Source of the DNA: Gammaproteobacteria bacterium
GTDB lineage: Bacteria; Pseudomonadota; Gammaproteobacteria; SZUA-229
Assembly (NCBI GenBank): GCA_016744065.1
Contig: JADGFA010000008.1
Span: 1-64,000, forward strand
Direction of reading: 5' to 3'
DNA: 64,000 nucleotides
In this document: positions 1 through 64,000 of the stretch, in pieces
Numbering within the stretch: the stretch's first letter is position 1
How the letters are laid out: each line of letters begins with the position of its first letter
Made by a program: the position numbers and the translations under genes
Notes under the pieces: model-generated
What the model was told of the DNA's origin: nothing
What the model saw: the letters and a program-made list of their open reading frames with translations, nothing else
The model's database searches: none

Positions 1-2
1 TG

Positions 3-175
3 TATAAGTTGAAAATATTGAATAATTTTATTATTCCTCAAGATTATATAAGTTTATAGATATGCACGATGTTATATGTTTTTTATCAGTCGCCAGAAAT
101 AAATTTTGATATAGATATTGTTTCTGAGTTGTCTACATTAGGATATCTCTTGATGTAGATGTTGTTTTGGAATAA
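3..175 (+). pseudogene. Possible C-terminal remnant of a DUF4279-like protein, frameshifted
   Basis: Reading frame 3 is open from base 60, just after a TAG at 57-59, and gives a peptide ending ...VSELSTLG. If one base is restored after the GGA codon near 141-143, the reading continues as ISLDVDVVLE and then stops with TAA at 173-175. That joined C-terminus has the pattern I remember for DUF4279 proteins: a short helix followed by an 'LxxLG-hydrophobic-LDxD' final strand. The in-frame TAG and the frameshift suggest a decayed gene. The family call rests on memory of the consensus only. It could also be chance in AT-rich DNA or a sequencing error, and the gene would in any case start outside the window. 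Confidence 0.3.
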
Positions 176-256
176 AGGTTTTTTGTTCTTTAGATTTAGT
201 GAAAATATAATTAGGCCGATCAATGTTTATTTTTTTATCAAATAAATAAAAAATAT

Positions 257-2791
257 TTATTGTTGTAAGGTATGTTGGATTTGTATGCGTCCCCATAAAT
301 CTAGATCTTGATTGTCAGCCATGTTAATAACAAGTACTTTTAGATATGTGTTAATTGAATAACAGTATTCATTAGGAGTTGGATTGGTTAATAGTGAGCT
401 TATTAGGCGATACATTGACGCTAAGAGCATAAGTTCTATGTCATCTGAACTAAAATTCAAGCCATTTTTATGGCTTTTAACAAAATCATCAAATATTTGT
501 TGTTCGTTTTTATTTAAATTATTTCCAGTTATAAGTTTGTGGTTTATTAAGTTATCCCTAAATATTTGGTCTCTATAAGAAACGCCTGATCCAAAAAGGT
601 AAGTTCTGAGATTTGAATAGTCGGAAAGAGAGCATGTGTGGTGGTTATTTGTTTTTAGAAATAATTCTGGTGTATAGCAATTAATGATATCATTAAATAA
701 TTTATCTTGAAAGTTTTTCATGTCAATTATTCTGAATTTTGAATTAATGTTTAATGCAGTTGATTTTATTCGTTTTTTAAGTTCTTCTGATATTTTTTGT
801 TTGATTTTTATAAATTTATAAGAATTTGGTTGTGATATTGATAAACCACGAAGTTCTTCTACAATAGTGTCATCATGTATTTTTTTCTCGATTCTGTAAT
901 GAGCGGATAAGGGTTTGAATGAACCGTTGTCATCTATGTTTTCGATTTGATTTGCTTCTTTCTTAAAAAATATATTTAATTGAGTGAAAAAATTATTAAT
1001 TTCATTTTCATCTAGTCCAACAACATCATTATCACGAATATTTCGTTTATTTAATTTCCCTACTATATGTTCGTATTCTGTTTTTGATACAGGTTCTTCT
1101 GAGAATGTGTCGCCGTACCTGAGGCGCATTAGTGCTAAGTAAAGAGTTGCATGTGCTTCAAAGTGTTTGTTTTTATGATTTTTTATTGTATCCCAAAATC
1201 GATCTATTAATAATGGGTTTATGAATATGTTTGATCCAATATGTTTCCATGCTATTAGTTCTAGGCAGGTTTTATATTGATTTTTTCTTATGAATGATTT
1301 AAATACAGTTGAAGCGTCTTTAATTAAGCAGCAATAAAAAAACACAATATCAATGTTTTTTCTTTGGTAAAATAGTTCTTCATTTGGTGGGTTTGAACTG
1401 TCTTTAAGTGTGAGTTCGAATATGTGTTTTGCACATAGGTGATCACCAATTGATTTATGAATGAACTCTAGTTTATTTGAATCGTGAATTAGTAGCCCTG
1501 TCATTCTTAGGTATGAAATAACCTCAGAGGGATTTTTAAAGGAAGAGAAATTGAATATATCAATTTGGTTTTTAATGTATTCCTTTGTTTTTTTTAAGCT
1601 AAATTTTGAATTTACTGTGTCAAATGATATTTGACACAACGTGCTAGTTAAAAAATTAGGCGTTCCATTTTCATTGTTTTTAAGCTTTCTTTTTACTGCT
1701 AATGAAATAAAAGATGATATTAGTTTGTCTCTGTGTTCAGGAAGGTCTTTTTTTTTCTCTCTTAGTCGAATCATTAGTGTTAAAAGGAATGGGATTTTTG
1801 CCATTCTATATATAGCATTATTATTTATTATTCTTTCTCTAAAGTCGATGTATTCTTTGGTGTAATTGGATTCACCATGTATTTTTAGCAATGTTTTCTT
1901 TATCATAGATTCAATAGCCTGAATGTCTAGAGAATTTATTCTGTAGTGAAAGTCTTTATGTTGATGATAGCTTGTGTTAATGGGTAGGGAGCCAGGTCTT
2001 CCAGTAATTACTATTATAAGATTTGGGTTTTCTGTTTTTAAATCTCGTAGTAGTGATATTATTTTATCTGAATTGTTGTTATTATTTAGTTCGTCAAAGC
2101 CATCTAGTAGTAAAAGGCATTTTCTGGATAAAGTTTTTTTTAATTCACAAGTTGATACTTTTAGTCCCTTTTTTCGAAAACAAAAATGTAGTGAAGCTAT
2201 TAGTTTTTTCCCTGTTTTGCTTAAAAATAATTCATAAGATGTAAAGTCGTCTTCACTGGTATTTAGGTATTTTTCAATATCGTTAGCTTGCATTAATAGT
2301 GCAGTATTTATTTGTAAGCTGTTATTTGTTACTAAGTAACCTAAAAATCTTAAGAAATTTGTTTTGCCATATCCGGCTTTTCCTTCGATTATAACTAGCT
2401 GCTGTAATATGGTTTTATTTTCAATTATGTCGATAATGCTCTCGATAGGCGTTTTATTGTTAATGTCTTCATCTAGATCATTAATTAATGAAAAATATGG
2501 GTTTTCGTATAAGTCATTAAAGCTAATTGTTTTATTACTCTTAATGACATCATCTAGAAGATCATGTTTGAAAACAAATTCTTGCTTATTATATGAGGTG
2601 AGTTTGGGTTTGAAATATCCGTTAAGTATTAAGAAGTTAAATATTTGAGGGAATATATTAATATCTCTAATAAATTCATATTTTTTATAAATAGTTGGGT
2701 AAGCAGGTATTATAAAAAAAACTACTATCATAGAACCAATAAAGGGGTTGTTTGTGAATATGTAATTGTATAGATCCGTAAGAATTGTCAT
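257..2791 (-). CDS. Membrane-anchored NACHT-domain NTPase, candidate STAND anti-phage protein
   Basis: 844 residues starting from ATG at 2791; a TTG one codon upstream is also possible. GGAT lies about nine bases ahead of the ATG. A hydrophobic segment at about residues 16-32 predicts one N-terminal membrane helix. A P-loop GKAGYGKT lies near residue 137, a Walker B block CLLLLDGFDEL near 225, and a TGRPG sensor-like motif follows near 260. This order and the 'DGxDE' form are typical of NACHT ATPases of the STAND class. The C-terminal half of about 500 residues is probably helical, and I see no clear leucine-rich, TPR or WD repeats. Bacterial NACHT proteins include anti-phage defence proteins, so defence is an inference here. 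No separate effector domain is recognisable, so the membrane helix might be the effector. The gene is far richer in A+T than its core neighbours, it stands alone, and it lies on the 3' side of tRNA-Leu, which suggests horizontal transfer. Confidence 0.85.
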   Translation of the reverse strand: MTILTDLYNYIFTNNPFIGSMIVVFFIIPAYPTIYKKYEFIRDINIFPQIFNFLILNGYFKPKLTSYNKQEFVFKHDLLDDVIKSNKTISFNDLYENPYFSLINDLDEDINNKTPIESIIDIIENKTILQQLVIIEGKAGYGKTNFLRFLGYLVTNNSLQINTALLMQANDIEKYLNTSEDDFTSYELFLSKTGKKLIASLHFCFRKKGLKVSTCELKKTLSRKCLLLLDGFDELNNNNNSDKIISLLRDLKTENPNLIIVITGRPGSLPINTSYHQHKDFHYRINSLDIQAIESMIKKTLLKIHGESNYTKEYIDFRERIINNNAIYRMAKIPFLLTLMIRLREKKKDLPEHRDKLISSFISLAVKRKLKNNENGTPNFLTSTLCQISFDTVNSKFSLKKTKEYIKNQIDIFNFSSFKNPSEVISYLRMTGLLIHDSNKLEFIHKSIGDHLCAKHIFELTLKDSSNPPNEELFYQRKNIDIVFFYCCLIKDASTVFKSFIRKNQYKTCLELIAWKHIGSNIFINPLLIDRFWDTIKNHKNKHFEAHATLYLALMRLRYGDTFSEEPVSKTEYEHIVGKLNKRNIRDNDVVGLDENEINNFFTQLNIFFKKEANQIENIDDNGSFKPLSAHYRIEKKIHDDTIVEELRGLSISQPNSYKFIKIKQKISEELKKRIKSTALNINSKFRIIDMKNFQDKLFNDIINCYTPELFLKTNNHHTCSLSDYSNLRTYLFGSGVSYRDQIFRDNLINHKLITGNNLNKNEQQIFDDFVKSHKNGLNFSSDDIELMLLASMYRLISSLLTNPTPNEYCYSINTYLKVLVINMADNQDLDLWGRIQIQHTLQQ

Positions 2792-3686
2792 CAAGGTGTA
2801 TCCAAATTGATATGTTTAATTCGTAATTTGTATATGAAGTCAGTTCTATTTTTTTGTTCTAATATTAATATAAGAAATGACTTATGAGGTGATTTTGAGT
2901 GTTTTTCATCCATGATTATTATTTTTTATTAAATATCCCTGTCGTTTGGTAGTAATCTTTCTTTTCAAGCTCATGAGTGTATGTTTGATTTGTGACTTGA
3001 TATTAAAATTAAAATTATATTAATGCAAGATCTATAGGTTCTTCCCAACGCTTGAAGAGGCTAGGGCCATTCGCTGTGCATTTTTTCTTTTAGTACAGAA
3101 CTTAAAAACGCATTTCTATTTTATTTTTTGATGAAAAAGGTTGTTTCTGTTGGATGGGATTAATTAAAATGAACGCTGAAAGCGGGCAGGAACGTATTAC
3201 TGTTAAATTGCATCATAACTTAAGCTAAAGCAGTGAAAAATTACATTGTGTTTTGAATCGTCTAATCGTTTATTAATATTAATTATTTCATTTAAGATCA
3301 ATATTCAATATAAATAGCGGGTCAGATTTGTGTGTAATTTAATATATCACGGATATTGAGGCTGCATGTTTCTGATTTGTTTATTACGGTTCTTGTATTA
3401 GCATTATTGTGTGAATTAGTAGGTTTGATTTCTGCCTATTATTGCGCGTTAAGTATTATCAATATAATTCATCTTAATTGTGATAGTGGCTTGGGGGAGA
3501 CCGCTGACAAGTCTTGTATTGTGTAGATTAGGTTATTGTTTAAAAGGTAGTAGTAATGCCCTGTCTTAATGTAGAACATGTGACTTTTGTTACTGTGAAT
3601 TATTTCACTTTGTACCTCATATCCACATTTGAAATTAACTTTTGGAAATAATCCTTTACCCCTAACAATACCCTAAAATTAGAAAA
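2792..3686. other. AT-rich non-coding stretch between NACHT gene and tRNA-Leu
   Basis: About 0.9 kb without a convincing gene on either strand. Only very short open frames occur, for example 19 codons from 3168. No tRNA-end duplication, integrase fragment or terminal inverted repeat could be found by eye. The right edge lies directly against the encoded CCA of tRNA-Leu. The promoter of the NACHT gene should lie in the first part, but no box was clear enough to name. Confidence 0.6.
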
Positions 3687-3773
3687 TGGTACCAGTGGCC
3701 GGACTTGAACCGGCACTCTATTGCTAGAACCGGATTTTGAATCCGGCGTGTCTACCAATTCCACCACACTGGC
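3687..3773 (-). tRNA. tRNA-Leu (anticodon CAA)
   Basis: The reverse complement folds as a complete 87-nt class II tRNA. The acceptor arm GCCAGTG pairs with CACTGGT, followed by discriminator A and an encoded CCA. The anticodon arm CCGGA/TCCGG carries loop TTCAAAA with anticodon CAA, which reads UUG codons. A long variable arm, typical of leucine tRNAs, and a TTCAAGT T-loop are present. The 3' end points toward the AT-rich left end that carries the NACHT gene, so this tRNA is a plausible integration site. Confidence 0.97.
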
Positions 3774-3850
3774 ATTATGTGAAGTAGGCGCTATTGTAAT
3801 GATTTTTGCCTGATGAGCAAGCCACTTATTACTGTCTGGTTTTGTTATTG

Positions 3851-3863
3851 CCTGCGTGGCAGG
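3851..3863 (-). terminator. Small hairpin downstream of yciI
   Basis: CCTGC and GCAGG enclose a three-base loop 10 nt beyond the yciI stop codon. There is no proper T-run, so termination is only a possibility. Confidence 0.3.
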
Positions 3864-3873
3864 GGGGCAGCTA

Positions 3874-4179
3874 TTAACTGGAGGGGAAAACCTTTTTGAA
3901 GGGTTTTACATTAACCTGTTTGTAGACACCTGCTGCTATATAGGGGTCAGCGTCGGCCCAGTCCTGTGCTTCGCTAAGGGAGGTAAATTCAGCCACGACC
4001 AGGCTACCACTGAAACCGGCCTCTCCTGGGTCATTGCTGTCGATGCAGGGGTGGGGACCGGCCAGAATAAGTCGGCCTTCGTTTTGTAGCTGTTCGAGTC
4101 TGGCCAGGTGATCTGGGCGCGCTTTGAGGCGAGCCTGTAAGCTGTTATCTATATCTTGTGAAATAATGGCGTAAAGCAT
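3874..4179 (-). CDS. yciI: YciI family protein
   Basis: 101 residues, the normal length for the YciI family, which has a ferredoxin-like alpha/beta fold related to muconolactone isomerase. The N-terminus [10 protein letters not shown], the segment [17 protein letters not shown], the AGPHP motif with its conserved His, and the SLxEAxxWADADPY block are family signatures. The His-Asp pair is thought to form an active-site-like pocket, but the substrate is unknown. The start ATG is 12 nt after the yciB stop, so both are probably one transcript. The yciB/yciI/yciO neighbourhood is also seen in enteric bacteria. Confidence 0.92.
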
Positions 4180-4191
4180 AATGGTCTTTCC

Positions 4192-4854
4192 CTAGCTTTC
4201 GTCAGACGGGTTGTTAAGGTCTTTATTGTTATCGCCAGGTTCTTCCATGTATTTTGACAGGTAAAGCGCCTGTGCGATAACGAATATCAGGGTTAAGCCC
4301 ATTAAACCAAATAGTTTAAAGTCCACCCAGAAATCCATACGGGTTTTTTCGTCCAGATCGATTGCGTAGTAAAAAGCGACATATAAATTGGCAAAGCCAC
4401 TGATAATAAAAAAAACAACCCATGACATATTGAGTTTAAACCAGATCGAATCGGGCAGGTTGATTTGCCCACCCATCATACGGTGCACCAGGCTTTGTTT
4501 GCCAACAAACTGACTAATCAGGAAGGCACCGGCAAATACCCAGTTTAGAACGGTGGGTTTCCACTGAATGAAAGCCGGGTCACCGAAGGCGATGGTTATG
4601 CCGCCAAGGCCTGAAATAAGTACCAGAGAAAAGATATGCATGCGTTCAAAACGCCTGTGTTTTAGCCAGAAGCCGCCGACCTGAATAAAACTGGCAGCTA
4701 TGGCAATACCGGTAGCAATGATTGTTGCGGTAATGACTTCAGGTTGTGTGGGGTCTAACCAGCCGCCCACAGGCGTATTTTCAGCAATAAAGCTGGCGTT
4801 GTGGTAGCCAAGAAAGAAAAGAATAATGGGGGCGAGATCGTAAAATATTTTCAT
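4192..4854 (-). CDS. yciB: Inner membrane septation protein A (YciB/IspZ family)
   Basis: 220 residues of mostly hydrophobic sequence with about five membrane helices. The start MKIFYDLAPIILFF, the central segment WKPTVLNWVFAGAFL, the loop following it and the WVDFKLFG block are diagnostic for YciB (IspZ). The protein is an inner-membrane component connected with cell-envelope integrity and normal cell division. The C-terminal tail (KYMEEPGDNN and on) is polar and likely cytoplasmic. It is the first gene of the two-gene minus unit with yciI. Its 5' end faces yciO, with a divergent promoter region of about 190 bp between them. Confidence 0.93.
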   Translation of the reverse strand: MKIFYDLAPIILFFLGYHNASFIAENTPVGGWLDPTQPEVITATIIATGIAIAASFIQVGGFWLKHRRFERMHIFSLVLISGLGGITIAFGDPAFIQWKPTVLNWVFAGAFLISQFVGKQSLVHRMMGGQINLPDSIWFKLNMSWVVFFIISGFANLYVAFYYAIDLDEKTRMDFWVDFKLFGLMGLTLIFVIAQALYLSKYMEEPGDNNKDLNNPSDES

Positions 4855-5047
4855 GTGAGCCGTTTATCAAAAAATCAGTCGCGAGATTAGCACGAAAATG
4901 GTTGTGCTGTTAATAGCCGGTAGTGAGATTCATTCCCGAGTAAATGAGGCTGACACGGGTCTCTTGCTAGTGTTGTTGGCCTGATTGCTAATTAAGCCCA
5001 AGTTTTGCTTTGCCTTATCATCACTTTACGTCAAAATACGCCCCCTT

Positions 5048-5668
5048 ATGAGTCAGTTTTTTGAAATTCACCCAGAAAATCCGCAGAAGCGGCTAATTCA
5101 CCAGACCGTTGAGATTATCGATAATGGCGGTGTGGTGGTCTATCCTACGGATTCCAGTTACGCCATAGGTTGCCACCTGGGTGATAAATCGGCTATGGAA
5201 AAAATTCGACGTATTCGTCGGGTTGATGATAAACACCATTTTACGCTGGTGTGCAGTGATCTGTCTGAAATTGCAACCTATGCAAAAGTCAGTGATTCAG
5301 ATTATCGCTTACTGAAATCACTGACGCCGGGCCCCTATACTTTTTTGCTAAAAGCGACCCATGAAGTGCCGCGGCGGTTAATGCATCCGAAACGCCGTAT
5401 GATTGGTATAAGAGTGGTGGATAATCCTGTTGTAAGGGCAATGTTAGATGAGCTGGGGCAACCTATTATGAGCTCAACACTGATTATGCCTGATAATGAT
5501 ATGCCGGAAACCGATGCTCATGATATTCGTGAAAAGCTGGAGCATCAGGTCGACCTGATTGTTGATGGAGGTAATTGTGGTTTTGAGGCAACTACGGTCA
5601 TCAATATGGTAGAGACTCCACCGGTGATTGTGCGTGAAGGCAAGGGTGTGGATCATGGGCTGGATTAG
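5048..5668 (+). CDS. yciO: YciO family protein (Sua5/YciO/YrdC fold)
   Basis: 206 residues from ATG 5048. The frame is open upstream to 4985, but MSQFFEIHPENPQKR matches the known YciO N-terminus, so the internal ATG was chosen. The family motifs are VVYPTDSSYAIGC, the KIRRIRR helix, TPGPYTFLLKAT and the PRRLMHPKRRMIGIRV block. YrdC/Sua5 members make threonylcarbamoyl-AMP for the t6A modification of tRNA. YciO is a paralogue whose physiological role is less certain, so RNA binding or related chemistry is all that can be inferred. It is first in a plus-strand run with the site-2 protease gene, six nt downstream. Confidence 0.93.
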   Translation: MSQFFEIHPENPQKRLIHQTVEIIDNGGVVVYPTDSSYAIGCHLGDKSAMEKIRRIRRVDDKHHFTLVCSDLSEIATYAKVSDSDYRLLKSLTPGPYTFLLKATHEVPRRLMHPKRRMIGIRVVDNPVVRAMLDELGQPIMSSTLIMPDNDMPETDAHDIREKLEHQVDLIVDGGNCGFEATTVINMVETPPVIVREGKGVDHGLD

Positions 5669-5674
5669 GTATTA

Positions 5675-6319
5675 ATGGAACTTATTTATAAAATTATACT
5701 GGCTTTGCCCCCTGTGATTACCGCTATTACGCTTCATGAGGCAGCACATGGCTGGGTTGCGTCTAAACTGGGTGATTCTACGGCAAGAGATTTAGGTCGA
5801 ATAACGGCTAACCCTGTCAAACATATTGATCCTGTTGGTACGGTGTTAATGCCGATCATTATGATTGTTACCATAGGTATGGCATTTGGTTATGCGAAGC
5901 CTGTTCCTGTTGATGTGCGTAATTTTGAGCATCCGCAAAAAGATATGGCCCTGGTTGCGCTTGCCGGGCCGGTTTCAAACTTTTTTATGGCTATATTCTG
6001 GGCGTTTGTGCTGATGCTGTCTTATAAGGTTATGCCCCCTGGTGAATTAAGTGATGGCGGGCAATATATGGCGGGTATTGGTGTCATTATTAATGTTGTG
6101 TTGATGGTGATTAATTTACTGCCCTTGCTACCTCTGGATGGAGGGCGTGTGCTTATGGGGGTTTTGCCGTTTAAATGGGCGGTTATTTTTGTGCGCACTG
6201 AACGATATGGGCTGTGGCTGGTTATTTTGCTTTTATTCACGGGAATTCTGGATAAAATACTCATGCCCATAGTAGAGATGGTACAGAAAAATTTATTGGG
6301 TCTTTTCGGTCTGGGTTAA
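5675..6319 (+). CDS. Site-2 protease family membrane metallopeptidase (M50)
   Basis: 214 residues with about five or six membrane helices. The zinc-binding motif HEAAH lies in the first helix at residues 21-25, and the second metal-ligand motif is the LLPLDGG segment near residue 155, matching the short bacterial M50B peptidases. There is no PDZ domain, unlike RseP, so it is the small 'YwhC-like' form. Substrates are unknown. The gene commonly sits between a YciO/YrdC gene and trpS or scpA in proteobacteria, and here the gap to yciO is six nt, which suggests one operon. Confidence 0.92.
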   Translation: MELIYKIILALPPVITAITLHEAAHGWVASKLGDSTARDLGRITANPVKHIDPVGTVLMPIIMIVTIGMAFGYAKPVPVDVRNFEHPQKDMALVALAGPVSNFFMAIFWAFVLMLSYKVMPPGELSDGGQYMAGIGVIINVVLMVINLLPLLPLDGGRVLMGVLPFKWAVIFVRTERYGLWLVILLLFTGILDKILMPIVEMVQKNLLGLFGLG

Positions 6320-6373
6320 TTGTAGGTGCATTTATTAAGGCCATAGCTAATTGCCTGGTTTTTAGGAGAAATT

Positions 6374-7588
6374 TTGAGTTCAGTTCTAACGCAACATCAA
6401 CGCGTGTTATCCGGTATGCGACCCACAGGGTTGCTTCACCTCGGTCATTATCATGGGGTTTTAAAAAACTGGGTTAAATTACAGCATGAGTATGAGTGCT
6501 TCTTTTTTGTCGCTGACTGGCATGCACTCACTACGCACTATGATGATCCACGGATTATTGCTGAAAGCACATATGATATGGTAATAGACTGGCTGGCAGC
6601 AGGTGTAAGCCCTGGTTCGTCTAAAATTTTTATACAGTCTCGTGTGCCCGAGCATGCAGAGTTACATTTGCTGCTTTCTATGATTACACCGCTTAGCTGG
6701 CTTGAGCGAGTACCAACATATAAAGATCAGCAGGAAGCACTTAAAGAAAAAGACCTGGCAACATATGGTTTTCTGGGTTATCCCTTACTGCAATCGGCAG
6801 ATATTTTAGTGTATAAAGCAGGCCAGGTGCCTGTGGGTGAAGATCAGGTTGCGCATGTTGAACTTACACGTGAAGTTGCGCGGCGCTTTAACCATATTTA
6901 CGGCCGTGAGCCAGGGTTTGAAGAAAAAGCAGAAGCAGCGATTAAAAAAATGGGTAAAAAAGATGCCCGGCTTTATCGTGATTTACGTAAACGTTATACC
7001 GAGCAGGGTGACCAACAGGCGTTAGATGTGGCTCAGGCACTGCTGGAAAATCAGCAGAATATTTCGCTGGGCGATCGCGAGCGTTTATTTGGCTATCTGG
7101 AAGGTTCAGGCAAAATAATTTTACCTGAGCCTCAGGCATTGCTGACGCCTGCATCTAAGATGCCCGGTTTAGATGGGCGTAAGATGTCCAAGTCTTATAA
7201 TAATGCGATATCACTGCGTGAATCTGTAGATGATATAGATAAAAAAATTCGTACCATGCCAACAGATACCAATCGTGTGCGACGTACTGATCCAGGTGAT
7301 CCTGGACGCTGCCCAGTCTGGCAGTTACATGAAGTATACTCCGAAGATAAAACTAAAGAATGGGTTCAGGAAGGTTGCACCTCAGCGGGTATAGGTTGCG
7401 TTGATTGTAAACGGCCTGTTATCGAAGCTATGATAGCTGAGCTTAAACCTATTCGTGAGAGGGCTAAAGACTATACTGATGACCCATCGGCGGTGAAAGC
7501 GATCATTGATGAAGGCTGTGAGGCGGCAAGAGATGTTGCCCGTGATACACTGGATGAGATACGCAAGGAAATGTGCCTAAGTCGATAA
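6374..7588 (+). CDS. trpS: Tryptophan--tRNA ligase
   Basis: 404 residues. The start codon is TTG at 6374, preceded by AGGAGA at about five bases. There is no upstream ATG in frame, and the protein begins MSSVLTQHQRVLSGMRPTG, which places the HIGH-like motif LHLGH at the usual depth. KMSKS is present in the segment GLDGRKMSKSYNN. It activates tryptophan and charges tRNA-Trp in the cytoplasm. It is longer than the 334-residue E. coli enzyme because of an internal insertion (about residues 175-235, with the QGDQQALDVAQALLENQQ stretch). That is the long TrpS type seen in several gammaproteobacteria such as Pseudomonas. It belongs to the run yciO to scpB. Confidence 0.97.
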   Translation: MSSVLTQHQRVLSGMRPTGLLHLGHYHGVLKNWVKLQHEYECFFFVADWHALTTHYDDPRIIAESTYDMVIDWLAAGVSPGSSKIFIQSRVPEHAELHLLLSMITPLSWLERVPTYKDQQEALKEKDLATYGFLGYPLLQSADILVYKAGQVPVGEDQVAHVELTREVARRFNHIYGREPGFEEKAEAAIKKMGKKDARLYRDLRKRYTEQGDQQALDVAQALLENQQNISLGDRERLFGYLEGSGKIILPEPQALLTPASKMPGLDGRKMSKSYNNAISLRESVDDIDKKIRTMPTDTNRVRRTDPGDPGRCPVWQLHEVYSEDKTKEWVQEGCTSAGIGCVDCKRPVIEAMIAELKPIRERAKDYTDDPSAVKAIIDEGCEAARDVARDTLDEIRKEMCLSR

Positions 7589-7628
7589 GCTGAACCATTA
7601 TCCCATTAAATTAATATTAGATAATTGA

Positions 7629-8492
7629 ATGAATCAACCTGTTAACACTGCAGAAGACTCGGCATCGAAAGAGCTGCCAGCACAAACTGAAATGCCTTTT
7701 GCGGTGATTCAGGGTGAGCCGCTGGCTATTTTGCCCGAGGATTTATATATTCCGCCAGATGCGCTTGAAGTCTTTATGGAGGCTTTTGAAGGGCCGCTGG
7801 ATTTGCTGTTGTATTTAATTAAACGGCAGAACCTCGATGTGCTGGATATACCGATTGCCAATATCACCAGGCAATACATGCAATACATCGAAATGATGGA
7901 AACCATGCGATTTGAGCTGGCCGCAGAGTACCTGTTAATGGCAGCCATGCTGGCGGAAATAAAGTCACGTATGCTGTTACCGCGCCCTGAATCAGAGGAT
8001 GATGAGAGTGACCCGCGTGCGGAACTGGTGCGTCGCTTACAGGAATATGAGCGTTTTAAGCAGGCGGCAGAAAATCTGGATGAAATTCCACGTCAGGAAC
8101 GTGATAGCTGGGTAGCTAAAGCCGAAGCACCGCCACTTGAATTAACCCGGCCTGACCCCGATGTTGATTTGCGTGAATTACTCGCTGCATTTAAAGATAT
8201 ACTTAATCGGGTTGATATTAGTAGTAGTCACATGATTCAGCGTGAAACTCTATCAATTCGTGAAAAAATGACGGATGTACTGGCTGCTGTGACGGCAGAT
8301 GGGTTTACTGACTTTACCAGTCTGTTTAATTATGAAGAGGGCCGAAAGGGTATTGTTGTAACCTTTATGGCAATATTAGAATTGTTAAAGGGGGCTATGA
8401 TTGACCTGGTTCAGTCTGAATCATTTGCTCCCATTTATATAAAAGCGGCCAGCGATTCAGAGTTGCCGCCTGATCTGGAAATACAAGAATAG
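7629..8492 (+). CDS. scpA: Segregation and condensation protein A (kleisin)
   Basis: 287 residues. The core begins near residue 45 with FEGPLDLLLYLIKRQNLDVLDIPIANITRQY, the classic ScpA block. It is followed by EYLLMAAMLAEIKSRMLLP and a C-terminal winged-helix part (VVTFMAILELLKG). ScpA is the kleisin that bridges the heads of SMC and binds ScpB in the chromosome condensation complex. An N-terminal extension of about 45 acidic/polar residues precedes the conserved core. The scpB start is six nt after the stop, so the two are surely cotranscribed. Confidence 0.96.
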   Translation: MNQPVNTAEDSASKELPAQTEMPFAVIQGEPLAILPEDLYIPPDALEVFMEAFEGPLDLLLYLIKRQNLDVLDIPIANITRQYMQYIEMMETMRFELAAEYLLMAAMLAEIKSRMLLPRPESEDDESDPRAELVRRLQEYERFKQAAENLDEIPRQERDSWVAKAEAPPLELTRPDPDVDLRELLAAFKDILNRVDISSSHMIQRETLSIREKMTDVLAAVTADGFTDFTSLFNYEEGRKGIVVTFMAILELLKGAMIDLVQSESFAPIYIKAASDSELPPDLEIQE

Positions 8493-8498
8493 TTAGTT

Positions 8499-9341
8499 AT
8501 GGAACAAGCAAAGTTAAAAAATATTATTGAAGCCATTTTACTTACTGCAGACCAGCCTATGGAGATGCGTAAGTTAGAGACATTATTTGAAGCTGATGAA
8601 GAATTACGTCCTGGTAGAGATAATATTCTACAGGCATTGCAAGAATTGCAGGCTGATTATGAGGGACGTGGCATTGAACTTAAAGAAGTCGCCAGTGGTT
8701 ATAGAATGCAGGTGGAGCCTTCAAATGCACCCTGGGTTTCTCGTATGTGGGAAGAAAAGCCACCTCGCTATTCCAGGGCTTTACTGGAAACACTGGTATT
8801 AATTGCTTATCGACAACCCATTACACGTGGTGAAATTGAAGAAATTCGAGGTGTAAGTGTTAGCAGCTATATTGTTAAAACGCTAACAGAGCGCGAATGG
8901 GTTCGGGTTCTGGGGCATAAAGATGTACCGGGTCGTCCATCTATGTATGGCACTACCCGTGATTTTCTGGATTATTTTAATCTTAAAAGTCTTGATGAAT
9001 TACCGAGTTTGGCGGATATTACGGATCTGGATAAATTGCATCCAGAGCTAGCATTAGAGCAGGAAGTACCTGCTGCTGAAGTGGGTGAAGATTCAGAGAC
9101 TTCAGAGACTTCAGAGACTTCAGAGACTTCAGAGACTTCAGAGACTTCAGAGACTTCAGAGACTTCAGAGACTTCAGAAACTTCAGAAACTTCAGAAACT
9201 TCAGAAACTTCAGAAACTTCAGAAACTTCAGAAACTTCAGAAACTGAAGCTGTCATAGAAAATGAAGTGAATGAAAGCTCGGTTCCTGTGAGTGGCACTG
9301 AGGATAGCGATGAAGCTGAAGAAGAGCCTGTTATTAACTAA
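8499..9341 (+). CDS. scpB: Segregation and condensation protein B with repetitive Ser-Glu-Thr tail
   Basis: 280 residues. The first 185 contain the two winged-helix domains of ScpB: IEAILLTADQPM, then ALLETLVLIAYRQPITRGEIEEIRGVSV and GRPSMYGTTRDFLDYF. ScpB dimerises and binds ScpA in the SMC complex. The C-terminal tail is unusual. After VGED comes the tripeptide Ser-Glu-Thr repeated 17 times, then an acidic stretch. The repeats keep the reading frame because each unit is 9 bp. Acidic, low-complexity ScpB tails are known in other bacteria, but this regular repeat looks like recent expansion. Confidence 0.96.
   Translation: MEQAKLKNIIEAILLTADQPMEMRKLETLFEADEELRPGRDNILQALQELQADYEGRGIELKEVASGYRMQVEPSNAPWVSRMWEEKPPRYSRALLETLVLIAYRQPITRGEIEEIRGVSVSSYIVKTLTEREWVRVLGHKDVPGRPSMYGTTRDFLDYFNLKSLDELPSLADITDLDKLHPELALEQEVPAAEVGEDSETSETSETSETSETSETSETSETSETSETSETSETSETSETSETSETSETEAVIENEVNESSVPVSGTEDSDEAEEEPVIN
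9093..9245 (+). repeat. 17-copy 9-bp tandem repeat inside scpB
   Basis: Direct count gives nine units TCAGAGACT (9093-9173) followed by eight units TCAGAAACT (9174-9245), with no other variation. All units translate as Ser-Glu-Thr. The two homogeneous blocks point to expansion by slippage or unequal exchange from one GAG and one GAA parent unit. Copy-number changes would keep the frame, so the repeat can vary tail length but not switch the gene off. Confidence 0.97.
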
Positions 9342-9505
9342 TTGCTTTAGTTTATGGCCTTTGAGGGAGCTAAGTCGTAAATGGGTTATTATCCCTGTTT
9401 TTCCACCGGTTGTCGCTTCAGGCCGTTGTTTAAGCTGTTAAAATTGAAATACACTCCCTGTTATGTTATAAATTATCTAAGTGTAATTTCGTCTGGAGTG
9501 TTGAT

Positions 9506-9745
9506 ATGGGTGTTTTGTCAGTTCAAAGTGAAGCTGTGCAGGGTATTCAGCGTGGTCTGGATGGTTTACGAAAAAATGCATCGGAAATTGCCAGTGCTGA
9601 TCAGCTGAATAAGGCAGGTCAGGGGTCCAGTCTTGAAGGCTCTCTTCTTGATTTACAACAAAATAAAGTTCAGGCCCAGGCTTCTGCCAAGGTTGTTTCA
9701 GCGGTAGATGAGGTTATCGGCAGCATTATTGATATACGTGCGTAG
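9506..9745 (+). CDS. Small protein of unknown function, upstream partner of SprA-related protein
   Basis: 79 residues from ATG 9506, with GGAG seven to eight bases upstream. There is no signal peptide, no cysteine and no membrane segment. The sequence is Ser/Ala/Gln-rich and probably helical. Its end, NKVQAQASAKVVSAVDEVIG, resembles the C-terminal helix of flagellar rod/hook proteins (the 'N-x-V-x-A-x-x-A-x-x-V' pattern), which is suggestive only. It lies 57 bp upstream of the SprA-related gene on the same strand. Function unknown. Confidence 0.75.
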   Translation: MGVLSVQSEAVQGIQRGLDGLRKNASEIASADQLNKAGQGSSLEGSLLDLQQNKVQAQASAKVVSAVDEVIGSIIDIRA

Positions 9746-9802
9746 CATCAATTGACCTGATTGTTTCTCTTAAATCTTAGGTGCTCGCGTTAGAAGTACT
9801 TT

Positions 9803-10498
9803 ATGATTGTAAATAGTTCACAGAATATTCAAAGTAGTAATCCAGTTGGCACCAGTTCCACAAAGCGTGTTAATGGTGTAGCTCGCTCTAATATTGACTC
9901 TGAAGATAAACAGGCTGAAAAAGCCCAGAAGCAGGAAAACGATGCTGTACTTCGTCAGTTACGTGCTCGTGACCGTGAGGTAAGAGCGCATGAGGCAGCT
10001 CACGCGGCAGCCGGAGGCAGCCTGGTTAGAGGTGGCCCCAGTTTCACCTTTCAGACCGGGCCGGATGGGCGTACTTATGCGGTAGGTGGTGAGGTCAGGC
10101 TTGATGTTTCACCAGTTAGCAGTGACCCCCAGGCGACCTTAAGTAAGGCGAGTCAAATTCGTGCGGCCGCATTGGCACCTGCAAATCCATCACCTCAGGA
10201 CATGAGAGTCGCAGCCAATGCAAATCAAATGGCAGCACGAGCTCGAGTTGATCTGGCTGTACAACGCAGGGAAGAAGCTGAGTTAGAACAAAATCAAAAA
10301 ATTACAGATGAAGTCTCAAGTAGTGCTGATACAGAGGCTGAATCTGTTCCGTTTGACGATTCGTCCTCATTTCAGTTATCAGCAGCAGATAGGTCTAATA
10401 GCCTGCAAAGTAATGAGCCACCTGCTGCGGCAATAAGCAACTTTATGGCCACGGCACAAACTGAACCGGTTCCGGTATTATTTAATCAATTTGCGTGA
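9803..10498 (+). CDS. SprA-related putative metalloprotease (CJM1_0395-like)
   Basis: 231 residues. The conserved core RDREVRAHEAAHAAAGG at about residues 55-70 carries an HExxH zinc motif (HEAAH). It is followed by the family block FQTGPDGRTYAVGGEVRLDVSPV and by PSPQDMRVAANANQMAARARVDLAVQ. I recognise this as the SprA-related family, annotated as putative metalloproteases in proteobacteria; the activity is not established as far as I know. The flanks are low-complexity and polar. No signal peptide is visible, so the protein is cytoplasmic or exported by another route. It follows the 79-residue gene in the same direction. Confidence 0.88.
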   Translation: MIVNSSQNIQSSNPVGTSSTKRVNGVARSNIDSEDKQAEKAQKQENDAVLRQLRARDREVRAHEAAHAAAGGSLVRGGPSFTFQTGPDGRTYAVGGEVRLDVSPVSSDPQATLSKASQIRAAALAPANPSPQDMRVAANANQMAARARVDLAVQRREEAELEQNQKITDEVSSSADTEAESVPFDDSSSFQLSAADRSNSLQSNEPPAAAISNFMATAQTEPVPVLFNQFA

Positions 10499-10710
10499 GT
10501 AAAATAGTCGTTGATGCTGCCGGCTAGAAGTGCTCTGTCTTTTTAATACACGTTCATAGTTAGAAGCCATTATTTTTCCATATTATATGGTTACAGCTGG
10601 AAAACTATTATAAGAAAGGTTTTTTTAGAGGGGTAGAAACCTTATACCAACTGAGAGGCAGCTAGTAGACAGTAGATGCTGGCTAGTTATTAGTTAACTA
10701 GCTGAAGTGC
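10499..10710. other. Convergent intergenic region with inverted repeats
   Basis: The region separates the end of the SprA-related gene (+) and the end of the PilZ gene (-). AAGGTTT at 10616-10622 pairs with AAACCTT at 10637-10643. A stronger palindrome lies at 10682-10702 and is listed separately. No coding frame was seen. Confidence 0.5.
10682..10702. terminator. Hairpin downstream of the PilZ gene
   Basis: GCTAGTTA and TAACTAGC form a perfect 8-bp stem around TTAGT, eight nt beyond the PilZ stop, between convergent genes. It has no T-run, so it may be a weak or factor-dependent terminator, or only an mRNA 3'-end structure. Confidence 0.45.
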
Positions 10711-11004
10711 TTATCGTTTAGTTATATTGCCCGCAAGCAAAAAACTATCCGAGTTCTGCTCTTCACAACGAATCACTTCCATTACAATATCAAGTGGTGG
10801 TGTTACGTTATTTTCAGGCTGAATGGATACCCGCACTTCAGTGCCTGGGTTAACCGACTGATCAGTAATAATAGAAATGCCATCACCACTAAGGTCGCTT
10901 ACTTTACCTGATTTTTGATTCCCAGAGCCATTAATAGTGTACTCCGCATTGCATTCGAGATTCATGCGAAAGAAGTTACGTTTTTCAGAATAGTCTGTAG
11001 TCAT
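10711..11004 (-). CDS. PilZ domain protein (probable c-di-GMP receptor)
   Basis: 97 residues, about the size of a single PilZ domain. The N-terminus EKRNFFRM supplies the arginines of the RxxxR-type c-di-GMP motif (KR-N-FFR). DLSGDGISI is the second motif (D/N-x-S-x-x-G). The later strands fit a PilZ barrel: EVRVSIQ, then DIVMEVIRCEE and LLAGNI. Such proteins bind cyclic di-GMP and act on motility, polysaccharide or transcription partners; no partner is evident here. GGGGAT lies just upstream of the ATG as ribosome site. The next gene on this strand upstream is the cNMP/rhodanese gene, 123 bp away. Confidence 0.92.
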   Translation of the reverse strand: MTTDYSEKRNFFRMNLECNAEYTINGSGNQKSGKVSDLSGDGISIITDQSVNPGTEVRVSIQPENNVTPPLDIVMEVIRCEEQNSDSFLLAGNITKR

Positions 11005-11127
11005 AAAATCCCCATCTTTTAATGTTTTGCATTCGCAGGCATAAATTGCTGCTCACCATCAGTTTAGGGCTGGGGAAACGTAAAATCTATGCCTTTTATC
11101 CGGTTTTGTGAAGAATATCTACCATAT

Positions 11128-12210
11128 CTAGTGGAATTTCTTTGCTAGAGGCACAATGTTAGGTTTTATCGGTGCTCGTTCAATTTCATAAGGCCAATCT
11201 CTGATTCCACCTTCCAGTGATAATACTTCAAAATTGTGCTGATGCAATATGAGTGCGGCAACGGCACTTCTGGGGCCGGAATGACAGTAGATGATATAAG
11301 GTTGTTTGTTATTTAATTTTTTAAGTTGATTATTTAAATCTGACAGGGGGATGAGGGTCGCGTTGGGAATACGATTTTCTGTATATTCTTCTGGAAAGCG
11401 GACATCGAGTAGTTTGTAGCCATTATCTAGCATGGTTCTGGCAATCTGTGCCTGAATAGTCTGCACTTTAGGGCGGCTTTTTAGCTGCTGATAGTCTGTA
11501 TTGCCTAAAATGAGTATTTCGCTGTCTTCCAGCATAATAACGGTTTCATCTGGCTCCTTGCCTGAAACCTGAGCTTCACCGCCAAAGATATCGCCGATAC
11601 CTAATTCGGTAATCTGTTTAAAGCGCTGACTTATACTGTCAAATCGTTGCACTTCAACCCGTCCATTTAATATCAGATAATAGGCGTCGCTGTTATCTGC
11701 TGATATAGCTTCACCTTTACTGAATCTGGATGGTTTCATCCGTGAAAATGCGTTTTCAATATACTCAATGGGTAAACGCTGAAATACCAGTGTGTTTCGA
11801 ATTATATCTATGTATTTAATGGTGTTTCGAGTCTCGTGGCCAATATGATCCCAGGCGATAATAGTATCTAGTATCTCCCGGTTAGCATGACTAATAATAC
11901 AGTCTGTTCGGGCGATAATACTGCAACTGCTTTTTTCACCGGGTAATAACACCGGGCTACGCTGGGTGTCTTCAGGCTTGCCTATGGTGCGGATCGTGCC
12001 TTCATAAATAATGTCAATTTCACCTTCCAGTAGATAAAGGTAATCCTGGGATCGGGAACCTCTCATTTGCAGTATTTCATCCTGCTTTAATTCAATAATA
12101 CGAATGTGGTTAATAATTTCCTGTAAACGTTCAGCGCTTAAATTGTTAAAAGGAAAGTAGAGGTTACTTAATTTGAGGAGAATTTTTTTCAGTTTAGTGC
12201 TTATGGTCAT
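11128..12210 (-). CDS. Protein with two cyclic nucleotide-binding domains and a rhodanese domain
   Basis: 360 residues, no signal peptide. The first cNMP-binding barrel spans about 20-115 (LKQDEILQMRGSRSQDYLYLLEGEID). The second spans about 140-245, with SKGEAISADNSDAYYLILNGRVEV and the phosphate-cassette-like GDIFGGEAQVSG. A rhodanese domain at about 250-350 has KLLDVRFPEEY and the active-site loop CHSGPRSA, with cysteine at residue 309. There is no DNA-binding helix-turn-helix, so it is not a CRP-type transcription factor. It is more likely a sulfur-transfer enzyme or sensor controlled by a nucleotide. A CHASE2 adenylate cyclase is encoded at 44-46 kb and could make the ligand, which is an inference. 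Confidence 0.9.
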   Translation of the reverse strand: MTISTKLKKILLKLSNLYFPFNNLSAERLQEIINHIRIIELKQDEILQMRGSRSQDYLYLLEGEIDIIYEGTIRTIGKPEDTQRSPVLLPGEKSSCSIIARTDCIISHANREILDTIIAWDHIGHETRNTIKYIDIIRNTLVFQRLPIEYIENAFSRMKPSRFSKGEAISADNSDAYYLILNGRVEVQRFDSISQRFKQITELGIGDIFGGEAQVSGKEPDETVIMLEDSEILILGNTDYQQLKSRPKVQTIQAQIARTMLDNGYKLLDVRFPEEYTENRIPNATLIPLSDLNNQLKKLNNKQPYIIYCHSGPRSAVAALILHQHNFEVLSLEGGIRDWPYEIERAPIKPNIVPLAKKFH

Positions 12211-12254
12211 AGCTAGCTGCAGGCAGTTATTAGTAAACTACGCAAAATAATTCG

Positions 12255-12287
12255 ACGCCTCTATTATAGTTGAAATCAAAGAGGCGT
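12255..12287 (-). terminator. Hairpin downstream of the secreted-protein gene 12299-13090
   Basis: ACGCCTCT (12255-12262) and AGAGGCGT (12280-12287) pair perfectly with a 17-nt loop, 11 nt beyond the stop of the minus-strand gene. On that strand the stem is followed by CGAATTATTTT, a poor but present T-rich tail. Confidence 0.5.
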
Positions 12288-12298
12288 GTAATAAGCAC

Positions 12299-13090
12299 TT
12301 ATTGGTCTATTTTCCCTAAATTGGGTAATTTAAAACCACTATCAGGTAGTTTATCTATGTTTATTGAGTTCAGAATAAGGTGCTCAGTTACTTTGGCCCC
12401 CTGATAATCAATGCTCTCTATTATAACTCCCGTTATTTTTTGTTGTTCGTAATCAATCAGACTAAATCGTGTTTTGCCCATTGCTAACATGAGTCGGCTT
12501 TGAGTGTTGTAGTTAAAGGCGTAGTAACTGCGTAATGTCTGGTAGTCTTCAGGGAGGATTTTAAGTGAACTGGCATCCGCCACACAAAAATCTCTTAATA
12601 GCTGCTTAGCGCGATAGAGCTGGAATACCTGGCAGGGGATATCAAGGATTTTTCTGGATTTTTCTGATTTTTTGACGATAAGTTGAGTATGTTCACCATA
12701 TACTTCCGGGTATTTTAATACATTTACCAGTGATTCACCCACTTCACGAGCGGTGGATGACATGGTTTTCAGTTTTTTATTTAGATTATGCTCAACCTGT
12801 GCCAGTTTTTTCAGTCGTTGCTGGTTGAGCTGGCTAATGCGCTGGTTTAATACGTTTTCATTAATCATAGCGCTTTGAGCCGTTTTTAGGTCAATGCTGA
12901 TAAATTGTTGTTGCTGTTGATTAAATAAATTAAATCGATTTTCTTCCGACTGTATAAACTTTAACTGTTCATCTTTTATATAATATGTGAGCAGGTCTTT
13001 ACTAACTACCTCTTTAAATTCCAGAGTAATGTCAGCATAGGCGTATTGAATGCTGGAAAGTAGTACAATACAGGTTAATATTATTTTCAT
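12299..13090 (-). CDS. Secreted/periplasmic protein of unknown function
   Basis: 263 residues. A typical signal peptide is present: a Lys at position 2, a hydrophobic run ILTCIVLLSSI, and likely cleavage after YAYA. The mature part opens with a beta-rich segment (ITLEFKEVV, then YYIKDEQLKFIQ). A charged coiled-coil-like stretch with several Gln runs follows, then two cysteines (IPCQVF and DFCVAD) that could form a disulfide. The overall pattern is like small periplasmic proteins of the DUF4412/LolA-like kind, but I cannot assign a family. The gene starts 26 bp from the divergent rluB start. Confidence 0.8.
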   Translation of the reverse strand: MKIILTCIVLLSSIQYAYADITLEFKEVVSKDLLTYYIKDEQLKFIQSEENRFNLFNQQQQQFISIDLKTAQSAMINENVLNQRISQLNQQRLKKLAQVEHNLNKKLKTMSSTAREVGESLVNVLKYPEVYGEHTQLIVKKSEKSRKILDIPCQVFQLYRAKQLLRDFCVADASSLKILPEDYQTLRSYYAFNYNTQSRLMLAMGKTRFSLIDYEQQKITGVIIESIDYQGAKVTEHLILNSINIDKLPDSGFKLPNLGKIDQ

Positions 13091-13116
13091 TGTTATATCC
13101 AGAAAAGATTTATTTT

Positions 13117-14064
13117 ATGAGTAAAGAACGTATACAAAAAGCCCTGGCACGACAGGGGTTGGGCTCGAGACGCCAAATTGAAAGCTGGATCAAGGAAGGT
13201 TTAGTACAGCTTAATGGTGAAGTCATCGGGTTAGGCCAACAGGTTGAAACCGGTGACATTATTATGTACAGCGGCCGTAAAATTATAATTCGTGATATAC
13301 AGCAGACTTTGCCACGGGTATTGATGTATCACAAGCCTGAAGGTGAAGTTTGTACCCGAAGTGACCCGGAAGGGCGACCAACGATTTTTGATCATGCGCC
13401 AGGTTTGAAGCACAGCCGATGGGTTGCGGTTGGTCGGCTGGACATTAATACATCCGGTTTGATTTTATTGACCGATGATGGTGATCTGGCAAATAAGCTA
13501 ATGCATCCTTCCAGTCAGCTACAGCGTGAATATGCCGTGCGTATTATGGGCAAAGCAAGCCCTGAGCAACTTAAAAAGTTAACTAATGGTGTGCAGCTTG
13601 ACGATGGTAAGGGTAAGGCCCGATTTGAAGATATTGTGGAAACCACGGGTAGTGATAGTTCCCCTGGTGCGCCCTCCAGTTTTAATCGTTGGTATCATGT
13701 CGTACTGATGGAAGGGCGTAATCGAGAAGTGCGCCGTATGTGGGAGGCCGTTGATCTTAAAGTGAGTCGTCTGATGCGGGTTCGATATGGCTCGGTTCTA
13801 ATGACCAAGAGTAACCGTCCGGGTAAATTTTATGAGCTAGAGCCTAAGGATATTCGTGAGCTGGCTGAACTTGCGGGCATAGAGTATGACTCATCTTTAA
13901 AATCAGGTGTGCCTGTGAAAAAAGTATTTCGTATGCAGGGGCGAAAACAGACAACGAGAGGCGGTAATGATAGACCGAGATCCAAAGGGCCTAAAAAAAC
14001 ACTATCCAGTCGTAAAAAAATATCATCTAATCGTCAGAAGCCGAATAATGATAAACGTCGTTAA
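13117..14064 (+). CDS. rluB: 23S rRNA pseudouridine(2605) synthase
   Basis: 315 residues from ATG 13117. The frame extends to a TTG at 13090, but MSKERIQKALARQGLGSRRQIE is the usual RluB start. It has an N-terminal S4 RNA-binding domain and then the RsuA-type catalytic domain, with GRLDINTSGLILLTDDGDLA carrying the nucleophilic Asp and EGRNREVRRMW near the end. It isomerises U2605 in 23S rRNA. The last 60 residues are a Lys/Arg-rich tail common in this group. Usually rluB directly follows scpB, but here about 3.8 kb with several genes lies between them. Its end overlaps the start of the thioredoxin-like gene by 17 nt. Confidence 0.94.
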   Translation: MSKERIQKALARQGLGSRRQIESWIKEGLVQLNGEVIGLGQQVETGDIIMYSGRKIIIRDIQQTLPRVLMYHKPEGEVCTRSDPEGRPTIFDHAPGLKHSRWVAVGRLDINTSGLILLTDDGDLANKLMHPSSQLQREYAVRIMGKASPEQLKKLTNGVQLDDGKGKARFEDIVETTGSDSSPGAPSSFNRWYHVVLMEGRNREVRRMWEAVDLKVSRLMRVRYGSVLMTKSNRPGKFYELEPKDIRELAELAGIEYDSSLKSGVPVKKVFRMQGRKQTTRGGNDRPRSKGPKKTLSSRKKISSNRQKPNNDKRR

Positions 14065-15076
14065 AATATCTGTTTTGTTTTCTCTATTGTTCGTTCAGCC
14101 TGTTTCTGCAAAAACAGAAGGCAGTTTGTCTGAAGGTATGGTTAATCCGGGTTATGAAGAACAGCCTGTCTGGTTTAAAAATTCCTTTTTAGATTTGAAT
14201 GAAGATATAGAAGATGCCCGACAATCGGGCAAACGTTTAATGATGTTTTTTTATCAGGATGGTTGTCCTTACTGTAAAAAGCTATTACAGGATAATTTTG
14301 GTCAACGTGATATAACGGAAAAAACCAGATCTCATTTTGATGTGATCTCATTGAATATATGGGGTGATCGTGATGTGAGTTTTGGGGCACTAGACGTTAT
14401 AGAAAAAGATTTTGCAGCACGTTTAAAGGTGATGTATACGCCGACACTTATTTTTTTTAATGAAGAAGGTAAAGTTGTTTTACGTGCCAATGGGTATTAT
14501 CACCCTGCCAAGTTTAATGCAGCGTTGGACTATGTTCTTGGGCATCATGATAAAAAAGAAACATTTAGATCCTATTTGGCCAGAGTGTCACCGGTTAAAG
14601 TAAAAGGTAAGATATATAAAGATATTGAAAGCATTAAGCCGCCTTATGATTTTAGTAAAGCATCAGACAGGCATACATTGATTATGTTTGAACAAAAGCA
14701 ATGTGTGGCGTGTGATGAGTTGCATGGGGATATTCTTAAACGTAAAGAATCAGTAGAGCAGCTTAATAAGCTTAATGTTTCTGTGCTTGATATGTGGTCA
14801 GGTGAGGAAGTGATTAAACCCAATGGAAAAAAATCGAGTATTAAAGACTGGGCTGAAGAATTAAATATTCAGTATGCACCCAGTATGCTTTACTTTGACC
14901 CTCAGGGAAAAGAGGTATTTAGAAGTGAAGGTTACTTAAAGGCCTTTCATATACAGTCTGTCATGGATTACGTAAGCAGTGGTATGTATAAAAAACAGGC
15001 TAACTTTCAGCGTTATATCGATGCGCGCGCAAAACATTTTGAAGATCAGGGTTTGCATATTGATATTATGAAGTGA
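14048..15076 (+). CDS. Periplasmic protein with two thioredoxin-fold domains
   Basis: 342 residues from ATG 14048, chosen because a clean signal peptide follows (VVKISVLFSLLFVQPVSA). The first thioredoxin domain has the CPYC active site at residues 73-76 (FFYQDGCPYCKKLL) and the cis-Pro region YTPTLIFFNEEGKVV. The second has FEQKQCVACDELH (a CVAC site) and YAPSMLYFDPQGKEVFRSEGY. It is probably a periplasmic disulfide reductase or isomerase like SoxW and related thioredoxins, but the partner is not visible here. The gene overlaps the 3' end of rluB by 17 nt, so the two are translationally linked. Confidence 0.88.
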   Translation: MINVVKISVLFSLLFVQPVSAKTEGSLSEGMVNPGYEEQPVWFKNSFLDLNEDIEDARQSGKRLMMFFYQDGCPYCKKLLQDNFGQRDITEKTRSHFDVISLNIWGDRDVSFGALDVIEKDFAARLKVMYTPTLIFFNEEGKVVLRANGYYHPAKFNAALDYVLGHHDKKETFRSYLARVSPVKVKGKIYKDIESIKPPYDFSKASDRHTLIMFEQKQCVACDELHGDILKRKESVEQLNKLNVSVLDMWSGEEVIKPNGKKSSIKDWAEELNIQYAPSMLYFDPQGKEVFRSEGYLKAFHIQSVMDYVSSGMYKKQANFQRYIDARAKHFEDQGLHIDIMK

Positions 15077-15235
15077 TAATGCTTTTATCTGTAAGTGCTG
15101 CTCCTGTTATTTATATGCACTATATATTTCAGTATCGTTTAGAATTACTGTTTTTTTAGAATGGTAAATTTTTTATTTAAGCAGTATTTTTTTGCGGTTT
15201 TTTTATTATGTTTTTTAGTAAAATATTTTATATAA
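15077..15235. other. AT-rich upstream region of the COG0523 gene
   Basis: A strongly AT-rich 159-bp gap with several T-runs. No Shine-Dalgarno sequence is apparent ahead of the ATG at 15236, so initiation may be leaderless or weakly guided. I looked for a Zur-type palindrome, because COG0523 genes are often zinc-regulated, and found none convincing. Confidence 0.4.
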
Positions 15236-16246
15236 ATGAAAACATATTCTAATATTCCTACCAATATTATTTCAGGCTTTTTAGGTGCGGGAAAAACCAC
15301 CGCGATTCAGTTTTTATTAAAACAGAAACCCGCTTCAGAAACCTGGGCAGTTATCGTAAATGAGTTCGGTCAAATTGGTATTGATGGTGCTATTTTAAAA
15401 AATGATGATGTTGCAATAAAAGAAATCCCAGGTGGTTGCCTTTGTTGTGTCGGAAGCCAGGCGTTGAGCGTAGGCTTAAATCAGGTTATTCGCACGGTTA
15501 AACCTCAGCGTATTCTTATTGAGCCAACGGGGTTGGGGCATCCTGGAAAATTAATTGAATCATTAACCAGCGGGTTTTATCAGTCAGTATTAGATTTAAA
15601 AGCCATAATCAACCTGGTCGATGCACGGCAGTTGAAAGATGATCGGTATTTCAATAATCAAACGTTTATTGATCAGTCTAATTTTGCTGACATATTGATA
15701 GGCAGTAAGCTGGATACTTATTCAGACAAAGATAAAAATTATTTTAGTGATTATGCAATGGCGTTTTCACCGGGTAAGTTGAAAGTTGCGTTGGTAGAGC
15801 TGGGTAAATTACAGCTAGACTGGCTTAATTTAACTCGATTGCCCGATAGGTCGGCCTGTTTTCCTGATTTGCACTCCGCTGCGCAATCACACTTTCATGA
15901 CGGGCATGAAGAATCATGTGCAGTTATCACAAATAATCAAAACTGGTTAATGCTTGAAAATCATGCGAATGGTTATTTCAGTATAGGCTGGAAGATTGAT
16001 AAAGCTTTCAAATTTAATCATAAAAAACTGACTGGTTTTGTTAATGAATTAATTGATGCAGGTGGTGTTGAAAGAGTTAAAGGTGTGTTACATACAGGTA
16101 ATGGCTGGATATCTGTTAATTTCACTCAAAATGAACGGCCGATTCTGGCTTGTACAGCGGGTTCTTATTCTATGATCGAATTTATTCTGTCAGAGCAGTT
16201 TGATTATAAGCAATTGAATTTAAAATTGGCGGATTGTTTAAGCTAG
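15236..16246 (+). CDS. COG0523 (CobW/ZNG1-like) metal-binding GTPase
   Basis: 336 residues. The P-loop GFLGAGKTT is at 14-22, the metal-binding GGCLCCV motif has Cys at 68, 70 and 71, EPTGLGHP follows, and the guanine-specificity region is GSKLD. A His-rich patch HFHDGHEESC precedes the smaller C-terminal CobW_C-like domain. These GTPases are metallochaperones for zinc, cobalt or other metals. The subtype (zinc handling versus other) cannot be decided from sequence alone. The gene appears monocistronic, with about 160 bp upstream and 244 bp downstream. Confidence 0.9.
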   Translation: MKTYSNIPTNIISGFLGAGKTTAIQFLLKQKPASETWAVIVNEFGQIGIDGAILKNDDVAIKEIPGGCLCCVGSQALSVGLNQVIRTVKPQRILIEPTGLGHPGKLIESLTSGFYQSVLDLKAIINLVDARQLKDDRYFNNQTFIDQSNFADILIGSKLDTYSDKDKNYFSDYAMAFSPGKLKVALVELGKLQLDWLNLTRLPDRSACFPDLHSAAQSHFHDGHEESCAVITNNQNWLMLENHANGYFSIGWKIDKAFKFNHKKLTGFVNELIDAGGVERVKGVLHTGNGWISVNFTQNERPILACTAGSYSMIEFILSEQFDYKQLNLKLADCLS

Positions 16247-16444
16247 CTGTTTGTGGTTTTCCAGAGCCTGCTTATGCCTGGAATGAAACTTATTTAGTAT
16301 AGTTTTGTCTGTCTGTGGTATTTTTCTTAATATAAGTCTGTCTTCCTCCTCTGATTTCAATGGCGATAATGACATGTTAATTGATTGTAAAAGGGGTATT
16401 TTTCAAATATCTAATATAAAGTTACCATGAAATAACTGGACAAC

Positions 16445-16471
16445 GGGTCAGTTTCTATTAATATATGACCC
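16445..16471. promoter_or_regulatory. Candidate operator for the TetR-type regulator
   Basis: GGGTCA at 16445-16450 and TGACCC at 16466-16471 form a perfect inverted repeat with a 15-nt AT-rich spacer, 19 bp ahead of the regulator's ATG. Its position and symmetry suit autoregulation by the TetR family protein that follows. This is inference only. Confidence 0.4.
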
Positions 16472-16490
16472 ACTGGTTATTTATGGTGTT

Positions 16491-17183
16491 ATGATAGTTA
16501 TGTTTCGTGATAAGCATTCAGGCTCTAAGTGCCGCTGGAAACGGCGTAAAGAGGCGCGTCCAGAAGAAATTCTTGATGCGGCACTTCAGTTATTTACTGA
16601 AAAGGGGTTCAGCTCTACCCGCATGATTGATGTTGCAAAAGCCGCCGGTATTTCAAAAGGCACACTTTATTTATATTTTGATAGCAAAGAGGCAATATTT
16701 AAAGATGTGGTTCACCAGCGTATTTCTCCTCAACTGGATCAGGTTGAAGCAATGGTTGAATGCTTTGAGGGGTCACAGGCTGAATTACTAAAACAGTTGA
16801 TTAATGGTTGGTGGATGAGTGTTGCCTGTACATCATTGTCAGCCATTCCCAAAATTGTTGTGGCTGAGTCGGGTAATTTTCCCGAGCTGGCCAGGTACTT
16901 TACGCAGAACGTTGTTGTTCGTTCACGAAATTTGTTTAGTAAAGTGATTAGCCGGGGCATGATCAGTGGTGAGTTTAATTTATATGAATCAGAAACCGTC
17001 GCAAGGCTTGCTGTTGCACCGCTGGTGCAGGCCACTATCTGGATGCATTCACTAAAACCTTATGATGACGATTCAGGTACACAGAATTACCTGCAATTAC
17101 ATACGGAATTTATTTTAAATAGTCTTGTTAAGCAGCCACAGGCAAAATTGCTCGGGTCTGATCTGGAGAAAAGTAACCCATGA
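16491..17183 (+). CDS. TetR/AcrR family transcriptional regulator
   Basis: 230 residues. The helix-turn-helix lies at about 22-70: PEEILDAALQLFTEKGFSSTRMIDVAKAAGISKGTLYLYF, with the usual 'KGTLYLYFxSKEAIF' end. The rest is the helical ligand-binding domain. A Lys/Arg-rich leader of about 20 residues precedes the core. ATG at 16491 or 16500 could be used. The stop overlaps the ATG of the TolC gene by four bases (ATGA), so it is the first gene of the efflux operon and very likely its repressor. Confidence 0.93.
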   Translation: MIVMFRDKHSGSKCRWKRRKEARPEEILDAALQLFTEKGFSSTRMIDVAKAAGISKGTLYLYFDSKEAIFKDVVHQRISPQLDQVEAMVECFEGSQAELLKQLINGWWMSVACTSLSAIPKIVVAESGNFPELARYFTQNVVVRSRNLFSKVISRGMISGEFNLYESETVARLAVAPLVQATIWMHSLKPYDDDSGTQNYLQLHTEFILNSLVKQPQAKLLGSDLEKSNP

Positions 17184-18649
17184 AGTATTGGTTAATAAAA
17201 AGTACACTGGTTGGTCTGATTTTTTTTCAATCAAATGTTATCGCTGAACATTTAAGTCTGTTGCAGGTTTTACAAAGAGTTGTTGATCATTATCCCTCTA
17301 TAAAATCGGCATCATATCAGGTTGAAAAAGCCAGTCTGGAAAATATAAAAGTAGAAAGTCAGCTTTCATGGTTATTAAGTAGTAATGCCGGGTATTCACG
17401 TGATACCAGTTTATTTGGGACTGCTACTGATCAATATAAAGTAGGTGCCGAAGTAAACAGGAGTTTAGAGAATGGCGGCGTACTAGGGTTTAATGCCAAT
17501 ATTTCCCGTGAGGATGCAACCGATACTTTTGGGCCGACTGTTCCCAACCCAACGACTAGTACACGTGTAGATATAAATTACAGGCATAAGTTTGAAAAGG
17601 GGGCAGGAAATAGATTATATACGGAAGGGCTGGAGTCGGCAGAAGCGGGTAAGTTGCTTGCGTTGAGTGATGAATTAAGTCTGTATGATCAACTGGCATC
17701 ACAGGTCATTGAGTTATACCTTGGTGCAGCAATAACTCAGGCTCGTATTAATAGTCTTGATAAAACAATTGAGCGTGGACGCCGATTAAAAAAATATATT
17801 GAAGATGAATATAAGCTTGGCCTTTCTGAAGAAAAAGATGTGTTACAGGTTAATGCACGCTTGAGTATTAATGAGGCGGACAAACAGAGTCTGCAGGTTG
17901 CCATGTTAAAACAGGTTATTTCTTTAAATAGATTAATGGGCCGCCCCTGGAAGAAAGTATTATTACCTGATACCAGTATTAATCGTTCATTGAGTAAAAT
18001 TTATCTTGAGCTTTATCAGCAGTCACAGTCTCATAGCCCGGCATTGAAACGTATAGATGCCCAGTTACAACTGGCAGACAGTGCTATTCGTAGTAGCCGA
18101 GACAAAAGAAAAGATGATCTCGATCTGGTGTTATTTGTAGGAAATGAGTTTAATCAGGGTGATACCAGTAGTGGTGATCTTGATGAGTCTGAATTGATTG
18201 GTGGAGTTAGTCTTGAATTTAATCGTGGCCTGGACAAGAGTGGTTTTGATGCGGACTTACGTCAGGCTCATTATGATAAAGGCATTGCCTTAGAAGATAA
18301 AAAACAAATTTTAGAAAATTTACAATATGATATTTCAAGTTTACTGGCAGAAATACAGTCCAGTGAAGTTGCACTTATTGCATTTAGAAACAGTGTGCAG
18401 GCTGAAGACAAAAAATTAAAGGAAGCGTTAAATAGATATAAGGATGGTCGAATAGAAACGGATAGAATTATTGATTTTGAATCACAGTTATCCACTGCAG
18501 AGTTATCTTATGATTTGCAGGCGATTGAATTAATACGCCGATATCATCAGCTTAACCTGATTCGAGGAGGACTATGGAAGGATATTATATTACCCCAGTT
18601 TACGTTTGATGAAGCGACATTAAGTAACCCAAAAGAGAGAAGTCATTAA
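17180..18649 (+). CDS. TolC family outer-membrane efflux channel
   Basis: 489 residues with an N-terminal signal peptide (LIKSTLVGLIFFQSNVIA). The two repeats of outer-membrane efflux proteins are seen: SLLQVLQRVVDHYPSIKSA at the start of the mature part, long heptad-rich helices, LGLSEEKDVLQVNARL, and in the second half YKDGRIETDRIIDFESQLSTAELSY. No lipobox, so it is the TolC rather than the OprM lipoprotein type. It starts inside the last codons of the regulator and its TAA shares one base with the ATG of the RND gene, so translation is coupled. Confidence 0.92.
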   Translation: MKYWLIKSTLVGLIFFQSNVIAEHLSLLQVLQRVVDHYPSIKSASYQVEKASLENIKVESQLSWLLSSNAGYSRDTSLFGTATDQYKVGAEVNRSLENGGVLGFNANISREDATDTFGPTVPNPTTSTRVDINYRHKFEKGAGNRLYTEGLESAEAGKLLALSDELSLYDQLASQVIELYLGAAITQARINSLDKTIERGRRLKKYIEDEYKLGLSEEKDVLQVNARLSINEADKQSLQVAMLKQVISLNRLMGRPWKKVLLPDTSINRSLSKIYLELYQQSQSHSPALKRIDAQLQLADSAIRSSRDKRKDDLDLVLFVGNEFNQGDTSSGDLDESELIGGVSLEFNRGLDKSGFDADLRQAHYDKGIALEDKKQILENLQYDISSLLAEIQSSEVALIAFRNSVQAEDKKLKEALNRYKDGRIETDRIIDFESQLSTAELSYDLQAIELIRRYHQLNLIRGGLWKDIILPQFTFDEATLSNPKERSH

Positions 18650-21600
18650 TGGAATCTATAATTCGTTATCTGGTTACCCGTAGCCTGGTTGTTAATCTGG
18701 TTTCTGTTTTCCTGTTGGCTATGGGCGGTGTAATAGCTGTTAAGTTTATGCAGGTAGAAGCATTTCCTAATGTGAATCTTGATGTTATTCAAATTGATGT
18801 TACTTACCCGGGGTCTTCTCCGAGTGAAATTGAACAGCTTATTATTACACCGATAGAACAGGAATTGCGTTCAATAAATGGCATAGATAAAATGATTTCT
18901 ATGGCTTTTCCCGGTTCCGGGCGCATATCAATGGAAGTTGATCCATATGCAAATAACCGCGATAGATTAACATCAGATATTTCTTTAGCCGTTGATCGAG
19001 CAACTTTACCCAATGACTTACCCGACGACCCTTTCGTTACAGAAGTTGATGGCGCTGTATTTCCTATCCTGCGTGTGGCTATTTCAGGTGATCGTTCAGA
19101 GCTGGAATTAAAGCGTCTGGGTGACGATATAAAAGAAGATTTGTTAGCGATTAAAGGTGTTGCAAAAATTGCATTATTAAGTGATAGAAAAGCAGAATAC
19201 AGTGTAGAAGTAGACCCTGAAAAATTACGTAAAGCGAGGGTTTCAGTCGATCAGATAGCCCAGGTTTTACGTGGCTGGAACTTAAATACACCGGGGGGTG
19301 AAATTGAAACACCTGAAGGTCAGAAGTCTATTCGCATAGTCGGTGAGTTTAGTAGTATTGAAGATGCTGAAAGTATTATTATCCGTGCTAATGCCAGGGG
19401 AAACTCATTACGCCTGGGTGATGTAGCAAAAATATCGGAAGCACTGGAGAAGCCACGTACCTTACATGATGTGCAGGGTATTTCCGCCGTTTCTCTAATG
19501 GTTTTGAAACGATCAGATGCAGACATAATTGATACGATTGATTTAGTCAGGCCTTATTTAGAAACCATACCCGAGAGATATGGAAATGACTTAACTGTTA
19601 AATCGTTCCAGGATTTTTCTCGCTTTGCCCGTGTACGTTTAGGTGTATTAACAAATAATGGTTTTGTTGGTGTTATTCTTGTTTTTATTTCACTCATTTT
19701 ATTTTTACGCTTTTCAGTTGCCATAACAACGACCTGGGGTTTGCCGATAATCTTTATGACAGGCGTCGCGGTAATCTATGCATTAGGTATGACTTTAAAC
19801 CTGATATCAATGATGGGGTTTATTATGGTATTGGGTATGCTGGTAGACGATGCCATTATTATAGGGGAGAATATTACCTATCATATGGAAAAAGGTTTAA
19901 ACCCGATCGATGCTGCGGTAAAAGGTGCTGTTGAATTAATTGGTCCGGTAACAACAACCATACTGACAACCGTTGCGGCATTTTTGCCGATGATGTTTAT
20001 GTCGGGGATCATCGGTAAGTTTGTTATTGCTATTCCTGTTGTGGTTATTAGCTTATTGATATTGTCCTGGTTAGAATCATTTTTTATGTTGCCGAGTCAT
20101 GTGGCGCATGTCACTAACCCGAACAAACATCCCAAAGAGCGTGCATGGTTATTAGCACTGGAAAATTCTTATGGCTGGATGTTAGAAAAGGCACTTCGTT
20201 TTCGCTGGGTAACCGTTATCATTTCTTTTGCAATTTTAATAGGAACAGTTGTTTTTGCAAAACAGAATATGCAGTTTCAGTTGTTTCCTCCTGCAGGTGT
20301 AGAAGAATACCTTGTACGGGTAACGGCAAAACCAGGAACCTCTCTTAAGAGTATGCGTGAGATTTTACGCAGTATTGATCAGGATATACGTAATAATTCT
20401 AACCTGGAATATCTGGAGGCAACCGTTGCTCAGAGTGGTGATATTTCTATGGATGAAGGTGATCCGCTTACACAGCGTGGTAGTCGTTACGGGCAGATAC
20501 GGGCTATTTATACACCAGCAGTGGGCCGTCCCGGACATGATGCAACAGATGATATGAAAAAAATCACTCCGATATTAAAAGAGAAATATACTGAACTGGA
20601 AATATCATCAACGTTAATTTCAAATGGTCCACCTTTAGGGCGTGCACTGGAGGCTGAAATAAGTGGTTTTGATGTAAAAGCCAGCGAACAGGCGGCGCGG
20701 CAATTAATGGATTATCTAAAAACGGTAGAGGGTATTACAACAATAGATAGTGGTTTAAAACCGGGTGATACTGAATTACATGTTGTGTTGAATCGTCAAC
20801 TGGCTACCTACGCGGGTATTGATCTGGATATTGTTTCACGGCATGTGCGTGCGGCTGCCGATGGTTTAGTTGTTTCAACCATTCGCAAAGGCACTGAAGA
20901 AATTGATGTAACAATTCACTTTCCTTCTGACACGGTAGATGAGCTTGAACAGGTTTATAACGTATTAATACCGAATAATCGTGATGGTTTAGTGCCTCTG
21001 CATAAAATAGCCAAGCTGGAAGAGCATCGGGGTTATACCACTATTCGGCATAAAGATGGTTTGCGTATAGTGAATGTAGTTGCAGATATAGATAGTTTGA
21101 TTTTATCTAGCTTGAAACTAAATAAAATAGTTAAAGATAATGAATCTACCTGGCTTAAGGGGATAGCCGATAAAGTTACAGTAAATTATGGTGGAGAGCA
21201 GGAGAAAAATCAGGAGTCATTTGTTAGCCTGTTAGTTGCTTTTGTTTTTGCACTATTTGCTATCTTTTTTATTCTGGCTATTCAGTTTAATAATATGGTT
21301 TACCCTTTGTTAGTGATGCTGGCGATTCCATTTGGTGCTATTGGTGTCATTATAAGTTTCTATTTGCATGATGTGTTCTGGAAGCCGATGCCGTTATCAT
21401 TCTTTTCTACCATGGGCATGGTTGCGCTGACGGGTGTTGTTGTTAATAGCTCTCTAGTGTTGCTCGTGTTTGTTCAAAGGGCAAGAGAGCAAGGTATGCA
21501 AATAAAAGAAGCGATACTACTGGCAGGACGAAGGCGTTTTAGAGCGGTAATATTAACAGCAGCAACAACAGTAATGGGGTTATTACCCACTGCTTATGGT

Positions 21601-21777
21601 TGGGGTGGCCTGGATCATTTTGTATCACCTATGGCGTTGGCGCTATCATCTGGTCTGGCATTTGCTACGGTTGTGACCTTGTTTACTATTCCCGCAACGC
21701 TTGCGGTTGGCCATGATATTAGAGAGTTTTTAAAACACATGTTAGGAATGACGAATAAAAAGCAAAAAGTTTATTGA
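18649..21777 (+). CDS. RND family efflux transporter permease
   Basis: 1042 residues, standard for AcrB-type (HAE) pumps. TM1 is at about 10-30. The large porter loop has the motif AFPNVNLDVIQIDVTYPGSSPSEIE. TM4 has GFIMVLGMLVDDAIIIGENI with the proton-relay aspartates, and the second half repeats the layout (FFILAIQFNNMVYPLLVMLAIPFGAIG and GVVVNSSLVLL). It is a proton-driven exporter in the inner membrane. Substrate not predictable. An RND pump normally needs a periplasmic adaptor protein, but neither this operon nor nearby DNA encodes one. Confidence 0.94.
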   Translation: MESIIRYLVTRSLVVNLVSVFLLAMGGVIAVKFMQVEAFPNVNLDVIQIDVTYPGSSPSEIEQLIITPIEQELRSINGIDKMISMAFPGSGRISMEVDPYANNRDRLTSDISLAVDRATLPNDLPDDPFVTEVDGAVFPILRVAISGDRSELELKRLGDDIKEDLLAIKGVAKIALLSDRKAEYSVEVDPEKLRKARVSVDQIAQVLRGWNLNTPGGEIETPEGQKSIRIVGEFSSIEDAESIIIRANARGNSLRLGDVAKISEALEKPRTLHDVQGISAVSLMVLKRSDADIIDTIDLVRPYLETIPERYGNDLTVKSFQDFSRFARVRLGVLTNNGFVGVILVFISLILFLRFSVAITTTWGLPIIFMTGVAVIYALGMTLNLISMMGFIMVLGMLVDDAIIIGENITYHMEKGLNPIDAAVKGAVELIGPVTTTILTTVAAFLPMMFMSGIIGKFVIAIPVVVISLLILSWLESFFMLPSHVAHVTNPNKHPKERAWLLALENSYGWMLEKALRFRWVTVIISFAILIGTVVFAKQNMQFQLFPPAGVEEYLVRVTAKPGTSLKSMREILRSIDQDIRNNSNLEYLEATVAQSGDISMDEGDPLTQRGSRYGQIRAIYTPAVGRPGHDATDDMKKITPILKEKYTELEISSTLISNGPPLGRALEAEISGFDVKASEQAARQLMDYLKTVEGITTIDSGLKPGDTELHVVLNRQLATYAGIDLDIVSRHVRAAADGLVVSTIRKGTEEIDVTIHFPSDTVDELEQVYNVLIPNNRDGLVPLHKIAKLEEHRGYTTIRHKDGLRIVNVVADIDSLILSSLKLNKIVKDNESTWLKGIADKVTVNYGGEQEKNQESFVSLLVAFVFALFAIFFILAIQFNNMVYPLLVMLAIPFGAIGVIISFYLHDVFWKPMPLSFFSTMGMVALTGVVVNSSLVLLVFVQRAREQGMQIKEAILLAGRRRFRAVILTAATTVMGLLPTAYGWGGLDHFVSPMALALSSGLAFATVVTLFTIPATLAVGHDIREFLKHMLGMTNKKQKVY

Positions 21778-21844
21778 TCTGAAAAGCAGGTATTAAACTG
21801 TGTATACGATTGCGCATTTGTTTTTTAATTTTGTTGATGATTTT

Positions 21845-21877
21845 ATATAAGCCTGGGGAGAAACCCCGGGCTATATA
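21845..21877. terminator. Bidirectional terminator between RND and Lon-like genes
   Basis: GCCTGGGG and CCCCGGGC (one G-T pair) surround AGAAA and are flanked by A/T bases (ATATAA and TATATA) that extend the stem. It lies in the 103-bp gap between two convergent genes and could serve both. Confidence 0.7.
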
Positions 21878-21880
21878 AAG

Positions 21881-24286
21881 TCATAAAATAATTTGTGAAT
21901 TTTTTCGATTTTGAGCAAATTGACATAAGCGATTTACCAGGCGGTCGTTTATGCTGTCTTTGTCATAATGTCCATCTATATGTTCTTCGCCAGCAGGTTT
22001 GTTCATTAATAGTTCCAGCGCTTGCTGGTAGTGTTCAATAGGATAAATATTAAACTTGCCCTGCTTTATAGCATCAACAACATCTTTTCTTAATGATAAA
22101 TTTTTAACATTAACGGCAGGAATAATACAGCCCTGTTTTCCAGAGAGTTCCCGTTGGTTACAAATATCGAAGAAACCTTCAATTTTTTCATTTACACCAC
22201 CGATTGCCTGTACAAAACCCTGTTGATTGAGTGAGCCTGTAATTGCCAGCCCCTGTTGAATAGGCAGGTCGGTTAATGCCGATATTAGTACACATAATTC
22301 GGCGACAGATGCACTGTCGCCGTCAATTAAACCATAAGACTGTTCAAATGTAATACTGGCAGAAAAAGACAGAGGAGTGTCTTTTGTATAACGGCTTGCC
22401 AGTAATGCAGATAAAATCAGAACACCTTTGTCATGTATTGAACCACTTAAATCAACTTCACGTTCAATATTAATAATTTTTCCATCACCTAAATGTACCG
22501 TTGCGGAGATACGTGATGGTTGTCCAAATCCATATTTACCAATTTCAAATACAGAGAGGCCATTAATTTCACCAATGACTTCACCATCAGTGCGAATCAT
22601 TAATGTGCCACGCTGGATATCACTTTGAATCAGGCCCTGAATTCTACAGGTGCGTTCAATTTGTGCATCGATGGCCTGTTGCACATGTGTTTCGGTCATT
22701 AGCTCACTACTGGATTGTAGTGCATGGTATTGTGTTTCAATTAACAGGTCGTCAATGGTACGTAATCGGGTTGATAGTCTTTCTGAATCATTGGCCATGC
22801 GTGAGCTAAATTCAATCACCCGTGCTACGGCTGCGGCATCCATATTTTTTAATTCAAATTTGCGGGTGCGTGAGGCAATTAAACGGGCATATTTTAGTGT
22901 TGAATCTTCATTGCGTAAAATCTCCTCTTCAAAATCAGCTTCAACTTTGAATAGCTCTGGGAAGTCAGGGTCAATTTCATGCAGCATATAATAAGTACTG
23001 CGATCACCTAATAATATAACTTTAACCTTTAATGGGATAGGCTCAGGTTCAAGGGTAACCGAATTATCACCACCTACAGCCTGGTCCAGGTTTTCAATTT
23101 TGGCTTTTTTTGCATACATACTACGTTTAAGTGCATCCCATGCATGGGGCGCATTTAAAATTTTATGCGCATCGAGAATTAAATAACCCTCATTGGCCTG
23201 TAGCAGAGCGCCGGGTTTAATGAGTGTAAAGTTGTTTCCCGGGTTGCTGGCACGGTTTTCATATTCAATACGTCCTACCAGATTTTGATACGTTGGGTTA
23301 TCCAGATATACTACCGGTGCGCCTTTTTGTTTGCCGCATTCGACAATTAGATTTACCTGATAGCGTTGCAACGATTCGTTTTTACTACTTTGTTGTTGTC
23401 CTGCTTCATTGCCTGAATCGTCTTCTTCTGTTTCAGTAAAGTCTTCCAGGTGATGTAATACATCTTCCTGCAATGCTTTAAGATAGGCGATTACTTCTGA
23501 GAGCGATTTATATTTACGTTTAGTGTCTTTAATTAAATTACTGGTAGCAAAGAGTGCGACTTTACGGTTTAGTTTTTTGATTCTGATATTGTGTTCACGG
23601 CGCTGTCGTGACATTTCTGGTGCCAGGTATTCCAGCTCTTCCTGGAAATTAGCTATTTTGTCATCAATGGCGTCTTTAGTTTCATCAGGCAACTGGTCGT
23701 ATTCATCTTCAGTGATATTACGTCCATCGATAATGGGTGTGAGCATAAAGCCAGATGGCGTATTTGCCAGATTAATATCCTGTTGACGTGCCTGTTCGGC
23801 GTGTTTATCAAGCAGGTTGCTCTGCTTTTTCTGAAAAGATTTTTCAATAATTTGTATTTGTTCCTGATATTCACTGGTTTCAAAAGCGGCATTTATTGCT
23901 TTCCCCAGATCTTCAATCAGGTTTTTCATGTCTTTTTTAAAGGCTCTACCCTGACCTGCGGGTAATTTGAGGGCTTTAGGTTTATAGTCCTGATCAAAAT
24001 TGTGTACATAACACCAGTCAGAAGGTGATTCTTTATCCTGTGATATCTTGGTCAGGTATTTACGTATCAGACCATGCTTTCCCAGGCCAGAGGAGCCCAT
24101 TACAAACAGGTTAAAACCACGGTGACTAACATTAATAGCAAACTCAATAGCCTGAAATGCCCGATCCTGCCCCAGTATACCGGGTAGATCTTCAAGTTCA
24201 GCAGTGGTTTTAAAGGGGAGTGTCTCAGCTGTGCATTGTGGTCGTAACTGGTCGGCGGTAAGGGATTTAATCATTCTGGGTGTCAT
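21881..24286 (-). CDS. Lon-related ATP-dependent protease (LonB/YcbZ-like)
   Basis: 801 residues. The P-loop-like GSSGLGKH is at about 64-71. A helical insertion of about 200 residues follows, then the Walker B region with GYLILDAHKIL, and the C-terminal Lon protease domain. The catalytic dyad is Ser658 in GDSASVAEL and Lys701 in GGVNEKIEG. The spacing of 43 residues equals that in E. coli Lon (679/722). Unlike true Lon there is no N-terminal substrate domain. The family (YcbZ/LonP type) is poorly characterised, and cytoplasmic protein quality control is the likely role. The start could also be the ATG four codons downstream. Confidence 0.92.
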   Translation of the reverse strand: MTPRMIKSLTADQLRPQCTAETLPFKTTAELEDLPGILGQDRAFQAIEFAINVSHRGFNLFVMGSSGLGKHGLIRKYLTKISQDKESPSDWCYVHNFDQDYKPKALKLPAGQGRAFKKDMKNLIEDLGKAINAAFETSEYQEQIQIIEKSFQKKQSNLLDKHAEQARQQDINLANTPSGFMLTPIIDGRNITEDEYDQLPDETKDAIDDKIANFQEELEYLAPEMSRQRREHNIRIKKLNRKVALFATSNLIKDTKRKYKSLSEVIAYLKALQEDVLHHLEDFTETEEDDSGNEAGQQQSSKNESLQRYQVNLIVECGKQKGAPVVYLDNPTYQNLVGRIEYENRASNPGNNFTLIKPGALLQANEGYLILDAHKILNAPHAWDALKRSMYAKKAKIENLDQAVGGDNSVTLEPEPIPLKVKVILLGDRSTYYMLHEIDPDFPELFKVEADFEEEILRNEDSTLKYARLIASRTRKFELKNMDAAAVARVIEFSSRMANDSERLSTRLRTIDDLLIETQYHALQSSSELMTETHVQQAIDAQIERTCRIQGLIQSDIQRGTLMIRTDGEVIGEINGLSVFEIGKYGFGQPSRISATVHLGDGKIINIEREVDLSGSIHDKGVLILSALLASRYTKDTPLSFSASITFEQSYGLIDGDSASVAELCVLISALTDLPIQQGLAITGSLNQQGFVQAIGGVNEKIEGFFDICNQRELSGKQGCIIPAVNVKNLSLRKDVVDAIKQGKFNIYPIEHYQQALELLMNKPAGEEHIDGHYDKDSINDRLVNRLCQFAQNRKNSQIIL

Positions 24287-24422
24287 TGTTATTTTATTAT
24301 TAACCTATTCTCGCATAGTTTTGCTGTTGAATCACATGAAAAGGGTGTCGGGTGTGGTTACTCAGGATATAGCTGAAAGAACAGGGTATTAAGCTCTTCT
24401 CGGTTATTCTTCATATTTAGAC

Positions 24423-24439
24423 TCTGCGTTATACGCAGA
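24423..24439. promoter_or_regulatory. Short palindrome upstream of the M16C peptidase gene
   Basis: TCTGCGT and ACGCAGA are separated by TAT in the 250-bp divergent region between the Lon-like and M16C genes. It could be an operator or part of a small transcript hairpin. No known regulator consensus was recognised. Confidence 0.3.
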
Positions 24440-24536
24440 ATGGCAGAAATATTTTGTTATTTACTGGTTTAGTTAACATGGGTAGAAATAAAAGCCGTTT
24501 TATTCGAATGTGTAACAAGCTACAATCGGTGTCTTA

Positions 24537-27491
24537 ATGAGCAAATGTGGAAAATATATGTCGTCTGATGATTTAAAGCCCGCCCAGGTACACCCAGCAT
24601 TCCAGTGGAGGCGTTCAGAGCGAATTGATTCACTTAATATCACCGTTGAAGAATATGAACATATAAAAACCGGTGCTTCTCATTATCACCTGTCTGCTGA
24701 AAATAATGAAAATGTCTTTCTGGTTGCACTTAGAACCATACCCACCGATTCAACCGGTGTAGCGCATATGTTAGAACATACTGCTTTATGTGGTAGTGAG
24801 CGCTTTCCCGTACGTGACCCGTTTTTTATGATGATTCGTCGCTCACTTAATACTTTTATGAATGCGTTTACTAACAGTGACTGGACGGCATATCCATTTG
24901 CCAGTCAAAACCGTAAAGATTTTGATAATTTAATGGATGTTTATCTGGATGCGGTATTTTTCTCGCGTTTACATGAGCTGGATTTTGCACAGGAGGGACA
25001 CCGTTTTGAATTTGAAACACCAGATGACCCTGAAACGCCTCTGGTATATAAAGGTGTTGTTTTTAATGAGATGAAAGGTGCAATGAGTTCGCCAGTAAGT
25101 GCCTTATGGCAAACAGTGACGGAGCATTTATTTCCAACTACAACGTATCATTACAACTCAGGCGGAGAGCCTGAAAATATTCCAGATTTAAGTTATCAGC
25201 AATTAAAAGATTTTTATAAAGTGCATTATCATCCATCGAATTCGGTCTTTATGACATTTGGTGATATTCCGGCTATTGAGCATCATAAGGTGTTTGAAGT
25301 GAAGGCGTTAAGTCGATTTGAAAAGCTTGATATGCAAATAAAAGTGAATAATGAGGTGCGTTATACAGAACCACATAACTTTGAAAGTCATTATGCTTTT
25401 GATGAAGAAGATACCAAAGCTAAAACACATATTGTTATAAGCTGGCTGTTAGGCGAAAGTACGTCGTTGAAAGAGATGTTACAGGCTCATTTGATGTCCA
25501 GTGTATTGTTAGATAATTCAGCATCTCCATTGCAACAGGCTTTGGAAACAACCGATTTAGGTGCGTCTCCCTCACCGTTGTGTGGTCTGGAAGATTCTAA
25601 TCTTGAAATGAGTTTTATGTGTGGTTTAGAAGCTTCTGAAGCTAAGCATGCAGGTGCGATTGAAAGCCTGATATTACAGGTGCTTGAGGATGTGGCAAAA
25701 AATGGTGTTGAGCAATCGCAGATAGAGGCTGTATTACATCAGTTAGAGCTTGGGCAGCGTGAAATAGGTGGAGATGGTTACCCTTATGGAATGCAACTTA
25801 TTCTGGGTGGTTTATCTGCTGCAATACACCGAGGTGACCCCATTGCGGTGATGAACCTTGAACCAGTGTTAGAACAGCTGCGAGAAGATATTAAAGATCC
25901 AGATTTTATTAAAAATCTGGTGAAGAAAAACTTGCTTGAAAACCAGCACCGTATTCGCCTGGTGATGACACCGGATACAAATTTAAGCAAAGCGAAAGAA
26001 AAAGCGGAAGCGGATAAGCTGGCTGAAATAAAAGCAAAATTATCAACAGAAGAAAAACAGCAGATTGTTGAACAGGCTGCTGCTCTGGAAAAGAGACAGA
26101 ACGAAGAAGATGATATCAGTATTTTGCCAAAAGTAGGGCTTGAAGATGTTCCGGCAAAAATGCAGATTCCCACAGGTTTATCAAAACCAGTAGGGGATTC
26201 GGAGCTGGCCTTTTTTGATCAGGGTACTAATGGTTTAATTTATCAGCAGATTATTATTGATCTGCCTGACCTGGAAGCAGAACTGGTTAACCTGTTACCT
26301 ATATATACTTATTGCTTAACTGAATTAGGCTGTGGTGATAAAGATTACCTACAGTCACAGGCGTGGCAGGATGCAGTAAGTGGTGGAGTAGGTGCATATA
26401 CCAGTGTGCGTGGTTCAACTGATAATGAGCAGAATATCAAAGCGCACTTTGTTTTTTCAGGAAAGGCATTAGTAAGAAATCATCAGCAGTTAAATGAGCT
26501 GATGTCAGAAATGCTGGAACAGGCACGGTTTGATGAGCTGGAAAGAATACGCGAGCTGATTTCACAAAAACGCGCAAGAAGAGAGCAAAGTGTAACGGGG
26601 CAGGGTCATAGCCTGGCAATGACTGCGGCAAGCAGTGGCATGAGTCCAGCGGCTGAATTAAGTCATCGCCTGTCGGGTTTACAGGGTATTAAACGATTAA
26701 AAGAGCTTGATGACTCGCTAAGTTCTGAAAGCACGTTAAAAGATCTGGCTGAAAGATTTCAAATTATTCATAAAAAGATTATCAATGCGCCCCGTAAATA
26801 TTTAACCATTGCTGAAAAAGACCACCAGAGTGAAATTGAAGAAGATATTCAGGCATTCTGGACAGGTAAGGGTAATGTGGAAAAAAGTGAATTTAATTTA
26901 CCTCCAGTAAAGCAGCAGGTAAAACAGGCCTGGTTAACCAGTACTCAGGTTAATTTTAGTGCCAAGTCCTATCCTACTGTAAGTGTAAACCATGAAGATG
27001 CGGCTGCTTTGTCTGTATTGGGTGGTTTCTTGCGTAATGGGTTTTTACACCGGGTTATTCGTGAGCAGGGTGGTGCTTATGGTGGTGGTGCAAGTCACGA
27101 ACCGAGTAATGCCTGTTTTCGATTTTTTTCATATCGTGATCCTCGTTTAGCTGAGACACTCGATGATTTTGATAAATCAATTGAATGGTTATTGAATGAG
27201 GATCATTCTGAGTTACAGGTAGAAGAATCTATTTTAGGTGTAATAGGTAGTATGGATAAACCGGGTTCACCCGCAGGTGAAGCAAAGCAGGCTTTTCATA
27301 ATGAGCTTTATGGCCGTACACCCGAGCAACGTCAGCTTTATAGAGAACGGGTTTTAAAAGTAACAGTGAACGATTTAAAACATGTGGGTGAAAAGTACCT
27401 GAAACCTGAAAATGCCAGTATTGCAGTGGTAACTAATCCTGCTAATGAAAAAGTGGTAAAAGAGCTGGGGCTGGAAATTCATAACCTGTAG
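24537..27491 (+). CDS. Insulinase-family M16C metallopeptidase (presequence-protease-like)
   Basis: 984 residues, the normal size for M16C enzymes of the PreP type. The inverted zinc motif HMLEH is at 77-81 inside HMLEHTALCGSERFPVRDPFF, and the distal Glu lies in the VFNEMKGAMSS segment (about 180). Four homologous domains form a clam-shell, with the R/Y-type C-terminal motif GAYGGG near 845. It degrades short unstructured peptides. There is no signal peptide, so it is probably cytoplasmic. ATG 24537 has no strong ribosome site. The ATG at codon 8 is an alternative. Confidence 0.93.
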   Translation: MSKCGKYMSSDDLKPAQVHPAFQWRRSERIDSLNITVEEYEHIKTGASHYHLSAENNENVFLVALRTIPTDSTGVAHMLEHTALCGSERFPVRDPFFMMIRRSLNTFMNAFTNSDWTAYPFASQNRKDFDNLMDVYLDAVFFSRLHELDFAQEGHRFEFETPDDPETPLVYKGVVFNEMKGAMSSPVSALWQTVTEHLFPTTTYHYNSGGEPENIPDLSYQQLKDFYKVHYHPSNSVFMTFGDIPAIEHHKVFEVKALSRFEKLDMQIKVNNEVRYTEPHNFESHYAFDEEDTKAKTHIVISWLLGESTSLKEMLQAHLMSSVLLDNSASPLQQALETTDLGASPSPLCGLEDSNLEMSFMCGLEASEAKHAGAIESLILQVLEDVAKNGVEQSQIEAVLHQLELGQREIGGDGYPYGMQLILGGLSAAIHRGDPIAVMNLEPVLEQLREDIKDPDFIKNLVKKNLLENQHRIRLVMTPDTNLSKAKEKAEADKLAEIKAKLSTEEKQQIVEQAAALEKRQNEEDDISILPKVGLEDVPAKMQIPTGLSKPVGDSELAFFDQGTNGLIYQQIIIDLPDLEAELVNLLPIYTYCLTELGCGDKDYLQSQAWQDAVSGGVGAYTSVRGSTDNEQNIKAHFVFSGKALVRNHQQLNELMSEMLEQARFDELERIRELISQKRARREQSVTGQGHSLAMTAASSGMSPAAELSHRLSGLQGIKRLKELDDSLSSESTLKDLAERFQIIHKKIINAPRKYLTIAEKDHQSEIEEDIQAFWTGKGNVEKSEFNLPPVKQQVKQAWLTSTQVNFSAKSYPTVSVNHEDAAALSVLGGFLRNGFLHRVIREQGGAYGGGASHEPSNACFRFFSYRDPRLAETLDDFDKSIEWLLNEDHSELQVEESILGVIGSMDKPGSPAGEAKQAFHNELYGRTPEQRQLYRERVLKVTVNDLKHVGEKYLKPENASIAVVTNPANEKVVKELGLEIHNL

Positions 27492-27498
27492 CTGATAT

Positions 27499-27527
27499 AC
27501 CCATCGTAATTTTAGATTATGATGGGT
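27499..27527 (+). terminator. 12-bp hairpin downstream of the M16C gene
   Basis: ACCCATCGTAAT and ATTATGATGGGT pair along 12 bases (one G-T) around TTTAG, eight nt after the stop codon. No T-run follows, so it could protect the mRNA end rather than terminate efficiently. Confidence 0.55.
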
Positions 27528-27550
27528 GTGCAGTAATTGCTTTAATTAAA

Positions 27551-27832
27551 ATGCATATCTTACTCATAAAATTAAATCTTCATATCCCAAATGCGCACTC
27601 TTTAAAAGAAAAGCGACGGCAGATAAAAAGTTTAAAAGACAGGTTAAGTAGCCGCTTTAATGCATCGGTAGCAGAGGTCGATGCATTGGATAGCTGGCAA
27701 AAATCGGTTATAGCAGTTTGCCTGATCAGTATTGATAAATCATACCTGGACAAACAATACAGTTTAATTGAAAACCTTGTGCTTGAGTATGCGGAACTGG
27801 AACTGATATCTGCAGATCGAGAGTGGCTGTAA
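27551..27832 (+). CDS. DUF503 family protein (YlxP-like)
   Basis: 93 residues, the family length. Signatures are the N-terminal strand MHILLIKLNLHIPNAHSLKEKR, the SLKDRL helix, the NASVAEVDALDSWQKSVIAV core and a last strand ending ADREWL. DUF503/YlxP proteins have a small ferredoxin-like fold and are found near ribosome biogenesis genes in other phyla. Their function is unclear. It lies 59 bp after the M16C peptidase gene on the same strand. Confidence 0.9.
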   Translation: MHILLIKLNLHIPNAHSLKEKRRQIKSLKDRLSSRFNASVAEVDALDSWQKSVIAVCLISIDKSYLDKQYSLIENLVLEYAELELISADREWL

Positions 27833-27947
27833 GAAGCTTGCCGTATTGTGTTCAAGTTCATCGAAAAACGATCAACTGCGCTTTCGAATAAAACAAGTGG
27901 ACGAAGTAAATAAATTGTTACTGACTTAAAATAAATTAGTTTTTAAA

Positions 27948-29579
27948 TTACTGTGAGTTGAAGTAAAGATATAAAGTCAGAATTATGCTGCTGAGCAGCA
28001 GTAATATTCCAGCGATAAAGAGTGCTTTTTTAATTTTTCCTGATTTTTTAATTATTTCTGATGCGGTGTATTGTTTAAGTTTATTTAAATCAGGTAACAC
28101 CTGGTCAAACGACTGGTAATGATTGGATGTGTCTTCTTCCATTAAGTTACGTAACAGATTCTTTATTGGCTTATTTAACAGCTCAAACTCTTTAGTGCTC
28201 TGTATTCGTTTATTTGAAAATACAACGGGCTTTCCCGTTAGCATTCGGTAGAAGATAGCGCCGGCACTATACAAATCACGTGTTTTTGATGAGCCGCCAC
28301 GATCATTAGGTTGATACCAGTTATTATGGCTACCTGTTGTGGCGTAATGCTCCTCTAAACCAAAATCAGATATTTTAATATTGTTTTTATTGTCATATAA
28401 AATATTGCTAGGGCGTAGATTGCCATGTGTTATGTTTTCATTGTGAGCAAATTGTAATGCTTTACAGATGGATGTTGCTATAGGTGTGAAATGTTTTAAA
28501 TTGAATTTTCTGATCAACCTATCCTGTAGACAGCCGTTTGGGATGTGTTCCATAACAATAATAAAGGTGTTTTTTCTTTTTGAAGTTCCATGAATTTTAA
28601 CAATATTGATATGATTAAGCTTACTTAATGAGCTGGCTTCTTTGTAACCTGCAACTGACTTAGTGCGTTTTTTTATAACAAGAAGATTGTGTCTATTGGT
28701 GTCTTCAAATAAATACACGGTACCGTATTCATCTTTTTTAATAACATCTAATAAAGAAAACTTATTTTCAATATTGTTGATGGCTTTATTCGCTTCTGAT
28801 TTTTGATTTTGATCAAGGTGAGCGCCTTTTGTTATTTTTAATAAACGTAAACGAATTTCATCTGCATTTTCGGGGCGTTTCCTGGGGTTGCTTAACAGGC
28901 ATTGGGTTATTAGTTTAGCGAGTGTGTCAGGCAGGTTGTCTAAGCTGATAGCTAATTTTTCCGTGTTTCCAGGCGGTAATGTTCCAAGAAACATTTCATA
29001 CATAATAATACCTAAAGAATAAATGTCACTCAGGTGTGTTACAGCTTCTGGTTGGGAAAACTGTTCTGGGGACATATAATCAGGTGTGCCAACGATATTC
29101 TCTGGTTTACCGCTGGCAGCAATCCATGCAATACCAAAGTCTAAAATATGTAGATTATTCTCTGTATCAACAACAAAATTTGAAGGTTTAATGTCACGGT
29201 GGATAACGCCGTTTTTGTGAGCGGTTGCCATACCTTTACATATTTGTATCAACAGGTTTATTTTATTGTTGATAGAGAGTTTTTCCTGATGCATGATTTG
29301 AGACAGGTCGCTGCCCTGGATATAGTCCATAACAAAATAAGGGCGACCTTTTTCATTTAAGCCCCGATCTATAATATGGATAATATTGGGGTGATTAAGT
29401 TGGGCTATAACCAGAGATTCCTGGTCAAATAAAGCTTTGGCCTCTTCATCCCAGAGATGTTCCGCAGATAAAAATTTTATTGCAACAGTCCGGTTTAGAG
29501 AAAGCTGGCGTGCTTTATATACCGTTGCCATACCGCCGGTAGCAAATTTGCTAAGATTCGAGTAGCCTTCTAATTGCAT
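27948..29579 (-). CDS. Serine/threonine protein kinase with two kinase domains and a C-terminal membrane helix
   Basis: 543 residues. Kinase domain 1 (about 5-250) is complete: glycine loop ATGGMATV at 13-20, Lys35, HRD at 127-129 with KPSN, DFG at 147-149 and the APE-like region MSPEQ. Kinase domain 2 (about 275-505) lacks a proper glycine loop and has HGN (385-387) where HRD is expected, while DFG (405-407) and a VIKK lysine remain, so it is probably a pseudokinase. A membrane helix follows at 519-540 with almost no tail. Such PASTA-less kinases of the PknB/Hank type are signalling enzymes, here likely tethered to the inner membrane with both domains in the cytoplasm. No phosphatase gene is adjacent. 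Confidence 0.9.
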   Translation of the reverse strand: MQLEGYSNLSKFATGGMATVYKARQLSLNRTVAIKFLSAEHLWDEEAKALFDQESLVIAQLNHPNIIHIIDRGLNEKGRPYFVMDYIQGSDLSQIMHQEKLSINNKINLLIQICKGMATAHKNGVIHRDIKPSNFVVDTENNLHILDFGIAWIAASGKPENIVGTPDYMSPEQFSQPEAVTHLSDIYSLGIIMYEMFLGTLPPGNTEKLAISLDNLPDTLAKLITQCLLSNPRKRPENADEIRLRLLKITKGAHLDQNQKSEANKAINNIENKFSLLDVIKKDEYGTVYLFEDTNRHNLLVIKKRTKSVAGYKEASSLSKLNHINIVKIHGTSKRKNTFIIVMEHIPNGCLQDRLIRKFNLKHFTPIATSICKALQFAHNENITHGNLRPSNILYDNKNNIKISDFGLEEHYATTGSHNNWYQPNDRGGSSKTRDLYSAGAIFYRMLTGKPVVFSNKRIQSTKEFELLNKPIKNLLRNLMEEDTSNHYQSFDQVLPDLNKLKQYTASEIIKKSGKIKKALFIAGILLLLSSIILTLYLYFNSQ

Positions 29580-29735
29580 TAGTGGAGTATAGGATAAGAA
29601 TATAAAAAAATGTTTATGCAGTAACTAATAATCAGAAGTATGTTCTGAAGAGTCGTTGCTTTGATATAAGGCTTATGACTTCCGCCTATAGGTATCTTTT
29701 TTAGTTTATAATAGAGTTTTTTATGAATTATTAAT

Positions 29736-30611
29736 ATGCCTCACACTAAAAATCATTTAAGTGTTTTATATGTAGCTGTTTTCCTGCTTTCTTTAAATGG
29801 TTTGTTTTCCAAATTGATTCCTCTTGATGCTATATCTATTACCCAGTTGCGTAGTGTAATAGCTGTTATTACACTGTTGTGCTTTGCATTGATAGGAAGA
29901 AGGGGCTATCGCTTGAGTGGCCTGAGAGAATATGCAGGTGTCTATTTATTAGGCGTTATTTTAGGCCTGCACTGGATTACTTTTTTTTACGCCATGCAAA
30001 TATCAACAGTTGCAATAGGCATGTTGTCTCTTTTTACTTATCCTGTTATTACCGTGTTTCTTGAACCTTTATTTAATAAGGTAAAGATAAAGGCTTTTGA
30101 TTTGATTGCCGTTGTAATGGTGTTCCTGGGAATTATGATTATGCTGGGAGAGGATTTAAATGAGTTTGACAGTAGTGCAATGCAGGGTGTTTTATGGGGT
30201 GTTATATCTGCCGTTTTATTTTCCATCAGGAATTTAATGCAAAAGTATAAGCACCCAAATGTACCGTCGGATAAACTTATATTACACCAGGTAGTAATGG
30301 TATCAGTCATATTGCTAATGTTTGTTGATATTGACACCACGCTTTTGTTTAACGTATACGACTGGATGCTATTGATTTTACTAGGTGTTATTAGCACTGC
30401 AACAGCACATAGTCTTTTATCTTATAGTCTAAAGTATTTGTCTGCTAAAACGGTTGCAACTATTAGTTGTTTGCAGCCAGTATTAGCCGCTATTTTTGCC
30501 GGATTTGTCTTAAATGAAATTCCGAATGGAGGGGTTATAGTGGGTGGATTTATAATCGTTTCAGTTGCCTTTTATGAGTCTGTATCTCATATTAAAAGCA
30601 CTAAATCGTAG
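29736..30611 (+). CDS. EamA family (drug/metabolite superfamily) transporter
   Basis: 291 residues with ten predicted membrane helices and two EamA repeats. The first half has SLNGLFSKLIPLDAISITQLRSV and GLHWITFFYAMQISTVAIGML; the second has GVISAVLFSIRNLMQKY and SAKTVATISCLQPVLAAIFAGFVLNE, the hallmark 'P-V-x-A-x-x-x-x-x-x-x-x-E' end. Inner-membrane exporter or importer of small metabolites; substrate unknown. It is divergent from the kinase gene, with 156 bp between the starts. Confidence 0.92.
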   Translation: MPHTKNHLSVLYVAVFLLSLNGLFSKLIPLDAISITQLRSVIAVITLLCFALIGRRGYRLSGLREYAGVYLLGVILGLHWITFFYAMQISTVAIGMLSLFTYPVITVFLEPLFNKVKIKAFDLIAVVMVFLGIMIMLGEDLNEFDSSAMQGVLWGVISAVLFSIRNLMQKYKHPNVPSDKLILHQVVMVSVILLMFVDIDTTLLFNVYDWMLLILLGVISTATAHSLLSYSLKYLSAKTVATISCLQPVLAAIFAGFVLNEIPNGGVIVGGFIIVSVAFYESVSHIKSTKS

Positions 30612-30637
30612 GGGCGGCCTGTTGTGGCTACCCCTAC
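30608..30637. terminator. Bidirectional terminator between EamA and fabV genes
   Basis: GTAGGGG and CCCCTAC plus an inner GGCC/GGCT pairing (one mismatch) form a 12-position stem around TGTTGT. It overlaps the EamA stop codon and ends seven bases before the end of convergent fabV. TTATTTAAAT follows on the plus strand. Confidence 0.65.
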
Positions 30638-30643
30638 AGTTAT

Positions 30644-31840
30644 TTAAATAGTTATTGGTTCGAAATCAACCAATGTACTAACATCTTCTTCATAATTTAT
30701 ATTTGCTAAACCAAAACCAAACAACTTTAGAAATTCATCCTTATAACCCTGATAATCTGTCAGTTCATATAAATTTTCTGTTGTTACTTTTGGCCAGACT
30801 TCCTTTACTTTACTTTGTACATCGTCACGCAGTTCCCAGTCATCCATACGAATACGTGCGCTATCATCGAGATCTGCACCACCTTCTTTATATAACTGAG
30901 TACGAAACATGCGATTAATTTGCTCTATGCAGCCTTCATGAATATCCAGTGACTTCATTACCTTAAAGCCCATTGCAATATATAAAGGCATAACAGGAAT
31001 AGCTGCAGATGCCTGGGTTACAACACTTTTTAATACTGCCATATTAGCTGAGCCATTTAAATCAGACAGGCCTTCTCTTAGTGATGAGGCGGCGCGGTCC
31101 ATATCTTCTTTTGCTTTACCCAGTGCACCATGCCAGTAAATAGGCCAGGTGATTTCAGTGCCGATATAACTATAAGAAACTGTTTTAACACCTTCGGCTA
31201 AAACATCTGCTTCTTTAAGTGCTTTAATCCACAGTTCCCAGTCTTCACCACCCATAACGGTAATGGTGTTGTTTATTTCTTCATCTGATGCGGGTTCAAT
31301 TTCTGCTTCGATAATGATGTCTTTACTGGTGTCGATTGCAGTCGCTTTATAAACTTCGCCTATGGGCTTTAAGACTGAGCGTATAACTTCACCGGTTTCA
31401 GGCAATTTACGCACAGGTGATGCCAGTGAATAAACGACAAGATCAATTTTACCCATATCTTGTTTTATGGTTTCAATAGCTTTACTGCGCATTTCATTTG
31501 AAAAGGCATCACCATTTATACTCTTTGCATACAGGCCCTTAGCATGAGCTGCTTTTTCAAATGCAGCAGAGTTATACCAGCCCGCTGAACCCGGTTTTTT
31601 TTCTTTAGCCGGCTTTTCCAGAAAGATACCAAGTGTTGCTGCATCGGAACCAAAAGCGCAGGTAATGCGTGAGGCTAGTCCATAGCCAGTTGATGCACCT
31701 ATTATAAGAACATTTTCAGGGCCGTTTTTTACTTTACCATCGGCCTGTACGCGAGCTATTTGTTCGGCCACATTGGCTTCACAGCCAGCAGGGTGAGTTG
31801 TAGTGCAAATGAATCCGCGAGTTTTGGGTTTAATGATCAC
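30644..31840 (-). CDS. fabV: Enoyl-[acyl-carrier-protein] reductase FabV
   Basis: 398 residues from GTG at 31840; [21 protein letters not shown] is the standard FabV start. NADH binding uses [14 protein letters not shown]. The catalytic Y-x8-K pair is Tyr235 and Lys244 in [10 protein letters not shown], with the second Tyr (Tyr53) in the TGYG motif. It performs the last reduction step of type II fatty acid elongation. FabV enzymes are generally tolerant to triclosan compared with FabI, which is family knowledge. No other fatty acid gene is adjacent. The upstream DUF302 gene on the same strand is 75 bp away. Confidence 0.96.
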
Positions 31841-31915
31841 GTTTTTGTTTCCGTTTTTATTATTTAAATTTAAAGGCTGTTGGTAATATTTTCAGGCTTT
31901 TCTGTATTAATGAGC

Positions 31916-32299
31916 TTATAGACTTGCGGCTACATTTTTTAGCTTATTTTGAACCAGGGGAGCAACTTCTGCAATTTTAGGGTTATCAACCATTCCCAGT
32001 ACGGCAACCGGGTCCATAAAACTGACATTAACGTTACCATTATCTTCTTCGCGCAACAGTACATTACATGGCAGGAGCAGTCCGATATCCGGCTCTGCTT
32101 CAATCGCTTCATGTGCTAAATGTGGGTTGCATGCACCCAGGATTTTATAAGCTGGACGATTGATATCTAATTTGGCTTTCATTACTTTCTGTACGTCAAT
32201 TTCTGTTAACACACCAAAGCCTTCAGCAGCAAGGGCATCACGTACTTTAGTTTCAGCTTCTTGCATAGTCGCATCAATTGTGACGTTAAAACCGTACAT
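31916..32299 (-). CDS. DUF302 domain protein
   Basis: 127 residues that match the family: an N-terminal strand (YGFNVTIDATMQEAETKVRDALAAEGFGVLTEIDV), the KILGACNPHLAHEAI block and LLLPCNVLLRE. DUF302 proteins are small alpha/beta proteins of unknown role, often near sulfur or redox genes. A clean GGAGAA ribosome site lies seven bases before the ATG. It may be cotranscribed with fabV, 75 bp downstream, although the gap is long enough for a separate promoter. Confidence 0.92.
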   Translation of the reverse strand: MYGFNVTIDATMQEAETKVRDALAAEGFGVLTEIDVQKVMKAKLDINRPAYKILGACNPHLAHEAIEAEPDIGLLLPCNVLLREEDNGNVNVSFMDPVAVLGMVDNPKIAEVAPLVQNKLKNVAASL

Positions 32300-32345
32300 A
32301 TGCGTTCTCCAGTTTATTTACTGGGGTGAATATTAGCATATTCAT

Positions 32346-32657
32346 TTAAATATCTTCCAGTTGATAAACATCGTAGGCGGGTTCCTCATATGGGTGTGCC
32401 TGTTTCATGTCAGATATGACATTTGCAATCAGCTTGTCTTTTACAACCAGTTCTACTTTAAACTCATCTACAGTTTCAATTTTATCTGTTTGTCCAATAA
32501 AAGGTTTACTGTGTTTAAGTGGCCTGAATTGCCCCTGTCCTAATGTTTGCCAGCAACAGTGATCATAATTGCCTGTATGGCCAGCTCCTGCGCTGAACAT
32601 GGCTGTTTTAACCTGTTGTAGGTGGCTTTTTGGGATGTAAACGCAAAGTTTATACAT
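32346..32657 (-). CDS. NIF3-like (YqfO C-terminal type) small domain protein
   Basis: 103 residues from ATG 32657; the frame is open to 32729, but MYKLCVYIPKSHLQQVKTAMFSAGAG is the recognised start of this group. It corresponds to the PII-like insertion domain of NIF3/YqfO proteins on its own, ending HPYEEPAYDVYQL, the conserved motif. Stand-alone versions are common in gammaproteobacteria; function unknown. AGGA lies about 13 bases upstream of the chosen ATG. A weak 7-bp inverted repeat (TGAATAT/ATATTCA, 32327-32344) follows the stop codon. Confidence 0.85.
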   Translation of the reverse strand: MYKLCVYIPKSHLQQVKTAMFSAGAGHTGNYDHCCWQTLGQGQFRPLKHSKPFIGQTDKIETVDEFKVELVVKDKLIANVISDMKQAHPYEEPAYDVYQLEDI

Positions 32658-32759
32658 AATAAGTACTAATTCCTGATAATTTGGAATGATATAAACAGGG
32701 TGTTTCATGTAGAATGCACCCCAATACACATATATTGAACTAATTTCAGGAAAAATAAA

Positions 32760-33056
32760 ATGAGTGATGACGGTATTCAGCTATCGCCCCAGTTAATGGA
32801 TGATTTGCGAGATGCATTAAAAAAGCAGGATGCAAGAACCAGTGATGATGTTATGGCAATGCAGTATCTAGTTGCGGCTGCCGGCATGATACTTTCAGAT
32901 GTTAATAATCCACAGATGAATAAAGAGGATGCACTTAATGATCTGAGTGGTTTTATGGCACATGTTTTTGAATATATGGAAGCACAAAAGCCACAGATGG
33001 CACCACCGGCGGCAGCTCAGGATGCATTCGGTGTCTGGAAGCCTAAAAAAATATAA
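32760..33056 (+). CDS. Small conserved-looking protein of unknown function
   Basis: 98 residues, acidic and Met/Gln-rich, probably helical (PQLMDDLRDALKKQD and VMAMQYLVAAAGMIL), with a Pro/Ala linker and a DAFGVWKPKKI end. There is no signal peptide or cysteine. A ribosome site (CAGGAAAA) lies ahead of the ATG. It starts 102 bp from the divergent NIF3-like gene. I do not recognise a family. Confidence 0.75.
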   Translation: MSDDGIQLSPQLMDDLRDALKKQDARTSDDVMAMQYLVAAAGMILSDVNNPQMNKEDALNDLSGFMAHVFEYMEAQKPQMAPPAAAQDAFGVWKPKKI

Positions 33057-33254
33057 TCTTTAATTATTGCCTGTATGGCTTCTATTAGATTGGGTCGTGT
33101 GTGCATACATCGTCTGAATCTGAAGCCGTACAGAGGCAATCTGATGATTGTCTGAGCAGAAAAAGAAGGGATTGTTTATTCCTCTTTAATAAAGTTAATG
33201 TCTCCCCCCTCTTATTTGATTGAGATAAAAGTACACCTTTAAGAGTGATCTCTA

Positions 33255-34058
33255 ATGTCATCATTATTTCAACGTGTTGCTGAGTGTTTAGATGCCAGTG
33301 ATCCATTACAGAAAGTAAGTTTAACTCAGTCATTATATGATGACTGGTGTGCTGATAAGCTGGATATTGACCGATCATTTGTAGCCGAAAAAATAGCTGA
33401 GGTCGGTCGGCCTGAGTTACCTAAACTGGTACCCCCCCGTGAAGTCTCACAGCGCAGTATTAATACGCAAGAAGGTCGAGTTATATTGTGTCATGCGTTA
33501 GTGCATATAGAATTTAATGCAATCAACCTGGCGCTGGATGCGGCATATCGTTTTACCGATATGCCATCGAAATTTTATGGTGACTGGTTAAAGGTAGCTT
33601 CTGAGGAGGCCTATCACTTTACTTTATTTGAGTCTTATCTTCATCATCATGGCGCTAAATACGGAGATTATGATGCGCATAATGGTTTATGGGAAATGGC
33701 GCAGCTAACAGCACATGATGTGATGATTCGTATGGCTCTGGTACCGCGAGTGCTGGAGGCGCGGGGGCTTGATGTTACACCTGTGATATTAAAAAAACTG
33801 GTACAGCAAAAGGATGAGGAATTTATTGCGCATTTAAAAATTATACAGAAAGATGAGATAGGTCATGTGGCGATAGGCAGTCACTGGTTTAAGTATCTGT
33901 GTGATAAACGGGGCCTTAATTATCGTGATACATTTAAGCAGTTAATTCAGGATTATATGAATGGATCATTACGTGGCCCATTTGATGAAATTACAAGGTT
34001 GCAGGCTGGGTTTAGTCCAGAAGAAATTGCAGATTTGAATGCCTTAGAGATTAATTAG
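33255..34058 (+). CDS. DUF455 family ferritin-like protein
   Basis: 267 residues. The four-helix bundle carries the metal-ligand pattern of ferritin-like DUF455 proteins: HALVHIEFNAINLALDAA, then VASEEAYHFTLFESYL, and KDEIGHVAIGSHWF with E-x2-H in the final helix. The family is predicted to bind a di-metal centre, and some members act in tRNA or nucleotide chemistry, but the reaction for this group is not settled. The segment PELPKLVPPREV is a typical pre-bundle loop. It is cytoplasmic, with no signal. The next gene starts three nt after the stop. Confidence 0.9.
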   Translation: MSSLFQRVAECLDASDPLQKVSLTQSLYDDWCADKLDIDRSFVAEKIAEVGRPELPKLVPPREVSQRSINTQEGRVILCHALVHIEFNAINLALDAAYRFTDMPSKFYGDWLKVASEEAYHFTLFESYLHHHGAKYGDYDAHNGLWEMAQLTAHDVMIRMALVPRVLEARGLDVTPVILKKLVQQKDEEFIAHLKIIQKDEIGHVAIGSHWFKYLCDKRGLNYRDTFKQLIQDYMNGSLRGPFDEITRLQAGFSPEEIADLNALEIN

Positions 34059-34061
34059 TAT

Positions 34062-34751
34062 ATGAAAAAATATTTATTTATATTGTTGAGTGGTTTTTCT
34101 ATTGCCTGTTCAGTTTCGGCGAATCAGCTTAACAGCCTGGTTTTATTTTATGATGAAGTTGAGCAGGATGCCGGTTCTCAGACTATGCGTTATATTATTA
34201 ATAAGCAGTACCTGAGAATTGATGATGGTAACGATAGCAGTGATTTTATTTTGTTTAATGTAGAGAAAAAAATTATTTATAGTGTAAACCATGAAGATAG
34301 AACCATTTTAAAAATTGAAAACCACCAATGGAAGCAACCTGAGTTTGATTTTAAGGTTATTACAGAACAAAATGTGATGAGTGGCGCACCAAAAATATCT
34401 GACAAGCAGGTATATAGTTACCTGATAAGTGCAGATGGCATGGCCTGTACGCGAGTTTCTCTTGTGAAAGAGCTGCATACCGAGTACATGGCAGTTTTGT
34501 ATAACTACCAGCAGGTTTTGTCTGGTCAGCAGGTTGCAACGTTAAAAAACACACCAGAAGAACTGCATACGCCCTGTTTTTTAATAGATCAAATTTATCA
34601 TTCAGGTGATTATTATAAAACAGGTTTACCTGTACATATTCGTTATAGTCGTGGTTATGAAAAATTTCTTAAAAACTTTAAAGAAAGTGAATTTGCTATA
34701 AAAATGTTTATGAAGCCCGAGGGTTATAGTGAGTATACCGCAGCACTCTAG
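34062..34751 (+). CDS. Periplasmic protein of unknown function
   Basis: 229 residues with a signal peptide (KKYLFILLSGFSIACSVSA, cleavage after VSA). The mature protein is beta-rich, with strands such as SLVLFYDEV, MRYIINKQYLRIDD and FILFNVEKKIIYSVNH, similar in layout to the secreted protein at 12299-13090, which also has two cysteines. The two Cys in GMACTRV and TPCFLID may pair. It starts three nt after the DUF455 gene, so they form one unit. No family recognised; a LolA/DUF4412-like barrel is a guess. Confidence 0.8.
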   Translation: MKKYLFILLSGFSIACSVSANQLNSLVLFYDEVEQDAGSQTMRYIINKQYLRIDDGNDSSDFILFNVEKKIIYSVNHEDRTILKIENHQWKQPEFDFKVITEQNVMSGAPKISDKQVYSYLISADGMACTRVSLVKELHTEYMAVLYNYQQVLSGQQVATLKNTPEELHTPCFLIDQIYHSGDYYKTGLPVHIRYSRGYEKFLKNFKESEFAIKMFMKPEGYSEYTAAL

Positions 34752-34799
34752 AGGTATTTTTATTTTACCGGCGAGAAGTAGTAATGTATGTACAGTTAA

Positions 34800-35525
34800 T
34801 CAATTAAATGTATTGAGTTGAAAGTCGTCTGCATCATTAAATTCAAGTACGCTGCCCTGTGAATACCAGTCACCCAGTACAATGCGCTTAACCGATTTAC
34901 TATTAATATTAACATCATGTATTGCCGGGCGATGAGTATGCCCGTGTATCATTAATGATACATTATTATCAATAAAGGTCTGCATAACAGCCTGTTCATT
35001 CACATCCATAATGTTACTGGCTTTAGACTGGGTTTCTTCTTTGCTTTGCTGGCGAAGTGCCAGAGCCATCTGTTTACGTTCTATTAAGGGTTTACTTAAA
35101 AAGTCATTTTGCCAGGCCGGGTTTCTTAGCATGGCTCGTAACTCCTGGTAACGTATATCATCTGTACAAAGAATATCACCGTGTAGTAAAAGGACTGGCG
35201 TGTTATTAATGGTTGCAATATAAGGTTCGTGTATTAATGAGCAGCCAGTTCGTTGGGCCAGGTTTTCACCCATTAGAAAATCACGGTTGCCATGCATTAA
35301 AAAAATTTTCAGACCCCGTTCTGATTGTTGTCTCATTGCAGCAAAGGCTTTATTGAGACCATCTGCCTGGTCATCATCGCCAAGCCAGTATTCAACCAGA
35401 TCACCTAGAATATAAAGTGACTCGGCCTGAGCGGCCTGATTATTCATAAACTGTATAAAAAGTTGAATAATATCAGGTCGTTCAGGTGCAAGGTGTAAGT
35501 CAGATATAAATAGATGTTTTGCCAT
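34800..35525 (-). CDS. lpxH: UDP-2,3-diacylglucosamine diphosphatase
   Basis: 241 residues, the family length. The calcineurin-type metal motifs are all present: ISDLHLAPERPD, GDLVEYWLGDDD, HGNRDFLMG, LLHGDILCTDD and IHGHTHRP. LpxH hydrolyses UDP-2,3-diacylglucosamine to lipid X in the Kdo-lipid A pathway, at the inner face of the cytoplasmic membrane. ppiB ends 21 bp upstream on the same strand, the common ppiB-lpxH arrangement of gammaproteobacteria. Confidence 0.96.
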   Translation of the reverse strand: MAKHLFISDLHLAPERPDIIQLFIQFMNNQAAQAESLYILGDLVEYWLGDDDQADGLNKAFAAMRQQSERGLKIFLMHGNRDFLMGENLAQRTGCSLIHEPYIATINNTPVLLLHGDILCTDDIRYQELRAMLRNPAWQNDFLSKPLIERKQMALALRQQSKEETQSKASNIMDVNEQAVMQTFIDNNVSLMIHGHTHRPAIHDVNINSKSVKRIVLGDWYSQGSVLEFNDADDFQLNTFN

Positions 35526-35546
35526 TTTCTCGTTATTAATTAGCCT

Positions 35547-36047
35547 TTATACCAAAGTAGCACTATTAATAATGACAGCTTCAACTGGTACATCGCCATG
35601 CCCCATATTATTACCTGTTGCTACCTGAGCAATGCTATCTACAATGTCCATGCCTTCAGTAACTTCACCGAATACGGCGTAGCCCCAGCCCTGGGATGTG
35701 GGAGCGGAGTAATTTAGAAAGTCATTGTCTTTAAGGTTAATAAAAAACTGAGAGCTAGCAGAATCAGGATCAGGCGTTCGTGCCATTGCAAGTGAGCCGC
35801 GTTTATTGACCAGACCATTATCGGCTTCATTTTTAATATTGGCATTGGTTTCTTTTTGTACCATGTCTTCAGTAAAGCCGCCGCCCTGAATCATAAAACC
35901 GGGGATAACGCGATGAAAAATAGTATTGTTGAAGAACTCTTCTTTTACATAAGTTAAGAAGTTTTCAGCAGAAACAGGTGCTTTTTCTGAATTGAGTTCG
36001 ATAGTGATTTTTCCGTGATTAGTATCCAGGCATATTTTATCTGACAT
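35547..36047 (-). CDS. ppiB: Peptidyl-prolyl cis-trans isomerase B (cyclophilin)
   Basis: 166 residues without a signal peptide, so the cytoplasmic PpiB type. Cyclophilin signatures: [53 protein letters not shown] and [15 protein letters not shown]. It speeds isomerisation at prolyl bonds during folding. The gene is transcribed toward lpxH and lies directly downstream of tRNA-Arg on the same strand. Confidence 0.95.
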
Positions 36048-36128
36048 AGTCTTTACTCTTAATGTGAGTGCATGATATTCATGCAGTATTTACCTGAACT
36101 GTTCAGGAGCAGGGTTTTGTTTTAAATA

Positions 36129-36205
36129 TGGCGTCCCCGAGACGATTCGAACGTCCGACCTACCGCTTAGGAGGCGGTGGCTCTATCCTGCTGAGCTACG
36201 GGGAC
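36129..36205 (-). tRNA. tRNA-Arg (anticodon CCT)
   Basis: The reverse complement is a complete 77-nt tRNA. GTCCCCG pairs with CGGGGAC, followed by discriminator G and an encoded CCA. The anticodon stem ACCGC/GCGGT has loop CTCCTAA with anticodon CCT, which reads AGG. The D arm (AGCTCAGCAGGATAGAGC) and the T arm with TTCGAAT are normal. Confidence 0.97.
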
Positions 36206-36279
36206 AAGTTAGGGCGAATTATACCAGTCATATCTGTGTAATCAATCACTCTGTTATAGTTAGGCTTGAGTGGTGGTTT

Positions 36280-38046
36280 TTATTTCATTAAATGGCGTTT
36301 TTGTCTGGGCCGATTGCGCCGCTCATTACGTTTAAGAAACTGGTGAAATTTTCTCCATATATAGGCATCGGGTGTATCTTCATAGGTCATAATGTAATTT
36401 AGGCTGTGTAAGTCATTTTGAGACCACTGCATGCTGCGAAGTGCGCTGGGTGTGCCGCAGAAAAGTATCTGATCACCAGATTTAATCGCAATATCACTTG
36501 TCGGCATTAATAATAGTTTCTGATTGCGCTTAAGCATTAATGGCACTGTTTCTAATTGTTTTTCTCTTTTACGCGGGTTTTGTAACAGGTTGCCAACACG
36601 AATGACCCTGCCCAGGCGTAATACCTGACATAGGGCGCGGGCTTCTTTTTCATTAACATGGAGAGTCCAGATGCTGGGCACGGATTCACCTAATGCTCCC
36701 ATGATTCGACTAATTGTTATATTGGCCCAGGATGGGTCCTGATTACGTGCTTTGTTGAGGAATGCAATCATTAAAGGCGCAACTAATAAAGTACGAATTT
36801 TACGTGCAATAATCTCACTGGGTTGCATTATTATATTAGCCTGAGTGGCTTCAAATAATTTCTCATTAGCTTTTTTATTGTGTCTGGCGACAATAAATAA
36901 TTCAGGGTTAATTTCTCTTGCAGTCATAATGATGGACAGGTTATTTGTGTCATTATCTGTACCAGAAACTAAGCCAATTGCCTGGGTTATACCTGCCATA
37001 GTTAATGTATGCGCATCAAAACCTGTGCCGATAATAAAGTCATTGTGCTTGTTTTCAGCTCGGCTAAGAAAGGTGTCTCGTTTTTCTTCTGAAGGATCAA
37101 TTATTGTTACCTGTATATTGCTTTTAAGTAATTGCCTGTACAGGGCATTTCCAAAACGTCCAAAACCACAAATAACCCAGTGCCCTTCTTTGATGTAAAT
37201 AGGGTTGGTTAAATCCGTATCAGGTACGCCTGTTAGCCAGTCATATAATAAATGCAGTGCAGGGGAGTGCATTGCCATAGCAAATATATTAGCAAAGGTT
37301 TCAAATGGGTTGATTACAAAATCAGTACCAAATGAAAACATATTACTTTCGTAATCTTCCAGTTCAGAGCGGCATATAACGCAGATATCCGGGTGCAGGA
37401 GTTTACTGGTAACTGCAATTTTTAAATTGGTTTCATCCGATGCAGTGACAGCAATAATTGCAGCACACTTTTCATTTTGCAATCCGGCCTGTATTAACTT
37501 TTCAGGGTCACGTGCATCACCTTTAAATCCAGGAATGACTAAGGGAAAGTCTTCAAGAGGTAATGTCTGTATGAGTCTTTCATTTTCTTCAATAACAACT
37601 GTATGGATATTTCGTTCGGTTAAGGCTTTTGCCAGTGCGTGTCCTGTTTCGCCAAAGCCACAAATAATTATAAATTTATCTGGTATGCGAGCGAGTTGTT
37701 GTGAAAACTGACTTTCTTTCAGGGCTTCACGAAACATAGGGTCCTGTACTAATGACACTATTTTACCCAGTGAATAAAACCAGGCGACTACGGTTAGATA
37801 GATAGTGATAAGGGCCCAGGTGCGTTGAGCATTTGTTAGCGTATATGGAATTTCACCAAAGCCAATGGTTGTTGCTGTATAGCTAACAAAGTAAAAAGCA
37901 TCAAAAAAAGACATATGCCAGGGGTTGCCCTGATTATCTATACCCGGTGTTATGACCATGCCCAGTATAGAGATAGCATAACCTGTTATTAAAATAATAA
38001 TAGGTATCCGCATCTGGCGCATTATAAGTGATGTCACAAGTGACAT
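36280..38046 (-). CDS. Potassium channel with two RCK/TrkA-N domains
   Basis: 588 residues. The N-terminal pore module (about 1-105) has two membrane helices around a pore loop with the selectivity filter TTIGFGE. A first Rossmann RCK domain starts FIIICGFGETGHALAKAL and a second starts HWVICGFGRFGNALYRQL; both keep the GxGxxG dinucleotide site. A C-terminal TrkA-C-like part follows (KSGDQILFCG). So it is a ligand-gated inner-membrane K+ channel of the tandem-RCK kind, related to Kch/MthK-like proteins. It is 17 nt downstream of a small membrane protein gene, which is probably functionally linked. Confidence 0.92.
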   Translation of the reverse strand: MSLVTSLIMRQMRIPIIILITGYAISILGMVITPGIDNQGNPWHMSFFDAFYFVSYTATTIGFGEIPYTLTNAQRTWALITIYLTVVAWFYSLGKIVSLVQDPMFREALKESQFSQQLARIPDKFIIICGFGETGHALAKALTERNIHTVVIEENERLIQTLPLEDFPLVIPGFKGDARDPEKLIQAGLQNEKCAAIIAVTASDETNLKIAVTSKLLHPDICVICRSELEDYESNMFSFGTDFVINPFETFANIFAMAMHSPALHLLYDWLTGVPDTDLTNPIYIKEGHWVICGFGRFGNALYRQLLKSNIQVTIIDPSEEKRDTFLSRAENKHNDFIIGTGFDAHTLTMAGITQAIGLVSGTDNDTNNLSIIMTAREINPELFIVARHNKKANEKLFEATQANIIMQPSEIIARKIRTLLVAPLMIAFLNKARNQDPSWANITISRIMGALGESVPSIWTLHVNEKEARALCQVLRLGRVIRVGNLLQNPRKREKQLETVPLMLKRNQKLLLMPTSDIAIKSGDQILFCGTPSALRSMQWSQNDLHSLNYIMTYEDTPDAYIWRKFHQFLKRNERRNRPRQKRHLMK

Positions 38047-38063
38047 GATATTACCTACGTTGT

Positions 38064-38447
38064 TTAGTGACGCATCATTGACGTTTCAATGATTAATAAT
38101 ATGACGGAAATAAAGTTAGCGATCATAGCCCCACCACTTAATGAAATGATGGTAGACATGGTGTCAGCAGTCATAACGTTGCCCTGAATATTGACTACAT
38201 AAGCCCAGACAATAGAGGCAGAGAATAATTGAACCAGGGCAACAAGACTGGTTGCTAATAACATGGCCCCCATTTGAGAGCGGTCACCAAATTTGAGAAC
38301 GGTGGCAATAAGGTTAACGATGATGACAGCAAATAATTCATAGACATTATGATGGTTAGGGTTATCAACCTCACCGGCAAAAAAACCGAAATTAAGGGTG
38401 AGTGCCAGAATCATAAAAAAACTAAAGACAACTTTTTCGCGGTTCAT
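38064..38447 (-). CDS. Small four-helix membrane protein, partner of the K+ channel
   Basis: 127 residues with four hydrophobic segments (about 7-25, 38-52, 63-87 and 100-122) and the loop FFAGEVDNPNHHNVYELFAV. I believe it belongs to DUF6394, a family that occurs next to potassium channel genes in gammaproteobacteria, but I recall this only loosely. The channel gene starts 17 nt after its stop on the same strand, which points to a two-gene operon. It could be an accessory or regulatory subunit (inference). Confidence 0.8.
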   Translation of the reverse strand: MNREKVVFSFFMILALTLNFGFFAGEVDNPNHHNVYELFAVIIVNLIATVLKFGDRSQMGAMLLATSLVALVQLFSASIVWAYVVNIQGNVMTADTMSTIISLSGGAMIANFISVILLIIETSMMRH

Positions 38448-38513
38448 TTTATTAGCCCTTTTGTTATTTTTTTGTTACAGCTTTTAATTATTATAATTAA
38501 GTTTATCTACTCT

Positions 38514-39656
38514 TTATAATAGTAGATGTTCCATCATTCGCTGGTAAATTTTTGAAAGTGTAATTAAGTCTTCAGCTTTTACATGTTCATTAAGCTGATG
38601 GATAGTTGCATTGAGGGGGCCAAGTTCAAGTACCTGAGCACCTGTTGGAGCAATAAAACGCCCATCGGAAGTGCCTCCGGCAGTTGATAGTTCTGTGTCG
38701 TATCCACAAATATCTTTAATGGCTTTGCAGGTTGCTTCTACGAGTTCACCTTCAGGTGTCAGGAAGGGGTGACCTGATAATATCCACTCCAGCTCATAGT
38801 TTAAATTATGTTTATTGAGAATGGCTTCGACCCGTTGTTTTAATTGATCCTCAGTAACTTCTGTGGAAAAACGCAGGTTAAACATAACTTCACATTCACC
38901 AGGTATAACATTATTTGCCCCGGTGCCAGAATTTATATTTGAGATTTGAAAGCTGGTTGCAGGAAAAAAATCATTACCCTGGTCCCATTGTTCAGCCGCT
39001 AATTCAGTAAGTGCGGGGGCTGATGCGTGAATGGGGTTTTCAGCCATATGGGGGTAGGCAACATGCCCCTGTTTACCCAGTATGGTTAAATTGCCGGATA
39101 AGGAACCACGCCGACCATTTTTAACAACATCTCCCAGTTTGTGAGTGCTGGAAGGTTCGCCTACCAGACACATATCTATTTTTTCATTGCGAGCTTCAAG
39201 GTGTTCAATTACTTTTACAGTTCCATTGATTGATGGACCCTCTTCATCACTGGTAATTAAAAAGCCAATTGAGCCTTTGTGATCAGGGTATTCGGCAATA
39301 AAATTTTCACATGCAGTAATCATTGACGCAAGGCTGCCCTTCATATCGGCGGCTCCGCGGCCATAAAAAATACCATCGATAATTTCTGGTTTAAAAGGGT
39401 GTACATTCCATTTTTCAACAGGGCCTGTGGGAACAACGTCTGTATGGCCTGCAAAGACGAGAAGCGGGCCTGTTTTATTTTTTCTGGCCCAGAAGTTATC
39501 AACTTCTGCAAAGCGTAAATTTTCAACCTCAAAGCCCAGTTTTTCCAGGCGTTTAATCATCAATGGCTGGCACCCTTTATCTTCGGGGGTTATCGATGAG
39601 CGTGAAATTAAATCTAATGCAAGCTGGATGGTCGGGTCGTTTTCTAAATTTGCCAT
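38514..39656 (-). CDS. dapE: Succinyl-diaminopimelate desuccinylase
   Basis: 380 residues, M20 metallopeptidase fold. The metal-site motifs are [29 protein letters not shown], the catalytic Glu pair in [13 protein letters not shown], and [11 protein letters not shown] near the C-terminus, all typical of DapE. It removes succinate from N-succinyl-LL-diaminopimelate in lysine and peptidoglycan precursor synthesis (cytoplasm). The gene sits alone, with 66 bp to the membrane protein downstream and about 440 bp of non-coding DNA upstream, which should hold its promoter. Confidence 0.96.
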
Positions 39657-40099
39657 GTGTTCAATCAGTTTTTTAATGAGTGCAGGATTATAAACGATTA
39701 AAAAAACAAAAGCAGTTTGTCGGTGTCTGTTAGAAGAGAAAGTTAAGCTGGACAGGGGGACGCCGCTATATATTCGTTATCATTTTGGATTTCAAATGGT
39801 CGTATAAGGTCTTTCCAGTAAGGAAAGGTGATTATTGTCTGGCGTTATATTTGTTGATTCACAGTCAGTATATGAGTCGTGCATCATATTACCTGAGTAT
39901 GAGCTGAATTAGCACATAGAGCTGAGTGAAGAGAATATCCGTTATGGCTGTAAATGAGGCATAAACAGGAGAACTGGCTCTTAAGCAAAGGATACCGGCA
40001 TTACTTTATTTCGGCTTAAATAGCTCCCTGTTTTTAATCCTGAAATAAATACAGTTTCCGTTAAATGTTTATTGCAGTCCTGTCCTTGAGAGGGCAAAC
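39657..40099. other. Divergent intergenic region dapE-dnaB with an imperfect inverted repeat
   Basis: 443 bp without an open frame of note. CTTTCC/GGAAAG (39811-39827) is a minor hairpin. At 39963-40033, AAACAGG pairs with CCTGTTT and TTAAGC with GCTTAA as a longer interrupted stem, followed by a short T-run. That could be a terminator-like or attenuator-like structure in the dnaB leader. The true promoter of either gene was not identified. Confidence 0.45.
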
Positions 40100-41548
40100 T
40101 TGTCTGATATTTTTCCACCCAGTTTACCGAGTATTATGTCTGAATCTTTAATTTATCCTACCAGTAACGATTATCAGGTCGCCGATGTCACGACACAGAA
40201 CCTAAAAGTTCCCCCGCATTCTATTGAGGGTGAGCAGGCGGTGCTGGGTGGTCTTATGCTGGACAAACGTGCCTGGGAACAGATTGCTGACCGCATTACT
40301 GAAGAGGATTTTTATCGTCATGACCATCGGCTTATTTTCCGTAGTATTGCGAAACTGGAAGCGGCTGATAAGCCCTTTGATGTGGTTACATTATCAGATG
40401 AGCTTTCAAAAACACATGAGCTGAGTGATGCAGGTGGCCTGGCATATTTAGGCCAACTGGCAAAAGATACGCCGAGTGCGGCAAATATACGGGCTTATGC
40501 GGATATTGTGCATGAGCGCTCTGTATGTCGACAGTTAATTGAAGTCGGTACTGATATTGCGGGTAGTGCCTTTAACCCTGAGGGGCGTGATAGTAAAGAG
40601 CTACTTGATGATGCAGAGCGTAAAGTCTTTACTATTGCCGAGCAGGGTGAGCGTGCAGGTAAGGGTTTTAAAGGTATCAAACAGTTACTGACGTCTACGG
40701 TCGAGCAGATAGACATGCTGTTTGAGCAAGAGGGAACATTAACAGGTGTGACAACGGGCTTTAAAGACTTTGATGAGCAAACCAGTGGTTTGCAAAAAGG
40801 TGATCTGGTTATTGTTGCAGGCCGTCCCTCCATGGGAAAAACAACGTTTTCAATGAATATTGCCGAAAATGCAGCTATTGCTCAAGGTACGTCGGTGGCT
40901 ATCTTTAGTATGGAGATGCCCGCTGAGTCTTTAGCCATGCGGATGATTTCATCAATGGGACGTATTGATCAGCATCGTTTACGCACCGGGCAATTAAATG
41001 ATGAAGACTGGCCAAGAATAACCTCTGCCGTCTCTTTGCTCTCAGAAGCAAAAATATTTATAGACGATACGCCTGCATTATCGCCTACTGACTTACGTGC
41101 TCGTGCACGTCGCTTAAAGCGGGAGCATGGTCTGGGTTTAATTGTCATTGATTATCTTCAGTTGATGCAGGTAGCGGGATCGTCTGAGAATAGAACCAAT
41201 GAAATTTCTGAAATTTCACGAGGCCTGAAAGCACTGGCTAAAGAGCTTGAAGTGCCGGTTATTGCTTTATCTCAGCTTAATCGTAGTCTGGAGCAACGGC
41301 CGAATAAGCGGCCCGTTATGTCAGATTTACGTGAATCAGGCGCGATAGAGCAGGATGCTGATGTCATTGTATTTATTTATCGTGATGAAGTTTATAACGA
41401 AGAGACACCAGAGAAGGGTATTGCTGAAATTATTGTAGGTAAACAACGTAATGGCCCGATTGGTACAACACGACTGACGTTTTTGGGACAATTTACAAAA
41501 TTTGAAAATTATAGCCCTGAAATGTATTCATCCGCCGGATTTGAATGA
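40100..41548 (+). CDS. dnaB: Replicative DNA helicase
   Basis: 482 residues if TTG 40100 is used. The TTG has a good ribosome site (GAGAGG, seven bases ahead), while ATG 40136 (471 residues) has none, so I prefer TTG, but the choice is open. The N-terminal primase-interaction domain begins LKVPPHSIEGEQAVLGG. The RecA-like domain has the P-loop GRPSMGKTT, IDYLQLM as Walker B, and the arginine-finger region SDLRESGAIEQDAD. DnaB unwinds DNA at the replication fork as a hexamer. rplI, rpsR and similar neighbours seen in other genomes are absent; the next plus gene is alr, as is common. Confidence 0.96.
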   Translation: MSDIFPPSLPSIMSESLIYPTSNDYQVADVTTQNLKVPPHSIEGEQAVLGGLMLDKRAWEQIADRITEEDFYRHDHRLIFRSIAKLEAADKPFDVVTLSDELSKTHELSDAGGLAYLGQLAKDTPSAANIRAYADIVHERSVCRQLIEVGTDIAGSAFNPEGRDSKELLDDAERKVFTIAEQGERAGKGFKGIKQLLTSTVEQIDMLFEQEGTLTGVTTGFKDFDEQTSGLQKGDLVIVAGRPSMGKTTFSMNIAENAAIAQGTSVAIFSMEMPAESLAMRMISSMGRIDQHRLRTGQLNDEDWPRITSAVSLLSEAKIFIDDTPALSPTDLRARARRLKREHGLGLIVIDYLQLMQVAGSSENRTNEISEISRGLKALAKELEVPVIALSQLNRSLEQRPNKRPVMSDLRESGAIEQDADVIVFIYRDEVYNEETPEKGIAEIIVGKQRNGPIGTTRLTFLGQFTKFENYSPEMYSSAGFE

Positions 41549-41735
41549 TTGTTGCTTTGTGTTTTATTTTTGCCTCGATTTCAGGTTAACAGGAAGCTGA
41601 TTCAAGTACGATTACTGTTAATGGGGTATGCAATTAATATTTTGTCATTTTAAGTACTTGTATCTCAGTTAACAGGGCACACGTGATTTTCGTAAATAAT
41701 TTTTATAAATATTTTTCCAGAGCTTAACTTTTTCT

Positions 41736-42797
41736 ATGGTAAATAATCGAGCTGCAAAAATAACGGTTGATCTGGCTGCACTACAACATAATTTTCAGCA
41801 AGTAAAAAACTATGCGCCTGATAGCAGGGTTATGGTTGTGATTAAGGCAAATGCTTATGGTCATGGCATGTTACAGGTGGCAAAAAGCCTGGAATTAGCA
41901 GATGGCTTTGCTGTTGCACAATTATCAGAAGCGATTACATTGCGCAATAATGGTTTTGATAAGCCCATTAGTGTGTTTCAGGGCTTTGCCAGTGATGAAC
42001 AATTACAGTTAATGGTTCAATATGATTTACGCCCAGCGATTAGTCAGAGCTGGCAAATAGATTTACTTGAGGCCCATAAGCAAAGATCATCAATCGATGT
42101 CTGGTTAAAAATAAATACGGGTATGGGCCGCCTGGGTATTTCACCTGATGAGGTGGATAGTTGTTATCAACGATTGCAGAATATTAATTATATTAATCAG
42201 ACAGGGCTTATGATGCATTTTGCTAATGCGGATGAACCGGTCCATAGCACTAATCAATCTCAGATAGATCAGTTTTTAAAATTATCAGGCCTGTATAAGG
42301 CACAGACCAGCGTGTCTAATTCAGCTGCAATTGTAAGTCACTTACTTCCTCAGCAAGACTGGGTACGGCCAGGCATTATGCTTTATGGTGCTTCCCCTTT
42401 ATTAAATAAAACAGCAGCAGATTTGCAGTTAAAACCCGTTATGAGTTTACAGGCCGAGCTGATTGCTATTAATGATTATAAAAAAGGTCAGGCAGTGGGA
42501 TATGGTGATAGCTGGATTTGCCCAGAGGATATGCCAGTCGGTATTGTTAATATTGGCTATGGTGATGGCTACCCACGCCATGCTAACGCCGCGCCTGTGG
42601 CTGTAAACGGTCAGCGTTGTCAGTTAATTGGTCGTGTTTCAATGGACTCAATTGCCATTGATTTGCGAGGGATTCAAACGGTATGTGGTGATCTGGTTGA
42701 ATGCTGGGGTAAGCAAATTTCTGTGGATGAGGTGGCTGCCTGTGCAGGAACCATATCTTATGAGTTGTTATGTCATACAGGGGGCTTTCAGTTATAA
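41736..42797 (+). CDS. alr: Alanine racemase
   Basis: 353 residues, normal length. The PLP lysine lies in MVVIKANAYGHGM, the catalytic region includes GYGDGYPRHAN, and the segments WLKINTGMGRLGI and SMDSIAIDLR are typical. It interconverts L- and D-alanine for peptidoglycan. It follows dnaB on the same strand with a 187-bp gap that may carry its own promoter. The C-terminus ends soon after the final conserved region with no extension. Confidence 0.96.
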   Translation: MVNNRAAKITVDLAALQHNFQQVKNYAPDSRVMVVIKANAYGHGMLQVAKSLELADGFAVAQLSEAITLRNNGFDKPISVFQGFASDEQLQLMVQYDLRPAISQSWQIDLLEAHKQRSSIDVWLKINTGMGRLGISPDEVDSCYQRLQNINYINQTGLMMHFANADEPVHSTNQSQIDQFLKLSGLYKAQTSVSNSAAIVSHLLPQQDWVRPGIMLYGASPLLNKTAADLQLKPVMSLQAELIAINDYKKGQAVGYGDSWICPEDMPVGIVNIGYGDGYPRHANAAPVAVNGQRCQLIGRVSMDSIAIDLRGIQTVCGDLVECWGKQISVDEVAACAGTISYELLCHTGGFQL

Positions 42798-42912
42798 AGC
42801 TACTTTATGAATTTATTATATGCATAATTAGCTAAAAATATTCCAGAAGGGGATTTATTAGATTCAGGTTATAGTACAGGCAAGTGAGTGCAGGCAAGAG
42901 CAGACGTGTTAT

Positions 42913-43866
42913 TTAATGGGAATTTAAAAGCTGTCTGGTTCCTGGGTTTTCCGGAGGGAGTCTATGCAGTGTATTTAGCTTATTGTTTGAAATAAGCGAC
43001 TCTATATGTTTTATGTTTTTATCCAGGTATTTAATATATAAATTGTCATAGCCAAAGTGCGCTTCAGCATATTTATATACCTGTTGAAATAAGTTATCCA
43101 GGCGATCTTTAACATCAGTGTTATAAAATGCCGGGGTTTTAGCTAAAAGGTCATCAGCTGATTCAAATATAATAATTGACTGGCCTTTTGCATCCTGAGT
43201 TGTGGTCATGCCCCCAAGCTCAAATTCTGGAAACAATCTTTCTCTGCATTTTTCCAGATAACAACGATCTGACATTTGGGCGATTAAGTCGGCTGTGCCA
43301 AGCATGTAGCCTAATATGTGCAGTTTTTCATCGGGTAATTTAATTTGCTCAGGTGTTACTTCATAACCCGTGTAATGCACCATATTAGCGGCGATATCGG
43401 CAAACTCAGGTAATCCGATCATATGCAGATAGTTGCTTAAGAAAGTGGCGCTTCGACTTACATGAATGGGCGTATACTGGGCACCGTTATAGAACTTCTG
43501 GTCATCTTCTTTACGAATGTAACCTGAGTCATGGAACAGGGCAGTAATAATAGCCAGGCTGGTGAGTTTTGCTCCAAAAGTGTGTACCCGGGCGCTTTGT
43601 CTTTCATGACCATCAATTAGCCGAGCCAGTGCCAGTGTCATGTCCAGTGTATGCTGTTTGTCATGATAGAAGGTGTCACAGGCATTAAAGCCACTGTAAT
43701 GGCCTTCAAATAAATTATCAAAGTCTTCAAAAGCCTGACGTATCAGGCTATCATCTGACATTAGATAACAGCTATGAAAAATATCACATACTGCATTGCA
43801 CACCGCCTGACTATCGGTGACTTTTACTGTATTAGAAACATCATACTGTGAGTGACGTGATTTCAT
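42913..43866 (-). CDS. HD-domain phosphohydrolase family protein
   Basis: 317 residues. The HD-type metal site is suggested by YHDKQHTLDM (first His), ITALFHDSGYIRKEDD (the HD pair), then HVSRSATFLSNYL and NMVHYTGYEV (the later His). That order fits the HD/PDEase superfamily. No sensor domain or signal peptide is visible. It might hydrolyse a cyclic nucleotide or other phosphate ester; the substrate is open. It lies 192 bp downstream of a CHASE2 adenylate cyclase on the same strand, so a cAMP phosphodiesterase role is tempting but unproven. Confidence 0.85.
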   Translation of the reverse strand: MKSRHSQYDVSNTVKVTDSQAVCNAVCDIFHSCYLMSDDSLIRQAFEDFDNLFEGHYSGFNACDTFYHDKQHTLDMTLALARLIDGHERQSARVHTFGAKLTSLAIITALFHDSGYIRKEDDQKFYNGAQYTPIHVSRSATFLSNYLHMIGLPEFADIAANMVHYTGYEVTPEQIKLPDEKLHILGYMLGTADLIAQMSDRCYLEKCRERLFPEFELGGMTTTQDAKGQSIIIFESADDLLAKTPAFYNTDVKDRLDNLFQQVYKYAEAHFGYDNLYIKYLDKNIKHIESLISNNKLNTLHRLPPENPGTRQLLNSH

Positions 43867-44058
43867 GAATAGATTTTTTTATTTTTCTCTGTAGGAATTA
43901 ATCCTACAAAGAGAGTCATAAAATATCTGTGAGGTTTATCACACTCAGTTTAGTAGCCAGTTGAAATATTATAAAAAAATTTAAATTATGTGAAATAATT
44001 CATATTATTTAATCAGACTGGCCACTTAAGGAAGACGGTTATACTAAGTTTTATGTAC

Positions 44059-46278
44059 TTATTTACTGGTGTGGGTGAATACGCCATCCCAGTTATCTTC
44101 AGGTGGGTTTGTACGAAAAACAGCAATTCGATCAAGGTATATTTTGTAAATCATCCGATCTGGCTCCTGTTGACTTAGCTGGAACAGGCCCTGCTCGGCA
44201 CCGTCCCAGTTCTGCTGTCGATATAACTTCAGGGCATGGTGAAACTCTTTGATTCGTTTACGTTCTGATTTGCTCACATTTTCGATTAGACCAACAGGTT
44301 CAAAAATAGTAACAGGTTTATTTTTACCCTTTACTTTTACAATATCCAGCATACGGTACTCAAATTCAGGTACCTCATGGCGTGTTGATTCATTTACAAT
44401 AAAGTCGACCGCATAATTTTTTGTCAGGCCTTCCAGACGTGAACCCAGGTTTACAGCATCTCCCAGAACAGTGTAATCAACTCTGAATTCAGAGCCCTTA
44501 TTACCTACATTCATTTCACCTGTGTTAATGCCAATACCAATTTTTATTTCAGGCTGGCCTTTGGACTTAAAAGATTTATTGAGTTTGTTAATGGCAACTA
44601 ACATATCCATACCCGCGTTCAGGGCATTTCTACCGTGTTGTGGATCTTTTAATGGCGCACCCCAAAAAGCCATAATCGCATCACCCATATATTTATCGAT
44701 CGTTCCTCTGTTATTGTGAATAACTTCAGTGAGCGGCGTGAGGAAAGCGTTTATGAAAGTGGTCAGCTCTTTAGGTTCCATTTTTTCTGAAATACTGGTG
44801 AAGCCACGTACGTCAGTAAAGAGCACTGTCATATTTCTAACTTCGCCATCCAGATTTATTTCTTTAAGATTACGGCTCATTTCATCAACAAGATCAGGTG
44901 GAACGTACTGGCCAAACAGATGGGTGAGCTGACGTTTCCCTCTTGATTCGACAAAAAAGCCATATGACATGTTCATCATATATAACATAACAACCAGTAT
45001 GAGTGGTGATGCTATAGGCATAATAAGCATTAACTGGTTCCAGGCGTAGTTATCCAGTAAAAGAATAACGCCGATTGTCAGTATCGCTGTAATGGTGCTC
45101 CAGGCTGGAGATAACATGGGCAATGTAATTGTTAATACTGTGCCCAGTAAAAAGAGTATAAGAATTTCAAAACCAATCATATATTCAGGTTTGTGCTTAA
45201 TGCTCTGGTCTAATATGCCCTGAATAATATTGGCGTGTACCTCCACTCCAGGGTAGGCTGATTCAAGTGGTGTGGTTCGAAGATCAAGCAGGCCTGCGGC
45301 ACTGGTACCAAAGATAGCTATTTTGTCTTTTAGTAAATTACGTGCAACTGACTTATTTAAAATATCAGCAGCAGAAATATAGTCAAAAGTTTTCTGTCGA
45401 CCTATATAAGGCACCATAACGGCAGAGTATTCATCAACTGGAATTGCAATTTCACCGATATATACCTGTTCCAGGGATTTTCTATCTTCAAGTTCATCAT
45501 TGGAGCTATAGCCCAATGTTAATGTGTTGTTCTGTAGTGACAGGCGAGTAATTTCCAGTGCCAGGGAAGGGTATAACTTATTATTATACGATTGTAGTAA
45601 TGGCACGCGTCTGAATACGCCGTCTTCATCTATTAGTGGGTTATCAAAAAAACCGCCAGAGGAAGCCTGTTTTTGCAGAGTAGCAATGTTTCCGGTGTAA
45701 CCTGCAGGGCTTAAAAAATCAAAGGGCTCTATCACTTCAGGAGTAAACTGAGGAATTGAGGGGGGGAGCAGGCCTTTAGATACATGTTTTACCTGGTTAT
45801 TAAAAATAACACCTAATATCGTATTGCGATTGGCCAGACTTTTTGCCAGATGTTCATCACGGTGCATAAGGCTTTGATTGTTGCTGATGATGCGTTGAAA
45901 ATCTTCACTACTGGAAATTGAGCTTTTTGAGAGTTGCGATAAAATTTTATCACTTGGATCTTCATCTTTTTCAGCAAATAAAATATCGAAGCCAAGAACG
46001 TTAATATGGTAATAATCAAATAGATTATCAACAATGTGACCCAGTACATTTCGTTCCCATGGCCACTGACCAATTTCTGTCAGGCTTTTTTCATCGATAT
46101 CAATTATAACAACCTTCTTATCAATTTGAGAAGGCAGTGATAATTGTAAGCGAAAATCATAGGAAAGATTTTCCAGTGTCTCAATAAAACGCAACGGAAT
46201 GATGTTACTGGCATTGGCAAAGAGAATAAAAGTAATCAGTAATCCCAGGCTGTATCTAAAAATTCTCTGTTTAAACAC
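44059..46278 (-). CDS. CHASE2-domain class III adenylate/guanylate cyclase
   Basis: 739 residues from GTG at 46278, with AGGGG about ten bases upstream. A first membrane helix is followed by an extracytoplasmic CHASE2 sensor (about 30-360, opening FDYRLQLSLPS-like, IDIDEKSLTEIGQWPWERN, and ending with PGVEVHANIIQGIL). Three membrane helices follow (about 365-435), then the cytoplasmic cyclase domain: TVLFTDVRGFTSISE with the first metal Asp, DKYMGDAIMAFWGAP with the second, and VLGDAVNLGSRLEG. It makes cAMP (or cGMP) in response to an unknown periplasmic signal. The substrate-specificity residues were not assigned. Confidence 0.93.
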   Translation of the reverse strand: MFKQRIFRYSLGLLITFILFANASNIIPLRFIETLENLSYDFRLQLSLPSQIDKKVVIIDIDEKSLTEIGQWPWERNVLGHIVDNLFDYYHINVLGFDILFAEKDEDPSDKILSQLSKSSISSSEDFQRIISNNQSLMHRDEHLAKSLANRNTILGVIFNNQVKHVSKGLLPPSIPQFTPEVIEPFDFLSPAGYTGNIATLQKQASSGGFFDNPLIDEDGVFRRVPLLQSYNNKLYPSLALEITRLSLQNNTLTLGYSSNDELEDRKSLEQVYIGEIAIPVDEYSAVMVPYIGRQKTFDYISAADILNKSVARNLLKDKIAIFGTSAAGLLDLRTTPLESAYPGVEVHANIIQGILDQSIKHKPEYMIGFEILILFLLGTVLTITLPMLSPAWSTITAILTIGVILLLDNYAWNQLMLIMPIASPLILVVMLYMMNMSYGFFVESRGKRQLTHLFGQYVPPDLVDEMSRNLKEINLDGEVRNMTVLFTDVRGFTSISEKMEPKELTTFINAFLTPLTEVIHNNRGTIDKYMGDAIMAFWGAPLKDPQHGRNALNAGMDMLVAINKLNKSFKSKGQPEIKIGIGINTGEMNVGNKGSEFRVDYTVLGDAVNLGSRLEGLTKNYAVDFIVNESTRHEVPEFEYRMLDIVKVKGKNKPVTIFEPVGLIENVSKSERKRIKEFHHALKLYRQQNWDGAEQGLFQLSQQEPDRMIYKIYLDRIAVFRTNPPEDNWDGVFTHTSK

Positions 46279-46438
46279 CCACTTGCCCCTGTCTTTATTA
46301 TTTTAATATGTTACGAACAATAGCAGAGATGCAGGGGGACTTCCATATTCCTGCTTCAGGGCATATAAAGTATCTCAGGTATTTAAACCGTTGAACATTT
46401 CTAATAAGATACACTTAAAACTAAAACAGGAAACCGTA

Positions 46439-47179
46439 ATGCCAGATTCAAGTACTATTTTACTGGGTGTCAATATTGATCATGTTGCCACATTAAGACA
46501 GGCCAGGGGCACGCGTTATCCTAACCCGGTGCATGCAGCATTACAGGCGGAACAGGCGGGTGCTGACGCTATAACCCTGCACTTGCGGGAAGATCGTAGG
46601 CACATACAGGAGCATGATGTGCTGATGCTGAAAGATTCATTATTAACGCGTATGAATCTTGAAATGGCAGTCACCGACAAAATGCTGGCATTTGCTGAAA
46701 AAGTACGCCCAGAGGATTGTTGTCTAGTACCAGAAAGCAGGGAGGAACTTACTACAGAAGGTGGTCTGGATGTAGTCAGTCAGGAAAATCATATTAAGGA
46801 AGCCTGCCAGCAATTAGCAGAAGCAGGTATACGTGTTTCATTATTTATAGATGCAGACCTGAGCCAGATTGAAGCGGCAAAACGATGTGGAGCGCCTGTT
46901 ATTGAAATACATACAGGGCATTTTGCGGATGCAGATAATAATGATGAAGCACTAAAGCAGCTTAAAAAAATAACTGAAGCAGTTGAAATTGCCCATGACC
47001 TGGGATTACAGGTAAATGCGGGGCATGGTCTGCATTATCATAATGTGCAGGCGATAGCTTCTATAGCGCATATTCGGGAACTAAATATAGGCCATGCAAT
47101 TATTGCGGAAGCTGTTTTTTGTGGATTGCAGCCCGCGGTAAGCAATATGAAAAAACTGATGTTGAATGCACGGTTTTGA
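46439..47179 (+). CDS. pdxJ: Pyridoxine 5'-phosphate synthase
   Basis: 246 residues from ATG 46439. The frame reaches a TTG at 46391, but AGG eight bases ahead of the ATG and the start [19 protein letters not shown] identify the real beginning. Motifs: the HLREDRRHI loop, catalytic Glu in [40 protein letters not shown] and [10 protein letters not shown]. PdxJ closes the pyridine ring of vitamin B6 from 1-deoxy-D-xylulose 5-phosphate and aminoacetone phosphate. It is alone on this strand, divergent from the cyclase gene. Confidence 0.97.
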
Positions 47180-47191
47180 TAGGACGGGGTT

Positions 47192-47209
47192 AGCTATGAG
47201 TGCATAGCT
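47192..47209 (+). terminator. Hairpin downstream of pdxJ
   Basis: AGCTATG and CATAGCT pair perfectly around a four-base loop, 12 nt after the stop and followed by TTTCT. It is a weak rho-independent-like structure between convergent pdxJ and the barA-like gene. Confidence 0.45.
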
Positions 47210-47332
47210 TTCTCTAGTGAGATATCTTTTTGGGGAAAAGTTTTTGGTGTTTTCTCCATGCCGGCATTATCCGGTGTTGCCAGAAGTGTTTGTCAGTCTG
47301 ACAAGCGGATGAATGAAGACAGTATATAATAT

Positions 47333-50092
47333 TTATGAGTGAAAATTATCCTGATAAAACTCAAGTAATATATCTATAGAGGAGATTACTTTTTCAAGCC
47401 CTGTATCTGTTTTTTCATATTCCTTTAAATCAATAATGTTTTCAAAACTCTCAGAAGCGGCTAACAAATTGGGTACACCACAGTACTTTGTGCCGCCATG
47501 TAGTTTATGAATATGCTTTTTTAATGCATCAGTATCATTGTTTTGTCTGGCTTCTAATAAATTTATTCTATGTGTGGGTAATTCACTGATTAACATTGGA
47601 AATAATTCACTGGCAAGTTCTTCATTTCCACCTGCTAACTGTATGCCTAGCTGCTCATCAAAAATATTATTACCTGTAGTGAGTTTATTCGTTGCTTTTT
47701 TATCATGTTTCTCAGTGTCTACCCAGCGGGTAAACACATCAAGTAATTGTTGTTCAGTAATGGGTTTGAGTAGAATATCGTTCATACCCGAGTCAAAGAC
47801 CTGCAATTGCTCTTCAGGCATGGCATTAGCGGTTAAAGCCACAATGGTTGTTTTGTTGCATGGATTATCGGTATTGCGTATGGACTTTGCCGCGGTAAAA
47901 CCATTTAATTTTGGCATATGTAAGTCCATAAAGATTAGATGGAAGTATTGTTCATTTGCTAATTTAACTGCTTCTTCCCCGTCTTCCGCGGTTATTACCT
48001 GAATTTTTTGCATTTCTAAAAGTGTTTTGGCTAACTTAAGGTTTATTTTGTTATCATCAACCAGGAGTACTTTAATATGGGATAAAGATTTTTTATTAAT
48101 AGTTTGTTTGGTGTTATCAGAAATCATAATGTCATCTTTCTTGTTCGTACTGAATGAAGTAAGAATTTGATTTTTTAGCAAACTGGATCTGGAGCAGCGA
48201 TAAATAATATTTTTAAGGCCAGCACGTGTTAAGTCCTGTGCATCATTAATATCAAATATACTGGCCAGAGTAATATAAGGAAGACCGGTCGACTGTAATG
48301 CTTTTGCAAGATTACTTAGTATAAAGTTGTTTTTTATATTACTTCGGCTTATACCTGCGATTATACCAATAAGCTCCTGCTTACTATTGGTTTTAATGAG
48401 TTGTGGTAACTTGTCTAAACGACCTGTTTCAATCGTTTCAATACCTAAACTATTAAGTAAAGAGCGGGTAGAAATTCTGTTTTGATCAACTGATTCAAAT
48501 AAAATTATTTTAAATTTTTTCGTGTCTTTAGATGCTAAAGAGCATTTTGAATTTGATGACAAGGGTACAGTGAACCAGAAGCTGGAACCTTTATTTAGAC
48601 TGCTTTCAAAACCAATTTCACCGTTCATTAATTCAGCAAGTTTTCTGGATATTACAAGCCCAAGGCCTGTGCCACCAAAGTTACGGCTGATTGATGTGTC
48701 GGCCTGTGTGAAGGCAGTGAACAGACGTTGCTTGCTTAAGTCGTTCATGCCCATGCCAGTATCCGTTACAGTAAAACGGATAAGTTCTTTTTTATCAGGT
48801 CGTGTTTCTATCAGAACGCGAATAATAACATGGCCGCTTTGTGTGAATTTAACAGCATTACTGATCAGGTTAATGAGTATCTGTCGAATACGAGAAGGAT
48901 CACCGAGGATGGTTTCAGGTAATTTTACTGAAGGATGATAAATTAATTCTATATTTTTCTGGTAGGCCATGGGAGCAAACATGGTTATAATTTCATCCAT
49001 TACATCATCTAAACTGAAATTGATGTTTTCAATGTTTAGTTTTCCAGATTCAATTTTAGAAAAATCGAGAATATCATTAATTATGGTTAATAAGTTGCTT
49101 GCAGAACTGCGTATTGTATTAACATAATCATTTTGCTCATCAGTTAATGTTGTTTTTCCAAGTAATTCTGTAAAACCAATTACGCCATTCATGGGCGTGC
49201 GAATTTCATGGCTCATATTGGCCAGAAATTCAGATTTTATTTTGCTGGCAGAGAGAGCCTGATTACGTGCAAGATCAATTTCGATATTTTGAATTTCAAG
49301 CTCTTCTAGTGTTTTCTTTAAGTCAGCAGTGGCATTACTAACCTGGCTTTGCAGGTCTGATCGTATAAGCTGCATCTCACTGGCCATTTTATTTACGCCT
49401 TCTTCCAGTGAGCCTATTTCGCCGCCTGTGTCTATTTTTATACGGGTATTTAGTTCACCCTGTCCTATTTGTTTAACTGCATCGGTTAAGCGCTGAATCG
49501 GATTCACAACACTGCGACTGATACTGATAGCAAGAAATACAGTGATAAACAGGCCAGAAAACGTAATTAGAAAGCCTTTAATTAAACTATCAAGTTGTTG
49601 GACCTGGGTTGACTGATTATTTAATGTGACATGGACATAACCCAGATTATTAGGTGTTGTCGAATCGGATGTGTTTTCTGTAAATAGTTCATCGTAATCT
49701 GAAAGGTTAACATCACTTCCGGTAATGCTGGCAGTGTATTTAAACTCTTTTGGTGTAATGAAAACGGGTAAAATGGTTTCTGGCTGCTTTATTTTACGTG
49801 TGCGGCTGATAAGAACTTCATTGTATCTGTTGCTGATAGTGATATTGGTAATATCGCTTTCCTGTAAAGTATTGTTTATCAGGTTTTCAAGTATTTCAAG
49901 GTTACCTGCGAATACACCATACTCACTGGCAGGCGATAAATTGTCGGCAATTAACTGTCCTTTTATGTGTAAGGCTTCTTCTATGTATGCGTAGCGGTTA
50001 AAGCTAAAATAAGATGCGAGTGATACGGCAATTAGCAATGTGGGTAGCAAAGCTAAAAACATAACGCGCTTGTTGATTCCCCAGTTTCTCAT
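47333..50092 (-). CDS. barA: BarA-like hybrid sensor histidine kinase
   Basis: 919 residues, practically the same size and layout as E. coli BarA. TM1 at about 10-30, a periplasmic domain of about 140 residues, TM2 at about 172-192 and HAMP at about 195-245. The H-box [19 protein letters not shown] puts His295 as autophosphorylation site. HATPase follows with the NAVKFT, DTGMGM and GGTGLGL boxes. Then a receiver-like domain without obvious phosphoacceptor, a true receiver ([14 protein letters not shown] and [11 protein letters not shown]) and a C-terminal Hpt domain ([11 protein letters not shown]). BarA controls UvrY/GacA and CsrA RNAs in relatives; whether this copy does so is unknown. It overlaps the binding-protein gene by four bases, which is unusual for barA. 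Confidence 0.9.
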
Positions 50093-51111
50093 TGTTTTTC
50101 AGCTTTTTTCATTTTCGTAATAATAGCTTTATCAGATGTCAGTTTAATTCCCAGTGATCGTGCTATGTTTTTATTTAACGCGACAGAATATTTATCGGGG
50201 TAGTACTTTTTTTGCTGAAATGATTTGTTTATAAAGAAACTTTTTATGATAATCGTTAGTTGTTCACTGATTTGTTCAGGCTTTGAGTAAATAGCGGCAA
50301 TTGCCCCAGCTTTAACGTAAGCTTGAGAAAATCCGATAATAGGCAGCTTGTTACGATAGGCTAATAATAAAATCCCCCGTATGGTTCCTTTGTTATAAAC
50401 AGTAGGGTCAGGTAGTGTGAGTAAAACGTCTGTCGAATTATTTAATGCTTTTAATGAAGTGGATAATTGATCTGAACTTTCGATTTCTTCTATTTTTACA
50501 TTATGCCCTGTTTTAATAGATGCTTTTTTTAAGGCTTTATCCAGGTCTTTGGTGTAAGGCCCCAGAAGAATACCCACATTCTTATGTGGACCTAAAACAG
50601 CTGTTATTAAATGAAATTGCCTGTCAGTGGGCTGGTCAATAAGTAAACTGCTCCAGTTTTTCTTTTCCGGATGGGCAGAACTTAGTGATTTAGTAATATG
50701 GCGGGGTATGAGTGCGCTTAGAATTGGCGTTTTTATATTGGCTTCGAGTAATTTTTTAGTTGTCTGGCTACCAATGGCAATAAGTAATTGCTGCTTATGT
50801 ATTTTTAATAAATTCAGCCGTTCAGGCTCAAGTAACATCTGTTCAGTTTGATATCCGATTTTTGAGATGTCTTTTTGCAGGCGATCAATTAACTGCTGAC
50901 TAAACCCATGTGCTTTCTGGTAAACAATGAGTATTTTTTTGTCTGTAGATGCGGCATGAAGATTTTGTGGAAGTAATAGAAAAGTCAGTGTTGCTATAAA
51001 TAGTATAACAACAGGCACAGGAAGCTGTAAAACATTCAATGCTCCCTGCTTTACCTTGCTGATGTTACTATTTAATTTCATTCCCTGCTTCATTCCTTGT
51101 AAAACATTCAT
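50089..51111 (-). CDS. Periplasmic ABC-type substrate-binding family protein (PF04392-like)
   Basis: 340 residues. The N-terminal membrane/signal segment ([22 protein letters not shown]) follows an odd leader rich in Met, Gln and Lys; ATGs at codons 7 and 11 are alternatives. The body has two Rossmann-like lobes: [50 protein letters not shown] and [13 protein letters not shown], then [20 protein letters not shown]-type ligand-site sequence. This is the 'ABC_sub_bind' family, whose members are often found without a transporter. Its stop overlaps the ATG of the BarA-like gene, so it is more likely a sensor partner than a transport subunit here. Confidence 0.87.
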
Positions 51112-51175
51112 CCTGTTAGTGAATATGGTCCAGGCTGTATGTTTTCTCCAGTTAGTTTATCTATCATTATCTTAG

Positions 51176-53380
51176 TTAATTGAACTTAAAGGCAAGCTCA
51201 AAATATCCTCTACGATCTTGCTCACTGCCGGGGATATTTACAGTTTGTTGAGAGGCGTCGGTAAAGTTGGTTCGAGTGTAATCAAAGTGTGTGCCTCCCA
51301 GATTTTGTAAAATAAGAGAAAAGTCGACTTCTCCACCTGATGTTTTATGTGATTTTCGTACAACCAGATCAACGCGGGTATATTCTTCTGCTGAGCGGTC
51401 TGTAAATGATTGTGTTGGATCGTAGCGATTATGTGTTTGGTCTAACCAGTCCATATCACCTACATGGTAAACAGATAAACCCGTGCTTAAATTATTTTCC
51501 CATTGTTTCATAAGCATAGCGCCATAACTGTGTTTGGGCACAGATTCTTCCAGGCGTCCAATAATTGTATTTTGTCTGTCAGGGTTAATATCACTATCGG
51601 TCAGGTCACTGATTATCTCTGCTTTTATTTCAATATATGAATAATAGGCATATAGCCGCCATGTATTATTAATCTGATAATCACTGGAAATTTCAAAACC
51701 ATGGGTTTCTGTTTTGGCCGCATTAATAGAATCTTTAGCGCCTTCTCCGGCGTAACCAGGGCCAAAGAGGTCATCAATATTTTCAGTTGGTACATCACCT
51801 ACGTAATCAATTTTAGAAATGAGTTTGTCGGTTTCATCAGAGAACAGCTTGATATCAAAGATAAGTTTGCTATCCAGCAGCTGTATCATCCAGCCTAATT
51901 CATAGGATGTAATTTTTTCAGAATCCACATCGCCAGAAGCATAAATAAATGGATCAATGAGAATGTCACCATCTAATATTGTTTCTAATAGTGGGTTATT
52001 CAGCGGTTGCCCCCCATCCTGAGTAAGTTGCTGTTGTATTGCTACATAGCCATTTTCATCAAAAATAGTTGGTGTACGTGTGGCCTTTGATCCACTCAGG
52101 CGAAAAGTGTGCTGATCAGTCAGGTGGTAAATAAAAGCCAGTCTCGGCGCAAGGTCTGAGCCTGAGATATCATTTTTTTCATAGGTCAGGCCTGCATTTA
52201 TAAGAAAGTTATTATTTACGCTGTATTCCCCATGTGCAAAATAACGGTATAGAAAAAGCGAGTTATCTGTATTAGGGTGAAAAACATTATCAGCGATTAC
52301 TTTGTCTTTTCTTATACTGCCACCGGTTACCAGACGTAAAGATTCACCTGGATTGAAATAATAAGCAAGCTCAAGGTCATGACGTTCTGATTCCAGGTCA
52401 TAAGTGTCATAAACATCAAAGTCATCGATATTTGTGAGTGGCGGGCCAAAATCTGAGAGTGATATGGTCGTGACAAGTTCTGAAGAAAAACTTTTTGTAT
52501 AGTTATAGTAATACTGCATAGAAAAACTGTTTCCATCATCAAGATGATGTTCCAGTCTTAAGTGTTGAAAAGCCGTTGTTACTTCAACTTCATTATCCAT
52601 ATCGGATACAGTTTCCAGTACATCGCCATACAAACTGTCCTGAATGCCGCCAGAATAATAAAGCTGTGTAGAAAGGTCTATCTGGTAGTCAAGACGATAG
52701 CTCAGGTAATCTGTTTCAGTAGAATCATTTAACAGGTCTGTGCCAGTGTTATTTTTTGTGCCCATTGAAACACGATAATCCAGATTATCAGACTGGCCAC
52801 TGAATCGATATATGGCATCGGCGGTATCATGTGCACCGGTGGAGCCCTTAATATAGTGGCCGCGTTCTTCGGAAGCATGTTTTGTGGTAATGCTGACAAC
52901 GGACTGAAATGCATTATTTCCATAAGTAGACGCATTCGGGCCACGTATAACTTCAAGACGCTCTATATCATCTATGCTAATAATTAAATCAGACCAGGAG
53001 ACACCCGCCTGGGTTGGTAAATATACAGAACGTCCATCAATAACCAGTTGTATGCGTTTGGATAAACGATCACTTTGGCCATGGTAAGTTGCAACTGGAC
53101 TGTTTCCATTAAGGTAACCAACAGTAAAACCAGGGACTAATCGGAGGATATCAGGAATGCTTTGTGCACCAGATGCATCAATCATTTGACGGTCAATAAC
53201 CGTTGTTGCAACAGGTGATTCATTTAATGGCTGAGAGAGGCGAGTAGCGGAGATGATAACCGGCATATCATCAAGATACATGGCTTCAGAACCGAGCATG
53301 GCAAGGGTGTTCTCAGCGTTTGCGGCAAAAAGGCTTACTGGTAATAGCAGTAGCCCAGAAAAAGATAGTTTTGAATTCAT
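51176..53380 (-). CDS. TonB-dependent outer-membrane receptor
   Basis: 734 residues. A signal peptide (LSFSGLLLLPVSLFAANA) is followed by the plug domain: PVATTVIDRQMIDASGAQSIPDILRLVPGF, VIDGRSVYL and IERLEVIRGPNASTYGNNAFQSVVSI. A 22-strand barrel with many Tyr/Asn strands makes up the rest. The chain ends ELAFKFN, with terminal aromatic Phe as usual. No extra N-terminal signalling domain of the FecA type. The ligand is unknown, and no Fur box was found upstream. It is the first gene of the minus operon with the binding protein (64 bp downstream) and the BarA-like kinase. Confidence 0.92.
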   Translation of the reverse strand: MNSKLSFSGLLLLPVSLFAANAENTLAMLGSEAMYLDDMPVIISATRLSQPLNESPVATTVIDRQMIDASGAQSIPDILRLVPGFTVGYLNGNSPVATYHGQSDRLSKRIQLVIDGRSVYLPTQAGVSWSDLIISIDDIERLEVIRGPNASTYGNNAFQSVVSITTKHASEERGHYIKGSTGAHDTADAIYRFSGQSDNLDYRVSMGTKNNTGTDLLNDSTETDYLSYRLDYQIDLSTQLYYSGGIQDSLYGDVLETVSDMDNEVEVTTAFQHLRLEHHLDDGNSFSMQYYYNYTKSFSSELVTTISLSDFGPPLTNIDDFDVYDTYDLESERHDLELAYYFNPGESLRLVTGGSIRKDKVIADNVFHPNTDNSLFLYRYFAHGEYSVNNNFLINAGLTYEKNDISGSDLAPRLAFIYHLTDQHTFRLSGSKATRTPTIFDENGYVAIQQQLTQDGGQPLNNPLLETILDGDILIDPFIYASGDVDSEKITSYELGWMIQLLDSKLIFDIKLFSDETDKLISKIDYVGDVPTENIDDLFGPGYAGEGAKDSINAAKTETHGFEISSDYQINNTWRLYAYYSYIEIKAEIISDLTDSDINPDRQNTIIGRLEESVPKHSYGAMLMKQWENNLSTGLSVYHVGDMDWLDQTHNRYDPTQSFTDRSAEEYTRVDLVVRKSHKTSGGEVDFSLILQNLGGTHFDYTRTNFTDASQQTVNIPGSEQDRRGYFELAFKFN

Positions 53381-53512
53381 TTAAGTATCTACAACGTCTC
53401 ACTGATTTTGTCTAAATATGTGATAATGTTCTGAATTCCCTGAAACTTTATAGTTATATGGTTGATTCTAGCAGTTTTTTCTATAAAAACTAATTTTGAA
53501 AGTGACTTTCTT

Positions 53513-54409
53513 ATGCATTCTGAAGCATTTCCGACCCTGGAAAATTTTGTTGGTAACACTCCACTGGTACGCTTGCAGCGTCTGGTGCCGAATAATAACA
53601 TCATACTGGTGAAGCTGGAGGGAAATAACCCAGCGGGTTCTGTAAAAGATCGTCCTGCGATGAGTATGATTAAACGGGCTGAGTCTCGGGGTGAAATTAA
53701 GCCAGGCGATACCTTAATTGAAGCGACAAGTGGCAATACAGGTATTGCTCTGGCAATGGCAGCGGCTATAAAAGGCTATAAAATGGTATTGATCATGCCA
53801 GACAATATGAGTGAAGAACGCTGTGCCAGTATGAAAGCGTATGGCGCTGAGCTAATTAGTGTAACTCAGGAACAGAGTATGGAAGGTGCGCGTGATCTGG
53901 CCCTGCAAATGCAGGCCGATGGTAAAGGCATTGTTCTGGATCAGTTTAATAATGAAGATAACCCAATTGCACACTACGAAGGTACAGGGCCTGAAATATG
54001 GCGTGATAGCCGAGGAAAAGTGACCCACTTTGTTAGCGCCATGGGAACCACGGGTACCATTATGGGAACCTCACGTTATCTTAAAGAGCAAAACTCAGCG
54101 ATTAAGATTGTCGGCGTGCAGCCTGAAGAAGGTTCAAAAATACCCGGTATTCGTCGTTGGCCCAAAGAGTATTTACCCGGTATTTTTAATGAAAAACAGA
54201 TTGATATAACCATTGATGTCAGTCAGAAAAATGCAGAAGACATTACACGTCGATTAGCAGCAGAAGAGGGGATTTTTTGTGGTATATCATCTGGTGGTGC
54301 CGTGGCTGCTGCATTAAAATTGTGTGAGCAGGTTGAAAATGCGGTTATCGTTTCGATTATCTGTGATCGAGGTGATCGTTATTTATCAACCGGAGTTTTT
54401 CCTGCCTGA
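53513..54409 (+). CDS. cysM: Cysteine synthase B
   Basis: 298 residues from ATG 53513; the frame extends to TTG 53462, but MHSEAFPTLENFVGNTPLVRL fits the normal start. The PLP lysine is in NNPAGSVKDRPAMSM, the substrate loop is TSGNTGIALAM, the phosphate cup is GTTGTIMGTS, and PEEGSKIPGIRRWPKEYLPGIF is specific for CysM over CysK. It makes cysteine (or S-sulfocysteine from thiosulfate) from O-acetylserine. rlmD follows 33 nt later on the same strand, the usual cysM-rlmD pairing of gammaproteobacteria. Confidence 0.96.
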   Translation: MHSEAFPTLENFVGNTPLVRLQRLVPNNNIILVKLEGNNPAGSVKDRPAMSMIKRAESRGEIKPGDTLIEATSGNTGIALAMAAAIKGYKMVLIMPDNMSEERCASMKAYGAELISVTQEQSMEGARDLALQMQADGKGIVLDQFNNEDNPIAHYEGTGPEIWRDSRGKVTHFVSAMGTTGTIMGTSRYLKEQNSAIKIVGVQPEEGSKIPGIRRWPKEYLPGIFNEKQIDITIDVSQKNAEDITRRLAAEEGIFCGISSGGAVAAALKLCEQVENAVIVSIICDRGDRYLSTGVFPA

Positions 54410-54442
54410 AGCAGTAATTGTAAAACGTAAAGAATTATTTAT

Positions 54443-55801
54443 ATGTCAAAAAGAAGAAAACGTAGAGCGCGTCTACCAGAAGAATTAGTAGAAGTTACAA
54501 TTGAATCATTAAGTCCTGAAGGTCGTGGCGTTGCGCATCATGAAGGAAAGGTTGTATTTGTTGATTTTGCTCTGGCTGGTGAAACGGTAGAGTTTAAATA
54601 TAGTCGTGTCAGTAAAAAATTTGATGAAGGGCGTGCAGTAAAAATTTTAAACGCATCGCCTGACAGAGTAGAACCAATCTGTGAACATTTTACAGTATGC
54701 GGTGGTTGTAGTATGCAGCATCAGGAGCATGAGGCTCAAATTCACAGTAAACAGGATGCTTTATTACAGCAGTTTCAACATCTTGGGCAGGTACGTCCTG
54801 AAAATGTTCTGCCACCTTTAAGGGGGCCATTAAAACATTATCGGCAAAAAGCACGATTAGGTGTGAAATATGTATTTAAAAAAGAAAAAGTACTGGTTGG
54901 GTTTCGTGAAAAGGGTAACTCGTTTTTAGCTGATATATTGAATTGCCCTGTGTTACATGAGTCAGTTGGTTTACGTATTACTGATTTATCCGAACTCATT
55001 ACAGGTATGCAGGCAAGGGCGAGTATTCCGCAGATTGAAGTAGCTGTAGATGATACAAAAACAGCTCTGGTGTTTCGCCACCTTGAAGAGCTGTCAGAAA
55101 ATGATAAATTAAAGCTAATAGCATTTGGAAAATCACATGATTTGCAAATCATGTTACAGCCCGGTGGGCCGGATACTGTTACCGCTCTGTGGCCGGAAAC
55201 GCCACCTGCTTTAAGCTATTCATTAAAGGAACAGCAGGTCACTATTGAGTTTCAGGTGAATGATTTTACTCAGGTAAACAGTGAAATAAATCAGTTAATG
55301 GTGAGCAAAGCAATACAGATGTTACAGCTGAACTCACAGGATAAAGTACTGGATTTGTTTTGTGGCCTGGGTAACTTTACCCTGGCAATGGCCAGACAAA
55401 GTGCTGAAGTAACCGGTGTTGAAGGTGCTGAAAGTATGGTGATTAAAGCCAGAGAAAATGCCAGGAGGAATAATATAGAAAATGTACAGTTTTTTGCTGC
55501 GGATTTATCCAGAGATATATCCGCGGAACTCTGGTTAAATAAAGCTGGAATCAGGCAGAAATACGATAAAGTATTGCTTGATCCGCCACGTTCAGGGGCA
55601 ATGGAAATGTTAAAGCACATTGGTAAATTGAAGGCGGAACGTATTGTATATGTTTCATGTAATCCGGCAACCCTGGCGCGTGATAGTTATGTACTGGTGC
55701 ATGAGCATGGTTATACATTAGAAGAGGCGGGCGTAATGGATATGTTTCCACATACGGCCCATGTAGAGTCAATTGCACTTTTTACCAGGAATGCTAAATA
55801 A
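54443..55801 (+). CDS. rlmD: 23S rRNA (uracil-1939-C5)-methyltransferase
   Basis: 452 residues. An N-terminal TRAM domain (about 1-65, after a Lys/Arg-rich start) precedes the iron-sulfur motif CEHFTVCGGCSMQHQ with its four cysteines (the fourth near NCPVLHE). The SAM domain has LDLFCGLGNFTLAMA, LLDPPRSGAME and the catalytic cysteine in VYVSCNPATLARD. It makes m5U1939 in 23S rRNA. It lies between cysM and the inositol-monophosphatase gene, which begins three nt after its stop. Confidence 0.96.
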   Translation: MSKRRKRRARLPEELVEVTIESLSPEGRGVAHHEGKVVFVDFALAGETVEFKYSRVSKKFDEGRAVKILNASPDRVEPICEHFTVCGGCSMQHQEHEAQIHSKQDALLQQFQHLGQVRPENVLPPLRGPLKHYRQKARLGVKYVFKKEKVLVGFREKGNSFLADILNCPVLHESVGLRITDLSELITGMQARASIPQIEVAVDDTKTALVFRHLEELSENDKLKLIAFGKSHDLQIMLQPGGPDTVTALWPETPPALSYSLKEQQVTIEFQVNDFTQVNSEINQLMVSKAIQMLQLNSQDKVLDLFCGLGNFTLAMARQSAEVTGVEGAESMVIKARENARRNNIENVQFFAADLSRDISAELWLNKAGIRQKYDKVLLDPPRSGAMEMLKHIGKLKAERIVYVSCNPATLARDSYVLVHEHGYTLEEAGVMDMFPHTAHVESIALFTRNAK

Positions 55802-55804
55802 GTA

Positions 55805-56608
55805 GTGAAAAAAATTCTCAGTCAACTTGAAGTTATCATTAAACGCCATGCTGCCGAGCAGATCATGTGTCGCTTTAATCAGGGAAGTTATAGCTTTAAG
55901 TTAGATGGCAGCCTGGTGACAGAAGCAGATTCCGAAATGCAGAAGGCCATGATGCTTAGTTTGCAGCACAATTGGCCAGAATATGCTGTTCTAGGTGAGG
56001 AAATGCCTGAGACAGAACAGCAGATGCAACTGGATAGTAATGCTAAAGGCTTATGGGTTTTAGATCCACTTGATGGCACCAGTAATTTTGCTAGTGGTAT
56101 TCCTGTTTTTTCAGTTTCAGTCGCATTGATAATAAATAATGAAGTTGTTCTGGGGTTAATATATGACCCTAATCGAAATGAAGTATTTAGTGCAATCAAA
56201 GGTGAGGGAGCCTGGTTGAATAAAAAACCATTAATTAGCCAGACAGAACGTAAGTTTTTAAACCAGTGTACAGCACAGATTGATTTTAAGCGCCTTACAC
56301 CCGATATGCGCGTTTGTCTTTCGCGAGAGCATCCGTATGCGTCGCAGCGTAATTTTGGTTCAGGTGCATTAGACTGGTGCTGGTTAGCGGCTGGACGTTG
56401 TCAAATTAATATTCACGGTGGGCAGAAACTCTGGGATTATATTGCAGGGCAGCTAATTTTAAGTGAAGCGGGTGGTTATGCCAAAACATTTGGTGGTGAT
56501 AATGTATTTAAGAGAACACTGGAAACACGGTCTGTTATGGCTGCCGTTAATCTTTCTTTATTTAAGCAGTTACAGAAATACCTGACATCAATGGCATGCA
56601 GGAACTAG
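55805..56608 (+). CDS. Inositol-1-monophosphatase family protein
   Basis: 267 residues starting at GTG 55805, three nt after rlmD. The FIG-superfamily metal sites are VTEADSEMQ, LGEEMPE, the DPLDGTSNFASGIPVFSVSVAL motif (a variant of the usual DPIDGTxNF), and GGQKLWDYIAGQLILSEAGG at the C-terminus. Substrates of this family range from inositol phosphate to CysQ-type PAP or histidinol phosphate; the exact one cannot be told here. It is most likely cotranscribed with cysM and rlmD. Confidence 0.92.
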   Translation: MKKILSQLEVIIKRHAAEQIMCRFNQGSYSFKLDGSLVTEADSEMQKAMMLSLQHNWPEYAVLGEEMPETEQQMQLDSNAKGLWVLDPLDGTSNFASGIPVFSVSVALIINNEVVLGLIYDPNRNEVFSAIKGEGAWLNKKPLISQTERKFLNQCTAQIDFKRLTPDMRVCLSREHPYASQRNFGSGALDWCWLAAGRCQINIHGGQKLWDYIAGQLILSEAGGYAKTFGGDNVFKRTLETRSVMAAVNLSLFKQLQKYLTSMACRN

Positions 56609-57109
56609 CCAGGTTATCTGGAGTGAAGGCTGTTAATAAGCAGGCACTCGTTTAGTGGTGTTTATTTAAGTTTTAGCATAGAGCACAACTGATTTTAAAA
56701 AGAATATACAAGTGAAAAGAGATGTAAATAAATATCACCTGTAAATAACTGTCATCCTGAGCGAATGTGAAGGATGACAGTTATAGCGTGGCCTCACTTG
56801 TGTGTGCAGGCTGGTTTAATTGTTGTCGGTTCGGCATTGCCCACTACTTAACAGATGATGGATTTGTGTTGTTTGACCCACACCACTAGTGTATTTAAAT
56901 AAGGGATGCTTGATCCTGAGTATGTGGTATCAGGCACTAGATTATATAATGGATTATTTTTTGTAGTTAAGTTATGAACGTATTCGCTTTATATTAACAG
57001 GGTGCGAATTTAAATGTTAATGCTATTAACTAGACATAAAATCTATATCCTGTCATATTAAGTGAACAGGGTGGTAGTTATATTAACCATAAATGAGAAT
57101 AAAATAAAA
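56609..57109. other. Non-coding gap with one strong palindrome
   Basis: About 500 bp without an ORF. It holds the 14-bp inverted repeat at 56745-56784 and otherwise AT-rich sequence. The promoter of the SPOR gene probably lies in its right half, but no clear boxes were seen. A GTG at 57062 could extend the SPOR gene into it. Confidence 0.45.
56745..56784. repeat. Strong inverted repeat, REP-like or terminator
   Basis: ATAACTGTCATCCT (56745-56758) and AGGATGACAGTTAT (56771-56784) are perfect 14-bp arms around a 12-nt loop. The core GTCATCCTGAGCG...AAGGATGAC resembles a dispersed intergenic hairpin that I recall from several unrelated genomes. It is 136 bp past the IMPase stop and lacks a T-run, so a REP-like or processing element is more likely than a classical terminator. 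Confidence 0.6.
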
Positions 57110-57958
57110 ATGGGTACTTTTGTAATTAATGAAGATCAAATTAAAAAAATAATCTTGGCTTTTGTTATTGCGGTTATTGTCAGTTTTTTATCAGGGTATT
57201 TTTTAGGTTCAAAATTTTCATTTCATGGTGGTAATGCGGATCAGTTAGATCGCCACAATGATACAGTCGAAAATAATAAGGTAATAGCTGAAAAAGTAGA
57301 TGATATTAAAAATAAAAACAATGAGCTAAAAACAGAAAAAATGGCAGTACTAGCTAAAAAAGAAGCACTGGATAAAGAGGTTGCAGACAAAAAGAAAGCT
57401 GTGGCTAAAAAAATAGCCGATAAGAAAGCAGCCGACAAGAAAAAAGTAGCTAAAGAAATTGCTGATAAAAAGGCGAAGGAAAAAAAATTAGAAATAAAAA
57501 AGAAGGAAGCCGCTCGAAAACAGGCCGCTAAAAAAGAAGAGGCCAGAAAGGAAGCAGCCAGAAAAGAAACAGCCAGAAAAGAGGCGACCAGAAAAGAAGT
57601 CGCAAGAAAAAAACAAATGGAAGAACAGTTGCTATTTGATGGATTAAATAAAGTGCCGACAAATGATGCTGATACTATTAATCCTTCGCTGGAAACAGAA
57701 ATAGAAAATGTATCGGGTGAACCGTATTACTCAATACAGGCAGGTATGTTTTCCAGTAAAACCAATGCTCACAGTTTTATTAAAAAACTTTCAGAAAAAC
57801 AGTTTAATGCATACTTAAGTGAGTTTTCATCCAGTTCTGGGGCTATAAAATATAATGTTCGTGTAGGTAAATTTGAGCAGCGTGATCAGGCACGAGACCG
57901 CTTAAAAGAATTACAGAAAGATTTTTCGTCCCCTGCTTATGTGGTGATAACTCGTTAG
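57110..57958 (+). CDS. Membrane-anchored SPOR-domain protein with long Lys/Ala-rich coiled coil
   Basis: 282 residues from ATG 57110; a GTG at 57062 would add 16. A single membrane helix (about 12-32, IILAFVIAVIVSFLSGYFLG) precedes a very charged Lys/Ala/Glu helix (about 55-185), partly built of ARKE-x pentads, then a linker and a C-terminal SPOR domain (about 210-282, YYSIQAGMFSSKTNAHSFIKKL and VRVGKFEQRDQARDRL). SPOR domains bind denuded glycan strands at the division septum, so a role in cell division or envelope is likely. Long coiled-coil SPOR proteins are common (FtsN/DamX/CvpA-type neighbours), but no such neighbour is seen here. Confidence 0.88.
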   Translation: MGTFVINEDQIKKIILAFVIAVIVSFLSGYFLGSKFSFHGGNADQLDRHNDTVENNKVIAEKVDDIKNKNNELKTEKMAVLAKKEALDKEVADKKKAVAKKIADKKAADKKKVAKEIADKKAKEKKLEIKKKEAARKQAAKKEEARKEAARKETARKEATRKEVARKKQMEEQLLFDGLNKVPTNDADTINPSLETEIENVSGEPYYSIQAGMFSSKTNAHSFIKKLSEKQFNAYLSEFSSSSGAIKYNVRVGKFEQRDQARDRLKELQKDFSSPAYVVITR

Positions 57959-58040
57959 TTAAATACCGCTTTACGATTGATAGAAAGCCGCATTGCTTCT
58001 CAGGTTTATCGCTCTGAGGGCATAATTATTAGGGGGGACT

Positions 58041-58727
58041 TTGTACAAACTAATTTGTTTTGATCTGGATGATACGCTCTGGCCATGCATGCCTACTATA
58101 CGGTTTGCAGAGCAAACACTTTACGACTGGTTGATTGAGTTTAAGCCAGAAATTGCTCATGCCAATACTATTGAACAGTTACACATCAAACGTAAGCAGT
58201 TAATGCAGCTTCGACCTGAATTGATTAACGATTTATCTGCTGCTCGGCGTATACATCTGCGACAGTTGGCAATGGAAACAGGGGATACGGAAGAATGGGT
58301 GGAAACTGCTTTTGATGTATTTTATCAGGCAAGACAAAAAGTTAAGCTGTTTGATGATGTGATACCCGTGTTATCAGTATTAAAAAACGAATACACACTG
58401 GCTGCTTTGACTAATGGTAATGCACATATCAGTAAAACAGGTTTAGCAAAATATTTTGATTTTCAGGTCTCAGCATCTGATGTGCAGGCTGCAAAACCAG
58501 ATCCTGCCATGTTTGTCTGTGCAATGGAAAAGGCGGGGGTAAAACAGTCGCAAACACTTCATGTGGGGGATCATCCGTTGCATGATATTCAGGGCGCGAG
58601 AAATGCCGGAATTGATTCGGTATGGGTGAAACGCTTTGATCAGGCATGGGATATTGAAGGCCCTGAAGTGAACCAGCAGTTTGTTAATCTGTATCAATTA
58701 AGTGACTGGCTATCGACAGGTTCCTGA
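58041..58727 (+). CDS. HAD-family phosphatase (YigB-like)
   Basis: 228 residues from TTG 58041, preceded by a strong AGGGGGG ribosome site. HAD motifs: I CFDLDDTLWP (nucleophile Asp), II LAALTNGNA, III KPDP (Lys) and IV VGDHPLHDI. The cap is the helical C1 type. The sequence reminds me of E. coli YigB, a flavin mononucleotide phosphatase, but the substrate is not certain. Confidence 0.9.
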   Translation: MYKLICFDLDDTLWPCMPTIRFAEQTLYDWLIEFKPEIAHANTIEQLHIKRKQLMQLRPELINDLSAARRIHLRQLAMETGDTEEWVETAFDVFYQARQKVKLFDDVIPVLSVLKNEYTLAALTNGNAHISKTGLAKYFDFQVSASDVQAAKPDPAMFVCAMEKAGVKQSQTLHVGDHPLHDIQGARNAGIDSVWVKRFDQAWDIEGPEVNQQFVNLYQLSDWLSTGS

Positions 58728-58812
58728 TTCAATATGTGCGATAGAAGAGATCTCCAAATTCATTCAGATTCGTATATAATAACTCGCTTAATTAATCCAG
58801 AATGAATATTTC

Positions 58813-59868
58813 ATGAAATATAAAACAGACGATTTACGTATTTCCGGTTTACAGGAAGTATTACCACCAGAAGAATTACACCGGGAATATCCTTTAACAG
58901 ATAGTGCATCTGATACTGTTTATGCTACTCGTAAGGCTATTCATGAAATTTTACAGGGTGAAAGTGATCGTCTACTGGTGATTGTTGGGCCCTGCTCGAT
59001 ACACGATACTAAAGCAGGGCGAGAGTATGCGGATCTTCTTAAACCCTTGATTGATGAGTTATCTGAAGATCTCTGCATTATCATGCGTATTTACTTTGAA
59101 AAGCCGCGCACAACAGTTGGCTGGAAAGGCCTGATTAATGATCCGCATCTGGATGATAGTTTTAATATCAATCACGGTTTACGTCAGGCACGTAGTTTAT
59201 TACTGGATATTGCGGATAAAGGAATACCCGCAGGAACAGAATATTTAGATTTAATTAGCCCCCAGTATATTTCTGATCTGGTGAGTTGGGGCGCCATTGG
59301 TGCACGAACCACGGAAAGTCAGGGGCACCGTGAACTGGCATCAGGACTATCCTGCCCCGTTGGGTTTAAAAATGGTACAGATGGGGGGCTAAAAGTTGCT
59401 GTAGATGCAATTCAGGCAGCATCACGTCCGCATGTGTTTATGTCATTAACCAAGCAGGGGCATTCCGCTATTTTTTCAACCACGGGAAATGAGGATTGTC
59501 ATATTATCCTGCGCGGTGGAAAAACACCTAATTATGATGCAGCCAGTGTCAAGCTGGCGACAGAACAGTTGCACAGCAAAGAGCAAAATACACGCCTTAT
59601 GATCGATTGTTCCCATGCGAATAGTGAGAAAAATCATAATCGTCAGATAGATGTTTGTCGTAATGTTAGTGAGCAACTTAAGGCGGGTAATAACGATATA
59701 ATGGGTGTCATGCTGGAAAGTCATTTAATCGCAGGGCGCCAGGATGTTAACGATAAAAATAACCTGACCTATGGGCAGAGTATTACGGATGCCTGCATTG
59801 CCTGGGATGAAACTGAGTTATTGTTAAGAGAGTTAGCAGAAGCTGTAAAGCTCAGACGTAAGAAGTAA
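58813..59868 (+). CDS. aroG: 3-deoxy-7-phosphoheptulonate synthase, class I (AroG-type)
   Basis: 351 residues, normal size. Motifs: KYKTDDLRISGLQEVLPPEEL at the N-terminus (part of the feedback site in the family), VGPCSIHD, RIYFEKPRTTVGWKGLINDP, GARTTESQGHRELASGLSCPVGFKNGTDG, HIILRGGKTPNY and MIDCSHANS with its metal ligands. It catalyses the first step of the shikimate pathway. By overall similarity AroG (Phe-sensitive) is most likely, but the feedback type cannot be fixed from sequence alone. Confidence 0.95.
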   Translation: MKYKTDDLRISGLQEVLPPEELHREYPLTDSASDTVYATRKAIHEILQGESDRLLVIVGPCSIHDTKAGREYADLLKPLIDELSEDLCIIMRIYFEKPRTTVGWKGLINDPHLDDSFNINHGLRQARSLLLDIADKGIPAGTEYLDLISPQYISDLVSWGAIGARTTESQGHRELASGLSCPVGFKNGTDGGLKVAVDAIQAASRPHVFMSLTKQGHSAIFSTTGNEDCHIILRGGKTPNYDAASVKLATEQLHSKEQNTRLMIDCSHANSEKNHNRQIDVCRNVSEQLKAGNNDIMGVMLESHLIAGRQDVNDKNNLTYGQSITDACIAWDETELLLRELAEAVKLRRKK

Positions 59869-59958
59869 CTTGCTGGTTTTAGGGTATGGGTCACTTATAG
59901 TGAGCTCAGACCAGTGGTGCGTGATTTTTAATTTTAAATTATTTCTACAGGATCAAAA

Positions 59959-59993
59959 TGGAGGGCAGTGCCTTAAAGCAGGATCCGCCTCCA
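59959..59993 (-). terminator. Candidate terminator of the small Fur-controlled gene
   Basis: On the minus strand TGGAGG and CCTCCA form a stem (with inner TGC/GCA) followed directly by TTTT, about 40 nt beyond the stop of the small gene at 60034-60222. The T-run on that strand favours termination of the minus transcript. Confidence 0.55.
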
Positions 59994-60033
59994 GTTGAGA
60001 TTATTCGAACTTGCTGTTTCTAACTATTAATTT

Positions 60034-60222
60034 CTAATCATCAATCGAGCGGTTTTGGCAGCTCATGTTTCCACAGTCCTTTGTGCAGTTAAGTTGTTGA
60101 TCTACAATCATTTTCTGCAGTTGGTCATGATTTACTGTTTTTACAGAACGTCCTGTTTTTGAGTCCAGTAGTCGTAGACTTAAATTAGGGCAACTAAGTA
60201 ATGTTGTTATCAGATCATTCAT
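60034..60222 (-). CDS. Small cysteine-containing protein under Fur control
   Basis: 62 residues: a Leu-rich start MNDLITTLLSCPNLSLRLLD, a central charged helix, and a C-terminal cluster of three cysteines (NCTKDCGNMSCQ). AAGGAT lies eight bases ahead of the ATG. Immediately upstream is a sigma-70 promoter (TTGATT, 16 bp, TATAAT) with a Fur box over the -10. The three clustered cysteines could bind iron or an iron-sulfur cluster, but this is not the Bfd pattern and not HemP as I know them. Because of the regulatory signals it is probably a real gene for iron limitation. Function unknown. Confidence 0.75.
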   Translation of the reverse strand: MNDLITTLLSCPNLSLRLLDSKTGRSVKTVNHDQLQKMIVDQQLNCTKDCGNMSCQNRSIDD

Positions 60223-60247
60223 TGTTGAATCCTTTAGTAAACTCCCA

Positions 60248-60266
60248 AATGAGAATTATACTCATT
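60248..60266 (-). promoter_or_regulatory. Fur box
   Basis: The 19-bp core AATGAGAAT-T-ATACTCATT is a palindrome with one mismatch, flanked by C and G that extend the arms (CAAATGAG and CTCATTTG). It matches the classic Fur operator form AATGAGAAT/ATTCTCATT closely. It covers the -10 hexamer of the small minus gene, 26 bp ahead of its ATG, so binding of Fur with iron would block transcription. Confidence 0.85.
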
Positions 60267-60282
60267 TGCAGCGATTAATCAA
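60255..60282 (-). promoter_or_regulatory. Sigma-70 promoter of the small Fur-controlled gene
   Basis: On the minus strand TTGATT (plus 60277-60282) is followed after 16 bp by TATAAT (plus 60255-60260). The -10 is a perfect consensus and lies inside the Fur box. Confidence 0.8.
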
Positions 60283-60581
60283 TTATGTTTACAGGTTTTT
60301 CATCTAATCAGGCATTATATTTTCTATGGACTGATCAGCATTTTTTGTGCATTTTGTGGGGTGTCACCCATTAGATTGGGAGCATTACAAATAATAACCC
60401 CATGTTCTTTAGCGGCTACTTTGCTGTATGGCCTTTATTCCCACCCGCTGCTTCTAGTTTATCTTTCTTAAAGAGTCATATAATTTGCGTTTAATAGCAG
60501 GCAATAACAAATTACTTTATATATAAATTTGCAGATTGTATGATGGCATAACTTAAACACCTTTGAACAATTAAAAAATTT

Positions 60582-61808
60582 ATGAGCACCATATTAAAAT
60601 CAGACAAACTTAATCAGGTTTGTTACGACATTCGTGGCCCTGTGTTACAGGAAGCTAAACGGCTGGAAGAAGAAGGCCACAGTATTACCAAGTTAAATAT
60701 TGGTAACCCTGCGCCATTTGGCCTGTGTGCACCAGATGAAATTATTCAGGATGTCATGCGTAACCTGGTGAACTGTCAGGGGTATTCAGATTCCAAAGGT
60801 GTGTACTATGCTCGGAAAGCGGTCATGCAGTATTGTCAGGAAAAAGACTTTCCTGCTGATGTCGACGTAGATGATATTTTCATTGGCAATGGCGTGAGTG
60901 AACTCATTGTAATGTCGATGCAGGCACTGCTGAACAATGGTGATGAGATGTTAGTTCCCGCACCCGATTATCCGTTATGGACTGCAGCGGTGAGTTTATC
61001 TGGCGGTCAGCCTGTGCATTACCTCTGTGATGAAGAAAATGACTGGCAACCTGATATTGCGGATATAGAGCGTAAGATCAGTCCTAAAACTCGCGGTATT
61101 GTGATAATAAATCCTAATAATCCAACCGGCGCCGTGTATACAAAACAAACTCTGCAGGCATTAATTGCTATTGCGCGGAAGCATGAGCTGATTATTTTTG
61201 CGGATGAAATTTACGATAAAGTTATTTATGATGACGCGAAACACATTGCACTGGCTTCACTGACAGATGATCTATTAACAATTAGTTTTAATGGTTTATC
61301 AAAAGCTTATCGAATTGCTGGTTTTCGTGCGGGCTGGATGGTCATTAGCGGTGCAAAAGACCATGCGCGTGACTTTATTGAAGGTATGGAGCTATTAGCA
61401 TCCATGCGTTTGTGCTCAAATGTACCGGGTCAGCATGCTATTCAGACTTCACTTGGCGGCTATCAAAGTATTAATGATCTGGTTGCTCCGGGTGGTCGTT
61501 TATATGAACAGATGGTGTATAGCTGGGAAATGCTGAATCAACTGGATGGAGTTAGTTGTGTAAGACCAAAAGGTGCACTGTATTTATTTGCCAAACTCGA
61601 TCCTGAAATTTATAAAATTGACGATGATGAAAAGTTTATTTTGCAATTGTTACAGCAGGAAAAAGTTTTACTGGTACAGGGCAGTGCTTTTAACTGGCCA
61701 AAAACAGATCATTTCAGGCTCGTGTTTTTATCACGTCGTGAAGATATGGATGGTGTAATGGAAAAAATGGATCGGTTTTTAAAACATTACCGTATAAACG
61801 GGCAATAA
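60582..61808 (+). CDS. alaA: Alanine-synthesising aminotransferase AlaA
   Basis: 408 residues, close to E. coli AlaA (405). The start LNQVCYDIRGPVLQEAKRLEEEGH, the segment LNIGNPAPFGL, LVPAPDYPLWTAAVSLSGG, the PLP-binding lysine in FNGLSKAYRIAGFRAGWM, and the SMRLCSNVPGQHAIQTSLGGY block are characteristic. It transfers amino groups from glutamate to pyruvate to make alanine in the cytoplasm. The gene stands alone. Confidence 0.95.
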   Translation: MSTILKSDKLNQVCYDIRGPVLQEAKRLEEEGHSITKLNIGNPAPFGLCAPDEIIQDVMRNLVNCQGYSDSKGVYYARKAVMQYCQEKDFPADVDVDDIFIGNGVSELIVMSMQALLNNGDEMLVPAPDYPLWTAAVSLSGGQPVHYLCDEENDWQPDIADIERKISPKTRGIVIINPNNPTGAVYTKQTLQALIAIARKHELIIFADEIYDKVIYDDAKHIALASLTDDLLTISFNGLSKAYRIAGFRAGWMVISGAKDHARDFIEGMELLASMRLCSNVPGQHAIQTSLGGYQSINDLVAPGGRLYEQMVYSWEMLNQLDGVSCVRPKGALYLFAKLDPEIYKIDDDEKFILQLLQQEKVLLVQGSAFNWPKTDHFRLVFLSRREDMDGVMEKMDRFLKHYRINGQ

Positions 61809-61855
61809 TAGTTGGTTGGGTTAATACAGGCTTCACTCTTAATTGTAATGAGTAG

Positions 61856-63037
61856 TCACTGGGTCAGGTTTTCATAAAGTTCTGAGCGCCCGCCACCGGC
61901 AGAAAAGACAGCATGTATCCGTGCCTTTTGTCCCTCGGTAAACATAAATATTTCATCATCAGTTACTACAGGTGTCATAAAATTCATAAACATGTCACTG
62001 CTGCCACATGAAACCATCGGGTAAACAGGGTGTTTGGGAAAACTTGTATTGGTCATGGGAGTGTCGTCTACAGCATCATCTACACTACAGGAATAACCGC
62101 CATCAATATGTAAAAGGTTTAACCAGTGACCAATTTCATGAGTAGCTGTTCGGCCTAAATGCAGGCCTTGATTACTTGCTAGTGGCTCTATTGTGCCAAA
62201 TGCCTGGTAAGCTATAATTATGCCATCGGTTAAAGGATCTCCACCCGGAAATTGCCCGCTACCCCCCACGCCAATATTGCCATTTCTGTCAGAACCATCA
62301 TGAACCCATATATTTAAATATCGGTTACTGGGCCATGCATCATGTCCTCCGCTGTTGCTGAAGTGAATATCTCCATTTTCCATATGCGTTAGATCTAGCG
62401 TTCTGGTAATCCCATTGGTTGGTTTACCATCAGGGTCTAATTTTATCATTGCAAATTCAATTTCTATATCAGCAATAAACGATTTAAATTCTTCAGGCAC
62501 TTTTGATAAATCTGTATTTCTTTTTCTGTAATCTTTATTGAGTACCTCAATTTGCGATAAAATTTTCTCTTCACTTATATTAGATTCATGTTGCGGGTTA
62601 TCTTGATAGAGCACATGTACAACGACAGGGATGCGTAATAAAGTTCGATTTCCTGAAATGGTGATTTTTACATTCATTTGCGTAGTGGCGTCATTATCAT
62701 CTGTTGCTGATAATTTTACTTCGTAGATATTATCGACATTATCGTCATGAGGGCTATCAAAGTCAGGTACGAAGACGAACGAAAGTTCACCGCTTTCAGG
62801 TTGAATTGAAAAATCAGCAGCATCAATACCACCGGCTATACCAAAAGTAATAGTGTCGCCTTCCGCATCACCTGCCATGGCTTGATAGCCTGTTTCAAGA
62901 CGATTATCAAGCGTTGAAAAAGAAGTGTCAGAGGTGAAAACAGGTGCTTGTTGAGAGCTACCACCACCACAGGAAAAGAGAGTTGCAAGTGTAGCCAGAG
63001 TAAGAAAAAGATTGAGTTTTTTGTTTCTATTAATCAT
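61856..63037 (-). CDS. Lipoprotein zinc metalloprotease of the M43 (pappalysin/cytophagalysin) type
   Basis: 393 residues. A lipoprotein signal ends in the lipobox LFSC at about residue 20-23, followed by GGGSSQQ. A cadherin-like repeat (about 30-130, with FTSDTSFSTLDN and YEVKLSATDDNDA) precedes the catalytic domain. The zinc motif THEIGHWLNLLHIDGG (HExxHxxGxxH type) and a downstream Met-turn region (DMFMNFMTPVVTDD) are characteristic of M43B metzincins. It is likely attached to the cell surface or periplasmic face of the outer membrane. Substrate unknown. No neighbouring gene is linked; it is divergent from the region to the right. Confidence 0.9.
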   Translation of the reverse strand: MINRNKKLNLFLTLATLATLFSCGGGSSQQAPVFTSDTSFSTLDNRLETGYQAMAGDAEGDTITFGIAGGIDAADFSIQPESGELSFVFVPDFDSPHDDNVDNIYEVKLSATDDNDATTQMNVKITISGNRTLLRIPVVVHVLYQDNPQHESNISEEKILSQIEVLNKDYRKRNTDLSKVPEEFKSFIADIEIEFAMIKLDPDGKPTNGITRTLDLTHMENGDIHFSNSGGHDAWPSNRYLNIWVHDGSDRNGNIGVGGSGQFPGGDPLTDGIIIAYQAFGTIEPLASNQGLHLGRTATHEIGHWLNLLHIDGGYSCSVDDAVDDTPMTNTSFPKHPVYPMVSCGSSDMFMNFMTPVVTDDEIFMFTEGQKARIHAVFSAGGGRSELYENLTQ

Positions 63038-63726
63038 TCTGTTTTTTATAATTAATAGCTGAATAATGCCTGATAGTATTTATAGAATATTCAGATATAT
63101 TAAAACAGGCAGGAATAAGCCGTCTGCTTATTGTTAAGGTGCTCAGTATAAATTGACTCAATTTCTTTCTCCCTGAGAATGACTTCATTGTCGTATCGTT
63201 CAGTAATCACCTTTGCGGCCTATACTAGGTTTAATACACCCACTAATCAATAGGGATTATTATTCTTTTGAAGGGTACTGAATGTTTGTATAAAAATGCG
63301 ATCGTATTATTTATAGAGTGACATTAGCTTCAAGTTTTACTGGGAATAACTCCTGATTCACAGGCAATATATTATTTGATTATAATTTTACTATCAGGGT
63401 CTTTAATGTACGGCTTTTTAATTTTTTCCTGCACATAAAAATCAGGTGATTTAATGATTATTAGTCTTTTTACTTTGATCTACAATAGAATGAAAATATT
63501 TAAATTTTCCAGAATCATTATATAGATTCCGACAATATAAAAATAATTTAAACAAGCTGAGTGTTTTTTCAGTTTATTTAAATCTTTTATTAACAGCTCT
63601 GAAGACTACTTCCGTGATTTTTCAATATTCTGAATCACTCGTTTAACTGAGCCCAGGAGAGGGTATGCAAAGTAATGTTTTATGCAGGCCCCCCTTATGA
63701 AATATCGATAAAAATCCTTGGCCATC
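63038..63726. other. AT-rich non-coding region at the right end
   Basis: About 690 bp in which I see no supported gene on either strand. Many short AT tracts are present and no conserved riboswitch was recognised. It may contain promoters for the M43 gene and for the gene at 63879, or a small RNA gene that ends at the hairpin beginning at 63727. Confidence 0.45.
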
Positions 63727-63762
63727 TAAACAAACTGTGTGCTAAAGTTTGTTTAACTTTTT
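63727..63762 (+). terminator. Rho-independent-like hairpin in the leader of the gene at 63879
   Basis: TAAACAAAC and GTTTGTTTA are perfect 9-bp arms around an 11-nt loop, followed within three bases by TTTTT. It lies 117 bp ahead of the ATG of the partial gene. It may end an upstream small transcript or act as an attenuator. Confidence 0.65.
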
Positions 63763-63878
63763 ACTCTGGAGGTTTTTATCGGCTAACTTTAACCCTGAAC
63801 CCTTAAATTTTATTCGCTGACTAAAGGTGCACCAACACCAGAAGCCAGCTAACCACAAAACCTGATAACGAGGTAAAT

Positions 63879-64000
63879 ATGGCTGACACTGATCATACGC
63901 TAGGATACCGCTTTGCTGAAAGTAAATTCTACGCAAAAACTTACACATCTCGCTCAACTGATCAATTCGTGATCAATAATGAGTCTAAATTTAAGCTTGG
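63879..64000 (+). CDS. Partial gene, first 40 codons of an unidentified protein (cut by window end)
   Basis: ATG at 63879 follows GAGG six bases earlier. The reading MADTDHTLGYRFAESKFYAK and on stays open to the last base. There is no signal peptide. The codons favour C-ending forms (GAC, TAC, CGC, TTC, ATC), unlike most genes in this window, which prefer T-ending codons, so high expression is likely. The family cannot be named from 40 residues. A minus-strand frame at 63742-63957 over the same DNA looks like a shadow. Confidence 0.7.
   Translation, partial: MADTDHTLGYRFAESKFYAKTYTSRSTDQFVINNESKFKL

Follow-up and report, generated by a model that had tools for sequence, protein, structure and literature searches.

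We found that a gene in the window (the whole stretch of 64,000 nucleotides that was analyzed) encodes a 543-residue protein in which a complete Ser/Thr kinase domain is followed by a second kinase domain with HGN in place of HRD, and then by a membrane helix. Its most probable function, in our view, is that of a tail-anchored Ser/Thr kinase whose built-in pseudokinase regulates it in cis. The architecture of the protein, its conservation, the purifying selection acting on it, and its gene neighborhoods were observed directly. The features concerned are as follows.

27948..29579, minus strand: tandem kinase-pseudokinase gene, 543 aa (open reading frame from ATG; Pfam Pkinase)
28860..29564, minus strand: domain 1, aa 6-240, complete PknB-like Ser/Thr kinase (Pfam Pkinase; fold of the model matches PknB)
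29193..29201, minus strand: HRD catalytic motif of domain 1, aa 127-129 (from sequence; Asp in 79/79 relatives)
29133..29141, minus strand: DFG of domain 1, aa 147-149 (from sequence; 79/79 relatives)
28761..28859, minus strand: linker, aa 241-273 (overlapped by model helix 239-250; contains helix 257-266)
28077..28760, minus strand: domain 2, aa 274-501, pseudokinase (Pkinase 102.5 bits; best match of the domain-alone model Stk1, 9ymt)
28722..28739, minus strand: rewritten glycine loop of domain 2, aa 281-286, KKDEYG (K/R-E-(D/T) in most relatives)
28671..28673, minus strand: VAIK-equivalent Lys 303 of domain 2 (K in 82/88)
28419..28427, minus strand: HGN for HRD in domain 2, aa 385-387 (third residue N, H, or Q in 86/88)
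28359..28367, minus strand: DFG of domain 2, aa 405-407 (Asp in 88/88 and Gly in 70/88, counts that lean upwards with the search seeds)
27960..28025, minus strand: C-terminal membrane helix, approximately aa 519-540 (Kyte-Doolittle 2.58; inside model helix 491-540)
27551..27832, plus strand: flanking DUF503 gene, synteny marker (Pfam PF04456)
29736..30611, plus strand: flanking EamA transporter gene, synteny marker (Pfam PF00892)

The open reading frame matches Pkinase in two stretches, with 263.5 bits against a Pfam cut-off of 31.7; scored separately, domain 1 gives 158.8 bits and domain 2 gives 102.5 bits. Domain 1 was originally predicted to be complete, and every expected element was present: the GGMA loop, K35, E54, HRD at 127-129, DFG at 147-149, and SPE at 170-172. 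It has the characteristics of a Hanks-type Ser/Thr kinase, with 158.8 bits for PF00069 and with the VAIK Lys, HRD, DFG, and APE-type Glu kept in 76-79 of 79 relatives (those proteins with more than 200 residues before domain 2); the Lys is kept in 76 of them, and the other three have gaps at this position. The model of domain 1 matched PknB (5u94) with Z 31.8 and rmsd 1.6 over 240 residues. Domain 1 is thus predicted from its motifs to be catalytically active, and would be the catalyst of the pair.

Domain 2 retains the DFG motif and has HGN for HRD, just as had been noticed from the sequence. Other residues of the window protein that bear on its state are E314, Arg389 in place of the catalytic-loop Lys, and N392; an APE motif is absent. 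The glycine loop had been described as missing altogether, which holds for its first two glycines, replaced by K281 and D283, but not for the third, which is still Gly (G286) and is Gly in 68% of 77 aligned rows. At residue 387, those 77 rows, window included, carry N in 62, H in 12, Q in one, and D in two, and the 88 sequences compared in all carry N in 71, H in 14, D in two, and Q in one. His385, Gly386, and Pro390 are invariant (88/88), the catalytic-loop Lys is replaced by Arg in 86 of the 88, and Asn392 is kept in the same number. Other positions are less uniform: Lys303 is kept in 82 and lost in six, three of which have Arg, and the αC Glu is kept in 66 and lost in 22. Of the 77 rows, 28 close the activation segment with an APE-like PE, and almost all of these are of the Zixibacteria type, a branch in which this part of domain 2 is thus not lost; the other 49, window among them, lack it. 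The family thus presents grades of wear in domain 2, of which replacement of the base Asp is the most consistent. A pseudokinase is recognized by a kinase fold in which at least one of the three catalytic residues is replaced; domain 2 has the fold (Z 23.6) and Asn for the catalytic Asp, so that the original assignment is supported at the level of sequence, and the loss of Asp proved to be old and common to the relatives. Domain 2 is accordingly predicted to be catalytically inactive. The retained residues suggest that it binds nucleotide, a property that may not be general in view of the losses of Lys303 and of the αC Glu. Two relatives, L086 and L121, have HGD in domain 2 together with the APE-like PE; both sit inside a branch that otherwise has Asn at residue 387, and their Asp may be either a reversion or an early state.

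AlphaFold2 with the family alignment gave a whole-protein model with pLDDT 90.7 and pTM 0.85, and a model of domain 2 alone with pLDDT 89.5 and pTM 0.86. Domain 2 matched kinases in general, the best match being 9ymt (Stk1; Z 23.6, rmsd 3.0, 235 residues), tied with several others. Domain 2 differs from domain 1 in the window model: its αC helix has only seven residues (312-318, versus 45-60 in the other domain), and the segment between DFG and αF is shorter by approximately nine residues. Whole-chain pTM is close to that of domain 2 alone, and, judged by pTM, this suggests a fixed mutual placing of the two domains. A terminal membrane helix without an outer sensor domain had also been anticipated correctly: the helix is preceded by a Lys-rich stretch and followed only by Asn-Ser-Gln, the last three residues of the protein, and this arrangement is most naturally read as N-in, without an outer domain. 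By hydropathy, 78 of 88 relatives have the membrane helix. Ten have no clear one: four of them, from two species that each occur twice, lack a hydrophobic tail, contig ends truncate two more, and the remaining four, including the relative L080 from Hahella sp. HN01, score below the threshold.

Relatives were collected in several ways. A scan of genome_contigs with the domain 2 alignment yielded 122 relatives, and the 80 best were retained; it was seeded with DFG[LM][EPD][EA]HY and [AG][LM]xFAH[NRK][NE][RN]I, its ranking followed similarity to the window domain 2, and for these reasons counts of DFG lean upwards, and those of general likeness may do so too. The HGN position lies outside both seeds. 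Of the 88 sequences compared, 83 are distinct in domain 2, as the set contains five duplicate pairs. Both domains can be read in one frame in 79 of the 88; the other nine are five genes cut by contig ends, L064, which starts near a contig end, L071, with a frameshift, L072, with a stop, and L098. The stop in L072 (a Deferrisomatales record) lies within domain 1, and the frameshift also splits the tandem in L041, a gammaproteobacterial symbiont record that apparently represents the gene of L071; these may be real breaks or assembly errors.

By record title, the 77 rows of the family tree span nine phyla, with 30 rows from Pseudomonadota, 20 from Zixiibacteriota, four from Thermodesulfobacteriota, three each from Myxococcota and Nitrospirota, one row from each of four more phyla, and 13 rows without a group; these labels may be wrong in places, as nearly all named records are metagenome bins. 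The proposed search for homologues with the same two-domain plan was thus positive, and residue 387 is not Asp in 86 of 88. Orthologues in two congeners (83 and 74% identity) both have HGN, as do 10 of 10 sequences, window included, from three families in protein searches free of motif seeds. A mutation or error specific to this strain, the outcome that would have spoken against the prediction, was rejected because HGN is common to these congeners, to the 10 motif-seed-free sequences, and to 62 of 77 rows. At the same time, the distribution looks patchy. A strict profile search (E 1e-110) of 397 genomes of the phylum found only the window's own genome, and a protein search found at least five positive genomes among 369 of the class, both being lower bounds with up to three candidates scored per genome. 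At E 1e-45, the tandem kinase was present in two of the 22 good genomes overall, and absent from the other 49 genomes of the order outside the genus, many of which are incomplete.

On a tree of the 77 rows built without the motif columns, residue 387 requires four changes, compared with a median of 19 for the 225 columns of domain 2; 33 of these columns need as few. Among three congeners, pN/pS was 0.08-0.14 in domain 1, 0.14-0.25 in domain 2, and 0.42-0.59 in the tail, values of which the ranking alone is trustworthy, with synonymous sites near or past saturation. Domain 2 is under purifying selection. In a tree of 23 representatives and 13 other kinases, the 22 rows of domain 1 formed one clade and the 23 rows of domain 2 another, with support of 99 and 100, respectively. 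Pairwise distances of the two domains are correlated (r 0.88, 67 proteins), as expected if the pair travelled together, and in the same proteins domain 2 has diverged approximately 1.2 times as much as domain 1. Grouping of domains 1 and 2 together was not rejected (p-AU 0.897), and for the four domain 2 sequences tried, the best outside kinases outscored the mean of domain 1. Domain 2 may have arisen either by internal duplication or by fusion.

In the window genome, the gene order is preP-type peptidase, DUF503, kinase, and eamA, and the congeners G001 and G002 have the peptidase, kinase, and eamA arranged likewise. In two other congeners, G003 and G004, the peptidase-eamA distance is shortened from 2209-2361 to 723-728 bases. 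The gap between DUF503 and eamA in these two (L157 and L156, respectively) holds an in-frame peptide on the kinase strand that resembles the membrane tail of the kinase; its alignment scores against the G002 tail were 82 and 68, compared with 39 and 38 for the best of 500 shuffles. The tandem gene was very probably present in the ancestor of G003 and G004 and was then deleted, and its loss from two congeners indicates that it is dispensable.

The widespread conservation of the design argues that domain 2 is probably regulatory rather than a broken copy. Domain order, co-inheritance, and selection suggest regulation of domain 1 by domain 2 in cis. In such a mechanism, domain 2, which lies between the catalyst and the membrane helix and has lost the catalytic base but kept the kinase fold and most nucleotide-binding residues, would most likely control or position domain 1. 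Nucleotide bound by domain 2 could be a structural ligand, and domain 2 may relay changes at the membrane. Where a PP2C phosphatase gene is adjacent, as in some lineages, its product may reverse the signal, and an FHA phospho-reader may read it. The observations counted against this account are the Asp in L086 and L121, the PE in 28 of 77 rows, the losses of Lys303 and of the αC Glu, the ten relatives without a clear membrane helix, the narrow distribution of PP2C neighbors and their absence beside the window copy, and the dispensability of the gene.

Gene neighborhoods were compared across 76 distinct loci. An FHA gene was found near the kinase gene in 27 of them, under four phylum labels, a PP2C gene in 22, and both in 21; these counts are not independent, owing to close relatives, and incomplete, owing to short contigs, and the Pfam names were checked on six FHA and two PP2C neighbor members. 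In L081, the PP2C gene lies 5.5 kb from the kinase gene; the other 21 PP2C genes lie within 46 bases of it, with the FHA gene beyond. In the six Oleiphilus/Hahella-type loci PP2C lies upstream, and in the fifteen HGH/HGQ-type loci it lies downstream; apart from one distant case, PP2C neighbors belong to two gammaproteobacterial branches only. The six FHA loci without PP2C include those labeled Nitrospinota (L052), Eisenbacteria (L070), and Deltaproteobacteria (L061). Within the L082-L122 branch (15 of 81 loci, a Pseudohongiella record among them), domain 2 has HGH, once HGQ, the sequence LFDGQEKINQS or a close variant comes right after the membrane helix, and PP2C and then FHA genes lie downstream of the kinase gene, some overlapping. 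A homologous gene stands directly upstream of the kinase in 18 Zixibacteria-type loci (L089, L102, L113, and 15 others); the one scanned, from L089, carries a cohesin-like domain together with a T9SS-type sorting tail (secretion-tail domain). A second neighbor family occurs in 16 loci, and its L089 member has a PDZ domain.

The window copy has neither PP2C or FHA neighbors nor the Zixibacteria-type upstream gene. Its genome holds eight FHA and four PP2C matches, none on the contig of the kinase gene, and no clear partner was found. All four PP2C matches are within approximately 0.6 kb of, or in frame with, other kinases; adjacency of kinase and PP2C says little by itself because it is ordinary for bacterial kinases. 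One frame of 576 aa in this genome (G000:C6:67623-69074) has both PP2C and kinase matches, and similar frames of 574-617 aa occur in G001-G004.

Another explanation, which we regard as rather unlikely though worth serious attention, is that domain 2 serves chiefly as scaffold or substrate: domain 1 would phosphorylate domain 2 or the tail, and an FHA protein would dock there, with no control of the kinase. The pseudokinase domain of MviN provides a precedent, as it is phosphorylated by a separate protein, PknB, and docks FhaA (PMC12599244), and FHA genes are close by in 27 of 76 loci, including those with Nitrospinota, Eisenbacteria, and Deltaproteobacteria labels. However, this amounts to only about one third of the loci, even if many contigs are short, and several columns in the nucleotide and catalytic-loop region of domain 2 are strictly kept, which a mere dock would not need.

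A further explanation, improbable but better than negligible, is that domain 2 has a weak or different ATP-dependent activity despite HGN, such as weak phosphotransfer, AMPylation, or another transfer. The bacterial pseudokinases SelO and SidJ have non-canonical activities (PMC12599244), and most domain 2 sequences keep Lys, Asn, and the DFG Asp, with the APE-like PE in 28 of 77 rows and Asp in two. Against such activity, the base Asp and the catalytic-loop Lys are replaced together in nearly all sequences, the glycine loop is rewritten, and αC is short in the window-protein model. That domain 2 is a dying kinase copy or a product of sequencing error is hardly credible, for although it diverges approximately 1.2 times as much as domain 1, decay is refuted by purifying selection and by the presence of the substitution in congeners as well as in 62 of 77 rows.

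Regulation in cis invites comparison with the JAK family. JAKs are built with the pseudokinase first and the kinase second, and also have FERM and SH2 domains. The present protein has the reversed order, a catalyst of the bacterial Ser/Thr type, and different partners; FERM and SH2 were not found in it, and only kinase-type Pfam families match. No evidence of common descent with JAK was found. TYK2 headed the profile search of solved structures, a result given no weight: both TYK2 kinase domains match. The likeness lies in the tandem of pseudokinase and kinase (JH2-JH1 in JAK and TYK2) and in the HGN of the pseudokinase, which is listed for JAK1, JAK2, JAK3, and TYK2 in a table in PMC2639636; DFG in domain 2 contrasts with DPG for JAK in that table. 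JAK JH2, with HGN for HRD, binds ATP (PMC6287396). By analogy, a nucleotide-binding set that is kept while the base and the catalytic-loop Lys are replaced would fit pseudokinases that bind ATP without good turnover, such as JAK JH2, and it is plausible that domain 2 regulates domain 1 as in JAK, as the original prediction proposed. We put forward only tentatively, as a more doubtful proposal than cis regulation as such, that this is a widespread bacterial membrane kinase of JAK-independent origin, with no outer sensor and with an ATP-binding HGN pseudokinase that sets its activity in cis, as a counterpart of JH2-JH1 control. If confirmed, the arrangement of kinase and pseudokinase for cis control would have arisen more than once, and a widely kept tandem with a two-domain cytoplasmic part would allow such control to be tested without receptors or cytokines.

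VRK3 is not known to be a tandem kinase. Its likeness to domain 2 consists of HGN and a glycine loop with bulky, acidic residues (TRDNQG), whereas it has GFG and cannot bind ATP (PMC2639636). GC-C binds ATP despite an RRDTIQ loop (PMC2639636). By these comparisons, the rewritten loop of domain 2 would argue against ATP binding, as in VRK3, with GC-C as a precedent for binding.

Among known bacterial proteins, PknB/Stk1-type kinases resemble domain 1 in fold and in all motifs and are the best structural matches; they differ in that the tandem protein has no PASTA or other outer domain, and has the HGN kinase domain before its membrane helix. With the PASTA kinase model NF033483, it scored 317.9 bits, under the 450 required, and it has no outer PASTA repeats. 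Bacterial pseudokinases are largely unexplored by experiment, and a 2025 review names seven families (PMC12599244). By the descriptions there, the nearest is ActPs2, in which the HRD Asp is likewise replaced by Asn and a C-terminal membrane region is common; in contrast to the window protein, which has K303 and DFG, the β3 Lys of ActPs2 is Arg, DFG is mostly deleted, the activation loop has a large insert, and the family is mainly actinobacterial (PMC12599244). A tandem is not mentioned in the section of the review on ActPs2. ActPs1, ActPs3, GLW, and CP1 are described as diverged in all three catalytic motifs, although pseudokinases make up approximately 40% of CP1 and some of them have only one degraded motif (PMC12599244); the window domain 2 keeps Lys and the DFG Asp, and CP1 differs further in having no membrane regions and in the COG3899 carried by its pseudokinases (PMC12599244). 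DYD is defined there by a β3 Lys changed to Arg and an absent αC Glu, whereas K303 and E314 are present here (Lys in 82/88 and Glu in 66/88); DLHK, which keeps the HRD Asp and has no membrane region, differs on both counts. The review text contains none of the terms 'tandem', 'dual kinase', 'two kinase', and 'HGN' (PMC12599244). No bacterial kinase-pseudokinase tandem of the same plan was among the literature matches listed, a comparison that lies outside the primary surveys (the bacterial kinase atlas and tree-of-life pseudokinases).

Two plant resistance proteins may be likened to the tandem by description only: Yr15, a tandem kinase-pseudokinase, and WTK7-TM, which has a transmembrane domain. 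KKP resembles the present system in having Ser/Thr kinases with PP2C and FHA parts, and differs in that it consists of two separate kinases, both with HRD, and is prophage-encoded (PMC11341870). PADLOC gave strong PD-T4-6 and MAD6 matches to the kinase proteins, with the best stretches mostly in domain 1; as these matches are to kinase domains in general, they were not counted as evidence of a defense role, and the NCBIfam MAD6 score was 225.8 bits against a cut-off of 460. A scan of viral contigs returned one match, the relative L126 on an 11.9-kb IMG/VR contig, which may represent cargo or mislabeled bacterial DNA.

Follow-up and report, generated by a model that had tools for sequence, protein, structure and literature searches.

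The small gene examined here lies on the minus strand of a 64,000-nucleotide stretch of gammaproteobacterial DNA (the window) and is flanked by the elements collected in Table 1. It appears among the open reading frames of the window as an ATG-start ORF of 62 codons, whose strand had been left unstated in the initial annotation. The good ribosome site claimed there is an AAAGGA motif 7–8 nt before the ATG, and the consensus TATAAT promoter, likewise claimed, proved to be the top match of a promoter scan over the 2.5-kb region. The TATAAT falls inside a 21-bp palindrome that starts 45 bp before the ATG, in keeping with the near-perfect Fur box that had been described over the -10.

Table 1. Coordinates of the small gene and of the features around it, with the evidence for each.
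Feature	Position	Strand	Evidence
Small protein gene	60034..60222	-	62 aa, MNDLITTLLSCPNLSLRLLDSKTGRSVKTVNHDQLQKMIVDQQLNCTKDCGNMSCQNRSIDD; dN far below dS, orthologues, structure model
Ribosome-binding site region (AAAGGA)	60227..60236	-	sequence; ATG at 60222
Putative Fur box, AAATGAGTATAATTCTCATTT	60247..60267	-	best match in the genome to the scanned pattern; overlaps the -10; identical in G000, G002, G003, G004 and G009
Predicted sigma-70-type promoter, TTGATT-16-TATAAT	60255..60282	-	promoter scan; TATAAT and -35-like hexamer retained in orthologues
Decayed gene remnant, PF00389 only	60270..60500	-	intact (~130 aa) in relatives; no long ORF in the window
GC-rich hairpin then UUUU, possible terminator	59955..59996	-	folding energy z -0.76; unconserved

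The Fur box and its surroundings

Within three mismatches of the Fur pattern, one site, the box of the small gene, was found in the 64 kb vs. none expected (100 shuffles). When the scan was extended to the 3.9-Mb genome, the small-gene box ranked first with a single mismatch and the next four sites had 2–3 mismatches each, while a reversed control pattern gave one match vs. five for the Fur-box pattern. The C71 and C35 sites each precede a TonB receptor and an AraC-like regulator and the C64 site precedes a FecI-FecR-FecA set, all named by reading their sequences, and the C68 site lies within a bacterioferritin/Bfd/DUF2325 cluster identified by Pfam. The genome encodes two Fur-family proteins. 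Among the six orthologues described below, the 21-bp box is identical in five, with divergent flanking bases; the exception, G013, has no box and reads TTTAAAGACTTACAATCACC at the corresponding position. The box was assigned to the small gene rather than to alaA, which is 315 bp away in the window, because the intact upstream gene of relatives is separate, co-oriented and ends just before the box. By its sequence, the box strongly implies Fur repression of the small gene, as had been suggested initially; in the window organism itself, Fur is presumed to bind and the gene to be expressed.

The upstream gene, a remnant in the window, is intact in relatives (L002 1049-1447, L005 1036-1431 and L057 3530-3919), where it lies between alaA and the small gene and encodes, in ~130 aa, the catalytic-domain part only of a D-2-hydroxyacid dehydrogenase. 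No intact PF00389 ORF was seen in the sister genome G003. On the other side of the small gene, the terminator-like hairpin of the initial annotation does exist as a stem of ~10 bp followed by UUUUG (~59993-59958). A conserved terminator was nevertheless rejected, since a pattern scan of the 2.5-kb region did not call it, its folding energy is ordinary and no better than that of shuffles, and a search for its conservation in relatives found none. The 3′ region gave no Rfam match, and nothing resembling the rsmW RNA was seen downstream of the small gene.

Coding evidence and orthologues

When the small gene was compared with its orthologue in the sister species, 27 of the 37 differences fell at third codon positions, and the counts per codon position against the sister genomes were 8/2/27, 9/4/29, and 9/4/27. 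Pairwise dN was 0.05–0.18, whereas dS was ~1 or saturated. The frame of the 62-aa gene is thus under strong purifying selection. Of the four other genomes of the same genus that were examined, three have an orthologue with 77–92% identity, and two more orthologues, with 46–48% identity, are found in other genera (G009 and G013). What is conserved across all six orthologues is a core of residues 1–45, and the Cys tail is the least conserved part. The protein has four cysteines (C11, C46, C50, and C55), and C11 together with the triad C46-x3-C50-x4-C55 is retained in five of the six orthologues; G013 keeps the core and has lost the triad, along with the box. The homologue search proposed initially thus found the frame, the cysteines and the Fur box conserved together, and the Cys cluster itself held up within the orthologues, although it is not the defining feature of the family discussed below. 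With the frame, dN far below dS and third-position changes all agreeing on a coding gene, as first described, what lies behind the Fur box is almost certainly a real protein gene.

The predicted structure consists of a helix (residues 3–9), two strands (16–19 and 26–30) and a second helix (32–45), followed by a disordered Cys tail; confidence in the model is weak (pLDDT 68, pTM 0.40), and Foldseek returned nothing among PDB folds at E≤0.001. In a PDB sequence search, LRLLDSKTGRSVKT resembled a WD40 blade of the designed Tako8 propeller (E 1.7e-6), a match that covers 19 residues of a hairpin and was taken as convergence.

Relationship to the PA4570 family

No Pfam family matched the 62-aa protein at E≤10. 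Among NCBIfam models, PA4570_fam (NF050178, an equivalog) gave a sub-threshold match of E 0.012 (15.9 bits) for the window protein and E 0.00099 (19.3 bits) for that of the sister species, both far short of the cut-off of 100 bits; the match of the window protein spans only residues 4–46, and the model has 69 positions. PA4570_fam matches were relied on at thresholds of 1e-3 to 1e-2 only, and weak ones across the order were set aside as mostly chance, since controls such as E. coli also match at the looser threshold of those weak hits. A profile of the six orthologues searched against 369 genomes of the class did not reach the PA4570-like genes, and its matches beyond the genus were no more than chance-like fragments; access to the family came instead through PA4570_fam and profile-profile comparison. 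PA4570-like genes were drawn from the 369 class genomes, 15 were aligned, and the two profiles were compared with hhalign, which aligned columns 1–42 with columns 1–42 at E 1.7e-7 and a score of 37 (E 5.7e-7 over columns 1–41). In two sets of 200 column-shuffled controls, the top scores were 15.7 and 17.0. In single-sequence runs, nine of 35 family members exceeded the best of 267 unrelated proteins, and for most of the nine the residue register is the same, counted from Met1.

Because the hhalign score lies above the shuffles and the single-protein controls were likewise exceeded, we conclude that the window protein very probably belongs, as a distant member, to a wider PA4570-like family and not to the curated equivalog. 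It shares with the family a homologous N-terminal core of ~42 residues in the same register and a Fur-like box within 150 bp upstream of its gene. The C-terminal LFLLsC helix, in contrast, is absent from all six orthologues; it is present in many members of the wider family and also missing from some. Like the window protein, PA4570 of Pseudomonas aeruginosa and its family are small (~60–75 aa core), match over the N-terminal ~45 residues, and combine an hRhhDxxTG hairpin with a Fur box just upstream; unlike them, the window protein ends in a C-x3-C-x4-C tail in place of the LFLLsC helix. In P. aeruginosa, PA4570 is co-transcribed with rsmW, has a canonical Fur site and is induced by iron starvation (PMC13277308), and its protein is less abundant at high iron and more abundant in a prrF mutant (PMC8534726). 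The initial proposal of a new small iron-stress protein is therefore upheld as to a real gene behind a Fur box, but the protein is not an isolated one: its family has an NCBIfam name and published data on iron starvation.

Across the class, 45 of 369 genomes (~12%) match the 15-row profile at E≤0.01, and at 1e-3 the family model had no match in any of 14 control genomes, which included E. coli. A Fur-like box with at least 15 of 18 consensus positions occurs within 150 bp upstream of 30 of 35 distinct members, vs. 0.1% of shuffled upstreams and 5% of neighboring ORFs of at least 200 aa at the same score, and in many members it lies ~40–60 bp before the start, as in the window gene. A Cys triad beyond residue 40 is found in 17 of the 35 members vs. 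3.9 expected on shuffling, and C-x2-C-x2-C in 11 vs. 0.4, neither figure being corrected for shared ancestry. Within ~8 kb of 38 family loci, the neighbors include Bfr (six loci), Bfd (five), a TonB receptor (12), and DUF2325 (four). None of four canonical relatives scanned had a Pfam match above the cut-off, and no description of the wider family was found in the open-access literature. The small iron-starvation proteins of this family, to which the window gene belongs, occur here and there across the Gammaproteobacteria and have for the most part not been described. A second relative, distinct from the window protein, is encoded in the same genome (83 aa, G000:C68); it ends in an LCLKNCMNC tail and lies near bfr and bfd.

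Some further observations concern the surroundings of these genes. The region of the second relative (L121, 1574-5767) holds two bacterioferritins, Bfd, a DUF2325 protein, the 83-aa PA4570-like protein and several Fur-like boxes, and a DUF2325 gene adjoins PA4570-like genes at four of 38 other loci. PA4570-like sub-groups without the N-terminal hairpin region were also seen (L125, L126, L129, L130, and L133), one of them being marked by 'LCAAD[FL]R..D..SK', and Fur-like boxes at 14–16 of 18 positions lie upstream of such sub-groups.

Proposed function and alternatives

The reading that we prefer, and consider probable, is that of a genuine Fur-repressed gene, on at low iron, which encodes a divergent, shortened member of the PA4570-like family of Fur-controlled proteins. 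Fur bound over the -10 would repress the gene, which would be switched on when iron is low. The ~45-residue core of helix, beta-hairpin and helix might then act as an adaptor for a cellular partner, the binding of which would adjust the use or storage of iron in starvation, and the variable Cys tail, where present, could bind iron, an Fe-S cluster or zinc, or sense redox, and thereby tune partner binding. An adaptor or regulator with an optional Cys tail is favored because evolution has kept the core while the tail varies; taken by itself this mechanism is tentative, and we infer both the partner and the metal of the small protein. No iron genes adjoin the small gene in the window.

On a broader scale, one could speculate that the Fur-repressed family constitutes the protein branch of a response to iron starvation, functionally parallel to iron-sparing sRNAs, with exchangeable Cys tails that read iron or redox. 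It is conceivable in the same context that a common adaptor core acts on iron storage or use and that the window protein represents the family in minimal form, with a triad of its own. PA4570 is strongly iron-regulated in a major pathogen, and the only functional guess made for it, an RsmA-like role, failed complementation. With relatives in many genera that share the Fur box, often have Bfr, Bfd or TonB-receptor neighbors and recurrently carry a Cys triad, PA4570 is no longer an orphan but one of a family whose part in iron starvation can be tested.

A different possibility is a Bfd-like iron or Fe-S (or heme or zinc) protein, in which a metal center held by the cysteines would donate electrons or iron to bacterioferritin or another partner. 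The retention of the triad and C11 in all orthologues but one speaks for it, as do the C-x2-C-x2-C tails that recur in the wider family in excess of expectation and the Bfr or Bfd neighbors at 5–6 of 38 loci. However, the tail is also the least ordered part of the protein, and because the triad is absent from G013, where the core persists, and from half of the wider family, a metal role cannot be the core function of the family. Bfd (PF04324) resembles the window protein in being small, Cys-containing and preceded by a Fur-type box, which the true Bfd of the same genome (L121 2744-2953) has as well, but it shows no sequence match, its cysteines are spaced differently, and a Fer2_BFD match is absent. 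We therefore consider this alternative unlikely. HemP/HmuP of hemin uptake is likewise a small Fur-controlled protein, as proposed for the window protein, but its Pfam domain was not found; the initial view that the protein is neither Bfd nor HemP agrees with these missing matches.

The gene could instead encode a lineage-specific Fur-regulated protein of independent origin, its likeness to PA4570 being that of a generic beta-hairpin. Low identity and a differing C-terminal half would fit this idea, and the WD-like match of LRLLDSKTGRSVKT illustrates that convergent hairpins arise. Yet the register runs from start to start across 42 columns with scores far above those of shuffled and real-protein controls, and both the size class and the placement of the Fur box agree with many members, which makes an independent origin improbable.

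As has been proposed for PA4570, a CsrA/RsmA-like RNA-binding protein may also be considered, or an mRNA with an RsmW-like sRNA in its 3′ UTR: PA4570 was reported to be 16–17% identical to RsmA/RsmN, and rsmW, an RsmA-binding sRNA, lies downstream of it (PMC4950607). Complementation of an rsmA mutant with PA4570 failed, however (PMC4950607). For the window protein, there is no Pfam CsrA match, and the helix-strand-strand-helix arrangement predicted (at low confidence) is unlike the beta-rich dimer fold of CsrA; its 3′ region is unconserved, folds like shuffles, and has no Rfam match. Either form of this proposal is thus very improbable.

A Fur-controlled RyhB-like non-coding RNA with a chance ORF, for which the short transcript expected behind a strong Fur box might speak, is hardly tenable, because the substitutions follow codons, the frame is kept across three genera and no Rfam match was found on the gene; nor was there a conserved RNA structure without the frame, and the pattern that the initial annotation had named as pointing to an RNA, a box conserved without the frame or the cysteines, did not occur.

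Elsewhere in the window, a gene on the plus strand (8499-9341) encodes a ScpB-like protein with a long, low-complexity (Ser-Glu-Thr)n tail near its C terminus, which is a tandem codon repeat.
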